This document shows positions 1-64,000 of a stretch of DNA of 64,000 bases, piece by piece. Positions within the stretch are counted from its first letter, which is position 1, and each line of letters opens with the position of its first letter. Origin of the DNA: Zygnema cylindricum (taxonomy: Eukaryota; Streptophyta; Zygnematophyceae; Zygnematales; Zygnemataceae). The DNA lies in contig JBBHKE010002613.1 in assembly GCA_037447655.1 (NCBI GenBank), forward strand, positions 1 to 64,000, read 5' to 3'. The translations under genes were made by a program, and so were the position numbers. The notes below the pieces were generated by a model, which made no database searches, had not been told where the DNA came from, and saw nothing but the letters and a program-made list of their open reading frames with translations.

Positions 1-318
1 AAAAATTCGACGTCACGCCAAAATGTTGTGTTATCAATACCGGTAGAGTAACATACAACTATCGTACTTTATTTTTTTGCGCGTGCGATCCCGACACATC
101 ACGCCATGTTGTCATGTTATCAAAATCTGTACACTACTGTGATTTCATTGTTGGCGTCACGTACGATGTGTCGTGTTATCAATACCGGTACAGTAACTTA
201 CAGTATCGTACTTTTAATTTTGGCGCGTGCGATCCCGTAACATCACACTACGTTGTCGTGTTCTCACTATTCGTACACTACCGTAATTTTCGTGTTGGCG
301 TTACGTACAATGTTAGTA
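1..318. repeat. Tandem repeat, about 145-bp unit
   Basis: Two nearly full imperfect copies plus part of a third. The block beginning gtgttatcaataccggta at 28 recurs at 173, and both copies continue into the same 'gcgcgtgcgatcccg' segment and a 'gttggcgt(c/t)acgtac' segment. The first 27 bases match the end of a preceding unit. No coding potential is seen. It could be the edge of a satellite array running out of the window. Confidence 0.7.
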
Positions 319-2790
319 CATGGTAAGCCCTGTACTATCGCATTGTACATGGTATTGTACCATATTGTACCCAAAATTGCTAATGATTGGTTTGAAAAAA
401 GTAACGGCTAAAGGTGAAGTTCTATCAGACAAAAAACGGGGTAGTTTACAAAAATCCGAGAATATTCGTACCAGACCGTACCGCCTATTTTGTTTTTATA
501 CGAGAAACAAAATTACAAAGAATCTTGTCGATACTCCCCGAAGGTCTAGGAGGTAACACTGACCGTCGGATGTTCATCTCGAGGCGTTCGCTTCATTTTT
601 CTCTGCAACTGTCAACCCACCTCGAGGAGGTCGGTTGGCAAATACAGAAAAATAAAACTTGTGACACGTTGGACGATTAAGCTACGTGTCATGAAGTAAA
701 ACCAACAAAAAATCTAAAGATTTGTACATGACACGCGTATTCCAGAATACAACCGAAAATTATAACGAAATATCGTAACATTCATTCGTCATGCTATTTT
801 CGATAACTTTTGTTCGTCTCACTATTTCTCTCAAAGGACTTTCGTTATGCTTGAAAACAGAAACCTTAAAAAATGAGCTGGCGTACAGGCTAGCGTCTGC
901 AAAAAAGTATAATAGTTATCTCGTATGATTACTTCGTACGCAAGTACATGGTACGTAAATGAAGATTGAAAGTTAAGTTTGTCAATGCTAAAAATCTGAA
1001 GGATATTCACTATTGGATCGTAGCTTGCGTGGCGCCAGCCAATTTAGAACACATGGTTTACGGACTCTACGTGATGGAACATCGACTAAATCGACCTGGT
1101 TTGTAAAGTTGGCCTCACGGATAAAAAAACGTCTGATGGAACTTTACCCTAAAGCAAACTTACCAAAAAATGAGAAACAATTAACGTTTTAGGGTAAGGT
1201 TCCATTAGGGGAAAAATGTCGTTGTTTACTGAAAGCCGTACTGTTTTGTACAGTGTCGTAGCAAAAAAACTAAAATGTTAGAAAAACAAGCCTTATAAAT
1301 GAGGGATTTGATTCTCCACGTTTATAGGCGTAAACGTGGACCGTCGGATGCATAATCGGATACGCCATTGTCTGAGACTTCCAGTTCAGATCAAGTGACC
1401 AGAAGTAAGTCAATTCTAAGCGCTTGAACGAATAGCACCGTGCCTCGTAGAAAAGTGAACAAATATCCACAACGACCGTGCGACTAGGTGGGTACACCTC
1501 GCATATGGCATGTGCCTTCCGCCACGGATGATGCGAGGCCTCCAAAAGCCGCAAGAAAATCTTTGACGGAGGATATTGTTTCACTCTTCTATTGCCATCC
1601 ACTAACCATTCTGACATTTTCATACACTTTTACAAATCTTAAGTTCCGTACGCCCGTACAGATTTTATAGCATACGTCGTCTGAGTCACTTTTTACCTTT
1701 GCTGGTACAAATATGTGGTCACAATTTGCTGTTAGGGATTCTTTAAAGATTACCAGAATCGTATTCATATATTAGGTGGATAAATCAATATTTGCCACGC
1801 AAAAAAAATGTCGGTTACTGACCTCCACACAATGGAACGACGGTTTCAGCAAACGAATTTTTGACGTTTTCTAAGACCGCCTAATGGAACAACACTCTTA
1901 CATAACAGTCGACATTATTAAACGTCGCGACTGTTAAATTTCAATCCGACGGCAAAAATAAATCATTGTATACAATTTATGAACCCAATGCAAAATAATA
2001 ATAAAGTATGTAACACGGAAATATGTTGATACGACAGAAACAAATGAGGCATGAACCAAAATTACACCGTACAAATCCGCTAATAAATGTAGTTGAAACG
2101 ACACTTTGTCAATTATAGTCAACAGTCAATTGAAACAAAATAAATGTATGATAAATGAAAACCATATGGGGGCACAATCGTCCATTGAAACGACACAAAG
2201 AAATAAAACGACAGACTAAATCATATCATGCGATAAAAGTTAACATCTGATTAATATACTTCATGAAAAAGACAAAATTTTACGCTAAATACTCGTATGT
2301 TACGGGTTTATTAATTTTTTGCTATTAAAATCCATGGCGGAAAGGTTCATGTATGAAGAAGAAGATGACGAAGCCAAGTGGATGGTTTAATTCGCGTTTC
2401 GTTCATGTTTGGGGTTTGATTAAGCGTTAAAGTTTCACATTATTTTGAGTGTTCGATCTCAATCTAATGAACGATATGAATGAATGGACTGAATATAAAA
2501 TGTAGTATTAAATACTTTAATGTTAAACCTGGATTCATATTAAACCATCAGCATTATTCAACCATTATTTGTTTAAATATAATACTTATGGTTTTGGTTT
2601 ATTTTATATTAAGGTGTTGCATATATATATATTTTTTTTATTTTTTTATCAATACATAATATTACAAAAGAAGAAAACAAAAAAAGGACAAACAAAATAA
2701 ATAACCATAATACAACCTGGATCGCATAACAAAAACAAAAGAAACAAATGTAAACATAAAAAAGAAACTAATAAGAAAAAATAAAAAAAC
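319..2790. other. No recognisable gene
   Basis: Only short open frames with no protein-like composition. AT content rises to the right and from about 2580 the DNA is A/T-run rich. No LTR termini, zinc knuckles or polymerase motifs were found on either strand. Confidence 0.5.
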
Positions 2791-2804
2791 ATCAGACTTA
2801 ACTA

Positions 2805-3345
2805 GGATTCAACCAACTTAGTCTAAAGACCCAAAAGGTTGAAACAACACCATTATCAGCACGATGGTTGATTAACAATACAAACACGTATTTTCTTTTA
2901 TATTTTTTTGATAGTTAAAATATGTTGATTAATTCAAGTACTTTTTTTTGTTTTTGATAAACAACTTAGTCGAAGACCCAGATGGTTCCATAAACATCAT
3001 TATCAGCTCAAAGGCTGACTAACAATAGAATCACTTAATATTTATTAACTTTCATTGTTTATTATAGTAGATTGATTACTTTGAGTACTTTGCTTTTATT
3101 TTTCTTTTTTTGTGATCAACAAACTTAGTCATAAGACTTAGAAGGTTGCATAAATATCACTATAAGATCGGAGGCTGACCAACGTTACAAACACTTATTT
3201 TCATTCATAAAATTTGTTTGTTAGATTATATTGTTACTTTCAATAATTTTTTTTTTTGTTTTTTCGATCAACCAACACAGTCTAAAGACCAAAAAAGTTG
3301 TTGAACATCATTATCAGTCCAAAGGCTGACCAACATTACCAACAT
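2805..3345. repeat. Degenerate tandem repeat, about 153-bp unit, four copies
   Basis: A block reading roughly 'caacttagtcnaagaccc..aggttg' followed by 'catcattatcag..aaaggctgac(c/t)aacattac' recurs near 2812, 2966, 3121 and 3272, with T-rich spacers between. The spacing is about 151-155 bp. The unit is AT-rich and non-coding. A weaker partial copy may continue to about 3600. Confidence 0.7.
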
Positions 3346-3449
3346 TGGTATATATATATATTTTTTAAACACAACACAAATTCATTGACTACTTTGTTTC
3401 AGTGATTCTTGATTACTTTGTTTTTTTTTATGTGATCAACATTACAGAC

Positions 3450-3471
3450 ATTATTATTATTATTATTATTT
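3450..3471. repeat. (TTA)n microsatellite
   Basis: About seven uninterrupted TTA units within the AT-rich tail of the 153-bp repeat region. Confidence 0.9.
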
Positions 3472-3927
3472 TTGAAATACAATACAAATACTTTTAATAC
3501 TTTGTTTTGATGATACTTTGATTACTTTGTTTTTTTTATGATGTTACTTGCAAGTAAGCAAGTATTACAAATATTTTTGTTTATGTGGAAAAACATGACA
3601 AATACTTTGTTTCGTACAACCTAAAAAATTTTAATGACTAAAAAAATTTATAGAACCCTAAATTTGGTTTTAATCAAACCCTTAAAAACCTTTAATCACG
3701 TAATAATAATGTGCTAATTGTTGTTCCTCGACCACTGGAGCAGGTGAAGCAGGAGTAGTAGTAGTAGAAGCAGACATAATTCACTCACAAAAGCTTACCA
3801 AGAATCCTTCCAAACAACTGTGTTCTACAGCTCACCAAATCTGACACAAAAGTCCAAAGTGCTTCAAACTATACCACATTATAAAATATCACAAATAATG
3901 ACAACTCCCAATGTTTCGCCCAATTGA

Positions 3928-5165
3928 TCAAACAAAATCCAAGATATGTGACTTTCCACCGTTCTTTATTTGATTTTCATAAGTGAAATCAGGGTCTTTG
4001 ATGTGGCACCAATGGACATAATGTCCTTTTTGGTGGCAGTGAGTGCAAGTGGCCACCTTGTCAAGACACATGCAGGCATCGTGCTCGGTTTTCCCACATC
4101 GTAAACACATTCAGTTTCCGGGACTAACAGGTGGAGTTCCCATGGTTGGAGTCTTCAGAGGCCTATAACGAAGCCATGGGTTTTAACGTGGAGGAGGAGA
4201 TGGATTGGCCGGTTCCCTGTGAGGAGGTTTGGACCGCACATGGGGGTCCCACCACGATGTCTGGATCGCATACTCTATCGCGTATTGAGCCGCTTGCATA
4301 AAGGTGATTTTAAGTCCATACATCAGGTTGAGGTGGTTTTGGATAAACCTGTTTGATGGAATCAGTAACTGTCCCACAAATTTCTGGACTGCCTCCGCAT
4401 CGGACATGAGGTCTAATAATGCCTCCCGTAGAGTTTCCATCCGAGCTCGCAAGGCAGGGGCAGTTTCACCTGGCCTACGCTTGAAGTTTATCAACTCTTT
4501 CATCTAATCCGGATTTTGCATCTGGTACTCCTCTAGAGGATGTCAAACATGACGAAGAGAGGGTCCCGTAAAGAAATGGTTCCCCCCGCTCTAGCAAGGA
4601 CAGCCGCTAGGGCAGCCACTATATACTAGCGAGGGACCTCGGAGATAGCTGGATACATCTCTTCCCCATTACCATCTAATACCGCAGGTCTCATAACCTG
4701 ATATGGGATATCCACCTGGCCGCGGACTTCTGGTAAACCCGCAAAGGGAGCCACGTACTCCGTCATCGTAAGAACATCCTCGTACTTGCGAGTGTAGAGA
4801 GTGAGGGCCGTACCACGCAGGTATCGACTGAGAAGGGAAAAGGCGACACGAAGGTACAACCTATTTTGATATCTAAAGGCTAGATCCCGCATTTCCGTGT
4901 CGTATAACATCCGGAAATGCGATAAGGACATAATATCTTTTAATCCAGAAAAGCACAATTGCATCTTACCCATGGATCCCTCTGAAAAGGAAGCCATGTC
5001 GTAAAGAGGAGGATGCGCCGGTTGTGCCAAAGCTGGGCTGGCAAAGAACCTACGAGTGTGAGGAGTTGGAAAGGTTTCCTGCAGAAAGTCTTCTTCAGTC
5101 CCCTCTAGGTATGACCTATATGAAACCGAGGACAATGATGTCGTAGATGTCAAACCAGAAAGCAC
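3928..5165 (-). pseudogene. Retrotransposon gag-like gene, decayed, with two CCHC zinc knuckles
   Basis: Three successive open stretches on the minus strand read as one broken Gag: 5165-4626, 4503-4183 and 4110-3928. The first holds a helical capsid-like segment (FSLLSRYLRGTALTLYTRKY). The second continues it (RRPGETAPALRARMETL). The third has two zinc knuckles of spacing CX2CX4HX4C, CLRCGKTEHDACMC and CTHCHQKGHYVHWC, which bind template RNA in Gag proteins. The organisation is closer to Ty3/Gypsy Gag than to the copia Gags elsewhere here, but no protease or polymerase follows. In-frame stops and frame changes separate the pieces, so it is dead. Lineage assignment is inference. Confidence 0.6.
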
Positions 5166-6244
5166 TAACGACGATCTGCGATCCGCAATCGGATCGGATG
5201 TGGTAAACGATTCGGGAACTGCGGAGGACGATAAAATTTACCACCTCGGGTAGACCTAGATAGATAACGAAGGTTATCCCAATCCATGGGCATAAACCAA
5301 GGGGAAAACCCTGACTACAATAATGAAATGTTTCGCACGACCTAATCGAGATGCAACACGTGTCAAACCAATCCACTCGTCTAGTCAACACACTCAGTCA
5401 CTATCAAGACCCTATGGTCATATCTAGCAAGAAGCTGGTTTACCAAAACCTCTACCCTGCAAACAGTTGGCAAGGCCAAAGGGCCAGATCTATAAAAAAA
5501 AAAAACTGCTATCCAAGCACCCTTGGGTACAGATCTAAAACAACACAGCCAGGATAAGGTCTACACAGTGCCACCCACGACAATATCTAGCAATAAATCC
5601 CACTCCACATAGTCACACGAAAATCCAAAGCCACTTAGTGCCAGATAGCATTCAAGGAAAGTAGGAAAATGCAAATGCTCAATAAGAAAGGTTCACGATG
5701 GAACGACTCTACATCGATCCCCTACACGAGTGTCCACACTAAATTAAAACGCTCTTGCACTCGCGAGGCATTGACTACTTACAAACACCTTTAGTACTTT
5801 GGTGAGCACTAAGGGTGAACCGAACTTGTTCGAAGTAAGTTGGGTTATGTAGAGCTCCTTGGGATAAAATTCGCTCCACGAAATTCGCTCCGAGCAGCGT
5901 GTCCAAAATAACCCTCCGCGAGACCCTTTAGACCGTGAAGATGTACGCCGTGGAATGTTAGGGGACCAATAGAAGGGAAAAAAGAAAGCGTTTGGTTGAG
6001 GAAAAATAACCAATAAGAAACACAAATGTGATAGATAGGAAAAGTGTGTTAGGATAAAGTCTGAGGCGGCCCAAACTCTAGATATATGCCAAACTTGTGA
6101 CCACAACAATCCAAAGCTAGCAGCATACCCTAATTCCACTTGAAAAATCCTAATTCCAACGCTAAACCGTAATTCTAGACGTCCAAAACTCCAAATCTGC
6201 GGCCAAGGAATAGAAGGACACTGACTTAAGGACTAGAATAAAAA
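5166..6244. other. No recognisable gene
   Basis: Open frames here (for example minus strand 5744-6139) have no motif I recognise and look like chance frames. No LTR ends seen. Confidence 0.4.
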
Positions 6245-6248
6245 AAAA

Positions 6249-6350
6249 TGAACCCTAAATCTGTTGCAACCCTAATTTTGCAGCCAAAACCCTAATTCTG
6301 CAGCCAATCCCTAATTCTGCATATTTACCCTAATTCTACAGATTAACCCT
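6249..6350. repeat. Short tandem repeat with interspersed CCCTAA
   Basis: Five to six irregular units of about 20-25 bp of the form aaccctaattctgcagcc. Each carries the plant telomere-like hexamer CCCTAA once rather than as a pure array, so this is a minisatellite with telomere-like cores, not a telomere tract. Confidence 0.65.
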
Positions 6351-7460
6351 AAATTTAGGTTTAACACTAAAGCCAAGAAATAAAGTGGCAGCAGAATAGG
6401 TTACGAATATTGAAAGAAAGAAATAGCAAAAAACAAAAACAAAATGTTTTTTTTTATATAAAATAAAATTTATATTTTTAATAGATTTAGTTTTTCGGAC
6501 AAGAATACTAAGACGCAAGGTAGCCACTAGGCTCTTGGGTCTTCAACGTACTCTTTACAAGAGTAATCTCATAGGAAATCAATGAAGCGAAATAAACACT
6601 TTCCAATTAAACCAAGAAATTCGGATTCTGTAAAATAAAACACTTTTACAAGACAACCGAAATGCCACACAAAAAAACACACTCAAACAAACTATCCAGC
6701 CGTCCGGAGAACGGCGAAGCCCAATAAAAGATGCCACACCTCAAACCTCCACTCCAATAATTGCCATAAAGTCAATTTTGGAAGGAAACCTTTTGGACTT
6801 GGTCGAAGCCGTGTGGAATAAAAACGAGGCAGAACACAAGGAGAGAAAAATCCATACGTTAACTAGCATCTATCGCTAGCTAACAAAAAGAAAAGGAAAT
6901 AGTGGGCAATCAATGGCAAGGAGAAAGCAAGAAAACAGCTCCGCCGCCAAGAGAATATTCTTGTCCGAAAACTAAATTCTCTAAGTCTGAGAATTAGTCT
7001 AAGTAAGACTAAGCTAAGCCTAGCGCAAAACTAGCCTACGTCTAGTCTACTTTACATGAATGAAACTACTTAGGATGTAGGCCAATAGGCAGCCAACATC
7101 GTTTGCCGTACGTTTAACAAAATCCACAATCCAATGGTAAAAACCTTCCCTATCTAAGGGTGTGCGTGAACCTACGTGGGTTCACGACTTAAATGAGCAC
7201 CAATGAGAAAGCGCCAAAGAAACGTCCATCGTACATGTCATTGGTACGTTGGGAAAGTCCACTTGAATTGAAAAAGTACGAACTAAAGCGAAGGTACAGG
7301 TGAAATCGAAAGTACATAGAAAACGCAAGGTACAAATGAAATCCACGATTGTACTTCAAATTTGCGTACCTACGAAATAAAACGAATCAAATGTATGCAC
7401 GAAATTAGTACATATTCAATTAGACGTGTACGCAAATCCAAATAACTGAATCGGCGCGAA
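6351..7460. other. No recognisable gene
   Basis: A-rich non-coding DNA. Between about 7260 and 7440 there are loose 18-20-bp periodic motifs built on 'aaggtac..gaaat' that lead into the regular 20-bp minisatellite to the right. Confidence 0.4.
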
Positions 7461-7620
7461 ATCGCAAGTGCGAATGAAACTCATACATGCGTGCCAAAAT
7501 ATCGTGCGTGCGTGCATGATATCGTGCGCGCGCATCGAATATCGCGCGCGCGTGGACAATATTATGTGTGCGTGCGAAATATCGTGCGCGCATGCAAAAC
7601 ATCGTGCCCGCGTGCATCCG
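7461..7620. repeat. 20-bp minisatellite, eight units, alternating purine-pyrimidine
   Basis: Eight consecutive blocks of exactly 20 bp, of which six (7501-7620) are clear variants of atcgtgcgcgcgcatgaaat. The CGCGCG and GTGCGTGCGTGC cores are alternating purine-pyrimidine, a composition able to adopt Z-DNA. It lies just past the end of the gag fragment on its right. Confidence 0.8.
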
Positions 7621-7639
7621 ATACCATGCGACATGACAA

Positions 7640-8824
7640 TTTCTTTCCACTCTCACTTTCTAAATTTATTCCCAGTGGAATTTCTGTGTACTTTTCTCTC
7701 TTCTCCATTCTACCGATGTGAAGAAGCTCTAAGATTTCTTCATCCTCTTTTTCCTCTTCCCTTTCTTCCTCCTCATCCACTCTCCAACTTCTAAGTTCTT
7801 CCAAACAAGGACACTCCTCCATATTGTGACCCGGTTCTCTACAAAAGAAGCAAACCTATTTTTCCAAAGTTCCCATATCTTTTCGTCTCCCTCTCTTTCC
7901 ACCAAAGTTCGGATAAGGTTTACTTTTGTCTTTTTTCCTCTCATCACGCTTCCTCTCGTCACCATCGTTCCTCACATTACGCTTTCGCCAGTCACCACTA
8001 GCTTTAAAAGTAGTCACCCTGTCACTTCCCCTACGATGCTCCTAAGTGTTTTCCCTCACAAGAATTATCCCCATGATAATGCACCAAGTCCATGAGGAGC
8101 CATCCATTCCCTGCATACGGTAAATGATGTATTCGTACTCATCTGGGAGTTTGATGATTAGTGTATTAATCTTTCTCTCCTTAGATTCTATATATCCCTT
8201 ACTAGCAAACTCAACATATAATGTAGCAATATCATTGCAAATCTCTATCATGCTACCGTCTTTATAAACATAGGCCTCTATTCCTTATTTTTCTTACTGC
8301 TGCCTCTATATAGTGTTATTCTTATAAATCTAAATTAGTGCTTCCTATATCTTTGAAGACTTTATTAAATTTATAAGAGTGATAGCTATGGATTTAGACA
8401 TGTTTCTAAGTATGAGATGCTTTGCTATAGTGTTTTCGTATTCCCATATTTTTCTGTCATTTTCTTCAGTTTTTGGCTCACTTATAACCCCTACAAGTGG
8501 AACCGTAGCCGGGAGCCTAGCTCCCATCACTATCAGTGTTCTTTTATCCTTCTCCTCTATTTCCCCTTCCACGGCAAGGTTTTTCCCTTCACCTTCCATT
8601 CCATCTGAACTGCCGTTGGTATTCTGGGCAGCCCCAGATGATTCTCCAAAGTGAGCTCCTCGAAAGCCAAGTGGCGGACATCTCACTTCTCTTGAAACAA
8701 TTCCCCATAAGTGCTTTTCGAAAAGCAATCCCTCCATCGTAAACTCCCAATAAGTGAAGCTTGTTCCATCAAACACAGACACCCTAGATGGTGGGCCCAT
8801 AACTTGTAATTCTACAAGGTCCAT
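7640..8824 (-). pseudogene. gag: Copia gag fragment (main family)
   Basis: Gag (structural capsid protein) of a Ty1/copia element, minus strand. It starts at an ATG at 8824 inside the LTR and continues through the primer-binding site as LQVMGPPS, then FDGTSFTYWEF, the N-terminal motif of copia Gag (UBN2/Retrotran_gag_2 family). The middle is at 8251-8042 (CNDIATLYVEF, KINTLIIKLPDEYE). A CCHC knuckle, CFFCREPGHNMEEC, lies at about 7857-7815 and an acidic Glu-rich tail runs to about 7640. Stops and frame changes break it near 8250-8345, 8040 and 7860. Protease and pol are absent: a minisatellite follows. Confidence 0.8.
8790..8804 (-). other. Primer-binding site, half initiator tRNA-Met
   Basis: Minus strand AGTTATGGGCCCACC directly after the LTR end. 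It is complementary to the anticodon arm of plant initiator tRNA-Met apart from the first base. Confidence 0.8.
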
Positions 8825-9419
8825 TCCCCCCATAGAGTTCATAGGTCCAAGGAAGCTAATCTAGATAGTGCCGACTCTAAGTTTATATAAACCCAAATTA
8901 TTTACCCCTTGACAATCAGAACCCAATTAGAGCTTCAACCCTGTGAAATAAGACTTTATGTGTGCTCAATTCCACCACAGAATGCAAAGTTAGAACATGA
9001 GATTTGGACACATTCACCCAATTTGACTTTCCCTTATAAATGTAGCCACCGTGAAAATAAATAAATGTGACCGACTACACCCCAATGTAGCCTAGACTCC
9101 CCTTAGTCCGCAGCAATAAGAATCACTGAAAACAGTTATCTAAATTGATTGTTATGGCTGGCCATAGTTTGCCTTTTATACCAGATGCTCTCTAAGAGAG
9201 GCGGCTACCTACCCAAAATATTCTAAGTCCTAAACCCCTCTCTAAACCCTCTAATACCGAGGTAGTGACCAATCACAAAACTGTAGCGTACATAAAGTAC
9301 AGATGCCGGTGTACTTTCTGTACAGACATTGTACGACGTCGCTATTATGCGACATTTATCACATCCGTATTTGTTGTCTTCCATTCTGGAGATTCAGTAA
9401 AACCGTATGATGTTGCCAC
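8805..9419 (-). repeat. 5' LTR, U5/R side, truncated
   Basis: LTR of the gag fragment to its left, read on the minus strand. It ends ..GAATTACA at 8805 next to the PBS. It holds the TATAAAA box near 9175-9181 (minus strand) and the conserved cagtgattcttnttgc leader motif. Its U3 half is missing because another LTR begins at 9420. Confidence 0.75.
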
Positions 9420-10198
9420 TGTTGAAATAAATAGTTTTTGTATTTTCTTGGTCTTAATATATTAGCGGAAAAAGAAACATGCAGGCAGCCTGCCTTCATC
9501 TCTTCTCTCTTACCCCCATACTTGTTGTCGTCATTGAAGGAGAGAGAGAGAGAGTGATAGAGTCATGGCTGCCTCCACTCTATATACAGGGTTAGAGAGT
9601 GACCTTAAGTAACTCTCTACAAAAAGGTTGAGTCCAGTAGGACTCGAACCCCCAACCGGTAGAGCGTGGCGTAGCCATCCGCTCTAACCAGTCTGTGGTA
9701 GAAGATCGCTAGAGTATATAGGGTGTGATTAATGTTTTAAAGTGTGTTACGTCACCTAATCCAATTAACGAAAATGTAATTGTAACATCATAGAACAGGT
9801 CAAATTCAGTGCGGACTGCATCCTGCACGAAACAAATGAATCTGACATTTGTTTCGACGGTCGATATTTAATGCCGGTTCGCATACAACAGCATACGTCT
9901 TCGCCGAGATCACGAAAAGGTCACTTTTGCGTTTTGTGACGTAGCATGACTTGGAGCCACGTGGAGAGATAACATTCAGTTGCGGGAATTCCAAAGAACG
10001 TACGGACGAGCGAAAAGTGGGCACGCGTCCGCTTAATAGCCTTGTCGTAGATTGGCCGTACAAAAGGTACACCGGCAGTACTACTTTTTGGTACAGTACA
10101 ATAATCTGATTAGTCTGTACTTCAATAGATAGAAGTTATTAGAGGAAATCAAGACTTAGAAAATTTTGGTAGGCAGTGACCTCTCCCTTTGAGAGTTT
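9420..10198 (+). repeat. LTR, plus orientation, 3' end missing
   Basis: Begins TGTTGAAATAAATAG like the LTR at 12151-13147 (opposite strand). It contains the antisense tRNA-like domain, the GTAC cluster near 10040-10120 and the start of the TATA region, then stops at 'ctttgagagttt' where a minus-strand LTR begins. No target-site duplication could be assigned. Confidence 0.75.
9629..9694 (-). other. tRNA-like domain in LTR (antisense)
   Basis: Minus-strand sequence has GGTTAGAGC (D-loop/stem-like) and, 36 bp on, GGTTCGAGTCC (9650-9640), an exact match to the pol III B-box consensus GGTTCGANTCC. It is antisense to its LTR. Confidence 0.6.
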
Positions 10199-11264
10199 TG
10201 AAACTCTGAGACCTCCATGAGTCCTCAGAGTGGACAGCTTCCAAGAAGCCTCTAGGATAACCCTGACCCCTTTGTGTTTCAGCAAAAATAACTGCCACCT
10301 TGACAGACAAAAACTCTAACCAACTTCAACCTTGTGAAGGTAAGACTCCCCTGAGTCGATAGCAAAAAGAATCTTTGAATTTGCTCCTTTGAGTCGTTAG
10401 TTATGGAGGGTCAAAGTTGACCTTTAGTACAGAAGCTCTCTAAAGAGAGGGTCCTATCTCCTAATTTTTTCTAAGTCCTATCTCTCTCACAGACTCTATC
10501 TACTGATGTACGGAGCCAATCAGATTACTCCTCCGTACGTAAAAGTACAGCTGCCGATGTACTTTCTGTACGAACATTGTACGACATGGCCTAAATGTCG
10601 ACACGTGGTATATCCGGATTCGCTCCCTTAATCCTTGGAGATGCCGCGATCCAATGAAATTGTGCCACGTGTCATCCGATGTGGCTATGATAAAATACAG
10701 CCGAAATTCTCTTCCGCGATCTCGGCGTTTAATTTCGGCCGTACGATTAAATTCACATTTAATCGTAGCCGTAATAAATATATGCGCGGTATTTGTTTCG
10801 GTAAAGAAATAAATGCGCAGTATTGGTTTCTTATCCGTACCGTAATCCGTACTTTTACATTTAATGGATCTATGTCTCCTGTAAAACTATTTTAGTTAAA
10901 TGAACTATCCTACGTATAAATGTTTAATTAATATCAATCCCTATAATACGTTACACTATCTCTAGACTTAACGGTTAGAGCTACCAACTACCGACTACTT
11001 ACCGGTCGGCAGGTTCCAGGATCAAATCCTGGAGGTGACACATATATTTTAGTAAACTTATTCTTAATTATAAATAAACTAATATTTATATCTCGTAAAC
11101 CTTTGGATAGCCTAGGTAGCCATGGCTCTAGCTTCCTCTCCAACTTCTCAGTGACTGCGACAAGTTTGAGAGTTGGAGAGATAAGTTAGAGGTAGACTGC
11201 CTCGGCTTCTTTCTTATTTCTATTCAGACCTAGAAAATACTTTAAAAGACCGTTAATTTCTACA
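10199..11264 (-). repeat. LTR, minus orientation
   Basis: Plus-strand ends are TGAAACTCTGAGACC (10199) and TTAATTTCTACA (11264), matching the E1-type LTRs at 18879-19925 and 24273-25318. The terminal hairpin ACTCTGAG/CTCAGAGT (10203-10210 with 10224-10231) is perfect. Flanks agttt and ataaa do not match, so it is not a simple solo LTR: it sits between a truncated LTR and a truncated gag and probably arose by recombination. Confidence 0.8.
10963..11040 (+). other. tRNA-like domain in LTR (antisense)
   Basis: Has GGTTAGAGC and a perfect T-arm-like hairpin: CCAGG (11016-11020), 7-base loop atcaaat, CCTGG (11028-11032). Antisense to its LTR. Confidence 0.6.
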
Positions 11265-12170
11265 ATAAAGTGTCCTGAATTTTTGCAAAAATGACAAAGG
11301 CCTTTTGGGGGCCTTTGTCCTCCAAGCTGATTTCTTTCCCCTTTGTAGGCTTTCTTCGGGCCCTTACCCCATCAATCCCCTCCTATAGCTAGAGCTTGAA
11401 TGCTCTTTCCTCCTCTCCTAATCTCTATGGTGTTTTCCTGAAGAAGTATCATCCAGACCACTGTATTAAACTTCCATGAACTATTAGTCATTTGCTGTAC
11501 TCGATACACTATAGTCTCGTACTCGTTTGGTAACTTCATAATAAGAGTGTTAACTTTCATCTTCATTGAACCTGTCCACCAGGCACTTTCCATCTCTATA
11601 TTCAAACATAAAATATCATTGCAGTAATCTAACATCTTTCCTCCTTTCTAAGTGTAACTCACTAGCTTTTTCTCAGCCAATTGGAGCTCCTGAATAGTAC
11701 CAACTCTATAGATCTCCACCAAACTCACCCAAAACTCCTCAGCCTTGTAAACGTGAAGTTGAGGGGTGGCTAAAGCTTGAGTGAGGTGCCTTAGATTGAA
11801 GTTCTTGGTAGCCATGTTTATGTCTTCCCACATTTGAGTATCATTCTCCACGGTTTTCACGGCCGTCGCTCTCGGTGCCGTGGCAATAGGGGTGTGAGGT
11901 GTCTCCTTCCCTTTCCCTTTTTTTGGACACATTGCTGTCCCCATCATCTGCCTCCTCTGCGAAAGCAGTCGCTGCTGCAGGAAACCTTACTCATTAAAAT
12001 CCTGGTGGAGTTCTCAAAGGTGGACTTTTCACTTGTCCACTGACGATACCCCAGTATCGCTTTTTGCACAAAGCCCCCATCATCATGGCTTCACAATAGA
12101 TGAACCTAAGTCCATTGAAGGTGGGCACCCTAGAGGGTGGGCCCATAACCTGCAATTTTGTTTCCTCCAT
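11265..12170 (-). pseudogene. gag: Copia gag fragment (main family)
   Basis: Minus-strand Gag remnant. The ATG at 12170 lies in the LTR, and the frame runs METKLQVMGPPS-like through the PBS to FNGLRFIY, the copia Gag N-terminal motif. It continues at 11947-11648 (NDTQMWEDINMA, LRHLTQALATPQLHVYKAEE) and 11635-11372 (MLDYCNDI, NTLIMKLPNEYE, RRGGKSIQALA). The last recognisable piece is half a zinc knuckle, CHFCKNSGHFI, cut at 11265 by an LTR. A frame change near 11950-12000 and a TAC-to-TAG stop near 11640 inactivate it. Confidence 0.8.
12136..12150 (-). other. Primer-binding site, half initiator tRNA-Met
   Basis: Minus strand GGTTATGGGCCCACC, a perfect 15-base complement to plant initiator tRNA-Met around the CAU anticodon, directly adjoining the LTR end at 12151. 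Confidence 0.85.
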
Positions 12171-13147
12171 TGGACAACAGGATTTAGAGAGCATTAAGAT
12201 AGTTTTTAACTGACCCATTTCAAGCCACAACCACTGTTGTCCAAGAAGGCAAACTGACGGTCTGATTGCACACTTGTGCAGCGTGGAGTCCCCTAATTCT
12301 GTAGTAAAAAGAATCACTGAAAAAGGACAACCAACCGATTAATTATGAGGTGGCAAAAATGCCAATTTTATACAAAGCTCTATCACAAATAGATGACTAC
12401 CTACCGGATTTTCCTAAGTCCTGAACCCCTCTCACAACCCCTTTCTACTGAAGTACGAACTAATCACATGACTGTAAAGTAGAAAAAGGTACTACGACCG
12501 ATGTTCTTTCTATACGGCCTGTGCACGACAAGGCCACTAAGTGGACGCGTGTCACTTTTCCACTAGTTTTTATGTTCCCGAGATTCCTACGACCAAATGT
12601 TATCCTTTCACGTGGCGCCAGGTTATGCTGCATCCAAGTGACCATTCCGCGATCTCGGCAGTGATGAATGCCGTCGGATTAAATCCTACATTTAATGTCG
12701 GTCGTCGAAACAAATGTCCGATTCATTTGTTTCGTGCGAAATGACGTCCGCACAAAAACTTTAACTACTTCTATGTTCCTTTGTTTACATTTCAGTTAAT
12801 CGGTTACAAGACCATGTACGAGCTTAAATACGTTTTAAATCCTACGTATCTTAACGGACGTCTACGACAGACTGGTTAGAGCTAACGGCTACATCATACT
12901 CTACCGGTCGGAGGTTCGAAGCTTGTCGGACTCAACCTTTTGGTGAGAGTGACATAAGTCACTCTTTAGTCTTGCCTGTTTAGCTAAGGCAGCCATGGCT
13001 CAACCACCCTCTCTATCCTTCTGTGACTTCAACACGTATGGTGGCTAGAGAGAGGAGGTGGAGGCAGGTTATCCGCCGTATTCTTTTCCTTTTTATACTA
13101 ACATATTTACACCTAGAAAATACTCTAGAAATCTATTTATTTCAACA
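12151..13147 (-). repeat. 5' LTR of the gag fragment, minus orientation
   Basis: 997 bp, plus-strand ends TGCAATTTTG and ATTTCAACA. It contains an antisense tRNA-like domain, GTAC motifs near 12490-12530 and a TATAAAA box (minus strand, about 12367-12373). The gag ATG is 20 bp inside its terminus. The partner LTR is lost. Confidence 0.85.
12868..12937 (+). other. tRNA-like domain in LTR (antisense)
   Basis: GGTTAGAGC followed by the B-box-like GGTTCGAAGCT at 12913-12923. Antisense to its LTR. Confidence 0.55.
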
Positions 13148-14579
13148 AATTGCGCACGTATGTGACTGTGCAGTGGGAAAAGAGACACAAACTGAAATAT
13201 TCAGATTTTGCCGTACGAATTGTCAGATTTTGCATGGATACGTATATTGATATAGACATCAATACGGCGGGCAATTATTATTCGAAAAAAATCCAAATTA
13301 GAGTTAGTGATTAATTAGTATATATGTTGTTTTGGGGCAACTTTAGGTAAGTGTAGTGTACCAAATGTGAAAATTTCGTACAATTACACCGCTAATCGTT
13401 ATTAACATCTAATGTTTTTTTCGACACTTAAAACCATAGTTCAAAAGTTGGCGTTTTTTATGGTAGGCGTTTGGTAGGGGCACAAAACTTAGCACAAAAC
13501 TCGCGCAGATGAGGCATACTATATGTATGTGCGCTTGTGCACAACCCCGTATCAATCAGACAAATATGACGATCATCATAGCAGAACGACGACGGGATCG
13601 CATTTCTTTGAACAACGAACGCAATAGACGCATTTATGCGGAAAATCTCGGAAAAAATCCAGAAAAATCGCGACGTAAGTCCTTTTCTAAGTTGTGTTAT
13701 GGGCTTTTCATGTGATCTTCTTAGATTGCTACTTTGATCAGCGACCGTTTGATCTTCCAAATGTGACGGTTTAAATAAAAAATACCTCAAAACTCACAAT
13801 TTTTTTTTTGTTCAATTTTTTTTCAAAATTTAGAGATGACGTATAATTCTCTATGGATCGATGTGCAACTCAATCTTGGTCGTACTTTATTTCATTTTGC
13901 GGCCAATGCAATATGGGTCTTAAGGGCATATTGCATGTTTTGCGTACAATGGACATATTGTACAAGCGTACGTTCACCTACTTTTGAACTATGCTTAAAA
14001 CATCTTTTCTTTGTACACACTTTTTCAATTATAGATCTGACGGTTGCGATTGAAAGGAAACATTCTCACCTTTTGATTGGTGGTCTCAAATTGAGAATCC
14101 AACCAGTTCAGTGGCGAAAAAAACCTTGATGCTAATGACGATTTGTAGTGGTACTGTACCAAATTTGACAGTCTATACTAAAATTGTCGCGTTTTTTTAT
14201 GCAAAAGTACATAACAAATGTAAAATAACAGTTTCGACCTTGTAAAGTGCACTCAAATTTGATTCTTAATAATAAAGATGGGAAAAATCACTCTAACCTG
14301 TTTTGACACGTTTAAACAATAAAAATGTTATGACGTATCATGTTTAAACAATTACATATATATATTTAGGGTGTGTCCCCGTGTAATCAGTACTTTGATA
14401 ATATATTTTGGGATGTAGTGAAGATTCTCCGTACTACTTTGACGAGCGTCCTAGTGTGCAAAAATGAAATCGGAACTTTGAAATGTGATGGTTGTAGACG
14501 TAGGTACAACTGATGACGACTGAAGACAACTGAAGAAGACTATAAAACTTTTGGTAAAGAAGAAAAATGGAGGAGAGAG
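13148..14579. other. No recognisable gene
   Basis: AT-rich DNA with short overlapping open frames on both strands (for example 13458-13790 minus, 13836-14129 plus) and no recognisable motif. It may be the only non-retrotransposon stretch of the central region. Confidence 0.4.
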
Positions 14580-14914
14580 CGAGCCATATCAATTAGAGTT
14601 GCGGTTTAAGCGCTCTGCATTACCTTTCTGCTTTGGAGTGTAAAGGGAATATGTGGTAAACAATGCCATGCGTTTGTAAAAACTCAAAAAAAACATTCAA
14701 GAAAAATTCTTCTCCATTATCCATGCGTGTGGTTTTGATACGTGATGACAAGTGTTTTTAAACGTTAAAAATGAGTAAACTTTTCAAACTTAAGGAGTAT
14801 AAAATAAATGTATTTAAATCGAGAAAAGTCATTGATAAAAGTGAGAAAGCATGTTGCACTACCAAGACTTGTAATGGGAGTGGGACCACAAACATCACTA
14901 TGAATGAGATCAGT
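14580..14914 (-). pseudogene. Integrase core fragment of another copia family
   Basis: Minus-strand remnants of the DD(35)E integrase core: DLIHSDVCGP near 14914-14880 (first Asp), the TFINDFSRFKY stretch, DNGEEF near 14715 (second Asp) and NAERLNRTLIDMARSLL near 14620-14585 (the Glu region). Frame changes and stops separate them. The sequence differs from the other integrases here, so it is a separate lineage. It stops exactly where element B begins, in the opposite orientation, across a shared 'gatca'. Confidence 0.7.
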
Positions 14915-16801
14915 TTTCTGACTTTGACTTTGAAAATGAAGAGAAGGAAGAGGGAGAAAAAGAAAAATCTGCAGATTTAACAAAAGAGGAGGAAAGGACA
15001 ACATCCGAGGCAACGCCACAATACGAAGTGGAAACCGATGAGGAATTTGATGAGACACCGGAATTGGAAGATAGGGAAGCTGAAAATCTCCCAAAACGAA
15101 ACCCAAGGATGCCTTCCATACCGGCGTCCGATTTTGAAGGGGGAAGAAGAAGTAGTAAACGACTTCAAGAAAGACAAGTAAATAACCAACTCACAAAGAT
15201 GTCTCACCCAGATGAACCTCAAACATACTTAGAGGCCATAAACACTCCAGAAAGTAGCCGGTGGATCACAGCTATAAATGAAGAAATGGCCTCTATCATG
15301 GAAGCCAATACATGGGAGTTGGTAGATTGTCCACCGGACCGAAAACCGATCGGATGTAAGTGGGTGTTTAAACTTAAATTAAACCCGGATAATACCATTG
15401 AGAGGTACAAAGCTAGGTTAGTTGCAAAAGGTTATACACAAAAAGAGGGGGATAGACTACGAAGAAACCTTTGCACCTGTAGTCAGATTTCCTTCTGTTA
15501 GAATCCTTTTAAGTATAGCCGCAGCGGAGGATATGGAAATCCACCAGATGGATATTAAAACTGCCTTTTTGCACGGAGAGTTGGAAGAAGAAATTTACAT
15601 GAGGCAACCGGAAGGATTCGTGGAAAGTGGGGAAGAAAACAAAGTTTGCAAACTGATAAAATCACTCTATGGGCTTAAGCAAGCCCCGCGACAGTGGAAT
15701 ATAAAGCTCGACGAATTTCTGACCGGTTTGGGGTATATCAGAATTAGTTCAGATCACTCTATATATTTATTTGAGGATGAGAATGGAGTGATATTTATTG
15801 CTATTTATGTTGATGATTTGTTGGTCTTAAGCAAGTCTTTAGATAAAATTAACAAACTAAAACGGGATCTTAGAAGCAGTTTTGATATGAAAGATCTTGG
15901 AGAAGCAAAGTACATTTTGGGAATTCAGATGGAGAGAGATAGAGGGAATAGAATTATAAGACTCACTCAAAAAGAAGCAATCGGTAATATGCTAGAAAAA
16001 TTTCAAATGGAGAAAGCAAACGGATGTACTACTCCCATGGATTTGAAGAAAGTGAGTGAGGGGAGTGAAGAGGGAGGAATATTCATCATTAATGATGAGA
16101 TGGACGAGATAGAAAGAAAATTTATGGAAAATATCCCTTATCGGCAGATTGTAGGCAGTTTAATTTATTTTATGAACTGTACCCGTCCGGATATAGCTGC
16201 AGCTGTAGGTGTCCTTAGTAGAAATCTAAATGAACCAAGAAAGAGAGATTGGGAGGCTGCCAAAAGGGTGATGAGGTATCTGGTGGGGACAAGGGAGTTA
16301 TGGTTGCATTTGGGAGGGGAGCACACTGATATCACCACTTGGAGTGATGCCAGTTATGGAGATGTGCCTTTAAGGAGGTGTACGACTGGATATGTGTTGC
16401 AAATTGGATCCGGTGCATGTTGTTGGAGTAGCAAGCAACAAAAAGTAGTTGCTCAGTCCACTATGGAGGCTGAATACATGGCTTCTTGTGCTGCCACCAA
16501 AGAATTAATGTGGGTTAAATCTCTTTTTGAAGAACTTGGGTTCATGAAGTTTGGAACTCAAAATGTTTTTTGTGATAATCAAGCTGCTATCTCGATTGCA
16601 GCTAATCCGAAACATCACTTCAAAGCTAAGCATATGGATATTAGACTAAGCTTTGTGAGAGAGAAGGTAGAAAATAAAATTATTAAACTGGTTCATAAAA
16701 CTGATAGAGAAATGATTGCAGACATGATGACAAAAGCAGTGCCTTCCCCTAAGTTGATTTATTGCAGAGAAAACTGTGGATTAAAATTGAAAAGTGACTA
16801 G
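14915..16801 (+). pseudogene. pol: Copia reverse transcriptase-RNase H (one frameshift)
   Basis: RT (RVT_2 family) copies the genomic RNA and RNase H removes it. The region 15028-15445 holds the linker and the RT start (SSKRLQ, CKWVFKLKLNPDNTIERYKA). One extra G in a G run near 15448-15452 shifts the frame, as element A shows by comparison. The second frame runs unbroken from 15422 to 16801 (459 codons) with the RT motifs HQMDIKTAFLHGE, SLYGLKQAPRQW and catalytic YVDD (residues 129-132). RNase H follows with WSDASYG, TMEAEYMAS, FCDNQAAI and IADMMTK. Apart from that single base, RT-RNase H looks functional. Confidence 0.9.
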
Positions 16802-16802
16802 G

Positions 16803-16814
16803 AATTAAGGGGAG
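16803..16814 (+). other. Polypurine tract
   Basis: aattaaggggag immediately before the 3' LTR start (TGTTG). It is the expected primer for plus-strand DNA synthesis, and the same motif precedes the 3' LTR in A, D and E1. Confidence 0.85.
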
Positions 16815-16960
16815 TGTTGAAAAGAGGTAATTAATAGTTCACTTCCCTATTTAGTTTTGTTTTAAAGAAAGAGAGTAAGGATCAAAGGCGCGCCATGGCT
16901 GCCGCCATATTTAGAAAGTGGCAGTTTTTTGCAGTTAAGGGTATTTTGGCTAAAATGATG

Positions 16961-17034
16961 CCTAGGTCTAGGTTTGAACCCATGACCTCTAGATTCTTTG
17001 TAGCCTAACGCCTTAACCATTAAGGCGTTACGAA
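16961..17034 (-). other. tRNA-like domain in LTR (antisense)
   Basis: On the minus strand: GCCTTAATGGTTAAGGCG (resembling the D arm of plant tRNA-Arg/Ser) and the B-box-like GGGTTCAAACC (16981-16971). AACGCCTTAA and TTAAGGCGTT form a perfect 10-bp inverted repeat around TGG. Confidence 0.65.
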
Positions 17035-17321
17035 ACGATACACGTGACGGGTTTCATAAATATATAAACATTAACGAAACAGCTAATTAACAGCAGACTA
17101 ACCAAAAGGAGCAATTTCTGCATGTACGCGAATCTGAACCGTGTAAAATATGTTTTGATCGGACGGCCGGCATTATAGCCGCCACGCGAAGTGAGCTTTT
17201 TGGCGGCATACGGATATAGCGTCACGCGGTGCCACGTGGCGCCACATTATTTGATACCGGAGAAGATGGGAGGAGGAACCATGGCTTCCGATATGACAAG
17301 TGTCACCTTGTAGACCTTGTC

Positions 17322-17482
17322 GTACAATAGTTGTACAATAAGTACATCGCCCATTGTACCTTCTTGTACTTTATAGTGTTCCTATTGGACTAGGGTTTAA
17401 TAGTAGGTAGTCGTGAGTAGGCAGACCGAGACTTAGTAATATTTAGGTACCTCTCTCTCTAAGAGAGCTTGTAACTATAAAG
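17322..17482 (+). promoter_or_regulatory. LTR promoter: GTAC cluster and TATA-like box
   Basis: Five GTAC palindromes lie in 48 bp (17322, 17333, 17342, 17356, 17366), followed by CTATAAAG at 17475-17482. Equivalent GTAC clusters and TATA boxes occur in the other LTR subfamilies (for example TATAAAT at 51903). GTAC is the core bound by plant SBP-box/SPL factors; that these bind here is inference. Transcription would start about 30 bp on, near the first leader hairpin. Confidence 0.5.
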
Positions 17483-17508
17483 GTCATCTTTGACCAGCCA
17501 TAACTTAC

Positions 17509-17705
17509 TGCTCGGGTGAGCAAATTCAGTGATTCTTTTTGCGTTTGACTCAGGGGAGTCTTGTCCTCACAAGGGTGAGAGTGATCAAAATATTTGTGTG
17601 CCTGGGCGGCGCTTATTCAGCGGGAAAGTAGAAGGGGCAAATATTATCCTAGAGGCTTTACATAGGCTGCTCATTCTGTGGGTCAATGGAGACCACAGAA
17701 TTTCA
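17509..17705 (+). promoter_or_regulatory. Structured R-U5 leader, four hairpins, gag ATG in the last loop
   Basis: Hairpins: TGCTC/GAGCA (17509-17522), GACTC/GAGTC (17547-17560), CTCAC/GTGAG (17566-17579) and ATTCTGTGG/CCACAGAAT (17673-17701). The invariant stretch attcagtgattctttttgc separates the first two. The first ATG in this leader is in the loop of the last hairpin and is the gag start used by the complete elements. Confidence 0.65.
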
Positions 17706-17905
17706 TTTTACTACCTCATAACTTATCGACTAGTTGGCTGTTTTCAGTGATTCTTTTTTCTACGGACTCAAGGGAGTCCACGCTCCACAAGGGTGTTGTC
17801 GATTTGCATTCTTGGGCCGCAGTGGCTGTGACTTAAAGTGGGCTAGTTAAAAACAATCTAGAGGCTTCTTGTATTCTGTAGTCTATTGGAGGACACAGAA
17901 TTGCA
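17706..17905 (+). repeat. LTR R-U5 fragment, plus orientation
   Basis: Matches the last 200 bp of the D-type LTR (cataacttatcg..gtgattctttttt..cacagaattgca). It ends at its true LTR terminus (17905) but is joined not to a PBS but to an inverted LTR fragment. Confidence 0.8.
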
Positions 17906-18433
17906 GCCACGTGTCATCTGGAGTGGCGGAGTCCCCAAACCGTCAAATTTTCCTTTCCGCGATGTCGTCCGTAACCACGGCCGTATGTTTGATATGGGTA
18001 TTTAATACCGACCGTCGAAACAAATGTCCGTATTATTTGTTTTGTCCGGTACTAATTGTACAATTGTTTCTATGCCTTATAAACCGTAATCTAGTTAAAT
18101 GGAAAAACCTACGTATATAAGTTTAAATACATATCAAACCTGATATATCTTAGAACTAGTCCTAGAGCAAACCGACAAAGCTACCGACGACGATTGACTT
18201 GACAGACGACAGGTACCAAGATCAATTCTTGGGTCCGTCAAGTACCTTTTGGTAAATCTACCTAATTCACCCCTTGTCTTCTTAAGTGAGCTTTAGGAAG
18301 CCATGGCTCTAGCTCCTTATCCAGCCTTTAGTGACTACGACACGTGTGGAGGCTTGGAGAGGGGAGTTAGAGGTAGATTGCTTGTGCACTTTTCTATCCT
18401 AATATATACCAAGAAAATACACAAATATCAACA
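17906..18433 (-). repeat. LTR U3 fragment, minus orientation
   Basis: Minus-strand LTR start (plus-strand end ..AATATCAACA at 18433) running to the 'gccacgtgtcatc' U3 segment, where it is cut. Contains a tRNA-like domain. Its leader half is absent. Confidence 0.75.
18165..18240 (+). other. tRNA-like domain in LTR (antisense)
   Basis: Perfect T-arm-like hairpin CCAAG (18216-18220), loop atcaatt, CTTGG (18228-18232). It is compensated relative to CCAGG/CCTGG in the LTR at 10199. Antisense to its LTR. Confidence 0.6.
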
Positions 18434-18878
18434 CTCTATCTATTTACGTACGAACTAATCAAATGACTGTAGGGTGTAGAAAGATACTACGACCGATGTA
18501 CTTTGTGTACGGCCTGTGTACGAGAAGGCCATTAAGTGGACGCGTGTCCACTTTTAACTCGTCCTTCCATTCTCCGAAATTCCCGCAACCGAATGTTATC
18601 TCTCCTCGTGTTGCTAGGTCAGGCCACTTCCACAAACCGCCAAGGTGACCATTCCGCAATTTTGGCAGTGATATGTGCTGTCACATCACAAATTGACATT
18701 CAATATTAGCCGTAAAACAAATGTCCGATTCATTTGTTTCGTGCAAGATAATGTTCCCATTATTTATCACTTGTTCTATGTTCTTTCATACGTCGTTCCG
18801 ATAATCGAAATCATGGTCAAAATACGGTTTGAATAAATTTCACACCCAATGAATTTCAACAAACTTCTACGACAGACC
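18434..18878 (-). repeat. 3' LTR of element C2, left part (split by E1)
   Basis: U3 segment of a minus-strand LTR, closely like 12470-12870 of the LTR at 12151. Its continuation is at 25324-25597. The R-U5 side is missing because another LTR ends at 18433. Element E1 interrupts it after 'cgacagacc'. Confidence 0.8.
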
Positions 18879-19925
18879 TGAAACTGTGAGATCTCCATAA
18901 GTCCTCAGAGTAGACAGCTTCCAAGAAGCCTCTAGGATAATCCTGACCCCTTTGTGTTTCAGCAAAAATAACTGCCACCCTGGCAGACAAAAACCCTGAC
19001 CACCTGCACCCCTGTAAAGGCAAGACTCCCCTGAGTCGATAGCAAAAAGAATCTCTGAATTTGCTCCCCTGAGCAGTAAGTTATGGAGGGTCAAAGTTGA
19101 CCTTTTGTACAGAAGCTCTCTGGGAGAGAGGGTCCTATCTCCTAATTTTTCTAAGTCCTATCTCTCTCACAGACTCTATCTACTGATGTACGAAACCAAT
19201 CAGAATACAGTTCCGTACGCAAAAGTACAGCTGCCGGTGTACTTTAGGTACGGACATTGTACGACATGGCCTAAATGTCGACACATGTCATATCCGGATT
19301 CGGTGCCATAATCTCCGGAGATTCCACGATCCAATGTAATTTCGCCAGCGTCATCCGATGTGGCGATGGCCACAAACCGCCGAAATCTTCCTCCGCGATC
19401 TCGGCGCTAATCCCGACCGTTTGATTAAATTCGGATTTAATCGTAGTCGTAATAAATACATGCGCGGTATTTGTTTCACTTACTAAACAAATGCGCGGTA
19501 TTGATTTTTGTCCGTACCGTAATTCGTACATTATATATTACTGGATCTATGTATCCCGTATTCCATTTCAGTTAAATGATTTATCGCACATATAATCATT
19601 TAAATAAATATCAAACTACATTGTACATAATACAACGGGTAGACTTAACGGCTAAGGCTACCGGCTATTTCCTGATTGCCGACTGTAGGTACAAGGATCA
19701 AATCCTGCCGCCGTTACATACCTTTTAAATAAATAAATAAACCCTAATGTAAAATTCCCGTAAACCTCAGGATAGCCAAGGTAGCCATGGCTCTAGCTTC
19801 CTCTCCAATTTCTCAGTGACTGCGACAAGTTTGAGAGTTGGAGAGAGAAGTTAGAGATAGACTGCCTCGACTTCTATATTTCTTTTCAGACCTAGAAAAT
19901 ACTAATAAAACCATTAGTTTCTACA
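18879..19925 (-). repeat. 3' LTR of E1
   Basis: 1047 bp, plus-strand ends TGAAACTGTGAG and TTAGTTTCTACA. Adjoins the polypurine tract (ctccccttattttc on the plus strand, 19926-19939). Confidence 0.9.
19641..19712 (+). other. tRNA-like domain in LTR (antisense)
   Basis: T-loop atcaaat (19697-19703) flanked by CAAGG and CCTGC, preceded by a D-arm-like GGCTAAGGCTACC. Degenerate. Antisense to its LTR. Confidence 0.5.
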
Positions 19926-19938
19926 CTCCCCTTATTTT

Positions 19939-21891
19939 CTAGTCAATCTTTAATTTCAGACCACACTTCTCCCTGCAAAAAATTAGCTTAGGGGAAGGCA
20001 TAAATTTGGTCATCATATCTGCTACCATCTCACTATCTGGTCTGTACTCTAAACTGATTATTTTGTTTTCTACTTTCTCTCGAACAAAGCTGAGTCTGAT
20101 GTCCATGTGTTTGGATTTAAAATGATGTTTAGGATTGGCAGAAATAGCGATTGCTGCTTGATTATCACAAAATATTTTCTGCACACCACTCTTAAGGTGA
20201 CCAAGCTCACCAAGCAAAGACTTGACCCACATCAATTCTTTTACAGCAGAGCAAGAGGCCATATACTCAGCCTCCATGGTGGACTGAGCAATAACCTTTT
20301 GCTGTTTGCTACTCCAACAGCAAGCCCCATCACCCACATATAATACATATCCAGAAGTGCATCTCTTCATCGGAGCATCACCATAACTGGCATCACTCCA
20401 AGTAGTGATGTCAGTATTCTCCCCACCCAAATGCAACCATAGATCTCTAGTTCCTACCAAATATCTAAGGACTCTCTTAGCTGCCTCCCAATCCTTCTTA
20501 GTGGGAGCATTTAGACTTCTACTCAGCACTCCTACAGCTGCAGCTAAATCCGGCCGGGTACAATTCATAAAATAGATTAGACTTCCCACTACTTGTCTGT
20601 CAGGAATAGTCTGCATGAACTTCTGTTCATCAGGAGAAAATTCCTCGTCTAAGAATATGACTCCTTCCTCACTCCCCTCACTTCCCTTCTTCAACTCCAT
20701 TGGAGTTGTTCAACTATTAGCTTTATCCATTTGAAATTTTTCAACCATGTTCCCTATTGCTTCCTTTAAAGTCAGTCTTATAATTTTCCTTTTTCGGTCT
20801 CTCTCTACTTGAATTCCCAAAATATATCTTGTTTCTCCCATATCCTTCATTTGAAATCTCCCCTTAAGATCGGTTTTCAGTTTGTTAATTTTTTCCATTG
20901 ATTTACTTAATACAAGCAAATCATCAACATAAATTGCAATAAATATCAAACCTTCCTCATTTTCAAAAACATAGATTGAGTGATCTGAGCTGATCCGAAT
21001 ATATCCCAGACCGGTAAGAAACTCATCAAGCTTCTTATTCCATTGTCGAGGTGCGTGTTTCAAACCATAAAGAGATTTAATCAGTCGGCATACCTTACTC
21101 TCCTCTCCTTCCTCCACAAACCCTTCGGGTTGTCGCATGAAGATCTCCTCTTCCAATTCTCCATGCAAAAAGGTTGTCTTGATGTCCATCTGATGCACTT
21201 CCATGTCTTCCGCCGCTGCTAAATTGAGAAGTATGCGGACGGAGGGAAATCTGATCACCGGAGCAAAGGTTTCCTCGTAGTCAATTCCTTCCTTTTGTGT
21301 AAATCCCTTTGCCACTAAACTGGCCTTGTAGCGCTCGATTGTGTTATCTGGGTTCAGTTTTAATTTGAAAACCCACTTACAACCAATTGGTTTTCGGTTA
21401 GGTGGACAGTCCACCAGCTCCCAAGTATCGGCTGCCATGATTGAAGCCATCTCCTCATTGATGGCTGTCTTCCACCGGTTTCTTTCTGGACAAGTCATCG
21501 CCTCTCCATAAGTTTGAGGTTCATCTTGATGAGATAGTTTAGTTACCTTGTTATTAACCTGTTTTTCTTGCAATCTTTTGCTACTTCTCCTCCCCCCCTC
21601 AAAATCTGAGGCCGAAATAGATGGTTCTCGTGGATTCTTTCGAACAAACTCGGCTTCTCCCCTATCCCTTGATTCCGAATCAATTTCCACCACGTCTTCC
21701 GCTTCGAGTAGAGTTGTCACTGGAGTTTCCACAGCCGAGTCCTTTTCAGTCTGATTTGTTCTTGCAAGAATGTCATCTTCTCTAAAACTTGGATAGTTAG
21801 GAAGCTCAAAGTCATCGGAATTTTCTGACTCAAATCTGATTTTTACTGACTTTGTATATTTGAAGGGATCCACAGACTTTCCTTCATCCAT
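19939..21891 (-). pseudogene. pol: E1 reverse transcriptase-RNase H
   Basis: A single frame of about 650 codons, broken once: a TGA at about 20710 replaces a Cys codon (consensus SCTTPM). It begins with an acidic linker after integrase (MDEGKSVDPFKYTK). RT motifs in order: CKWVFKLKLNPDN, HQMDIKTTFLHGE, SLYGLKHAPRQW and catalytic IYVDDLLVL. RNase H follows: WSDASYG, TMEAEYMAS, FCDNQAAI, VADMMTK. All catalytic carboxylates are present, so the only clear defect in this part is the stop. Confidence 0.9.
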
Positions 21892-21978
21892 AACTACTAG
21901 ATGCTTTACTAAGATTATATCTTCCCTTTTTAGATCATAAACTCTATATCCTTTAACATCTTCATCATATCCTAATAA

Positions 21979-22970
21979 TTATCCCCGTTTTCCTTTAGGA
22001 TCTAGCTTCCAATTGGACCGATCAGTATCTAGACTAAACACTTGACTGCCGAAAACCTTTAAGTGAGATATGTCTGGTTTCCGGCCTGTCCATCTCTCAT
22101 AAGGTGTTTGATCTTTTATAGCTGAAGTAAGAACTTTATTCTTGAGGTAATTAGCACAGTTCATTGCTTCTGCCCAAAACCTTTTTCCTATCTTTTTATC
22201 TGACAACATACTTCTAGCACTATCACTTAGTGTTCTATTTAACCTTTCAGCTACCCCATTTTGTTCCGGATTTTCTGGAACTGTCTTTTGGTGTTGAACC
22301 CCATCTTCCCTCAAAAAATCCTCAAACTGGTTAGAAGTATACTCTTCACCATTGTCACTCCGTATTCTCTTGATTGGAGTTTCATGGAGTTTTTCGCTCC
22401 ATGCTTTATATTGTCTAAAACAATCCTCAGCTTCGGACTTGTTTTTCAAAAAATATACCCGGGAATACGGAGACCAATCATCAGTTATAGTCATCATAAA
22501 TCTCTTCCCCCGCGTTGAGGGCACTTTAGCCGGTCCCCAAATATCTGTGTGTACTAGATCTAAAATTTTTTCTCCCTTATAGGTGGCTGACTTAGGAAAG
22601 GGTAATCTGTGTGCTTTACCTTGAGCACATCCACTACAATCACTTATATCATCACTCTCACTGAACTGAATCCCTTCCACCACTCCCATCTTTTTCATCT
22701 CTCTTAACTTATCTAGATTCACATACCCAAGCCTCTTATGCCACATCATGATATCATGAACACCAGCATAATAAAGTTTCTTCTTTTCATTACTTAAGAT
22801 CAGCCTAAACATCCCATGGCTACCTTTCTCAGCAATGAAATAGACAACATCCTCAAAGCTAGCAGTAAAGACTCCTTCCCTAGTGCTAGTAAAAAAACCC
22901 TTATCATCTAATACTGATGTAGAGATAAGATTTTTGTTCAGCTCCAGAATAAACAATACATTGGAGAATG
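21979..22970 (-). pseudogene. pol: E1 integrase
   Basis: The integrase inserts the cDNA copy into host DNA. The zinc-binding N-terminus reads MWHKRLGYVN..CSGCAQGKAH; its second His is changed to Tyr (consensus GHV). The catalytic core has HTDIWGP, SDNGEEYTS and EQNGVAER (D, D, E). A TAA near 21979-21981 ends this stretch, but the frame continues unbroken into the RT part, so integrase and RT formed one polyprotein. Upstream, one missing base near 22965 separates it from the protease frame. Confidence 0.9.
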
Positions 22971-24292
22971 TTAATATGGAGTCTTTCCTTCTACTAACAC
23001 TTTTAGATCTACCGATCCTACAAGAGTAGTGGTGACTATCCTCCCATCCCTGTACTCTATCTCTACGGTGGGAATCTTTCTTATCTTAGTGAACAGGTGT
23101 CTATCCTTACACATGTGCATGGAGGCAACTGAATCTACAATCCAGCCTGCTTCACCTTTCAATCCCCCGTAAGCACATTTCTGCCTTCGTGGAATTTCGA
23201 CCTCATTTTTCGCCTCCAACTCCTCATCCAAAAGGAGCTCATTGTCCTCGTCCTCGGATTCAGCCTCAAGTACCTGTGTGACAAGGGCCTTTTTCTTTCC
23301 TGTCGGGGTACCACCGGTCTGGCCCTCCTTTAACCGAAGCTCGGTTAGCTTAGTGCACTCTGCCATATAGTGCCCCGATTTCTTACAAAAGTGACATAGA
23401 CCTTGGGGAGCCCTTGGTTCGAACTCATCGACCTGTTTTTTCTGCTCCCTACCCCCATAGTTTCCGACCGGTTTTCGGGAATCCCTGTTCCTCCAATCTT
23501 CCGCTATTGCCAAGGCTTGGCCACTCTTTCCTCCCCTTCGGATCTCGATTGTATTCTCTTGAACGAGAATCATCCCTACCACTAAGTTCCATATCCACCT
23601 TGAGTCAGGCAAGTCCTGCACACGGTAAACTATGTTCACGAACTCATCAGGTAACTTCATCAGTAAACAGTTAACCTTTTTTTTTTCACTAAAATCATTT
23701 CCCGCACACTGTAGCTCCATGAAGAGTGTAGCAAGCTCATTGCAAAAATCCAACATATTTCCCCCTTTGTATACATACTCCTTAACTTTCTGATCAGCCA
23801 ACTGTTGTTGCTGAATCGTACCACTTCGGTACATCTCTATGAGAGCCATCCAAAGATCGGATGCCCTTTCTACCTGCAAATGAGGACATGCAAGTCCTTG
23901 AGTGAGATGGCGTAGGATGAAGTGCTTTGCCCCCATATTGTTGAAGTCCCAGGTTTCAGTATCATTCTCCTCATTCCTCGGAATAGGTGACATGAATGTC
24001 GAACCAGATGCTATTGGTGTGGTCGTCTCCTTCTCCTTTCCCTTGTCCACCACCTCTCCTTCTTTTGTTTCCTCCGTTGAAGGTGGGTCCTCTTTCCTGG
24101 TGAATCTGGTTCCTCCAAACCCTGAGGAATTCCAAGACTTGATGGACGCCCTAACCGTCCACTCACTATCCCCCAAAACCTTTTTTCGCATAGAGCTCCT
24201 ATCATCATACTTTCCCTGTATATGAAGCCAGTTCCATTAAAGATTGGTACCCTAGAGGGTGGGCACATAACCTGAAACTCTGAGACCTCCAT
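22971..24292 (-). pseudogene. gag: E1 gag-protease
   Basis: Starts at an ATG at 24292 inside the 5' LTR and reads through the PBS as EFQVMCPPS; the Cys comes from a base change in the PBS (normally Gly). A frame change near 24110-24190 separates the N-terminus from a 406-codon stretch. That stretch has the copia Gag domain (NMLDFCNELATLF, NCLLMKLPDEF), one knuckle CHFCKKSGHYMAEC, and the aspartic protease site WIVDSVASMHMC, where the Gly of D-S/T-G-A is Val. The protease is probably inactive. Confidence 0.9.
24258..24272 (-). other. Primer-binding site, half initiator tRNA-Met
   Basis: Minus strand GGTTATGTGCCCACC: one mismatch to the family PBS, adjoining the LTR end at 24273. Confidence 0.85.
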
Positions 24293-25318
24293 AAGTCCTC
24301 AAAGTAGACAGCTTCCAAGAAGCCTCTAGGATAATCCTGACCCCTTTGTGTTTAAGCAAAAATAACTGCCACCCTGGCTGACAAACACCCTGACCACTGC
24401 ACCCCTGTGAAGGGAAGACTCCCCTGAGTTGTAGCAAAAAGAATCTCTGATTTTGCTCCCCTGAGCAGTAAGTTATGAAGGGTCAAAGTTGACCTTTTGT
24501 ACAGAAGCTCTCTGGGAGAGGGGGTCCTATCTTCTAATTTTTCGAAGTCCTATCTCTCTCACAGACTCTATCTACTGATGTACGGAACCAATCAAAATTG
24601 AGTTCCGTACGCAAAAGTACAGCTGCCGGTGTACTTTAGGTACGGACATTGTACGACATGGCCTAAATGTCGACACATGTCAAATCTGGATTCGGTGCCA
24701 TAATCTCTGGAGATTCTACAATCCAACGGAATTTCGCCACGCGTCATCCGATGTGGCGATGGCCACAAACCGCCGAAATCTTCCTCTGCGATCTCGGCGC
24801 TAATCACGACCGTTCGATTAAATTTGGATTTAATCGTAGTCGTAATAAATACATGCGCGGTATTTGTTTCACTTACGAAACAAATGCGTGGTATTGATTT
24901 TTGTCTGTACCGTAATTCGTACATTAAATATTACTGGATCTATGTATCCCGTAATCCATTGCAGTTAAATGATTTATCGCACATATAATCATTTAAATAA
25001 ATATCAAACTACATTGTACATAATACTACGACTAGACTTAACGGCTAAGGCTACCGGCTATTTCCTGATTGCCGGCCGGTAGGTACAAGGATCAAATCCT
25101 GCCGCCGTTACATACCTTTTAAATAAATAAATAAACCCTAATGTAAAATCCCCGTAAACCTCAGGATAGCCAAGGTAGCCATGGTTCTAGCTTCCTCTCC
25201 AATTTCTCAGTGACTGCGACAAGTTTGAGAGTTGGAGAGAGAAGTTAGAGATAGACTGCCTTGACTTCTATATTTCTTTTTAGACCTAGAAAATACTAAT
25301 AAAACCATTAGTTTTACA
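24273..25318 (-). repeat. 5' LTR of E1
   Basis: 1046 bp, plus-strand ends TGAAACTCTGAG and TTAGTTTTACA. The gag ATG lies 20 bp inside its terminus. Very similar to the 3' LTR. Confidence 0.92.
25034..25105 (+). other. tRNA-like domain in LTR (antisense)
   Basis: Same domain as at 19641, with T-loop atcaaat near 25091-25097. Antisense to its LTR. Confidence 0.5.
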
Positions 25319-25386
25319 AGACCGGTTAGAGCTAACGGCTACGCCTCGCTGTGTCCGTCGGAGGTTCGATTCCTGCCAAACTCAAC
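25319..25386 (+). other. tRNA-like domain, right part, split by E1
   Basis: Continues from 18868-18878. Contains GGTTAGAGC and an exact B-box consensus GGTTCGATTCC (25363-25373). E1 inserted between 'cagacc' and 'ggttagagc', within the D-arm-like segment. Confidence 0.65.
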
Positions 25387-25597
25387 CTTTGGTTGAGAGT
25401 GACATAAGTCACTCTTTAGTCTTGTCTGCTGAACTAGGACAACTATGGCTAAACCACCCTCTCTATCTCTCAGTGATTACAACAAGTATGGTGAGTAGAG
25501 AGAAGAGGTGGAGGTAAGCTGTCCGCGCTTTTTTTTTTCCTATTGTATTGATTTATTAAGACCTGCGAAACACCATATAAATCAAATAATTTCAACG
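25324..25597 (-). repeat. 3' LTR of element C2, right part
   Basis: Continues the LTR at 18434-18878 and ends ..AATTTCAACG, where the usual terminal A is G. Followed at once by the C2 polypurine tract and RNase H. Confidence 0.85.
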
Positions 25598-27560
25598 CTC
25601 ACCTTATTTTCTAGTGTAATTTTGACTTCACTTTTAGTCCACACTTTTTTCTGCAATATTTTAACTTGGGAGAAGGCATTGGTTTTGTCATCATATCAGC
25701 CACCATTTCCTCATTTGATCTATATATAAGATTCACAATCATATTCTCAACATTTTATCTCACCAAACTCAACCTTATGTCCATATGCTTAGCTTTGAAA
25801 TGATGTTTTGGATTAGCTGCAATTGCAATGGCAACTTGATTATCACATAACACTTCATGCACTCACTTCTTCATACACCCCAGTTCTTGCAAAAAAGACT
25901 TGACCCACATAAACTCTTTCACAGTAGAACAAGAGGCCATATACTCAGCCTCCATAGTAGACTGAGCAACAACCTTTTGTTGCTTACTGCTCCAACAGCA
26001 AGCACCTTACCCCAGATACAACACATATCGAGCAGTGCATCTACTAATAGGTGAATCCCCATAACTATCATCACTCCAAGTAGTGATATCAGTGTGATCC
26101 CCTCTTAAATGGAACCATAACTCATTTGTTTTTCCTAGATATCTCATGACTCTCTTGGTTGCCACCCAATCTCTCTTCCTAAGATCGTTAAGACTCCAAC
26201 TAAGGACAATTATTGTTGTTGCTATATCCGGCCTTATACAGTTCATAAAATAGATCAATCTTCCTACGACTTGTCTATAAGGAATAGACTTCATAAACTC
26301 TCTCTCCTCTGCACTCATCTGATCATTTAAGATTATCACTCCTCCTTCTAAACTCCCATCACTTACATTCTTCAAGTCCATGGGAGTGGTATAACTGTTT
26401 GCCTTTTCCATCTGGAATTTCTCAAGGATATTACCTATTGCTTCTTTTTGAGTAAGTCTGATAATCCTTTTCCCCCTATCTCTCTCCATTTAGATCCCAA
26501 ATACAGATATCTTGCCTCCCCTAAATCCTTCATATCAAATCTGCTTCTAAGATATTTCTTTAATTTATTGATCTTTTCCAAAGATTTACTTAACACAAGC
26601 AGATCATCCACATAAATTGCAATAAAAATGACACCATTCTCATCTTCACACATATAGATAGAATGGTCAGAGCTGATCCGGATATATCCCAGATCGGTGA
26701 GAAACTCATCTAGTTTCTTATTCCACTGTCGAGGAGGCTGCTTCAGTCCATATAACGACTTTGTGAGCCTGCAGACTTTGCTCTCTTCTCCTTCCTCCAC
26801 AAATCCCTCTGGTTGCCTTATGAAAATTTCTTCCTCTAACTCACCATTAAGAAAAGCAGTCTTAATATCCATCTTGTGTATTTCAAAGTCTTTCGTTGCT
26901 GCTAGAGTGAGGAGAATCCTTGCTGATGGGAACTGAACAACTAGGGCAAAAGTCTCCTCATAGTCAATCCCCTCCTTTTGTGTGAACCCCTTTGCAACCA
27001 ATTGAGCCTTATATCTCTCAATGGTATTATCTTTGTTTTGTTTTAGTTTAAACACCCATTTACAGCCAATTGATTTTTTGTCAGAGGACAAGTTCGCCAG
27101 TTCCCAAGTATTTGCTTCCATGATGGAGGCCATCTCATCATTTTTGGCTCTAATCCATCTGTCTCTCTCCGAGTTGTTTACTGCTTCCGAGTATGACTTA
27201 GGCTCATCTGGTTGAGATAGCTTAGTTACCTTGTTAGCGACCTATTTTTCCTGAATTCTTTTGCTGCTCTTTCTCCCTCCCTCAAACTCCGAAGCTGGGA
27301 TGGAGGGAAGTCTTCGATTTCTCGTTACTATCTTATCGGCTCCCCTATCCATGGAAGCTAGTTCTGGTTCCTCCTCTTCTGTCTCCTCGAAGTCCATACA
27401 AATATGTGAGGTTTCTAGTAAATCCCCTTTGTCTTGGATCTCGCCTGAATATACAATCCTTGTTTCACTTATGTCTCATTTCGGGAAGGACGGATTCCTC
27501 CTCACATTCAGTCTCAAATCTGATTCTTATCTTCTTCGATTATTAAAAGGGGTCAAATGA
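25598..27560 (-). pseudogene. pol: C2 reverse transcriptase-RNase H, decayed
   Basis: RT pieces at 27133-26435 (CKWVFKLKQNKDN, HKMDIKTAFLNGE, SLYGLKQPPRQW, IYVDDLLVLSK) and 26489-26007 (SIPYRQVVGRLIYFMN, TTWSDDSYGD). RNase H remnants down to about 25620 are visible only across frame changes. The YVDD site survives. The N-terminal linker (about 27560-27140) holds several stops. Confidence 0.85.
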
Positions 27561-28719
27561 CTTCCTTTCATCCATGACAACTAGGTGTTTGACCAGAATG
27601 ATATCTCTCTTTGCTAAGTCATAGACTCTATATCGCTTTACATCCTCATTATATCCTACAAAGTATCTTGGTTTTCCTTTAGTATCTAGTTTCCAGTTTT
27701 TCCTATCCGTGTCAAGACTGTAAACTTGGCTACCGAATACTTTAAGGTTAGAGATATCTGGTTTCTTGCCAACCCATCTCTCATAAGGTGTCATTCCCTT
27801 TACAGGTAAGGTAAGGAATCTATTCTGAATATAGTTGGCACAGTTCATGGCCTTTACCCAAAATCTCTTTCCTGTTTTCTTGTAGGCCAACATACTACAT
27901 GCACTATCTCTTAGTGTTCGGCTCAACCTCTCAGCTACCCCAATTTGTTCCGTGTTATATGGTAAAATTTTCTGGTGGTGAACTCCCTTATCTCTTAAGT
28001 ATTCCTCAAACTGGTTAGAGGTATATTCCTCCACATTATCACTCGTTATTCTCTTAATGGGGGTTCCATGTAACTTCTCACTTCAGGCTTTATATTCTTT
28101 GAAGTAAGTTGATGTACTTTGTTTTTAGGAAGTAGACTCTAGAGTATCTAGACAAGTCATTGGTTATTGTCAACATAAACCTCTTTCCTCCAACCGAAGG
28201 TACTTTTGCAAGTCCCCGGATATCTGTGTGGACCAAATCTAGTACTTTCTCACCTCTGTATGTGGCGGCTTTGGGAAAGGGAAGTTTGTGAGCCTTACCT
28301 TGAGCACAACCACTACAATCATTGATCAATTCATTATCCCTAAACTGAATGCCTTCTTCCACTCCAAGCTTTTTCATTTCCCTCAACCTATCAAAATGCA
28401 CATGCCCCAATCGCTTATGCCAAATCATCAATTTAGGAACACCAACATAGTAAACATTCTTCTTTTCGTTACTAAGGTTAAGCCTAAACATTCCTTGGCT
28501 ACCTTTATTTACCGTAAAGAAAACTTCATCCCTATACTTAGCTATAAAGATTCCCTTTTTAGTGAAGGTATCAAACTCTTTGTCATCTAACAAAGACGTA
28601 GAGACAAGATTTTTACTCAACTGAGGAATGTAGAGTACATCTGAGAAGGTGAGTATGGAAGTCTTTCCCTCCACTAAGACTTTCAGGTCTATCGATCCCA
28701 CTAGATTTGTTGTAACCAC
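27543..28719 (-). pseudogene. pol: C2 integrase, decayed
   Basis: 28719-28090 carries the end of the protease region (VLVEGKTSILTFSDVLYIP), the zinc-binding motif WHKRLGHVH..CSGCAQGKAH and the first catalytic Asp (VHTDIRG). 28034-27543 carries EEYTSNQFEEY and EQIGVAERLSRTL (Glu region) and the C-terminal VFGSQVYSLDTDRKNWK. The second Asp region is disrupted around 28035-28090 by frame changes. Confidence 0.85.
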
Positions 28720-29377
28720 TCTCCCATTCCCATACTCTATCTCTATAGTAGGAGTTTTCTTAGCTTAGTAAAGAGATGTTTATCACGACACATAGTAGGG
28801 ATTTTTTTTAACTTAGTAAAGAGATGTTTATCACAACACATATGCATGGATGCATCTGAGTGGATAATCCATCCTTTCCTGTGGAGCTTTTCGAATTGCT
28901 CAGAGACACACTTTTGTTTCCGAAGGATCTCCTTCTCCTCCAGACTCTTATTAAGAAGAAGCTCCCCTTCCTCCTCCTCAGATGACTCGTCCTCGGTTTC
29001 AACTTTCACTTTTGTGACCACAAATACCTTCTTCTTCCCTCCGGAAGAACCCCCTCCACGGTTCTCTTGGAGCCTCAGCTCTGACAGCTTGACACAATCT
29101 GCTATGAAGTGTCATGACATTTTGTAAAAATGACAAAGAACCTTTGGAAGCCTCGGTCCTCCTGAGTGATTTCTTTCCCCTTTGTATGGTTTCTTTGGGT
29201 CCTTCCCCCATCGCTCCCCTTCGCAACTAGAGCTTGAATGCTCTTTCCTCCTCTCCTAATCTCCATTGTGTTTTCGTGCTTAAGTATCTTCCGGACCACT
29301 ATATTCCACTTCCATGAACTATCAGTCATTTCATGTACTCGGTACATTATGTTCTCATACTCGTCGGGTAACTTCAT
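28720..29377 (-). pseudogene. gag: C2 gag C-terminus and protease
   Basis: Begins in mid-Gag (MKLPDEYENIMYRV) because a different retrotransposon LTR starts at 29378. It continues with a knuckle-like CHFYK region, an acidic linker (EDESSEEEEGELLL) and the protease site WIIHSDASMHMC. The catalytic Asp is His and the Gly is Asp, so the protease is dead. About 45 bp of the following segment (KHLFTKL) is tandemly duplicated at about 28755-28850. Confidence 0.8.
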
Positions 29378-30207
29378 TGTTGTAATTTGAAATCTTTAGT
29401 CCTCATTAGATGAGGCTGTGAGGGGAGACTTTTAGGACTTAGAATATTTTTTAGGAAGCATGATGTAATACTTACCATATATAGTATAACAGTAGCAAAA
29501 GTATTCTTGAGTATGTTGTACTTCTACAAAGACACGTGTCGGCAGTCGAAGACTATACAGGTTTTATGGAAAAGTCCCAAAGACGAATTACATGCGTCGT
29601 GCATCTGACAAATGGATTCGCATAATCGGACGGACATAATCTGAATTAAATTTAAAAGAAATAGATGGGAGGGTCTGCCGTAATGACTGTTGATTCGAAT
29701 CGTGTCGACGGACATGATTCACGCGGGACCACAAGTGACGAAGCACGGCGTACGCACTCAGGTGCTTCGTACCACATGACCACACTCAGTTGGACTTATG
29801 TGACCTATGTTGACACAAGCGACAAAAACGAACTTCGAATACTAATTGAGTCGACAGACTCGATTCGAAGTGGGACCACATTCGGAAAAAATTACTAGAC
29901 GCATGTCATCCACTGATATGATTTACTCTACATCTAACAGTGATCCGCAAATTTGAAGTTGACTTGTACGGACGCTTTTAGCCATTTCGATAGATTCACT
30001 AATTGCTGACTAAGCAAGTTGCACAATTCATGTACAACTCGTATTTGTAAATATTTGAAACAACTCTAATTTATATGTAGTGAATTATTTTTTAGTGTTA
30101 CAATAGTGAAATTAGACAAAAGTTATAATTAGGGTTTGGACGTACCTCAGGTAAAGTAGACATACCGTTGACGTACATTGTCTGTATTTAGTACAATACT
30201 TAATTAC
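29378..30207 (+). repeat. LTR of element T, left part (split by element A)
   Basis: Starts TGTTGTAATTTGAAATC directly inside the C2 gag and resumes at 36422. Joined, the LTR would be about 1.34 kb. No tRNA-like domain was found in it. The sequence is unlike the other LTRs and shows no open frame of interest. Confidence 0.65.
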
Positions 30208-31094
30208 TGAAATTCTGTGGTCTCCATTGACCCACAGAATGAGCAACCTATGTAAAGCCTCTAGGATAATATTTTCCACTTTTACTTTCCCGCTGAATAA
30301 GCGCCACCCAGGCACACAAATATTTTGACAACTCTCACCCTTGTGAGGACAAGACTCCCCTGAGTCAAACTTAAAAAGAATCACTGAATTTGCTCACCCG
30401 AGCAGTAAGTTATGGCTGGTAAAAGATGACCTTTATAGTTACAAGCTCTCTTAGAGAGAGAGGTACCTAAATATTACTAAGTCTCGGTCTGCCTACTCAC
30501 GACTACCTACTATTAAACCCTAGTCCAATAAGAACACTATAAAGTACAAGAAGGTACAATGGGCGATGTACTTATTGTACAACCATTGTACGACAAGGTC
30601 TACAAGGTAACACCTGTCATATCGGAAGCCATGGTTCCTCCTCCCATCTTCTCCGGTATCAAATAATGTGGCGCCACGTGGCACCGCGTGACGCTATATC
30701 CGTATGCCGCCAAAAAGCTCACTTCGCGTGGCGGCTATAATGCCGGCCGTCCGATCAAAACATATTTTACACTGTTCAGATTCGCGTACATGCAGAAATT
30801 GCTCCTTTTGGTTAGTCTGCTGTTAATTAGATGTTGCGTTAATGTTTACATATTTATGAAACCCGTCACGTGTATCGTTTCGTAACGCCTTAATGGTTAA
30901 GGCGTTAGGCTATAAAGAATCTAGAGGTCACAGGATCAAATCTAAACGTAGGCATCATTTTAGCCAAAATACCCTTAACTGCAAAAACTGCCACTTTCTA
31001 AATATGGCGGCAACCATGGCGCGCCATCCTTACTCTCTTTCTTTAAAACAAAACTAATATAGGGAAGTGAACTATTAATTACCTCTTTTCAACA
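30208..31094 (-). repeat. 3' LTR of element A
   Basis: 887 bp, plus-strand ends TGAAATTCTGTGG and CTTTTCAACA, next to the polypurine tract (plus strand ctccccttaattcc, 31095-31108). Confidence 0.93.
30881..30945 (+). other. tRNA-like domain in LTR (antisense)
   Basis: CGCCTTAATGGTTAAGGCG D-arm-like inverted repeat, then a B-box-like segment degraded to AGGATCAAATC. Antisense to its LTR. Confidence 0.55.
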
Positions 31095-31107
31095 CTCCCC
31101 TTAATTC

Positions 31108-32589
31108 CTAGTCACTTTTCAATTTTAGTCCACAGTTTTCTCTACGATAAATCAACTTAGGGGAAGGCACTGCTTTTTTCATCATGTCTGCAATCATTTC
31201 TCTATCAGTTTTATGAACCAGTTTAATAATTTTATTTTCTACCTTCTCTCTGACAAAGCTTAGTCTAATATCCATATGCTTAGCTTTGAAGTGATGTTTC
31301 GGATTAGCTGCAATCGAGATAGCAGCTTGATTATCACAAAAAACATTTTGAGTTCTAGACTTCATGAACCCAAGTTCTTCAAGAAGAGATTTAACCCACA
31401 TTAATTCTTTGGTGGCAGCACAGGAAGCCATGTATTCAGCCTCCATAGTGGACTGAGCAACTACTTTTTGTTGCTTGCTACTCCAACAACATGCACCGGA
31501 TCCAATTTGCAACACATATCCAGTCGTACACCTCCTTAAAGGCACATCTCCATAACTGGCATCACTCCAAGTGGTGATGTCAGTGTGCTCCCCTCTCAAA
31601 TGCAGCCATAATTCCCTTGTCCCTACCAGATACCTCATCACCCTTTTGGCAGCCTCCCAATCTCTCTTTCTTGGTTCATTTAGATTTCTACTAAGGATAC
31701 CTACAGCTGCAGCTATATCCGGACGGGTACAGTTCATAAAATAAATTAAACTGCCTACAATCTGCCGATAAGGAATATTTTCCATAAATTTTCTTCCTAT
31801 CTCGTCCATCTCATCATTAATGATGAATATTCCTCCCTCTTCACTCCCCTCACTCACTTTCTTCAAATCCATGGGAGTAGTACATCCGTTTGCTTTCTCC
31901 ATTTGAAATTTTTCTAGCATATTACCGATTGCTTCTTTTTGAGTGAGTCTTATAATTCTATTTCCTCTATCTCTCTCCATCTGAATTCCCAAAATGTACC
32001 TTGCTTCGCGAAGATCTTTCATATCAAAACTGCTTCTAAGATCCCATTTTAGATTGTTAATTTTATCTAAGGACTTGCTTAAGACCAACAAATCATCCAC
32101 ATAAATAGCAATAAATATCACTCTATTCTCATCCTCAAATAAGTATATAGAGTGATCTGAACTAATTCTGATATACCCCAAACCGGTCAGAAATTCGTCG
32201 AGCTTTATATTCCACTGTCGCGGGGCTTGCTTAAGCCCATAGAGTGATTTTATCAGTTTGCAAACTTTGTTTTCTTCCCCGCTTTCCACGAATCCTTCCG
32301 GTTGCCTCATGTAAATTTCTTCTTCCAACTCTCCGTGCAAAAAGGCAGTTTTAATATCCATCTGGTGGATTTCCATATCCTCCGCTGCCGCTATACTTAA
32401 AAGGATTCTAACAGAAGGAAATCTGACTACAGGTGCAAAGGTTTCTTCGTAGTCTATCCCCTCTTTCAGAGTATAATCTTTTGCAACTAACCTAGATTTG
32501 TACTTATCAATGGTATTATCCAGGTTTAATTCAAGTTTAAACACCCACTTACATCCGATCGGTTTTCGGTCCGGTGGACAATCTACCAA
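31108..32589 (-). CDS. pol: Element A reverse transcriptase-RNase H, open
   Basis: 493 codons without a stop. The ATG is internal to the polyprotein, not a true start. RT motifs: CKWVFKLELN, HQMDIKTAFLHGE (about residues 75-87), SLYGLKQAPRQW and catalytic YVDD (residues 163-166). RNase H motifs: WSDASYG, TMEAEYMAS, FCDNQAAI and IADMMKK, where the usual Thr of ADMMTK is Lys. All catalytic acids are present. Very close to element B's protein, which differs mainly by its frameshift. Confidence 0.93.
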   Translation of the reverse strand: MVDCPPDRKPIGCKWVFKLELNLDNTIDKYKSRLVAKDYTLKEGIDYEETFAPVVRFPSVRILLSIAAAEDMEIHQMDIKTAFLHGELEEEIYMRQPEGFVESGEENKVCKLIKSLYGLKQAPRQWNIKLDEFLTGLGYIRISSDHSIYLFEDENRVIFIAIYVDDLLVLSKSLDKINNLKWDLRSSFDMKDLREARYILGIQMERDRGNRIIRLTQKEAIGNMLEKFQMEKANGCTTPMDLKKVSEGSEEGGIFIINDEMDEIGRKFMENIPYRQIVGSLIYFMNCTRPDIAAAVGILSRNLNEPRKRDWEAAKRVMRYLVGTRELWLHLRGEHTDITTWSDASYGDVPLRRCTTGYVLQIGSGACCWSSKQQKVVAQSTMEAEYMASCAATKELMWVKSLLEELGFMKSRTQNVFCDNQAAISIAANPKHHFKAKHMDIRLSFVREKVENKIIKLVHKTDREMIADMMKKAVPSPKLIYRRENCGLKLKSD

Positions 32590-33108
32590 CTCCTATGTAT
32601 TGGCTTCCATGATAAAGGCCATTTCTTCATTTATAGCTGTGATCCACCGGCTACTTTATGGAGTGTTTATGGCCTCTAAGTATGTTTGAGGTTCATTTGG
32701 GTGAGACATCTTTGTGAGTTTGTTATTTACTTGTCTTTTTTGAAGTCATTTACTACTTCTTCTTCCCTCTTCAAAATCGGACGTCGGTATGGAAGGCATC
32801 CTTGGGTTTCGTTTTGGGAGATTTTCAGCTCCCCTATCTTCCAATTCCGGTGTCTCATCAAGTTCCTCATCGGTTTCCACTTCGTATTGTGGCGTTGCCT
32901 CGGATGTTGTCTTTTCCTCCTTCTCCTTTGGTAGATATGCAGATTTTTCTTTTTCTCCCTCTTCCTTCTCTTCATTTTAAAAGTCAAAGTCAGAAAACTG
33001 ATCCGTTTCAAATCTGATTTTTATTTCCTTATTATATATGAATGGATCAATGGACTTTTCTTCATTCATCACCACTAAGTGTTTTACCAAAATTATATCT
33101 CTCTTTTC
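32590..33108 (-). pseudogene. pol: Element A integrase-RT linker
   Basis: Acidic linker between integrase and RT (KIRFETDQFSDFDF, TDEELDETPELED, SDFEEGRRSSK). It reads in the RT frame but with four in-frame stops, including codons replacing Arg and Glu found in element B. It also covers the RT N-terminus (MSHPNEPQTYLEAI). Confidence 0.8.
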
Positions 33109-34083
33109 CTAGTCATACACTCGGTATCCTTTTGTGCTCTCATCATATCTTACAAGATAAGCTTGCTTCCCTCTCCCCTCTAACTTCTGTTTAGTCTTAT
33201 CGGAATCCAGACTGTAGACTTGACTTCCGAACACTCTCAAACTAGACAAATCAGGCTTTCTTCCTGTCCACCTCTCATACGAAGTTTCCTCCTTATTTGT
33301 TGAATTTAGGACTCTATTTTTGATGAAATTAGCATAGTTCATAGACTCCGCCCAAAACTGCAATCTTGTCCTCTTATCACTTAACATACTTCTGGACATA
33401 TCTCCTAAAGTTCTATTCACTCTTTCTACTACTCTATTTTGTTCCGGATTATAGGGAACAGTTTTCTCATGATGAATTCCTTCTTCTTTAAGATATTCTT
33501 CAAATTCCCTCGAAGTGTATTCTTTCCCATTATCACTTCTTATCTCTTTTATTGAGGTTTCATGTAGTTTTTCACTCCATACTTTATACTCTTTGAATTA
33601 TCTTAATACCTCTGACTTATGTCTGAGAAAGTATACCTATGTGTATCTAGACCAATCATTTGTGATGGTTAACATCCATTTCTTCCCCCCATGTGAAGCA
33701 AACCTAGCAGGTCCCAAAACATCAGTGCGAACTAGATTTAATACTTTCTCTCTCCTAAATGTGGTTGCCTTTGGAAATGGAAGTCTATGAATCTTCCCTT
33801 GAGCACATCCACTACAATCATCAAAGGTCTCATCATCCTCAAAAGTAATACCCTCCACTATTCCCATTTTCTTCATTTTCTTTAATCTATCTAGATGCAC
33901 ATGTCCCAACCTTTTATGCCAAAGCATCATCTCACTTGCACCCGAGTAGAGAACACTCTTTTCATTGCAAAGAACAATTTTGAACATTCCTTGAATACCC
34001 TTCTCAGCTATGAAATAAAAGCTCATTATCAAAGCTTGTTGTGAAGATTCCTTTCCTAGTTCCTGTTTCAAACTCCTTTTCAT
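33109..34083 (-). pseudogene. pol: Element A integrase, broken
   Basis: 34083-33637 holds WHKRLGHVH..CSGCAQGKIH (zinc site) and the first Asp (RTDVLGP). A stop near 33640 and frame damage to about 33420 affect the second Asp region, still readable as IRSDNGKEYTS. 33420-33109 holds the C-terminal part (ERWTGRKPD, VFGSQVYSLDSD). The Glu motif has decayed to EQNRVVERVNRTL. Non-functional. Confidence 0.88.
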
Positions 34084-35545
34084 CTAGGACAGCTGTTGAG
34101 ACTAGGTTCTTGCTAAGTTGTGGAATGTAAAGAACGTCTGAGAGTGTTACAATTGAGGCCTTTCCATCAACTAGAACCTTCAAGTCAACAGTTCCAATAA
34201 GACTTGTGGTTTCTACTCTACCATCTCCGTACTCTATCTCAACTGTTGGGATCTTTCTCAGTTTAGTGAACCACCGCTTATCTTTGCACATATGCATTGA
34301 AGCCCCTGAGTGTATGATCCACCCATCCTCGGGTGGATCCCTCTTACCTCCGAAAGCACACTTTTGTCTCCGTGGAATGTCGACATGATTTTCAGTGTTT
34401 TTCGGATTAAGGAGAAGCTCCGCAAGCTCCTCTTCAGGTTCAGTATTTTCTTCCACTTCCTCATCAAGAACTTCAGTCAGCAAAGCCTTTTTCTTTCCTC
34501 CGTCCTTTGAGATTCCTTGGTCATTTTTCAGTCGAAGACCTGCAAGTGTGACACAATCTGCCATATAGTGTCCCGGTTTCTTGCAGAAGTGACATAATCC
34601 TCCTCGAGAAGTTCCTCTCCCCTGTCTATCAAATCTGCCACCTCCTAGTCCTCTTCCACCAAAGTTTCGATAGGGATCTTTCCCTCTCTCCTCATCACGC
34701 TTCCGCCAATCAGCTCCTGCAGACAATGCTTGAACACTTGGACTCCCTCTCCTAAGCTCTATGGTGCTTTCTTTCACTAAAATCATTCTCACAGTGTCAT
34801 CCCAATTCCAATTGCTATCTCCTATGTCCTGCAATCGGTTAATGATATTCTCATACTCTTCAGGTGGTTTCATCATTAATGTGTTCACTCTTTGTCTCTC
34901 AGACCATGAGTTACCAGCACTCTCTAACTCTCCAAACAATGCTCCTAAATCATTGCAATAATTATCCATACTTCTTCCCTTACAAGTATAAGCTGCAATC
35001 TTATTTTCTGCCAATTGTTGCTGCTGCAATGATCCACTTTTATATTTGTTAACTAGTGATATCCAAATCTGAGATGAAGATTTGACATGCATAAGGGGAA
35101 TGGCAATGCCCTTTGCTACACTTTTAAGAATTAAGAGCTTAGCAACCTTGTCTTTGTAGTTCCACTTTTCATACTCTGATCTTTCGGTCTGAACCCTTGT
35201 CGCCGTTGCTAGTGGTGCTGTTGCCGGTATCGCCTTCGGCAATGGTGTTACTTGAGTTGCAACTCCTTCTTTTTCTCCTTCCATGACAATCTCTTCTCCT
35301 TCCTCATCTTCATCCTCGGTGATGGTGGCAGCTGTTCTACCAACTGTAGAGGCGGAGATGCCAGAAAAACGTGTCCCTCCAAACCCAGGTGGAGGTGGGC
35401 ATCGAATTTCTCCGGACAATATGCCCCATAGATGCTTCTCAAATAGTTCTCCCTCCATCATCATTTCCCAATAAAGAAAGTCTGATCCATCAAATATGGG
35501 CAATCTAGAGGGTGGGCCCATAACCTGAAATTCTGTGGTCTCCAT
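34004..35545 (-). CDS. gag: Element A gag-protease, open, starts in the LTR
   Basis: 513 codons. The ATG at 35545 is 20 bp inside the 5' LTR, in the loop of its terminal hairpin; codons 8-12 (VMGPP) are the primer-binding site. Then FDGSDFLYWE (residues 18-27), a copia Gag domain (about 125-240, with DNYCNDLGALF), one CCHC knuckle (C318-C331, CHFCKKPGHYMADC), an acidic linker and the protease motif WIIHSGASMHMC at about 409-420. The catalytic Asp of D-S-G-A is His (residue 412), so the protease should be inactive although the frame is intact. The frame ends in the gag-pre-integrase region by a frame change. Confidence 0.92.
   Translation of the reverse strand: METTEFQVMGPPSRLPIFDGSDFLYWEMMMEGELFEKHLWGILSGEIRCPPPPGFGGTRFSGISASTVGRTAATITEDEDEEGEEIVMEGEKEGVATQVTPLPKAIPATAPLATATRVQTERSEYEKWNYKDKVAKLLILKSVAKGIAIPLMHVKSSSQIWISLVNKYKSGSLQQQQLAENKIAAYTCKGRSMDNYCNDLGALFGELESAGNSWSERQRVNTLMMKPPEEYENIINRLQDIGDSNWNWDDTVRMILVKESTIELRRGSPSVQALSAGADWRKRDEERGKDPYRNFGGRGLGGGRFDRQGRGTSRGGLCHFCKKPGHYMADCVTLAGLRLKNDQGISKDGGKKKALLTEVLDEEVEENTEPEEELAELLLNPKNTENHVDIPRRQKCAFGGKRDPPEDGWIIHSGASMHMCKDKRWFTKLRKIPTVEIEYGDGRVETTSLIGTVDLKVLVDGKASIVTLSDVLYIPQLSKNLVSTAVLDEKEFETGTRKGIFTTSFDNELLFHS
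35511..35525 (-). other. Primer-binding site, half initiator tRNA-Met
   Basis: Minus strand GGTTATGGGCCCACC, perfect complement to the anticodon arm of plant initiator tRNA-Met, directly after the LTR. Confidence 0.9.
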
Positions 35546-36416
35546 TGACCCACAGAATGAGCAACCTATGTAAAGCCTCTAGGATAATATTTTCCACTTT
35601 TACTTTCCCGCTGAATAAGCGCCACCCAGGCACACAAATATTTTGACAACTCTCACCCTTGTGAGGACAAGACTCCCCTGAGTCAAACTTAAAAAGAATC
35701 ACTGAATTTGCTCACCCGAGCAGTAAGTTATGGCTGGTAAAAGATGACCTTTATAGTTACAAGCTCTCTTAGAGAGAGAGGTACCTAAATATTACTAAGT
35801 CTCGGTCTGCCTACTCACGACTACCTACTATTAAACCCTAGTCCAATAGGAACACTATAAAGTACAAGAAGGTACAATGGGCGATGTACTTATTGTACAA
35901 CCATTGTACGACAAGGTCTACAAGGTGACACCTATCATATCGGAAGTCATGGTTCCTCCTCCCATCTTCTCCGGTATCAAATAATGTGGCGCCACGTGGC
36001 ACCGCGTAACGCTGTATCCGTATGCCGCCAAAAAGCTCACTTCGCGTGGTGGCTATAATGCCGGCTGTCCGATCAAAACATATTTTACACTGTTCAGATT
36101 CGCGTACATGCAGAAATTGCTCTTTTTGGTTAGTCTGCTGTTAATTAGCTGCTGCGTTAATGTTTATATATTTATGAAACCCGTCACGTGTATCGTTTCG
36201 TAACGCCTTAATGGTTAAGGCGTGAGGCTATAAAGAATCTAGAGGTCACGGGTTCAAATCTTTACCAAGGCATCATTTTAGCCAAAATACCCTTAACTGC
36301 AAAAACTGCGACTTTCTAAATATGGCGGCAGCCATGTCGCGCCTTTGATCCTTACTCTCTTTCTTTAAAACAAAACTAAAATAGGGAAGTGAACTATTAA
36401 TTACCTCTTTTCAACA
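35526..36416 (-). repeat. 5' LTR of element A
   Basis: 891 bp, plus-strand ends TGAAATTCTGTGG and CTTTTCAACA. Nearly identical to the 3' LTR, so insertion was fairly recent. Confidence 0.94.
36199..36265 (+). other. tRNA-like domain in LTR (antisense)
   Basis: AACGCCTTAATGGTTAAGGC D-arm-like repeat and B-box-like GGGTTCAAATC about 50 bp on. Antisense to its LTR. Confidence 0.6.
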
Positions 36417-36421
36417 ATTAC

Positions 36422-36929
36422 ACGTGTAGCTATTTTATTAGTTTAGGTCTCAGTAGATAACTTTGTGAGTATAAACTTGTAGGACTTAGTTTATTTTATC
36501 ATCAGCTGAGTTTATAAAAGTAATCACAGACTGATTTTTTGCATCTTTGACCTGTCAATGTGATCTCTCTGATTGATATCTTGATATGAAACTTTTTGTG
36601 GATGTTCTATGCTATAGAGACTATATGGTTGTACAGTTTCATTATGTTCTACAGTTTCTTTAGAATTCTGTAAGAGATTTATTTGGTTAGTTTGATAAGC
36701 TGTCAATTGTTTTTGGGAAACTTTGGAGCTCATATCTTTTTGATTCATTTGTGGATGAAGCTGTAACTTTGGGTGGTTATAGTGTTCAGTACATAATGCA
36801 TACTAGTGCAGTTTGAGCTGCTTTTGTATATTGTGGAGTAATTTGTGTTGTCTGAAAAACAACTGTTTTGGGGTAGTCTGTGGGTGTTTTCCGTGAGTAA
36901 TATATGGCTGAAATACGCTATGGAAAGCA
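36422..36929 (+). repeat. LTR of element T, right part
   Basis: Runs to ..ATGGAAAGCA at 36929, directly before a PBS. A TATAAAA box lies at 36513-36519. An ATG at 36904, inside the LTR, opens the gag frame. Confidence 0.7.
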
Positions 36930-38380
36930 GGTTATGGGCCCACTCCCATGGCTACGTATATTTGATGGATCTAACTATCACTACTGGAAGTGTGTGCTTG
37001 AGTGCTACTTCGAGATGATATAACTACTACATGTGGTGGATGTATCTTTGGCCGAAACATCAAGTGGATGGGAAAAGAATAGCCGTGAGTGTCTAAGAGT
37101 AAACAAGAACTCCTTGACAGAGAAATTGGTAATGACAGACCTTAAGTTAAAAAGTACAATTGAACTATGGAAATGTCTAGAACGTAGGTATTCATAGACT
37201 TCTTTGTATCACTGGTTTAGTAAAACCACTAAACTTTTTGGATATAAGTATGTAGGCGCAAGCATGGTGGATTATTGTACTGGTATAGAAAGATTATTTG
37301 CAAAAAATGCTTTGGCAGGAGGAAGCTTTACAAATGCACAACAAGTTGTCTTATTAATAAGAGGCTTACCTAGTGACTATAGAAATACATCAAATAGACT
37401 CGCTCAAATTGATTTAGATGAAGAAGATAGTAAAAAGCTCTTTGAAAGGAATATGGAGGTAGTTTAGGAAAATTAGAAGTAACTATATGTTCGGAAATGG
37501 ACCTGAAAATTGTTTTTACTGTAATGATTTAGGACATACCTTCAGGGTATGTCCATTATATAAAAGTGCATGTGTTACAGGAAAGTTTAGAGATGGATGG
37601 GACAACAACCGAGTTCGACCCTCAACAAGGAGGGAAACAAATGCTTTTTTGAGTGACAGACAAGAATCGACGGATGACAAAACGCTTACTCCTTCCGTCG
37701 CCGAATTATTTTACTTTCCGAATGTCTATGTTCTTCGGAATATGGTGAAAGAGGAAGGAAAGGGAAAATTTGTTGCCACAAAAAATGGAGTGGAGGAAGA
37801 GGTAATAGAAAAGGATTTGTCCACTATCAATATTTTCGATGATAGATTGGTGAGTGACATAAACCTACGAAAAGAAGGGGTTACAGAAATAGGAGGAGTT
37901 GAAGGGAGTGAAGGGCACCCAAAAGTTGAAGTGGAAGGAACTAAAATTAGTGTGGTCATCGAAGATATTGTGGAAGAAAAATAGAGTGAAAAAGATTCGT
38001 TTTTTGTTACTCTTTCTTGTGATAGATTGATGTGTGAGAATGACTTACAAAGGGAAGGGATTCTTGAAGAAACTAGAGATAGAGAAGCAAACTTAAATTT
38101 GGCTGAATAACGTTCTTAGAGATAGAGAATACTAAAATGAAAACATAACTTAGAGAAAAACAAAGAAAAGATGACAAGAAAGGTAGAGTAAATGAGGAAG
38201 ATGATGAGAGATAAAATGGTGAACTCACAAAAGATGGGGAATTATCATCAGAAGTGGAAAAAAATGTGGATTTAAAAATTAATGAACTCAACGAAAGACC
38301 GGTAAAAATTATTAAGAAAATGAGACCTAGAAAAGGAAGTTTATGGGTGCAAAAAAGGTCATAATATTGAAGGAATATGG
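36904..38380 (+). pseudogene. gag: Element T gag (diverged copia lineage)
   Basis: The frame opens in the LTR and passes the PBS as GKQVMGPL, then RIFDGSNYHYWK, the copia Gag N-terminal motif. It continues with in-frame stops near 37021 and 37196 to the Gag domain (SMVDYCTGIERLF, LLIRGLPSDYR). After a frame change a CCHC knuckle, CFYCNDLGHTFRVC, lies at about 37505-37546, followed by a long Lys/Glu-rich tail to the N gap. Sequence identity to the other Gags is low, so this is a separate lineage that keeps the same start architecture. No pol is seen before the gap. Confidence 0.8.
36930..36944 (+). other. Primer-binding site of element T, half initiator tRNA-Met
   Basis: GGTTATGGGCCCACT: 14 of 15 bases as in the main family. 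Confidence 0.8.
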
Positions 38381-38390
38381 NNNNNNNNNN
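38381..38390. other. Assembly gap (10 N)
   Basis: Ten unknown bases; a scaffold join. The sequence to its right is abnormal (next entry). Confidence 0.99.
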
Positions 38391-38653
38391 GTTATCTACT
38401 TGGGTTTAGGTAACTTCCACCCGTGGGATGTCCCACCCGGGTATTGGACGTTAAAACACAGGAGGTAACCTGGTGTCTTATGTCCCTCGGAGATCTATCA
38501 TAAACTGATTGGGTGAAGTTCGGTTTTGGTAACGACGGAACCTTCCGTTTTACTATCAAACTGACGTGGGGATACGTCGTACCTGAGGGAACTCAGGCAT
38601 CGTTTTTCTTAGTGACTTTTGCCGGTTGGTCGGCTATTCAATACTCCGTCATT
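38391..38653. other. Mirror-image sequence, probable assembly artefact
   Basis: Read backwards without complementing, these 263 bases match 38763-39025 base for base wherever I compared them (position i pairs with 77416 minus i). Example: 38582-38597 cctgagggaactcagg is the reversal of 38819-38834 ggactcaagggagtcc. Matching fails exactly at 38654, where normal LTR sequence resumes. Reversal without complement would need DNA of opposite polarity, so no known recombination or replication step makes it. It touches the N gap. Confidence 0.95.
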
Positions 38654-38968
38654 CTCATTGGTCCGTACTTCAGTAGATAGAAGTTATTAGAGAGAATCAG
38701 GACTTAGAAAATTTTGGTAGGTAGTCACCTCTCCCATTGAGAGTTTGTACAAATTGGCATTTTTACTGCCTCATAACTTATCGGCTGGTTGGCCGTTTTC
38801 AGTGATTCTTTTTGCTACGGACTCAAGGGAGTCCATGCTGCATAGGGGTGCAGTCAAACTATCATTTTGCCTTCCAAGGCAGCAATGGTTTTGGCTTGAA
38901 GTGGGTTAGTCAAATACTATCTAGAGGCTCCCTGTATTCTGTGGTCCAATGGAGGACACAAAATTGCA
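38654..38968 (+). repeat. 5' LTR of D, R-U5 side only
   Basis: Matches 45105-45453. Contains the leader hairpins (CGGC/GCCG at 38782-38795; GGACTC/GAGTCC at 38819-38834) and the gag ATG at 38949. The U3 part is lost at the artefact and gap. Confidence 0.85.
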
Positions 38969-40120
38969 GGTTATGGGCCCACCCTGTAGGGTGCCCACCT
39001 TCAATGGATTTGGGTTCATCTATTGGGAAGCCATGATGATGGGAGCTTTGTGCGAAAAACGATACTGGGGTATTGTTAGTGGACAAGTGAAACGTCCACC
39101 TTCAGGAACTCCACCATGATTTAAAGGAGTAAGGTTTCTTGCAGCAACGGCTGCCTTAGCGGAGGATGCAGATGATAGGGACAGCAACATTGTCGAAAAA
39201 GGGAAAGGGAAGGAGACACCCTCACTCCTATTGCCACAGTACCGGGAGAGGCGACCGTGAAGACCGCGCAGAACAATACTCAAATGTGGGAGGATGTAAA
39301 CATGGCTGCCAAGAACTTTATTCTCAGGCACCTCACTCAAGCCTTAGCCACTCCTCATCTTCACATTTACAAGGCCGAGGAGTTATGGGTGAGTTTGGTG
39401 GAGATTTATAGAGCTGGAACTACTCAGGAGCTCCAGTTCGTTGAGCAAAAGCTAGTGAGTTACACTTACAAAGAAAGAAAGATGTTAGATTACTGTAATG
39501 ATCTTTCTTGTTTGTATATGGAGATGGAAAGTGCCGGGTGGACAGGTACAATGAAAATGAAAGTTAACACTCTTATCATGAAGTTAACATATGAGTTCGA
39601 GAACATAGTGTATCGAATACAGAAAATACCTGATAGTTCATGGAAATGGAACATAGTGGTTAGGATGATACTTGTGCAAGAAAACACAATGGAGATTAGG
39701 AGAGGAGGGAAGAGCATTCAAGCTCTAGCAGCAGGAGGGGACTAATGGGGGAAGGACCCGAAGAAACCTTACAAATGGGAAAAGGATCATTCTGGGTGAC
39801 TCAAGCCCCCAAAGGGTCTTTGTCATTTTTACAAAAAGCTGAGACACTTCATCGCAGATTGTGTCAAGCTGTCACAGCTCAGGCTCCAAGAGAACCGTGG
39901 AGGGGGTTCTTTCGGAGGGAAGAAAAAGGCACTTGTGGCTACAAATGTGATACAAGAAACCGAGGATGAGTCCTCGGAGGAGGACGGGGAGCTTCTTCCT
40001 GACGAGAGTTTGGAGGAGGAGGAGATCCCTCGGAAACAGAAGTGTGCCCTTGGAGCCATTCGGGAAGATCCACAGGAAGGATGGATTATTGACTCAAGTG
40101 CATCCACGCATATGTGTCGT
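38949..40120 (+). pseudogene. gag: D gag and protease
   Basis: Starts in the LTR, reads KLQVMGPPC through the PBS, then FNGFGFIYWEAMMMG. A TGA near 39118 (probably from CGA) and a frame change precede a 162-codon stretch from 39257 with the Gag domain (NFILRHLTQALA, MLDYCNDLSCLY). The knuckle is degenerate (CHFYKKLRHFIADC; Cys to Tyr, Gly-His to Arg-His). An acidic linker (EDESSEEDGELL) leads to the protease site WIIDSSASTHMC, where Gly is Ser. A GAA-to-TAA stop follows at about 40126. Confidence 0.88.
38969..38983 (+). other. Primer-binding site, half initiator tRNA-Met
   Basis: GGTTATGGGCCCACC directly after the LTR terminus ..TTGCA. Confidence 0.9.
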
Positions 40121-41165
40121 GATAAATAACTCTTCACTAAGCTAAGAAAGATCCCTACTGTAGAAATAAAGTATGTGGATGGGAGAGTGGTTACTACACA
40201 TCTAGTGGGATCAGTAGATATGAAAGTCTTAGTGGAGAATAAGACTTCTATACTTACATTCTCAGATGTACTCTACATCCCTCAGGTGAGAAAAAATCTT
40301 GTCTCTATGTCTGTGCTAGATGACAAGGAGTTTGATACCTTCACTAGAAAGGGAGTCTTTACAGCTAAGTATGGGGATGAAGTTTACTTCACGACAAATA
40401 AGGGTATACAAGGAATGTTTAGGCTTAACCTAAGTAATGAAAAGAGGAATGCTTATTATGTTGGTGTTCCTAAGTTGATGATTTGGCATAAGCGGTTGGG
40501 GCATGTGCATTTTGATAAGTTGAGGGAAATGAAAAACCTTGGTGTAGTAGAAGGCATTCAGTTTGGGGATAATGAAATGATGGATGATTGTAGTGGTTGT
40601 GCTCAAGGTAAGGCTCACAAACTTCCCTTTCCCAAAGCCGCCACAAATAGAGGTGAGAAAGTGTTAGACTTGGTCCACACAGATATTTGGTGACCAGCAA
40701 AAGTACCTTCGGTTGGTGGAAAGAGGTTTATGATGACAATAACCAATGATTGGTCTAGATACTCTAAAGTCTACTTTCTGAAAACAAAGTCTGAAGCATC
40801 AACTTACTTCAAAGAATATAAAGCCTGGAGTGAGAAGTTGCGTGAAACCCCCATTAAGAGGATAAAGAGTGATAATGGGGGGGAATATACCTCTAACCAG
40901 TTTGAGGAATATCTGAGAGATGAGGGAGTGCAGCACGAGAAAACTGTACCATATAACGTGGAACAAAATGGGGTAGCTGAGAGGTCGAATCAAACACTAG
41001 GAGATAGTGCATGTAGTATGTTGGTAGACAAGAAAAAAGGAAAGAGATTTTGGGTAGAAGCAATGAATTGTGCCAACTACATTAAGAATAGAGTCCTAAC
41101 CTCAGCTATAAAGGGAGTGACACCTTATGAGAGATGGGTTGGAAGGAAACCAGATATCTCATGTT
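40121..41165 (+). pseudogene. pol: D integrase
   Basis: Gag-pre-integrase region (VLYIPQVRKNLVS), zinc site WHKRLGHVH..CSGCAQGKAH, first Asp HTDIW followed by a TGA (Gly codon) at about 40691, then ITNDWSRYSKVYF, second Asp SDNGGEYTSN and Glu motif EQNGVAERSNQTL. Open from 40175 to 40693 and 40730 to 41167 apart from that stop. The C-terminal VFGSQVYSLDT region is missing, replaced by the hairpin segment. Confidence 0.9.
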
Positions 41166-41292
41166 AGGATTTGGTACTGAGAACTCTGGTAGCGACGAGT
41201 CATTCTCGTAGCTAAGGTAGTGACGACCAGCGACGAAGTAGTTTCGTCGCTGGATAGTTGAAGTACCAGCGACGAAGAAGTTTCGTCGGGAT
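41166..41292. repeat. Array of three short hairpins replacing integrase sequence
   Basis: Three successive inverted repeats share the core AGCGACGA: TAGCGACGAG/CTCGTAGCTA, CCAGCGACGAA/TTCGTCGCTGG (perfect, 5-base loop) and CCAGCGACGAA/TTCGTCG. They occupy the place where about 90 bp of integrase should be. Such GCGACGAA-type repeats resemble subterminal repeats of plant CACTA-type DNA transposons as I recall them, but no terminal CACTA or target duplication is seen. Confidence 0.6.
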
Positions 41293-41560
41293 ATGATGAG
41301 GATATTAAGGGATATAGAGTCTATGACTTAGCAAAGAAAGATATAATTTTGGTCAAACACTTAGTTGTCATGGATGAAGGGAAGTCATTTGACCCCTTCA
41401 AATATACAAAGAAGATAAGAATCAGATTTGAGTCTGACATTGAGGAGAACTCGGTCGTTCCCGAAAGGGACATGTGTGAAACCGTGATTGCAGATTCAGG
41501 GGAGATTCAAGATAGAAGAGACTCACCGGAAACCTCACATACTCCTATGGACTTCGAGGA
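41293..41560 (+). pseudogene. pol: D integrase end and RT linker, first part
   Basis: Frame resumes as GYRVYDLAKKDIILVKHL and the linker MDEGKSFDPFKYTKKIRIRFE, to PMDFE at 41560, where an LTR is inserted. The frame continues at 42624 (EEIEEAGQEP). Confidence 0.85.
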
Positions 41561-42623
41561 TGAAATTCTATGGGCTCCATTGCCCACAAAATTCGCAGAT
41601 CCAAAAGAAGCTAATCTAAATAGTACCGACTCTAAGTTGATATAAACCCAAATGAATGATCCCTTGATAATTAAAACCCCAGTACAACTTCACCCCTGTG
41701 AAGATTAGACCTTGTGTGTGCACAGTTCCACCACAAAATGCAAAGCTTGAATATGTGTTTTGGACAGTATTCCCCACTTTGACTTTCCCACTGAATAAGT
41801 GCCACCCTGACACGCAAAAACCTCTGACCGACTACTCCCCTGTGTAGCCTAGACTCCCCTGCGTCTGCAGCAAAAAAAATCAGTGAATTTGCTCAACCGA
41901 GCACTTAGTTATGGCTGGCCAAAGATGACCTTTATAGTTACAAGCTCTTTTAGAGAGAGGTACCTAAAGATCACTAAGTCTTGGTCTGCCTAATCACGAC
42001 TACCTACTACTAAACCCTAGTCCAATAGGAACACTATATTGTACAAGAAGGTACGATGGGCGATATACTTATTGTACGGCCATTGTACGACGTGGTCTAC
42101 AAGGTGACATTTGCCAAATCGGGAGCCATGGTTCCTCCTCTCATCTTCTCCGATATCAAATAATGTGGCGCCACGTGGCACCGCGTGAGGCTATCCCCAA
42201 AGGCCGCCGCCATTCGATCAGTTGTGTTTATACGGCTTCGATTCGCTTCCATGCATGAATTGATTAATGCGCGTTTTCGTTAGTCTGCTGCGAATTAGTC
42301 CTTTAGATCAATAGATAAATATGTGTAAAACATATCATGTATCGTTTCGTTAGTGCCTTAATGGATAAGGCGTAGGTTTACATAGAAACTTGTAGACCCT
42401 AGTTCAAATCCGGTCAGATGCACTATTTTACTAAAACTAGTAAAATACCTTCTAATTCATTTTGCCTCCTTCTAAATGACGCAGCAGCCATTGCCTACCT
42501 TTGGTCCTCTCTTTCTCTCTCTTTACATTCTAACTAGAATATAGAAGTGAACTATTAATTACCTTTTTCCAACACTCTATTTATTTTTCCAATACAGACC
42601 TAGAAAATATATAAATTTCAACA
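41561..42623 (-). repeat. Solo-LTR-like insertion in D, composite end
   Basis: Minus-oriented LTR between perfect GAGGA target duplications (41556-41560 and 42624-42628). Plus-strand ends are TGAAATTCTATGG and ATTTCAACA. An internal A-type end (..CCAACA at 42574) is followed by 49 bp of the end of a different LTR subfamily, so the U3 terminus is a hybrid. Confidence 0.85.
42349..42418 (+). other. tRNA-like domain in LTR (antisense)
   Basis: The clearest A- and B-box pair: TGCCTTAATGGATAAGGCG at 42354-42372, close to the start of plant tRNA-Arg (TGGCCTAATGGATAAGGCG from memory), and AGTTCAAATCC at 42401-42411. Confidence 0.65.
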
Positions 42624-44359
42624 GAGGAGATAGAAGAAGCGGGACAAGAACCGGCTTCCATGGACAGGGGAGCCGATGAGACAGTGAGAAGAAATCCAAA
42701 CTTCCATCCATTCCAGATTTAGAGTTTGAGGGAGGAATGAGGTGCAGCAAAAGGGTATAGGAAAACCAAACGACTCTAAAGGTAACTAAGCTATCTCACC
42801 CAAATGAGCCGCAGTCTTACTCCGAGGTAGTGAATAGTCTAGAGAAAGAAAGATAGATTAGAGCCATAAATGATGAGATGGCTTCTATCATGGAAGCAAA
42901 TACTTGGGAATTAGCGGATTGTCCTCCAGACAGAAAACCTATTGGGTGTAAATGGGTATTTAAACTAAAAATGAACCCAGATAATACCATTGAGAGATAT
43001 AAGGCTCGATAGGTAGCAAAGGAGTTCACTCAAAAGGAGGGGATTGACTATGAGGAGACCTTTGCTCCAGTTGTTCGGTTCCCGTTAGTAAGGATTCTCC
43101 TCAGTCTGGCAGCGACAGAAGACATGGAACTCCACCAGATGGACATTAAGACAGCTTTTTTCAATGGTGAGTTAGAGGAAGAAATTTTCATGAGGCAACC
43201 CGAGGGGTTCGTGGAAGAAGGAGAAGAGAGCAAAGTGTGCAGGCTCATAAAATCCTTATATGGACTGAAGCTGGCTCCCCATCATAGAATAAGAAACTAG
43301 ATGAGTTTCTCACCGATCTTGGATATATCCGGATTAGTTCTGACCATTCTATCTATATGTTTGAAGATGAGAATGGTGTCATTTTTATTGCAATTTATGT
43401 GGATGATCTGCTTCTGTTGAGTAAGTCTTTGGAGAAGATCAATAGGCTAAAGAAAGATCTTAGGGGCAGATTTGATATGGATCCAAATGGAAAGAGAGAG
43501 GGGGAAGAAGATTATAAGACTTACTCAGAAAGAAGCAATAGGTAATATGCTTGAGAAATTATAGATAGAAAATGCTAACAGTTGTACCACTCCCATGGAC
43601 TTGAAAAAAATAAGTGATGGGAATGTACAAGGAAGAGTGATGATCTTCGACAATCAGATGAGTCCAGAGGAGAGAGAGTTTATGAAGTCTATCCCTTATA
43701 GACAGGTCGTAGGAAGTTTGATCTATTTTATGAATTGTACCAGGCCGGACATAGCGGCAACAGTTGGAGTTCTCAGTAGGAGTCTTAATGATCCTAGAAA
43801 GAATGATAGGGAGGAAGCCAGAAGAGTCATGAGATATCTGGTTGGAACCAGAGAATTATGGTTGCATTTGGGAGGGGAGCACACTGAAATCACCACTTGG
43901 AGTGATGCTAGTTATGGGGATGCACCTATGAGAAGATGCACTTCTGGATATGTTTTGTATGTGGGGGAAAATGCTTGCTGTTGGAGCAATAAGCAACAAA
44001 AGGTGGTGGTTGCTCAGTCTACTATGGAGGCTGAGTATATGGCGTCTTGTTCTGCTGTAAAAGAACTAATGTGGGTGAAGTCATTGTTGTAAGAACTGGG
44101 ATATATGAAGGAGGGAACACATGAAATCTTTTGCGATAATCAAGCTGCAATCACAATTGCAGCTAATCCAAAACACCATTTTAAAGCAAAACATATAGAC
44201 ATAAAATTAAGCTTCGTAAGGGAAAAAGTTGAGGATAAAATTTTAAATCTTGTGTATATAATTGATGAATATATGGTGGCTGACATGATGACCAAACCTG
44301 TGCCCTCTCCTAAATTAAAATATTGTCGGGAAAAGTGCGGGTTGAAAGAAAATTAAAAT
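42624..44359 (+). pseudogene. pol: D reverse transcriptase-RNase H
   Basis: Linker, then CKWVFKLKMNPDN, HQMDIKTAFFNGE and SLYGLKLAPHH (damaged, frame change near 43280). The YVDD site is at about 43395-43410 (IAIYVDDLLLLSK). Further on: IPYRQVVGSLIYFMN, WSDASYGDAP, TMEAEYMAS, FCDNQAAI and VADMMTK. Several stops (for example near 42760, 42850, 43010, 43560, 44090). RNase H is well preserved. Ends at 44356 with EN, as in other family members. Confidence 0.9.
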
Positions 44360-44368
44360 TAGACTAGA

Positions 44369-44380
44369 AAATAAGGGGAG
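44369..44380 (+). other. Polypurine tract
   Basis: aaataaggggag directly before the LTR start TGTTG at 44381. Confidence 0.85.
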
Positions 44381-45453
44381 TGTTGAAATTAATAGATTTC
44401 TAGAGTATTTTCTAGGTGTAAATTTGTTAGGATAAAAGAAAAGAAATGGACGGGCAGCCTGCCTCCACCTCTTCTCTCTATCCCCCATACTTGTTTTTGT
44501 CACTGAAGGATGGAGAGGGTGGTTGATCGATGGATGCCTTAGTTCAAGAGGCAGTTATTTTTAATAGGTTACGAAAAATATACCTGACGGACCCGGGATT
44601 TGATCTTGGTACCTACGGTTCGTCAAGTTGGCTGATAGCGGTCAGCTTTATCCTATTAGACTAGGACCAATGCTAAATGCTATAGTATGTGATAGATAAA
44701 TATATCTATAAGGAGGAACAAATTCTTTTAACTTAAACTGTATATGCCTTGCATAGATACAGTTTTATGAAAGTACGAAGTACGACACCTTTTTCAAAAC
44801 GAATACCACACATTTTGTTTTGAAAGCGAAACAAATATCGCGCAAGTATTTATAACGGCTAAGATTGCATCTCGTTGTGAATCCAACGGCGCACATCATC
44901 GCTGAAATCCAGGAGTGGTCGCTTTGGCGTTTTGTGACTTGGCATGACCTGGAGCCACGTGGAGAGATGACATTCGGTCATAGGAATTCCGAGGAATGTA
45001 CAAACGAGTGAAAAGCAGACACGCGTCCGCTAAATGTCCTTGTCGTACATAGGCCGTATAAAAGGTACATCGGCAGCAGTACTTTTTGGTACGGTACAGT
45101 AATCTGATTGGTCCGTACTTCAATAGATAGAAGTTATTAGAGAGAATCAGGACTTAGAAAATTTTGGTAGGTAGTCACCTCTCTCTTTGAGAGTAAATTT
45201 TGGTAGGTAGTCACCTCTCTCTTTGAGAGTTTGTACAAATTGGCATTTTTACTGCCTCATAACTTATCGGCTGGTTAGCCGTTTTTAGTGATTCTTTTTG
45301 CTACGGACTCAGGGAGTCCAGGCTGCACAGGGGTGCAGTCAAGCTGTTATTTTGCCTTCCTGGACAGCAGTGGTTGTGGCTTGAAGTGGGTTAGTTAAAT
45401 ACTATCTAGAGGCTTCCTGTATTATGTGGTCCAATGGAGGACACACAATTGCA
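44381..45453 (+). repeat. LTR shared by D (3') and E (5')
   Basis: 1073 bp, TGTTGAAATTAATAG..CACACAATTGCA. It has D's polypurine tract on its left and E's PBS on its right. A segment of about 37 bp (aaattttggtaggtagtcac..) is tandemly duplicated near 45157-45230. Confidence 0.9.
44590..44666 (-). other. tRNA-like domain in LTR (antisense)
   Basis: Minus strand has CCAAG-atcaaat-CCCGG in the T-arm position; two of five stem pairs are lost. Antisense to its LTR. Confidence 0.5.
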
Positions 45454-47036
45454 GGTTATGAACCCACCCTCTAGGGTGCCCAACTTCAATGGATTTGGGT
45501 TCATCTATTGAGAAGCCATGATGAAAGGAGCTTTGTGCGAAAAACGATACTGGGATATCGTCAGTGGACAAGTGAAACTTCCACCTTCGGGATCTCCCCC
45601 AACATTTGGAGGAGTAACGTTTCCTACAGCAACGGCTCCTTCAGTGGAGGAGGCAGATGATGGGGACCCCAATGTGTCCGAAAAAAGGAAAGGGAAAGAG
45701 ACACCATTTACTCCTATTTCCATAGTACAAGAAGCACCGACCGTGATGACCACGGAGAACAATACTCAAATGTGGGAGGATGTAAACATAGCTGCCAAGA
45801 ACTTTATTCTCAGGCACCTCACTCAAGCTTTGGCCACTCCTCATCTTCACATTTAGAAGGCCGACGAGTTGTTGCTGAGTTTGGTGTAGATTTATACAGC
45901 TAGAACTATTTAGGAGCTCCAGTTGGCTAAGCAAAAGCTAGTGAGTTACACTTACAAAGGAGGAAAAATGTTAGATTACTGTAATGATATTTCTTGTTTG
46001 TATATGGAGATGGAAAGTGTCGGGTGGACATGTACAATGAAAATGAAAGTTAACACCCTTATCATGAAGTTACCAGATGAGTTCGAGAACATAGTGTATC
46101 GAGTAGAGGAAATGCCTAATAGTTAATGGAAATGGAACACTGTGGTCAGGATGATACTTATACAGGAAAACACAATGGAGATTAGGAGAGGAGGAAAGAG
46201 CATTCAAGCTCTACCAGCAGGAGGGGACCGATGGGGGAAGGATCGGAAGAAATCGTACAAAGGGGAAAGAGATCATCTTGGAGGACCGAGGCCACCAAAG
46301 GGTCTTTGTCATTTTTGCAAAAAGCCAGGACACTTCATCCCACATTGTGTCAAACTCTCGGAGCTGAGGCTCCAAGAGAACCGTGGAGGGGGTTCTTGCG
46401 GAGGGAAGAAAAAGGCACTTTGGTTACAAAAGTGACAAGAGAAACCGAGGATGAGTCCTCTGAGGAGGATGGGGAGCTTCTTCTTGACGAGAGTCTGGAG
46501 GAGAAGGAGATCCCTCGGAGACAAAAGTGTGCCCTTGGAGCAATTCGGAAAGCTCTACAGGAAGGATGGATTATCGACACAGGTGCATCCATGCATATGT
46601 GTCGTGATAAAGAACTCTTCACTAAGCTAAGGAAAATCCCTACTGTAGAGATAGAGTATGGGGATGGGAGAATAGTTACTATAGATCTAGTGGGATCAGT
46701 AGATCTCAAAGTCTTTGTGGAGGGTAAGACTTCTATACTTACATTCTCTGAAGTACTCTACATTCCTTAGCTGAGTAAATTTTTTGTCTCTACGTATGTG
46801 TTAGATGACAAAGAGTTTGATACCTTCAATCGTAAGGGAGTCTTTACAACTAAGTATGGGGATGAAGTTTACTTCACGGCAGATAAGGGTAGCCAAGGAA
46901 TGTTGGCAACAGAGTGTGAAAAGAGATGCTTTTATGTTGGTGTTCCTAAGTTGATTTTGGCATAAGCGGTTGGGGCATGTGCATTTTGGATAGAGGAAAA
47001 AAGGGTGGGGATAATGAAATGATGCTTCTAACTCAA
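45434..47036 (+). pseudogene. gag: Element E gag-protease and integrase N-terminus
   Basis: ATG in the shared LTR; reads QLQVMNPPS through the mutated PBS, then FNGFGFIY and a TGA in place of Trp. Gag domain (NFILRHLTQALA, MLDYCNDISCLY), intact knuckle CHFCKKPGHFIPHC near 46307-46348, frame change near 46400, then an acidic linker and an intact protease site WIIDTGASMHMC (about 46565-46605). This is the only main-family protease here with the canonical D-T-G-A. The sequence decays after VLYIP (stop near 46768) and is lost by about 47036, before the integrase core. Confidence 0.88.
45454..45468 (+). other. Primer-binding site of E, half initiator tRNA-Met
   Basis: GGTTATGAACCCACC: the family PBS with two G-to-A changes. 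Confidence 0.8.
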
Positions 47037-47171
47037 AATCATGCGTAATCGTGGCTATATATTTCATCCGGCACATTACCTTTGCCTACACAAGCAGGTA
47101 TAAATGAGTTTAAAGTTTAGTAGATTATGTTGGACTCTGAAAAAGAAGTATTTTTCTATCTAATCATACGT

Positions 47172-47840
47172 TTAAGGTGACTGATTTGACAAAGTGACTC
47201 CTTCTATTTTACCAGCATTGACCATCTTTTTCATACTGTCATAGTTCACATGGCCAAATCTTTTATGCCATAGCTCATCTAAGGATAATGCACCAGAATA
47301 CAAGACATCATTTTCTTTATTATCCGACATATCCATTCGATACATTTTGCTGGCATCTATAGTTCCCGTAACTTCGATTTTTCCATTTTTGTTAACAACC
47401 TGCATGCTATGTTTCAAATTAACCTCAAACCCTTTACTTTCTACCAACGAAGTTGAAAACAAAATTTTCTTAAAGTGTGGTACATAGATAACATTAGGGA
47501 GAGTTCTCTCAATTGCCTTGCCTTCTACATCAACTATTAAGGAGACATCACCTACAGCCCGTGTTGGCACACTCATTCCACATGCATAGTAGATTTTTTT
47601 CTCCGGTGTTGATTTCAAATTTTTGAAAACTGCCTTATTCCAGCACATGTGGGCCGACGCTCCCGTGTCCATTATCTATCCATTGTCTTCCATTGTTTTC
47701 GCACCCTCCATTGCTGCCGCCATAGCAAATAGATCATCATTCTACTTGTCAGAGAGTGAAAGAGACTCGTCTTGATGAGATGAAGACGACAAGAAGAGTG
47801 CATTTCCTCGTTGTAAAGATCCCGTGAAGCCTTCATGATA
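47172..47840 (-). pseudogene. Element F: protease and integrase N-terminus of another copia lineage
   Basis: 47672-47172 reads MDTGASAHMCWNKAVF (protease active site D-T-G-A), then VIYVPHFKKILFSTS and the pre-integrase/zinc region DELWHKRFGHVNYDSMKKM. It differs clearly from the main family, so it is another lineage. Upstream, 47840-47680 looks like a Gag tail (NDDLFAMAAAME) in a different frame. It joins an A-type LTR without a PBS, so gag and leader were deleted or recombined. Confidence 0.75.
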
Positions 47841-47843
47841 TTG

Positions 47844-48710
47844 TGAAATTCTGTGGTCTCCATTAACCCACTGAATGAACAGCCTATGTAAAGCCTCTAG
47901 GATAATATTTGACCCTTTCAGTTTCCCATTGAATAAGTGCCGCCCAAGCACACAAATATTCAGACCATCGTAACCCTTGTGAGGACAAGACTCCCTTGAG
48001 CCAAACGCAAAAAGAATCACTGAATTTGCTCCCCTGAGCAGTAAGTTATGGCTAGCCAAAGATGGCATATAAATACAAAAGGTCACCTGGAGAGAGACGT
48101 TTCAAATACGCTAAGTCCCTTAACTCCTACTCGTAACTACCTTCTACTCTACCCTAGGCTTATCAAAAGAGTGTATAGTATAAGAAGGTACAGTGGCCGA
48201 TTCTACTTCTTGTACGGCCATTGTATAACATGGCCTTTTGGTTGACACTTGTCAACTTGGGAGCCATCGTTCCTCCTCCCATCTTTCCCGGGGTCCAGCG
48301 ATGTGTCGCCACGTGGCAAAGCGCACCGCGCTGTTTGGAAGCCACCAAAGATTCATGCGGGTTTGGCGGGGGCGACGACGGCCGTCCGATCACATATTTT
48401 ACACGGTGAGATTAGCGTCCGCGAGCGCCGTTTGACAATAGATGCGGTTTCGTCAATTTTTGTTTGTTTAAGTCAAAGTGACGTTTCTATAACACTTAAA
48501 GTGATTACCGCACCATATATGTTTATCGATTCGTTAACGCCTAATTGGATAAGACACACGTCTACATAGAAATCGTAGACCTAGGTTTAAATGCTGTTAA
48601 GGGCAACATTTTGGTAATCTATCAATTTGATTGTCTGTTTCCCTATTTCTTTCTAACTATGGCGGCAACCATGGTGACTCTCTCTCTCTATTCTCTCTAG
48701 AGTCTAAATT
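47844..48710 (-). repeat. LTR beside F, A-type, minus orientation
   Basis: Starts TGAAATTCTGTGG (plus strand, 47844) and follows the A-type LTR as far as 'ggcggcaaccatgg' near 48670. The normal CAACA end is not found, so the right limit is approximate. Confidence 0.7.
48532..48600 (+). other. tRNA-like domain in LTR (antisense)
   Basis: CGCCTAATTGGATAAGACAC, close to the tRNA-Arg D arm, then GGTTTAAATGC in the B-box position. Degenerate. Confidence 0.5.
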
Positions 48711-50149
48711 CATCTCTTACTCTTCCTTTGCGAGATTGGTGAATTGTGGGAAGGCCGATCTGGTGGGGTAGACAAACTGAGCTTGCGAGATTTCTCTTAG
48801 ATATACACCTTCTAGATCCGAACCACTTCCTCCTCCGATTTGAAGGGCGGGTGTAGCAACTATGATCCCCCCCGACTGACAATGGTCGTACTGCTAAAAA
48901 AGGTGTTGGATTTCTTTCTCCTCTATATATGTAATAAAGTATTGTTCTCCCCTTAGAATTGTCTCCACCGATGGGATGTGGAGACGAGGTTTGTTCAAAG
49001 GTCTTTGGGAAATAGGCGGTGACTGAGACAGAGATGCAGACTACCGAGGCTCTGTAGGATAAGGCGTTTGTCTCTTGGGTCGCCTCCTGGAGGTCTAGGG
49101 AGGTGGAGTTCATGAGCTAGAAGAAGGAGAACGCTGGTGATGAGGAGAATTGGCAGGGATGGATTGGTCGCTTAAGTAAGAGGATTTGAAGATCCACAGA
49201 CTGCGACAACTGGGGAATGAGGTGGTAAAGAAGATGAGGGAAAAGCACGGGATTGTCTGGCTGGAGAAGGAGTGCAGCCCTCAAGGGAATGTGAACCCTT
49301 TAAAACCAGTCAGAATTCCACTAAGGCTTCCCACCGAGCGTCATCCTGAAATGCCGGATTGGCACTCACGAGGAGAAACACTGATGTCGAGAAGTATATG
49401 TACCCAAACCCTTTTTATTAAGTTAGAATCCCCTTCTAAGGAGAGTGTCAGGCTCCTTTCCGAGAGAGGGATGCGTGGTTGGTTTCCTGTGGTCGGGTTG
49501 GTTTCTTGAATTGTTTCCTCTAGTTGCGGCACTATCACTGATGGAATGGACCTCTTCCCACTGAAAAGTTCAGTGGACCTGCGCTGAGCTTCCCGAATAA
49601 GGTTTAATTTATGTTCCCATAAATCCCGTCTTTCTTTCTCTAGAGCCTCCCAATCTACTGTAACTGGTCCAACCCCCGTCGTAGCATGACCCTATGCTTT
49701 CACTATCTACACCAACTTCTCCGTTCTACTAACCACCTTAGTCAGATCTGCAATCCCTATGTTGGGAACCTCTGGATCTGTTTCTCTGGTCAGCTAGAAT
49801 CCTTTCAAAGGTCTCACAGTTAGTACGGTTGGAGGAGACGGTCTAGGTGTAGAGGTCGCTGGAGAAGAAAAAGTCTCCTCCTTCACAACAGGTGCGAACC
49901 TTCCCCTGTTGTCACGTTGGTCAAACCGTTTACCCTTCCGCGTCTTTGAAGAGTGCTTCCAAACGACTCCTTCCCAACCCCAAGCACGAGAAGTGGTTCG
50001 ACCTCGGGTGGCTCTGCTTCTAGCTGTATCCTCCGATTGTGTGACGTGCAAGCATGTTGGCACTCTATTGGGTCTGTCTAGTACAAACTGAAATGACCTA
50101 CTTTTTGATGAGCTGCTGAGAATTTTCACTATTCCCCCTACAAGCCAGA
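48711..50149. other. Decayed coding sequence, unassigned
   Basis: Not LTR. Two stretches read like real protein once isolated stops are passed over. Plus strand, about 48990-49400: TTEALxDKAFVSWVASWRS, ENWQGWIGRLSKRI and RQLGNEVVKKMREKHGIVW; most interruptions are TAG where CAG would fit. Minus strand, about 49800-49420: EVPNIGIADLTKVVS, DWEALEKERRDLWEHKLN and REAQRRSTELFSGKRS; preceded at 50090-49800 by basic, Arg/Ser-rich sequence (GKRFDQRDNRGRFAP). I do not recognise either; the helical, charged composition would fit a gag-like gene. They may be two genes or one rearranged gene. Confidence 0.35.
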
Positions 50150-51085
50150 TGCAATTCTGTGTCCCACATTGGAACATTGAATTCAGGAAGCCTTTAGGTA
50201 ACTTTTGGCTAGCCCTCTTTCAATTTGGATTACTGCTATCCAAGCAGCGAAGCAGTCTGGACTCCTCTGAGTTCACAACAAAAGGAATCACTAAAAACGC
50301 CTAACAAGGCGATTAATTATCAAATGGCAAAGATGCCGATATTTATACAAGCTTGTTGGGAGAGTGGCGGCTACCTTCTCAATCCTCTAAGTCCTATACC
50401 CCCTCTCATAACCCCTATCTACAGATGTACGAACCAATCAGAAGACTGTACAGTACAAAAAGTTACTAAGGCCGATGTACTTTCTGTACGGTTTGTGTAC
50501 GACAAGGCCATAGAGTGGACGCATGTCTCTTTTGCACTCGTCCTCATGCTCTCCAGGATTTCCGCTTCCCAAATATATCTTGCCTCGTGTCGCCATGTCA
50601 TGTCACGTTCAAAAATGGCCAAGACAGCCATTTAGGGATCTTGGCGATGATGCGGGCCGTCGGATCAGAGTCGGCTTTTGTTCGCCGTCCAAAATAACAA
50701 ATGTCCGGTACATTTGTTTCGTGCGCACTAAAACTTAACTAGTTATCATGTTATTATTCCGTTGAACGAATTAATGATCTTGCTAATGTTTAAATTGTTA
50801 TCAAAACCTATGTATCCTACGGACTATTAGGACAGACCGGTAAGAGTTGACAGCTACGCCACGCTCTGCCGGTTAGAGGTTCAAGTTCTGTCGGACTCAA
50901 CCTTTTTATTGCGAGTGACTTAAGTCACTCTTTAGTCCTGCCTATGGAGCTCAGGCAACCATGGCTCCATAGCGCTCTCTCTCCTTCACTGACTACAACA
51001 AGTATGGGGGCTAGAGAGAGAAGGTGGAGGCAAGCTGCCTGTGCTTTGTCTTTTGTTTATTTCACCTAATTTAAGACCTAGAAAA
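50150..51085 (-). repeat. 3' LTR of element G, left part
   Basis: Plus-strand start TGCAATTCTGTGTCC. Leader hairpin CGCCT/AGGCG at 50298-50311. Interrupted at 51085 by a solo LTR; its last 27 bp are at 52284-52310. Confidence 0.85.
50831..50895 (+). other. tRNA-like domain in LTR (antisense)
   Basis: ACCGGTAAGAGTTGAC and AGGTTCAAGTTCTG (B-box-like), aligned with the domain at 12868. Antisense to its LTR. Confidence 0.5.
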
Positions 51086-52278
51086 TGTTGGAATTCAAGT
51101 ATTTTCTAGGTCTAGAGATTGCAAAATAAAAAGCAAAATAGTAGATATTGGCAGCATGCCTCTAACTCCTCCTCAAGTCCCCACACTTGTCGCAGTCACT
51201 GAAGACTAGAGGAGGAGTTAGCCATGGCTGCCTGTGCTGTCTAGAGGGAGACAGACAGTTGTTATATAGGGGGTTTTCTCTAAAAGGTAGCTTTGACAGA
51301 GACAGGATTTGATCCTGGTACCTGCCATTTGTCACAACCGCAATAGCCGGTAGTCTTATCCAGATAGTCTAAATTGTATTAGATATTACTGGGTATGATG
51401 TTTATTTAAACAGTTACAATAAGACAAATTCATTTAACTAGAACTATATGCATACTGCATAGAAACAGTTGTATAAAGTACGACGTACGGTACGAATACG
51501 AAATAAATACCGCGCAGTTTGTTTGACGCCGAAAAGAATACCGCGCTGGTATTTATGACGGCCACGATTGAAATCTAATTTGATCGGACGGCCGCGAAGG
51601 ATGCCGAGATCGCGGCGTACGATTTTGGCGGTTTGCGATCACCGCGATATTGAGTGACACGTGGTAACACTACATTGGATTGCGGCAACTCCGGAGATTA
51701 CGGGAACAAATCCGAATATGACATGTGTCGACATTTTGGCCATGTCGTACAATGGCCGTACATAAAGTACATCGGCACCTGTACTTTTTTGTACGATACA
51801 GTAATTTGATTGGTGCCGTACTTCAGTAGATAGAGTTTTAGAGAGGGAATAGGACTTAGATAAATTTTGGGTAGGCAGCTGCCTCTCCCAGAGAGCACCC
51901 TGTATAAATGGCAAACTTTGGGCAGCCATAACTATCAATTTACTTGACCATTTTCAGTGATTCTTTTTGCTGCGGACTCAGGGGAGTCCAGGCTACACAA
52001 GGGTGTAGTCGGTCAGAGTTTTTGTCTGCCAGGGTGGCTGTATTTCTAAGGGAAAGTCAAAGTGGGTGAATGTGTCCAAATCTCATATTCTAACTTTGCA
52101 TTCTGTGGTGGAACTGAGCACACAGAAAGTGTTATTTCACAGGGGTGAATCAATATTGGGGTTCTGACTGTCAAGGGGTTAGTCACTTGGGTTTATATTA
52201 ACTTGGAGTCGGCACTATCTAGATTAGCTTCTTTTGGATCTGCATACTCTGAGGGCCAATGGAGGTCTCAGAGTTTCA
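51086..52278 (+). repeat. Solo LTR, 1193 bp, TSD GAAAA
   Basis: TGTTGGAATTCAAG..CTCAGAGTTTCA between GAAAA at 51081-51085 and 52279-52283. It carries six GTAC motifs (51747-51821), TATAAAT at 51903-51909, leader hairpin TCAA/TTGA (51935-51947), and the terminal hairpin ACTCTGAG/CTCAGAGT with ATG (52259) in its loop. Confidence 0.92.
51301..51372 (-). other. tRNA-like domain in LTR (antisense)
   Basis: Minus strand CCAGG-atcaaat-CCTGT in the T-arm position. Antisense to its LTR. Confidence 0.55.
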
Positions 52279-52283
52279 GAAAA

Positions 52284-52310
52284 TACCTTCCCAAAATCAG
52301 TGATTTCAAC
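52284..52310 (-). repeat. 3' LTR of element G, terminal part
   Basis: taccttcc..gatttcaac, completing the G LTR after the solo LTR; the terminal base is lost. Followed by the polypurine tract (plus strand tccctttattttc). Confidence 0.7.
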
Positions 52311-52823
52311 TCCCTTTATTTTCTAGTCTAATTTCAATTTCTCTTTTAAACCACACTTTTCTTTACACTAATTTAACATAGGAGATGCCACAGGTTTTGT
52401 CATCATATCAGCCACCTTTTAGCTTCACCTCTATACACCAAATTCACAATTTTGTTTTCAACTTTTTCCCTCACAAAACTCAATCTTAAATCCATATGTT
52501 TTGCTTTGAAATGATGTTTTGGATTAGCTACAATTGCAATTGCAGCCTGATTATCACAAAATACTTCATGCACTCCCTTCTTCATATACCCCAGTTCTTG
52601 AAATAAAGACTTGACCCACATCAACTCTTTCACAGCAGAACAAGAGGCCATGTACTCAGCCTCCATAGTGGACTGAGCAACCATCTTTTGTTGCTTGCTA
52701 CTCCAGCAGCAAGCACCTTTCCCCATATAGAACACATACCCAAAAGTGCATCTTCTCATAGGTGCATCCCCATAACTGGCATCACTCTAAGTAGTGAAGT
52801 TAGTGTGCTCCCCTCCCAAGTGT
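52311..52823 (-). pseudogene. pol: Element G RNase H
   Basis: Minus strand: RCTFGYVFYMGKGACCWSS, TMEAEYMAS, FCDNQAAI and KHMDLRLSF, with the final ADMMTK region in another frame near 52400. It is cut at 52823 by element H and resumes at 56678. Together with 56678-57529 and 63651-64000 it forms one element whose 5' end lies beyond the window. Confidence 0.88.
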
Positions 52824-53938
52824 TGTTGAAAAAATGATATTTTATGTTCTATCTTTTTGGGTCCTGCAGTTCGCATACTTGTCGTAGTCACTAAGAATCG
52901 ACAGGCAGCCATGTCTACCTTAGACAGGTGAGGAGATAAGCAGAAGATTAGGCGCCTGCAAAAATATACTTGCCACAAACAGGATTTTATCCTGTAACCT
53001 CCGGACACCTGCCGTACGGAATAGGCACCCGCCTTATCCGTCAACCCTTGATGAATCGTTACGACTATTGTATTTGATATTTATTTCAAACTATATTTAT
53101 GGCATATTCCATTTAACATCCTACAAAACGAAACGCAACATGGAACGTGTGGTACCGCACGAAATGCAGTACCGCACAAAATTAATGAAACAAACAATTA
53201 ATTTCGACGCACAAAATTAAATGTCGCGATCAACGGTTCGCAAAGCTAGAACGAATTTCAAGCGGTCAACACGAAATGTTGACCGTCAAAATTCAACGGT
53301 CAACACGGAACTTTGACCAGTGAAATTCAACGGTCAACATTTATTCGGCGCGCCGTCAGATCAAACGGCCGAAATCCATTGCCATAAAAAGAACGGACGG
53401 CACGCATGAGTGCCGGTATGCCAAAAATACTATATGGGAGCAGTTTGTGGAAATGGGAGGAAATGACACATGGCATCATCGTATTGGATGCCGGAAGAGA
53501 AAAGGGACAGAATGACGTTGACCTAGTTGCCACGTAGTAGACTTGGAGTGGTGCCGAATACATCCGTACATAAAGTACGGCGGCTTCAGTACTTTATATG
53601 TACTATAGTTAGGGTACTCTATTTTGATTGTTTTAGAATAGCTATTAGGAGTAATTCAGGACTTAGAAAAATATTGAAAAGTCCTCTCTCTCCTAGGGGC
53701 CATCTGTACAAATATGTTGTCTTTGAACAGCCATTACTTAACGCTCAGATGAGCAAATTCAGTGATTCTTTTTGCAACGGACTCAAGGGAGTCCACGCTA
53801 CACAAAAGTGTAGTCAGTCCGAGTTTTTGCGTCCTAGGGTGGGACTTATTTATTGTCAAAGTCAAAAGTGCATATACAATCCTAGAGGCTTCACATAAGC
53901 TGGACATTCTGTGTACCGATGGAGGTCACAGAATTACA
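52824..53938 (+). repeat. 5' LTR of H
   Basis: TGTTGAAAAAATGATATTTT..GTCACAGAATTACA. Terminal hairpin ATTCTGTG/CACAGAAT with the gag ATG (53919) in its loop. Confidence 0.9.
52977..53050 (-). other. tRNA-like domain in LTR (antisense)
   Basis: Minus strand GGATAAGGCGGG (D-arm-like) and a perfect T-arm-like hairpin ACAGG-ataaaat-CCTGT (52995-52979). Antisense to its LTR. Confidence 0.6.
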
Positions 53939-54261
53939 AGTTATGGGCCCACCCTCTAAGGTGCCCATTTTTAACAAAACAGGGTTCATTTATTTGGAAA
54001 CAATGATGAGGGGTGCATTGTTTGAAAAACGGCTATGGGGCATTGTGAGTGGTCGTGTGCGTCGGCCATCCGCTAAATTGGTTTTCCACCAGGGTTTGGA
54101 GGATCTCGGTTCACTGGAGGATCTGCTGGGGTAGAGGGGGTAGAGGATGTTGCAGAAAGCACCATGTCGGACAAAGGGAAGGAGAAAATCACACTGATGG
54201 CTAGTGGATCGGCTCCAGTAGCACCTGTTCAAAAAACAGAGGCGAATGATACTAAAATCTA
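53919..54261 (+). pseudogene. gag: H gag N-terminal fragment
   Basis: ATG in the LTR; reads ELQVMGPPSKVPIFNKTGF through the PBS and RLWGIVSGRVRRP, then a frame change near 54070. It ends at 54261 (QKTEANDTKI), where an R-U5 fragment is joined. About three quarters of gag is missing. Confidence 0.85.
53939..53953 (+). other. Primer-binding site of H, half initiator tRNA-Met
   Basis: AGTTATGGGCCCACC, 14 of 15 bases as in the family consensus. Confidence 0.85.
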
Positions 54262-54412
54262 GGAGTCCAGGCTACACAAGGGTGTAGTGAATTAGAGTTT
54301 TTGCGTCCCAAGGTGCGACTTATTCATTGTCAAAGTCAAAATTGCATATACTATCCTAGAGGCTTTACGTAAGCTGAACATTAAGTGTACCAATGGAGGT
54401 CACATAATTACA
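54262..54412 (+). repeat. Internal R-U5 fragment inside H
   Basis: Begins at the leader hairpins (GGAGTCCAGGCTACAC) and ends precisely at the LTR terminus ..AATTACA, then jumps into RT. It matches 53781-53938 of the same element, so H has a third partial LTR. Confidence 0.85.
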
Positions 54413-55561
54413 TAAGTCCATTTATGGACTGAAGCAAGCTCCACGCCAATGGAACAAAAAGCTAGACGAGTTTTTTACGAGTTTGGGATATATTCGAATC
54501 AGTTCGGATCATTCTATCTACTTTTTTGAGGACGAGGAAGGTATAATTTTCATTGCCATATATGTTGATGATTTGCTTGTTTTGAGTAAATCAATGGAGA
54601 AAATCAATAGATTGAAAAAGGATCTAAAAGGTAGATTTGAAATGAAAGATTTGGGAGAGGCAAAGTACACTTGGGAATTAAAATGGAGAGAGATAGAGAA
54701 AAGAAAACAATTAGACTAACTCAAAAAGAAACAGTTGGGAATATACTTGAAATATTTCAATTGGAAAAGCAAATAGTTGTACGACTCCAATGGACTTAAA
54801 GAAGGGAAACGAGGGGAGCTTAGAAGAGGGAGTCTTGATCCTGGATAATGAGCTAGGACTTGAGGAAAGCAAGTTTATGCAAACAATTCTGTACAGACAG
54901 GTTGTCGGTAGTTTGATCTACTTTATGAATTGTACTCGTCCTGATATAGCTGCAGCTGTGGGAGTATTAAGTAGGAGTCTGAATGATCCTAGGAAGAAAG
55001 ATAGGGAAGCGGCCAAAAAGGTCATGCGATACTTGATAGGAACGAGAGATCTATGGTTGCATTTGGAAAGGGGATCATACTAACATCACCACTTGGAGTG
55101 ATGCTAGTTATGGGGATGCTCCGATGAGGTGTACTTCTGGGTATGTGTTGTATGTGCGGAATGGGGCTTACTGTTGGAGCAGTAAGCAACAAAAGGTGAG
55201 CAAAGTGATTGCTCAGTCCACCATGGAGGCTGAGTATATGGCCTCTTGTTTGGCTGTGAAAGAACTGATGTGGGTAAAATCTTTGCTTCAAGAATTAGGA
55301 TATACGAAGAGCGGAGTGCAAAAGGTATTTTGTGACAATCAAGCTGCGATTGCAATTGCAGCAAACCCAAAACATCACTTTAAAGCAAAGCATATGGATA
55401 TTCGATTGAGCTTTGTTAGAGAGAAGGTTGAGAATAAAATAATTAGTTTGGAATATAGACCGGATGGAAAGATGGTAGCACATATGATGACTAAGCCGGT
55501 TCCTTCTCCCAAATTAAAATTTTGTAGGGAGAAGTGTGGAGTGAAAGAAAAGATAGACTAG
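54413..55561 (+). pseudogene. pol: H reverse transcriptase C-terminal half and RNase H
   Basis: Starts at KSIYGLKQAPRQW; the N-terminal RT motifs are deleted. The YVDD site is at about 54560-54572 (IAIYVDDLLVLSK). A frame change near 54660 follows, then MDLKKGNEGS (54790 on), YRQVVGSLIYFMN, frame damage near 55080, and RNase H from 55124 (TMEAEYMAS, FCDNQAAI). The last motif reads AHMMTK; its Asp is replaced by His. Inactive. Confidence 0.9.
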
Positions 55562-55574
55562 AAAATAAATGGAG

Positions 55575-56672
55575 TGTTGAAAAAATGATATTTTATGTTC
55601 TATCTTTTTGGGTCATGCGGTTCTCATACTTGTTGTAGTCACTGAGATTTGACAGGCAGCCATGTCTACCTTAGACAGGTGAGGAGATAGGCAGAAGATT
55701 AGGCTCCTGCAAAAATATACTTGCCACAAACAGGATTTTATCCTGTAACCTCCGGACACCTGCCGTACGGAATAGGCACCCGCCTTATCCGTCAACCCTT
55801 GATGAATCGTTACGACTATTGTATTTGATATTTATTGCATATTCCATTTAACATCCTACAAAACGAAACGCAACATGGAACGTGTGGTACCGCACGAAAT
55901 GCAGTACCGCACAAAATTAATGAAACAAACATTTAATTTCGACGGACAAAATTAAATGTCGCGATCGACGGTTCGCAAAGTTAGAACGAATTTCAAGCGG
56001 AAAACACAGAATGTTGACCGTCGAAATTCACCAGTCAACACGGAACTTTGACCGGTGAAATTCAACGGTCAACATTTATTCGGCGCGCCGTTAGATCCAA
56101 CAGCGGAAATCGATTGCCGTAAAAAGAACGGACAGCACGCATGAGTGCCGGTATGCCGGAAATACTATCACGGAGCAGTTCGGCGAAATGGGAGGAAATG
56201 ACACGTGGCATCATCCTATTGGATGCCGGAAGAGAAAAAGGACAGAATGACGTTGACCTATTTGCCACGTAGTAGACCGGAGTGGTGCCGAATACATCCG
56301 TACATAAAGTACGGAGGCTTCAATACTTTATATGTACTATAGTTAGGGTACTCTATTTTGATTGTTTTAGAATAGCTATTAGGAGTAATTCATGACTTAG
56401 AAAAATATTGAAAAGTCCTCTCTCTCCTAGAGGCCATCTGTTCAAATATGCTGTCTTTCAACAACCATAACTTAATGCTCAGGGGAGCAAATTCAGTGAT
56501 TCTCTTTGCAACGGACTCAGGGAAGTGTAAGCTACACACGGGCGGAAATAGTCAGAGTTTTTGCGTCGCATGGTGGGACTTATTAATTGTCAAATTCAAA
56601 TGTGCATATACTATCCTAGAGGCTTCACATAAGCTGGACATTTTGTGTACCAATGGAGGTCACAGAATTACA
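55575..56672 (+). repeat. 3' LTR of H
   Basis: 1098 bp, preceded by polypurine-like gaaaataaatggag. Ends ..GTCACAGAATTACA. Very similar to the 5' LTR apart from small indels. Confidence 0.9.
55730..55800 (-). other. tRNA-like domain in LTR (antisense)
   Basis: Copy of the domain at 52977, with the perfect ACAGG/CCTGT T-arm-like hairpin. Antisense to its LTR. Confidence 0.6.
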
Positions 56673-56677
56673 CGTGC

Positions 56678-57529
56678 AACCATAAATCTCTGGTTCCTTC
56701 CAAGTATCTCGTGACTCTCTTGGCTGCCTCCCAATCTTTCTTCGTAAGATCATTCAGACTCCTACAGAGGACTCCGACTGCTGCGGCTATGTCCGATCAG
56801 GTTCAATTCATAAAGTAAATTAAGCTTCCTACAACCTATCTGTAACGAATACACTTCATAAAATGTCTCTCTTCTAGACTCATCTAATCATCTAGTATCA
56901 TCACTCCTTCTTCTACACTCCCATCACTTACTTTTTTCAAGTCCATGGGAGTGGTTCAACTGTTTGCTTTTTCCATCTGAAAATTTTCAAGCATATTTCC
57001 GATAGCTTATTTCTGAATAAGTATGATTATCCTCTTCTCCCTATCTCTTTCCATTTAAATCCCCAAAATATATTTAGCCTCCCCTAAATCCTTCATGTCA
57101 AATCTGCTGCTAAGATCTTTCTTTAGCTTATTGATCTTTTTCATAGACTTACTTAACACCAGCAAATCATCCACATAAATTGCAATAAAAATCACACCAT
57201 TCTCATCCTCAAACATATAAATAGAATGGTCAAAGTTGATCCGATTATATCCCAGACCGGTGAGGAACTCATCTAGTTTCTCGTTCCATTGTCTGGGAGC
57301 CTGCTTTAGTCCATATAAGGACTTTATAAGCATGCAGTCTTTGCTCTCCTCTCCTTCCTCTACAAAACCCTCTGGCTGCCGCATGAAGATTTTTTCCTCT
57401 AGTTCACCGTTGAGGAAGGCGGTCTTGAAATCCATCTGGTGAATTTCTATGTCTTGCGCTGCTGCTAGACTTAAGAGAATCCTTACAGATGGGAACCGAA
57501 CCACGAGGCAAAGGTCTCCCCATAACCTA
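56678..57529 (-). pseudogene. pol: Element G reverse transcriptase
   Basis: Minus strand, open for 149 codons at 57504-57055: VRFPSVRILLSLAAAQD, HQMDFKTAFLNGE, SLYGLKQAPRQW and IYVDDLLVLSK. Beyond 57055 it continues through several stops to WEAAKRVTRYLEGTRDL at 56690. Cut at 57529 by an LTR of the S family. Confidence 0.88.
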
Positions 57530-58101
57530 TGTTACGATTCATTGAAAGAATCGTACGCGCGCGGAATCAGTTCAATTTCGCGAAGTACCGTACCTTCCAG
57601 AATTTACCGAAAGTACTCATACGTACGTTTCGATAAAGTTCTATTCGTTTCGCAAAATATATTTTTTGTTTCGTTTCGCGTCTAGAATTGTGTTACGTCT
57701 AATATAGTACGATAGTACGTTAAGATTTGTGTAGTACTTTCGTTTGGTTTGTCGTTTTGCTATGTTTCAGCCCTTAGAAAAAATTAGAGTTTTCTAGTCT
57801 AATCTGCAGACAGGTGGCAGATTTCTGGAGGCTTCTTGGCGGCGCACGCTCACACGTGTCACGCCATGGCTGGTATTGTATTTAAAGGGACACCATGACT
57901 GTGTGTTAATCAATCAATGAGGAATTGGAGGATTATATGGAGTAATAGAAGAGAAAGAAAAAGATTGTAATTTCAGTTTTATATTAATGTGAGAATTTTT
58001 TGAAATGTCTCTTCAATATTGATTTAATGTTTTATAATCTGAATGCTTCTGCTGCTATAAGTGTTTTTAAGTGAGCTCAGAGTTTATTATCGATCCTTTC
58101 A
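57530..58101 (+). repeat. S-family LTR, extra copy
   Basis: 572 bp, TGTTACGATTC..CGATCCTTTCA, the same length as the two LTRs of S but more diverged (for example different sequence around 57780-57800 and 57925-57960). It joins the G RT at exactly the same base as the S 5' LTR joins its duplicate RT fragment. No PBS follows. Confidence 0.88.
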
Positions 58102-58692
58102 TTCGATTCGTATCAACGATATGTATAGTTTTGTACGGAACATATCTCCCAAATGTTTGCTTTGAACTCCGTCCGTCCGATCCTGGGATTCTGCTAGTCC
58201 GATGGTCAACGCGTGTATGTTAACATCGGCCCCTTTCTGAGATATCAGCAAAGGTCTGAGACGTCAACACGTATCCCTCTAGAAGTACAGTACACTCTAC
58301 TGTCCTTCATGCTATTGTAACACTAATTAACGTAAGTATTGTTGTTCTTTGGTCTAAAATAGACCGCAGAAGCCACCCAAACTATCATGCAAAAAGCTAA
58401 GCGAAGCTAAGTCAATGAACAATCATTTGAAATGCATCCTCCATTTAACATACATGCATACACAGATGCAATAAACAACAACTAGGGTTTCATGGAATAA
58501 TCAACATAAATAAACCCTATGACAACATCTAAGGTTTGATGGAATAATCGACATCAACAAACCCTAGGACTAATGCATAAACAATGCATATCAAACATAT
58601 ATAAAATAACATAAATAAATAATAACAGACAAATGCATCACACATAAACAAAAAGTATAATCAAAGTATAATCAAATAATCATTATATCATT
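58102..58692. other. Unassigned spacer between duplicated segments
   Basis: No PBS and no coding motif. Includes two similar 45-bp stretches (ggtttcatggaataatc.. and ggtttgatggaataatc.. near 58487 and 58531). AT-rich towards the right. Confidence 0.5.
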
Positions 58693-58969
58693 CAGACCGG
58701 TGAGGAACTCATCTAGTTTCTCGTTCCATTGTCTGGGAGCCTGCTTTAGTCCATATAAGGACTTTATAAGCATGCAGTCTTTGCTCTCCTCTCCTTCCTC
58801 TACAAAACCCTCTGGCTGCCGCATGAAGATTTTTTCCTCTAGTTCACCGTTGAGGAAGGCGGTCTTGAAATCCATCTGGTGAATTTCTATGTCTTGCGCT
58901 GCTGCTAGACTTAAGAGAATCCTTACAGATGGGAACCGAACCACGAGGCAAAGGTCTCCCCATAACCTA
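58693..58969 (-). pseudogene. Duplicate of the G RT fragment
   Basis: A copy of 57253-57529 (offset 1440) with no difference seen by eye, encoding the same VRFPSV..DEFLTGL segment. Confidence 0.93.
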
Positions 58970-59541
58970 TGTTACGATTCATTGAAAGAATTGTACGCGC
59001 GCAGAATCAGTTCAATTTCGCGAAGTACCGTACCTTCCAGAATTTACCGAAAGTACTTATACGTACGTTTCGATAAAGTTCTATTCGTTTCGCGAAATGA
59101 ATTTGTCGTTTCGTTTCGCGTCTAGAATTGTGTTACGTCTAATATAGTATGATAGTATATTTAGATTTGTGTAGTACTTTCGTTTGGTTTGTCGTTTTGC
59201 TATGTTTCAGCCCTTAGTGAGAATTAGAGTATTCTAGCTTAATCTGCGGACAGGTGGCAGATTTCTAGAGGCTTCTTGGCGGCGCACGCTCCCACGTGTC
59301 ACTGCATGGCTCGTATTGTATTTAAGGGACACCATGAATGTGTGTTAATTAATCAAGCAAGGAACACAAGGAGGAATAGAGACAAGGAGATAGAAGAGCA
59401 AAATTTGTAATTTCGGATTTTTATAAATATGAGATATTTCCGAAATGTCTCTTCAATGTTGATTTAATGTTTTATAATCTGAATGCTTCTGCTGCTATAA
59501 TTGTTTGTAAGTGAGCTCAGAATTTATTATCGATCCTTTCA
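58970..59541 (+). repeat. 5' LTR of S
   Basis: 572 bp, TGTTACGATTC..ATCCTTTCA. No tRNA-like domain or leader hairpin set of the main family. Confidence 0.93.
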
Positions 59542-59543
59542 TT

Positions 59544-59555
59544 TGGTATCGGAGC
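59544..59555 (+). other. Primer-binding site of S, 3' end of initiator tRNA-Met
   Basis: TGGTATCGGAGC, two bases after the LTR. It differs by one base from the usual plant copia PBS TGGTATCAGAGC, complementary to the tRNA 3' end including CCA. Confidence 0.85.
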
Positions 59556-59598
59556 GGGAAGAGCTCCATTGTGGTATCTCCTTGTCTAGTGTTGACGC

Positions 59599-61453
59599 AT
59601 GGGGGGAAAGAACAAAAAGAAGTCCCCTTTCACTCCCTCCTCTTCAGCTACCCCCGTTTCTAATCTTTGGGGAAATTTGCCGACTCCCGAGGATCCTCCT
59701 AAATAAGAGAGAGAGTTCAGTTTTACCGAAGCCGCATTTGAGTCATCATTCCCCACGGATTCATTTGATAAAAATAGAGGTGTCGGTGGCTCTATGTTCG
59801 ACAATCAAATGCGATAGTATTTGGAGAATTTCATGCGTCAGATTGATGAGAAATTCTTGGCCGTGGATAGGAGGTTTGATGAATTAACTCACGGTTATCA
59901 GGATCCCAATCTGGATGGAGATGATTCCGATGATAGTGATGGGGAGGCAAAGAAAGTGAAAGATAAGAGGGGGAAATTTAAGTTTGATGACGATTCCGAT
60001 TTAGAAGAAAATAGTCAAGGAGGAGTGGAAATGTTTCAGATGCCCGGAAAGACCGTCGTATTCAATGGATCGAATTACCCTTCGTAGAAGAAATATATTC
60101 GAGCTCAATTAATTTTGAGAGGCCTTTGGAAGGTCGTCAATGGAGAGGAGATAATGCCGGTTGGAGATGTGAAGGCTCGTCGGTTGTGGAAGCGAAAGAA
60201 TCTTGCGGCCATCACCGGATTAATGCAAACTTGTTCGGTATCCGTGCATGGTCATTTCCTCACGCATAGCACCGCACACGGATGTTGGAAGGCATTGGAA
60301 TCCCAATTTGAGAGAGGAATCCAAAACAAAGGGCAATATATGTTTTCCGATTTCATGCAAATTTAAGATGAAATCCAACGAATCTTTTGACGATGCCGTG
60401 AAGAGATTCAATATCATTGTGGAGCAACTTCTCAACAATGGGAGAGTGATCACGGAGGAGGACAAAGTAACCGGATATTTGAATGCATTACCGGATAAAT
60501 GGATCCACTTCAAGGATATTTTACTTGCGAGGGAATATAACACCTACAAGTTTATTGTGAATTATTTAAAGATGGCAGAGAGTAATCGTGTTAGCTCTTC
60601 AAAGGGCTTTTTGAGCACGGGATCCTTGAATGTGACCGCTCCCGAATTCGCGGAATTACATTATTTCCGTGGAAGAGGGGGTGGAAAAGGAGGAGGTACG
60701 AGAGGCCGTGGAAATTGGCTTGAAAGGGGCGGAAAATCAAGACCTCGGTCCGTCCAAAATGATAAAAGCAACGTCTTGTGTTTCCGTTGCAACCGGCCCG
60801 ATAATTTTTCGGCTTCTTGTCCGGAAAAGGAGAAAGAATGCTTCAATCGTGGGAAACTAGGCCACACGAGCCAACAATGCTACTCTAAATTTAGTAGCGG
60901 AGGAGTAAGAGGCGGTCGCAGTCTTGGAGGTCGCGGTCGCGGACGTGATAGTGGTCGTGGTCGTGGACGCTATGGCGGTCATGGCGGCAACCATGGAAAT
61001 TTTGTTGACTTGGGAAATTTTCAAGGAGACGAAGGAGGACAAACGTTCACTTGTCTCCACCTCTCTATTGATTCATTAAGTGAACCAAGTGACGCACGCG
61101 AAAATGAGTGGATAATTGACACGAGAGCGTCTCACCACGTTTGTACGGACGCTACAATGTTTGACGACATGCGTTCACTTACCGTCCCAAAGGTTATTAC
61201 GGTCGCAAGTGGACAAACGATTACGGTTGGTAAAGTGGGTACCGTTCGATTGAATTTACCTACATGTGACCGTTTTGGAAATGAAACTATTTCGGAGGCG
61301 TGTCTATTGAATGTCCTATATATTTCGGATGGTTCAGTGAATCTATTAAGCGTACCTCAAATTCAGCGTGCCGGTGGAAGCGTAGGCGATTCGCATATAT
61401 CCCGCCGATGGCAAATTAATCGGCGAAGGCGAAGTCACCAATTCGATGCATAG
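59599..61453 (+). pseudogene. gag: S gag and protease
   Basis: Starts at ATG 59599 (MGGKNKKKSPFTP). In-frame stops at 59704 (TAA), 59815 (TAG) and 60085 (TAG for the Trp of NYPSWKKY) break it. One extra A near 60355-60363 shifts the frame. Gag domain: FNGSNYPS, LNALPDKWIHF, YNTYKFIVNYLKMAE. Two knuckles near 60775-60885, each missing a ligand: the first lacks its His, the second its second Cys. An RGG-type Gly/Arg repeat follows (about 60900-61000). Protease site WIIDTRASHHVC, with Gly changed to Arg. A frame change near 61385 leads into integrase. Confidence 0.9.
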
Positions 61454-62831
61454 TCAACTTTTATGGAAGCGACCGAGGAAGAATGCTTCTTCCACGGGTA
61501 TTCTAAATCAAATCTCGGAATTAAAGGGAGATTTAACGTTATGGCACCATCGGATGTGTCATACATCCGAAGGAAATTTGAGGAAAATGATAAAAACAGC
61601 ATGTGTGAGAGGATTAGATCTTGCTACCGGCGAAAAAATAAATGGGTGTGATGGATGTAGTCAAGGACGACAAATTCGGAAATCACATCCAACGAAGGAT
61701 GTGAAATTTCGGGCTCAACATCCTTTGGAGCTTGTCCACGTTGATCTATGTAGACAAATTAAGCCGGAAAGCCTTGGAGGAAATCGATATGTTATGGTCA
61801 TCGTTGATGATTATTCAAGATTTTCGTGGGTTCGTTTATTGAAGAGGAAATCGGATGCTCTTGAAACTTTTATTGAGTGGCATGCATTTGCCGAAAGACA
61901 ATGCGAACAGAAATTGAAAGCCATTCGTTCGGATAATGGAGGAGAATTTATCGCATTCGAGAGGTATTGTAAGGAGAAAGGAATTACCTAACAATTTACT
62001 TCACCTTATTCTCCGGAATCGAATGGAGTAGCCGAAAGGAAAAATAGGACCTTACAAGAAATGGTGAGGGCGATGGTGCATTCGGCTAGTCAAAGTATCT
62101 CATTATGGGGAGATGCTATCCTCTTGGCCAATAACATTTGTAATCGGAGACTTACTTCGGTTTCCGGTGATAAAACACCATTCGAATTACTTTATGGGCG
62201 AAAACCGGCTCTCCATCATCTCTGAATTTGGGGATGTCATGCTACGCTGTATGTGGATCAAGTGAAAAGAAAAGGGAAATTTGCTGCGAGAAGTTGGCCC
62301 GAAATTTTTGTGGGATATAGCACGAAAGGAAATCTTTATCGTGTATTTGATCATGTTCGTCGCATTGTGGAAGAATCCAGAAATGTCAATTTTCATGAAC
62401 ACTTAAAATCGGTTATTGAAAAATCGGCAGAATTGAAGAAGAATCTTGATTTTTATGAGGTAGAGGAAGTTGCCAATTTCCCAGACATTGAGGATTCGGA
62501 TTCGGATGAGGAGTCAGAATCCGTTGTCAACATCAAGAAGGGAAAATCAAATGTTGATTCACAATCGGAGAAATTGGACATTGACATTGATGTTCGGAGT
62601 AATGTGAGCCGAAATTCCAAAATGTCGACGGAAAGTCAAACATCTTCGAGTTCAAAATCGAATGTGGACGAGGTGGAGAAGATTGTGGAACAAGTTCTGA
62701 TTCTTAGATGGAGTACTCGAGAGAATCGAGGAAAGAAACCGAATCGGCTTTCTTATGACAAAATTGGTGGAGAGAATTCTAATTCCCATTATTTCGTCTC
62801 CGATGCCAAGGAGACGGAATTCCTTTTATAG
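61386..62831 (+). pseudogene. pol: S integrase
   Basis: Zinc region LTLWHHRMCHTSEGN..CDGCSQGRQ, first Asp LVHVDLC, DDYSRFSWVRLL, second Asp SDNGGEF, Glu motif ESNGVAERKNRTL, C-terminal PEIFVGYSTKGN, then a Ser/Asp-rich linker. One frame throughout, with stops at 61989 (TAA), about 62222 (TGA, from HLRIWGC) and 62829 (TAG), each one transition from CAA, CGA or CAG. Confidence 0.9.
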
Positions 62832-62837
62832 CAATTA

Positions 62838-63014
62838 ATGTGCGAGAATCTGGCCGGCGATCCTCAATCATACGCGGAGGCGAGAAACTCATGTGATTGG
62901 GAAGCGAAGTGGAAGCCGGCATGGGAGAAGGAGTATAAGTCAATTGTGGAAAATTCGACACTTGAGGAAGCTGCCGATATGCTTACTAAGGCGGCGACGT
63001 TCGAGTGCTTTTAA
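62838..63014 (+). pseudogene. pol: S fusion stub: RT start joined to RNase H end
   Basis: 58 codons in the integrase frame. DPQSYAEARNSCDWEAKWK..NSTLE is the first motif of copia RT; it runs straight into EAADMLTKAATFECF, whose ADMLTK is the last motif of RNase H. Everything between, including YVDD, is missing. The element cannot make its own polymerase. Confidence 0.88.
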
Positions 63015-63062
63015 GAGGAAGACCTAAATTAGGGTTACTGTGATGGAGACGATTCTTCAATG

Positions 63063-63073
63063 AAGAGGGGGAA
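63063..63073 (+). other. Polypurine tract of S
   Basis: aagagggggaa directly before the 3' LTR. Confidence 0.85.
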
Positions 63074-63645
63074 TGTTACGATTGATTGAAAGAATCGTAC
63101 GCGCGCGGAATCAGTTCGATTTCGCAAAGTACCGTACCTTCCAGAATTTACCGAAAGTACTCCTACGTACGTTTCGATAAAGTTCTATTTGTTTCGCGAA
63201 ATGAATTTGTCGTTTCGTTTCGCGTCTAGAATTGTGTTACGTCTAATATACTACGATAGTATATTTAGATTTGTGTAGTACTTTCGTTTGGTTTGTCGTT
63301 TTGCCATGTTTCAGCCCTTAGTGAGAATTAGAGTATTCTAGCTTAATCTGCGGACAAGTGGCAGATTTCTAAAGGCTTCTTGGCGGCGCACGCTCATACG
63401 TTTCACCGCATAGCTGGTATTGTATTTAAGGGACACTATGAATGTGTGTTAATTAATCAAGCAAGGAACACAAGGAGGAATAGAGACAAGGAGATAGAAG
63501 AGCAAAATTTGTAATTTCGGATTTTTATTAATATGAGAAATTTCCGAAATGTCTCTTCAATGTTGATTTAATGTTTTATAATCTGAATGCTTCTGCTGCT
63601 ATATTTGTTCGTAAGTGAGCTCAGAATTTATTATCGATCCTTTCA
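63074..63645 (+). repeat. 3' LTR of S
   Basis: 572 bp, TGTTACGATTG..ATCCTTTCA, paired with 58970-59541. Confidence 0.93.
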
Positions 63646-63650
63646 ATCTA

Positions 63651-64000
63651 TCCCATCTTTTTGGGTGAACCCCTTTGCTACCAACCGAGCATTATATCTC
63701 TCAATGTTTTTATCTGGGTTTAGCTTCAGTTTAAATACCCATTTACACCTGATAGGTTTCTGTCTGGATGACAGTCCACCAACTCCCAAGTATTAGCCTC
63801 CAAAATTGAGCCATCTCATCATTTATCGCTCTAACCTATCTATCTCTCTTCGGATTGCCCATTGCCTCCGAGTATGACTGAGGCTCATCAATGAGATAGC
63901 TTTGTTACCTTGTGAGCAGCCTATTTTTTTTGTAATCGTTTGTTGCTCCTCCCTCCTCCCTCTAAGTCCAAGGCTGAAATGGAGGGAAGTCTTGGATTCC
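63651..64000 (-). pseudogene. pol: Element G RT N-terminus and linker
   Basis: Continuation of G beyond the S insertion: minus strand NPRLPSISALDLEGG, LEANTWELVDCHPDR and the degraded CKWVFKL region, with frame changes and stops. It runs off the window; integrase and gag of G would follow to the right. Confidence 0.82.

What the first reader, a model, noticed from the sequence alone, without database searches (positions are those of the whole stretch)
38391..38653. 263-base exact mirror image (reversed, not complemented) next to the N gap
Read 3' to 5' without complementing, 38391-38653 matches 38763-39025 base for base (i pairs with 77416-i). The match stops sharply at 38654, where normal LTR sequence resumes. 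Strand polarity forbids this product in ordinary inversion, recombination or copying, so the likely cause is a data-handling or gap-filling error. Any annotation using the D 5' LTR or the gap flank is affected.
Basis: seen in the sequence. Interest (0 to 1): 0.9.

Follow-up and report, generated by a model that had tools for sequence, protein, structure and literature searches.

The report
Gap-fill piece written backwards
A stretch of DNA beside an assembly gap is the neighbouring sequence spelled backwards, most likely the trace of a gap-filling software error that recurs at many other gaps of the same genome, so it is not biology but does damage the assembly.

Summary
38391-38653 equals 38763-39025 read backwards without complementing, 263 of 263. 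It abuts the window's only N gap (38381-38390).

The search of the window's own assembly is decisive. Queried in this backward polarity, the segment matches 35 places, itself included (the tool calls such counts lower bounds). I fetched all 35 (34 loci). All 35 lie at the edge of an N run, and all 34 of those edges carry a mirror of their own contig end. Of 29 other edges in these loci, 8 are also mirrored, plus one CT microsatellite. Over 42 mirrored edges, 8277 arm columns show 4 mismatches.

The geometry suggests the cause. A read or local-assembly piece was placed correctly across each contig end but written reversed instead of reverse-complemented, and only the part in the gap was kept. 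Between the arms, sequence reads normally in 19 edges and backward in 11, as expected when the overlap is longer or shorter than the overhang.

For the window this implies a 635-base piece over 38391-39025. 38391-38653 should be treated as unknown sequence. It is not a feature of the organism. The tool responsible and the share of all gaps affected could not be determined.

The parts
38381..38390 (.). 10-N assembly gap, the only one in the window
38391..38653 (+). Artefactual fill: reverse (not complemented) of 38763-39025; should be treated as unknown sequence
   Evidence: 263 of 263 identity; scores lower than each of 486 sliding windows by an order-4 Markov polarity score, not by order 2 or 3; in its written polarity BLASTN finds nothing else in the window, while reversed it matches LTR copies, best 92% at 45249-45510
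38654..38762 (+). 109-base stretch between the arms, normal polarity, native LTR sequence at the true contig start
   Evidence: aligns to other copies in normal polarity over all 109 bases, no hit in reversed polarity; 38654-39025 aligns as one piece, 372 of 372, to a normal copy; its own mirror identity is 15 of 54
38763..39025 (+). Source in normal polarity: 3' part of the copia-type LTR (to about 38968), primer-binding-like motif at 38969, start of the internal region
   Evidence: LTR end inferred from the LTR pair of element C (18876-19925 and 24270-25318) and the motif
38391..39025 (.). Inferred footprint (635 bases) of the piece that was placed in the right position but written backwards
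   Evidence: mirror axis at 38708; inference from geometry shared by 42 gap edges

Best explanation
It is a gap-filling error. A sequence piece of about 635 bases (a read, merged reads or a small local contig) overlapped the right-hand contig by 372 bases and hung 263 bases into the gap. It was given the right position, but its letters were written reversed instead of reverse-complemented (equivalently, complemented but not reversed). Inside the contig the contig's own letters were kept. In the gap, the first 263 letters of the backward piece were written and 10 N were left. The same fault acted at many gaps of this assembly. Shown: mirror identity, position at N-run edges, polarity of arms and of most spacers. 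Inferred: the piece's identity as a read or local contig, the 635-base footprint, and the software step.
For: Backward matches of the segment were found at 35 places in the assembly, all 35 inside (to within 3 bases) the zone between an N-run edge and the inner mirror arm, none away from an N run. 42 mirrored edges; 40 of 42 arms exact from the N to the junction, 4 mismatches in 8277 arm columns. Outer arms have their best hit in reversed polarity in 40 of 42, inner arms in normal polarity in 40 of 42; the other 2 (L007 right, L024 left) have no homolog in the set. The stretch between the arms is normal in 19 (L034 with a weaker backward hit), backward in 11, mixed in 1 (L005) and undecided in 11. 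In all 11 backward cases outer arm plus spacer aligns to one reversed homolog as a single stretch covering at least 97% of its length, and the rest of the fetched locus holds no exact counterpart of the spacer: 8 of 11 no reversed match at all, 3 of 11 a partial or diverged one. So these fills hold sequence that continues the contig into the gap. Mismatches inside two mirror arms (L019 three, L032 one) suit a read rather than a self-copy. The two classes are what one rule (piece reversed in place, part outside the contig kept) predicts for overlap longer or shorter than overhang.
Against: No raw reads, gap-filler log or assembly record could be examined. The near-zero mismatch rate (4 of 8277) also fits copying from the contig itself in the 19 normal-spacer cases. 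One spacer (L005) shows both polarities, and L004 right, counted as backward, also has a weaker normal-polarity alignment over spacer plus inner arm (251 against 315 bits). 20 of 29 non-targeted edges show no mirror, so the fault does not hit every edge, and its trigger (for example reads on the opposite strand) is a guess. The loci were found through one repeat family; a test with other families did not complete. 13 of the 35 N runs in the loci are longer than 10; the tool says that withheld stretches also read N, so some long runs might not be assembly gaps.
Confidence: 0.96

Rival explanations
1. The software padded contig ends with a reflected copy of the contig itself (reflection padding or a seed string reversed), with no read involved.
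For: In 19 of 42 edges the backward part is found in the neighbouring contig and the stretch between is normal, and arms are almost free of mismatches.
Against: In 11 of 42 edges the fill also holds backward sequence that continues a family homolog without break and has no exact counterpart in the rest of the fetched locus. The distance between arms varies from 1 to 324 bases, unlike fixed reflection. Two arms hold mismatches.
Confidence: 0.03
2. A real biological process made mirror-image copies of DNA.
For: Only that the letters are present in the assembly.
Against: Copying and recombination keep 5'-3' polarity (established knowledge; passage in PMC11403998). 35 of 35 matches lie at N-run edges and none elsewhere. 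Arms run up to the N. The sequence is not of the purine-pyrimidine type of natural mirror repeats. In the window the arm ends match no element boundary that I could place.
Confidence: 0.003
3. An ordinary inverted repeat (hairpin or missed-adapter chimera) misread by the first reader as a mirror.
For: Inverted repeats at contig ends occur in long-read chimeras (recalled).
Against: Identity to the reverse complement is 0 of 263 against 263 of 263 to the plain reverse; BLASTN on both strands finds no other match in the window for the segment as written.
Confidence: 0.001

Closest known systems
Reversed (uncomplemented) decoy sequence used to calibrate homology searches
   Same: Same transformation of DNA; in PMC11403998 the reversed mitochondrial genome is used as a source of spurious matches because DNA does not evolve through simple reversal (one passage seen).
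   Different: There it is made on purpose as a control; here it sits inside a genome assembly and would give true high-scoring matches in such a control.
Gap-filling misassembly at repeat-rich contig ends
   Same: Wrong bases put in at the edge of scaffold gaps; PMC6733440 discusses incorrect gap filling and repeats at contig ends (passages seen).
   Different: The error meant there is a wrong fill of ordinary polarity (my reading of the passages); here the letters run backwards. My searches of the paper library for this kind of fault listed no title that reports it; one search showed 20 of 50 papers, and I read passages of one paper only. This does not show that no report exists.
Natural mirror repeats (H-DNA-forming)
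   Same: Symmetry by reversal without complementing.
   Different: Those are made of purine or pyrimidine tracts (recalled); this one is 263 bases of mixed sequence, 46.8% purine, longest purine run 7.

Membership tests
Backward gap-fill artefact | Exact reversal without complement of the flanking contig | tested here: met
   263 of 263; 0 of 263 to reverse complement
Backward gap-fill artefact | Runs exactly to an N gap | tested here: met
   38381-38390 N, arm starts 38391; 42 mirrored N-run edges in 34 loci, 40 of them exact from the N onward
Backward gap-fill artefact | Occurs only at gap edges in the assembly | tested here: met
   35 of 35 matches of this segment; tested for one repeat family only
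Backward gap-fill artefact | Absent from raw reads or PCR product | not testable with these tools
   no reads or DNA available
Natural mirror repeat (H-DNA) | Purine-rich or pyrimidine-rich strand (criterion recalled) | tested here: not met
   purine fraction 0.468, longest purine run 7, longest pyrimidine run 8
Inverted repeat | Arms are reverse complements | tested here: not met
   0 of 263
Copia-type LTR retrotransposon (the source sequence) | Copia gag downstream and LTR homology | tested here: met
   Retrotran_gag_2 in 39179-39742, E 4.1e-13; alignment to LTR copies
Copia-type LTR retrotransposon (the source sequence) | Complete 5' LTR | tested here: not met
   LTR sequence starts at 38654 beside the fill and gap; about 315 bases remain to the motif at 38969, against about 1050 in element C

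The most novel reading that the evidence does not exclude
Mirror-polarity DNA really exists at these sites, made by an unknown polarity-breaking process, and it is what stopped the assembler and left the gaps.
Probability: 0.003. Interest if true: 1.

Novelty: not a real feature. Interest (0 to 1): 0.25.

Why it matters
For biology it does not. For users of this assembly, an unknown but repeated set of gap edges carries up to a few hundred bases of backward sequence (arms 35 to 353 bases in 42 edges), which can yield false junctions, false divergence and false open frames at repeat and gene edges. It also breaks the assumption behind reversed-sequence decoys, since a reversed query finds true matches in this genome. 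A self-mirror scan at N-gap edges is a cheap test that could be run on any assembly. The backward-spacer fills suggest that some of the lost gap sequence is present in the assembly, though reversed.

Tried and rejected
Self-BLAST of reversed gap flanks merged the two arms on one diagonal and hid most mirrors; replaced by a direct scan of mirror axes. Lower-order polarity models do not single the segment out: at order 2, 13 of 486 windows score lower; at order 3, 1; at order 4, none; the training set includes related LTR copies, so this test is not wholly independent of the alignments. A gap edge with a CT microsatellite (L014 right, two dinucleotides only) was dropped from the 43 edges with a mirror run of 30 or more, leaving 42; the arms of L007 right and L024 left, which have no homolog in the set, are of ordinary complexity. 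An unbiased sample of gaps was tried and not granted (one search gave no loci). A test with other repeat families reversed did not complete. The species could not be named: Chloroa_b-bind has 88 matches, and a RuBisCO small subunit fragment scores best against chains that I take, from recall, to be of land plants (the table names no organisms), so a plant of the streptophyte line is likely. The search for arthropod cuticle domains gave nothing, but its controls rang nowhere either, so it says nothing. I had first thought of an insect because of the primer-binding motif (recalled); the light-harvesting genes overturned this. The viral contigs gave no match to the gag patterns, and Rfam none at gathering scores in the window.

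Full report
OBSERVATION. The window segment 38391-38653 is the exact reverse, without complement, of 38763-39025: 263 of 263 bases, no extension possible on either side, and 10 N directly to its left. It is no inverted repeat (0 of 263 against the reverse complement) and has no other BLASTN match in the window as written, on either strand. No other mirror pair in the window exceeds 28 bases, and 20 first-order Markov sequences of the same length gave at most 21.

WHICH COPY IS BACKWARD. Read in reverse, the segment matches related LTR copies, 92% at 45249-45510 and 83% at 12350-12094 among others; as written it matches none. The segment holds 15 CG and 3 GC dinucleotides, its source 3 and 15. 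By an order-4 Markov polarity score it lies below each of 486 sliding windows, while the 263 bases left of the gap and the 109 bases to its right score as normal; with order 2 the segment is not exceptional (13 windows lower) and with order 3 one window is lower (all). So 38391-38653 is the backward one and 38763-39025 is native.

SETTING. The right contig starts at 38654 inside a copia-type LTR. It aligns to another copy at 45104 onward, whose sequence goes on upstream in further copies. By comparison with the LTR pair of element C, about 1050 bases long (18876-19925 and 24270-25318), about 735 bases of this LTR would be missing in or beyond the gap. The motif GGTTATGGGCCCA at 38969 marks the LTR end; that it is a primer-binding site is recalled. 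The mirror ends, 38763 and 39025, match no element boundary that I could place. A copia-type gag domain follows in 39179-39742.

THE REST OF THE ASSEMBLY. The window lies in an unnamed assembly of 352,776,454 bases in 2689 contigs. Searched there in its backward polarity, the segment has 35 matches, from 35 first-look candidates all scored, the window's own included; the tool says that such counts of repeats are lower bounds. The native polarity gives 4991 first-look candidates, of which 40 were scored. I fetched all 35 places as 34 loci. Every one of the 35 lies, to within 3 bases, between an N-run edge and the inner mirror arm. These loci hold 35 N runs, 22 of exactly 10 N, with 63 usable edges. 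All 34 edges that carry a match are mirrored. Of the other 29, 9 have an exact mirror run of 30 or more, one of which is a CT microsatellite, so 8 are counted; the 20 remaining have best runs of 8 to 15. In several loci both edges of one gap are mirrored, for example L004, L016, L023, L027 and L030.

GEOMETRY. Over the 42 mirrored edges the arms add up to 8277 columns with 4 mismatches, three in L019 and one in L032. The arms are 35 to 353 bases long and the stretch between them 1 to 324. Against a set of homologs (window and loci with the mirror zones masked), outer arms hit best in reversed polarity in 40 of 42 and inner arms in normal polarity in 40 of 42; L007 right and L024 left have no homolog there. 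The stretch between the arms is normal in 19 edges (L034 with a weaker backward hit too), backward in 11, both in 1 (L005, where the genome match also runs on into the stretch), and undecided in 11 because it is short or has no homolog. In all 11 backward cases outer arm plus stretch matches one reversed homolog as one piece covering at least 97% of it; one of them, L004 right, also has a weaker normal alignment. In 8 of the 11 the rest of the fetched locus holds no reversed match to the stretch at all; in 3 (L004, L022, L028) it holds a partial or diverged one.

MECHANISM. One rule accounts for both classes. A piece overlaps the contig end by S bases and hangs out by o bases. It is laid in the right place but with its letters reversed, and only the part outside the contig is written. 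If S exceeds o, the fill is a mirror of contig sequence starting S minus o bases inside, and the stretch between the arms is native. If o exceeds S, the whole overlap is mirrored and the rest of the fill is backward new sequence. The length of the piece is twice the arm plus the stretch: 635 bases in the window, with S 372 and o 263; 95 to 736 with median 507 over 42 edges. Mirror identity, polarity and position at N-run edges are shown. That the piece is a read or a small local contig, and that the slip is a missing complement for pieces on the opposite strand, is inferred. Which program did it is unknown.

WHAT THE LITERATURE SHOWS. Seven of the ten looked for reports of reversed or mirror artefacts or gap-filling faults. 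By the titles and abstract openings listed, none reports this fault; two searches found no paper, and one search listed 20 of 50. From PMC11403998 I saw one passage, which uses reversed sequence as a decoy and says DNA does not evolve through simple reversal. From PMC6733440 I saw passages on incorrect gap filling. Other papers were seen in listings only.

LIMITS. The 34 loci were found through one repeat family and so are biased towards mirrored edges; 8 of 29 non-targeted edges is the least biased figure but still comes from neighbours of hit edges. Some of the longer N runs could be stretches withheld by the tool. No raw reads were available.

VERDICT. It is not a biological feature. 38391-38653 should be treated as unknown sequence, and no mend is proposed.

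Noticed in passing
window 45148-45240: The LTR copy at 45104 carries a 36-base tandem duplication that the 38654 copy lacks.
   Followed up: no
window 18876-19925 and 24270-25318: LTR pair of a minus-strand copia element, 95.3% identical over 1052 columns, with open frames between them, one with a copia gag domain.
   Followed up: partly
window 15315-17491 and 30422-32593: Two copies of a copia pol region in opposite orientation, sharing exact reverse-complement stretches up to 166 bases, probably a young pair.
   Followed up: no
window 30207-30530 and 35525-35848: 324-base exact direct repeat flanking minus-strand frames with copia gag and reverse transcriptase domains, probably LTR ends of one element.
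   Followed up: no
window 36930: The left flank of the gap has its own GGTTATGGGCCCA motif, so the gap may join two different copia-type elements.
   Followed up: no
L023:3815-4273: A perfect 459-base mirror with a one-base centre at a gap edge, the case in which overlap and overhang would be nearly equal.
   Followed up: partly
L018, L021, L022, L024 and seven other edges: Backward fills whose inner part has no exact counterpart in the rest of the fetched locus, so gap sequence seems to be held in the assembly in reversed form.
   Followed up: partly
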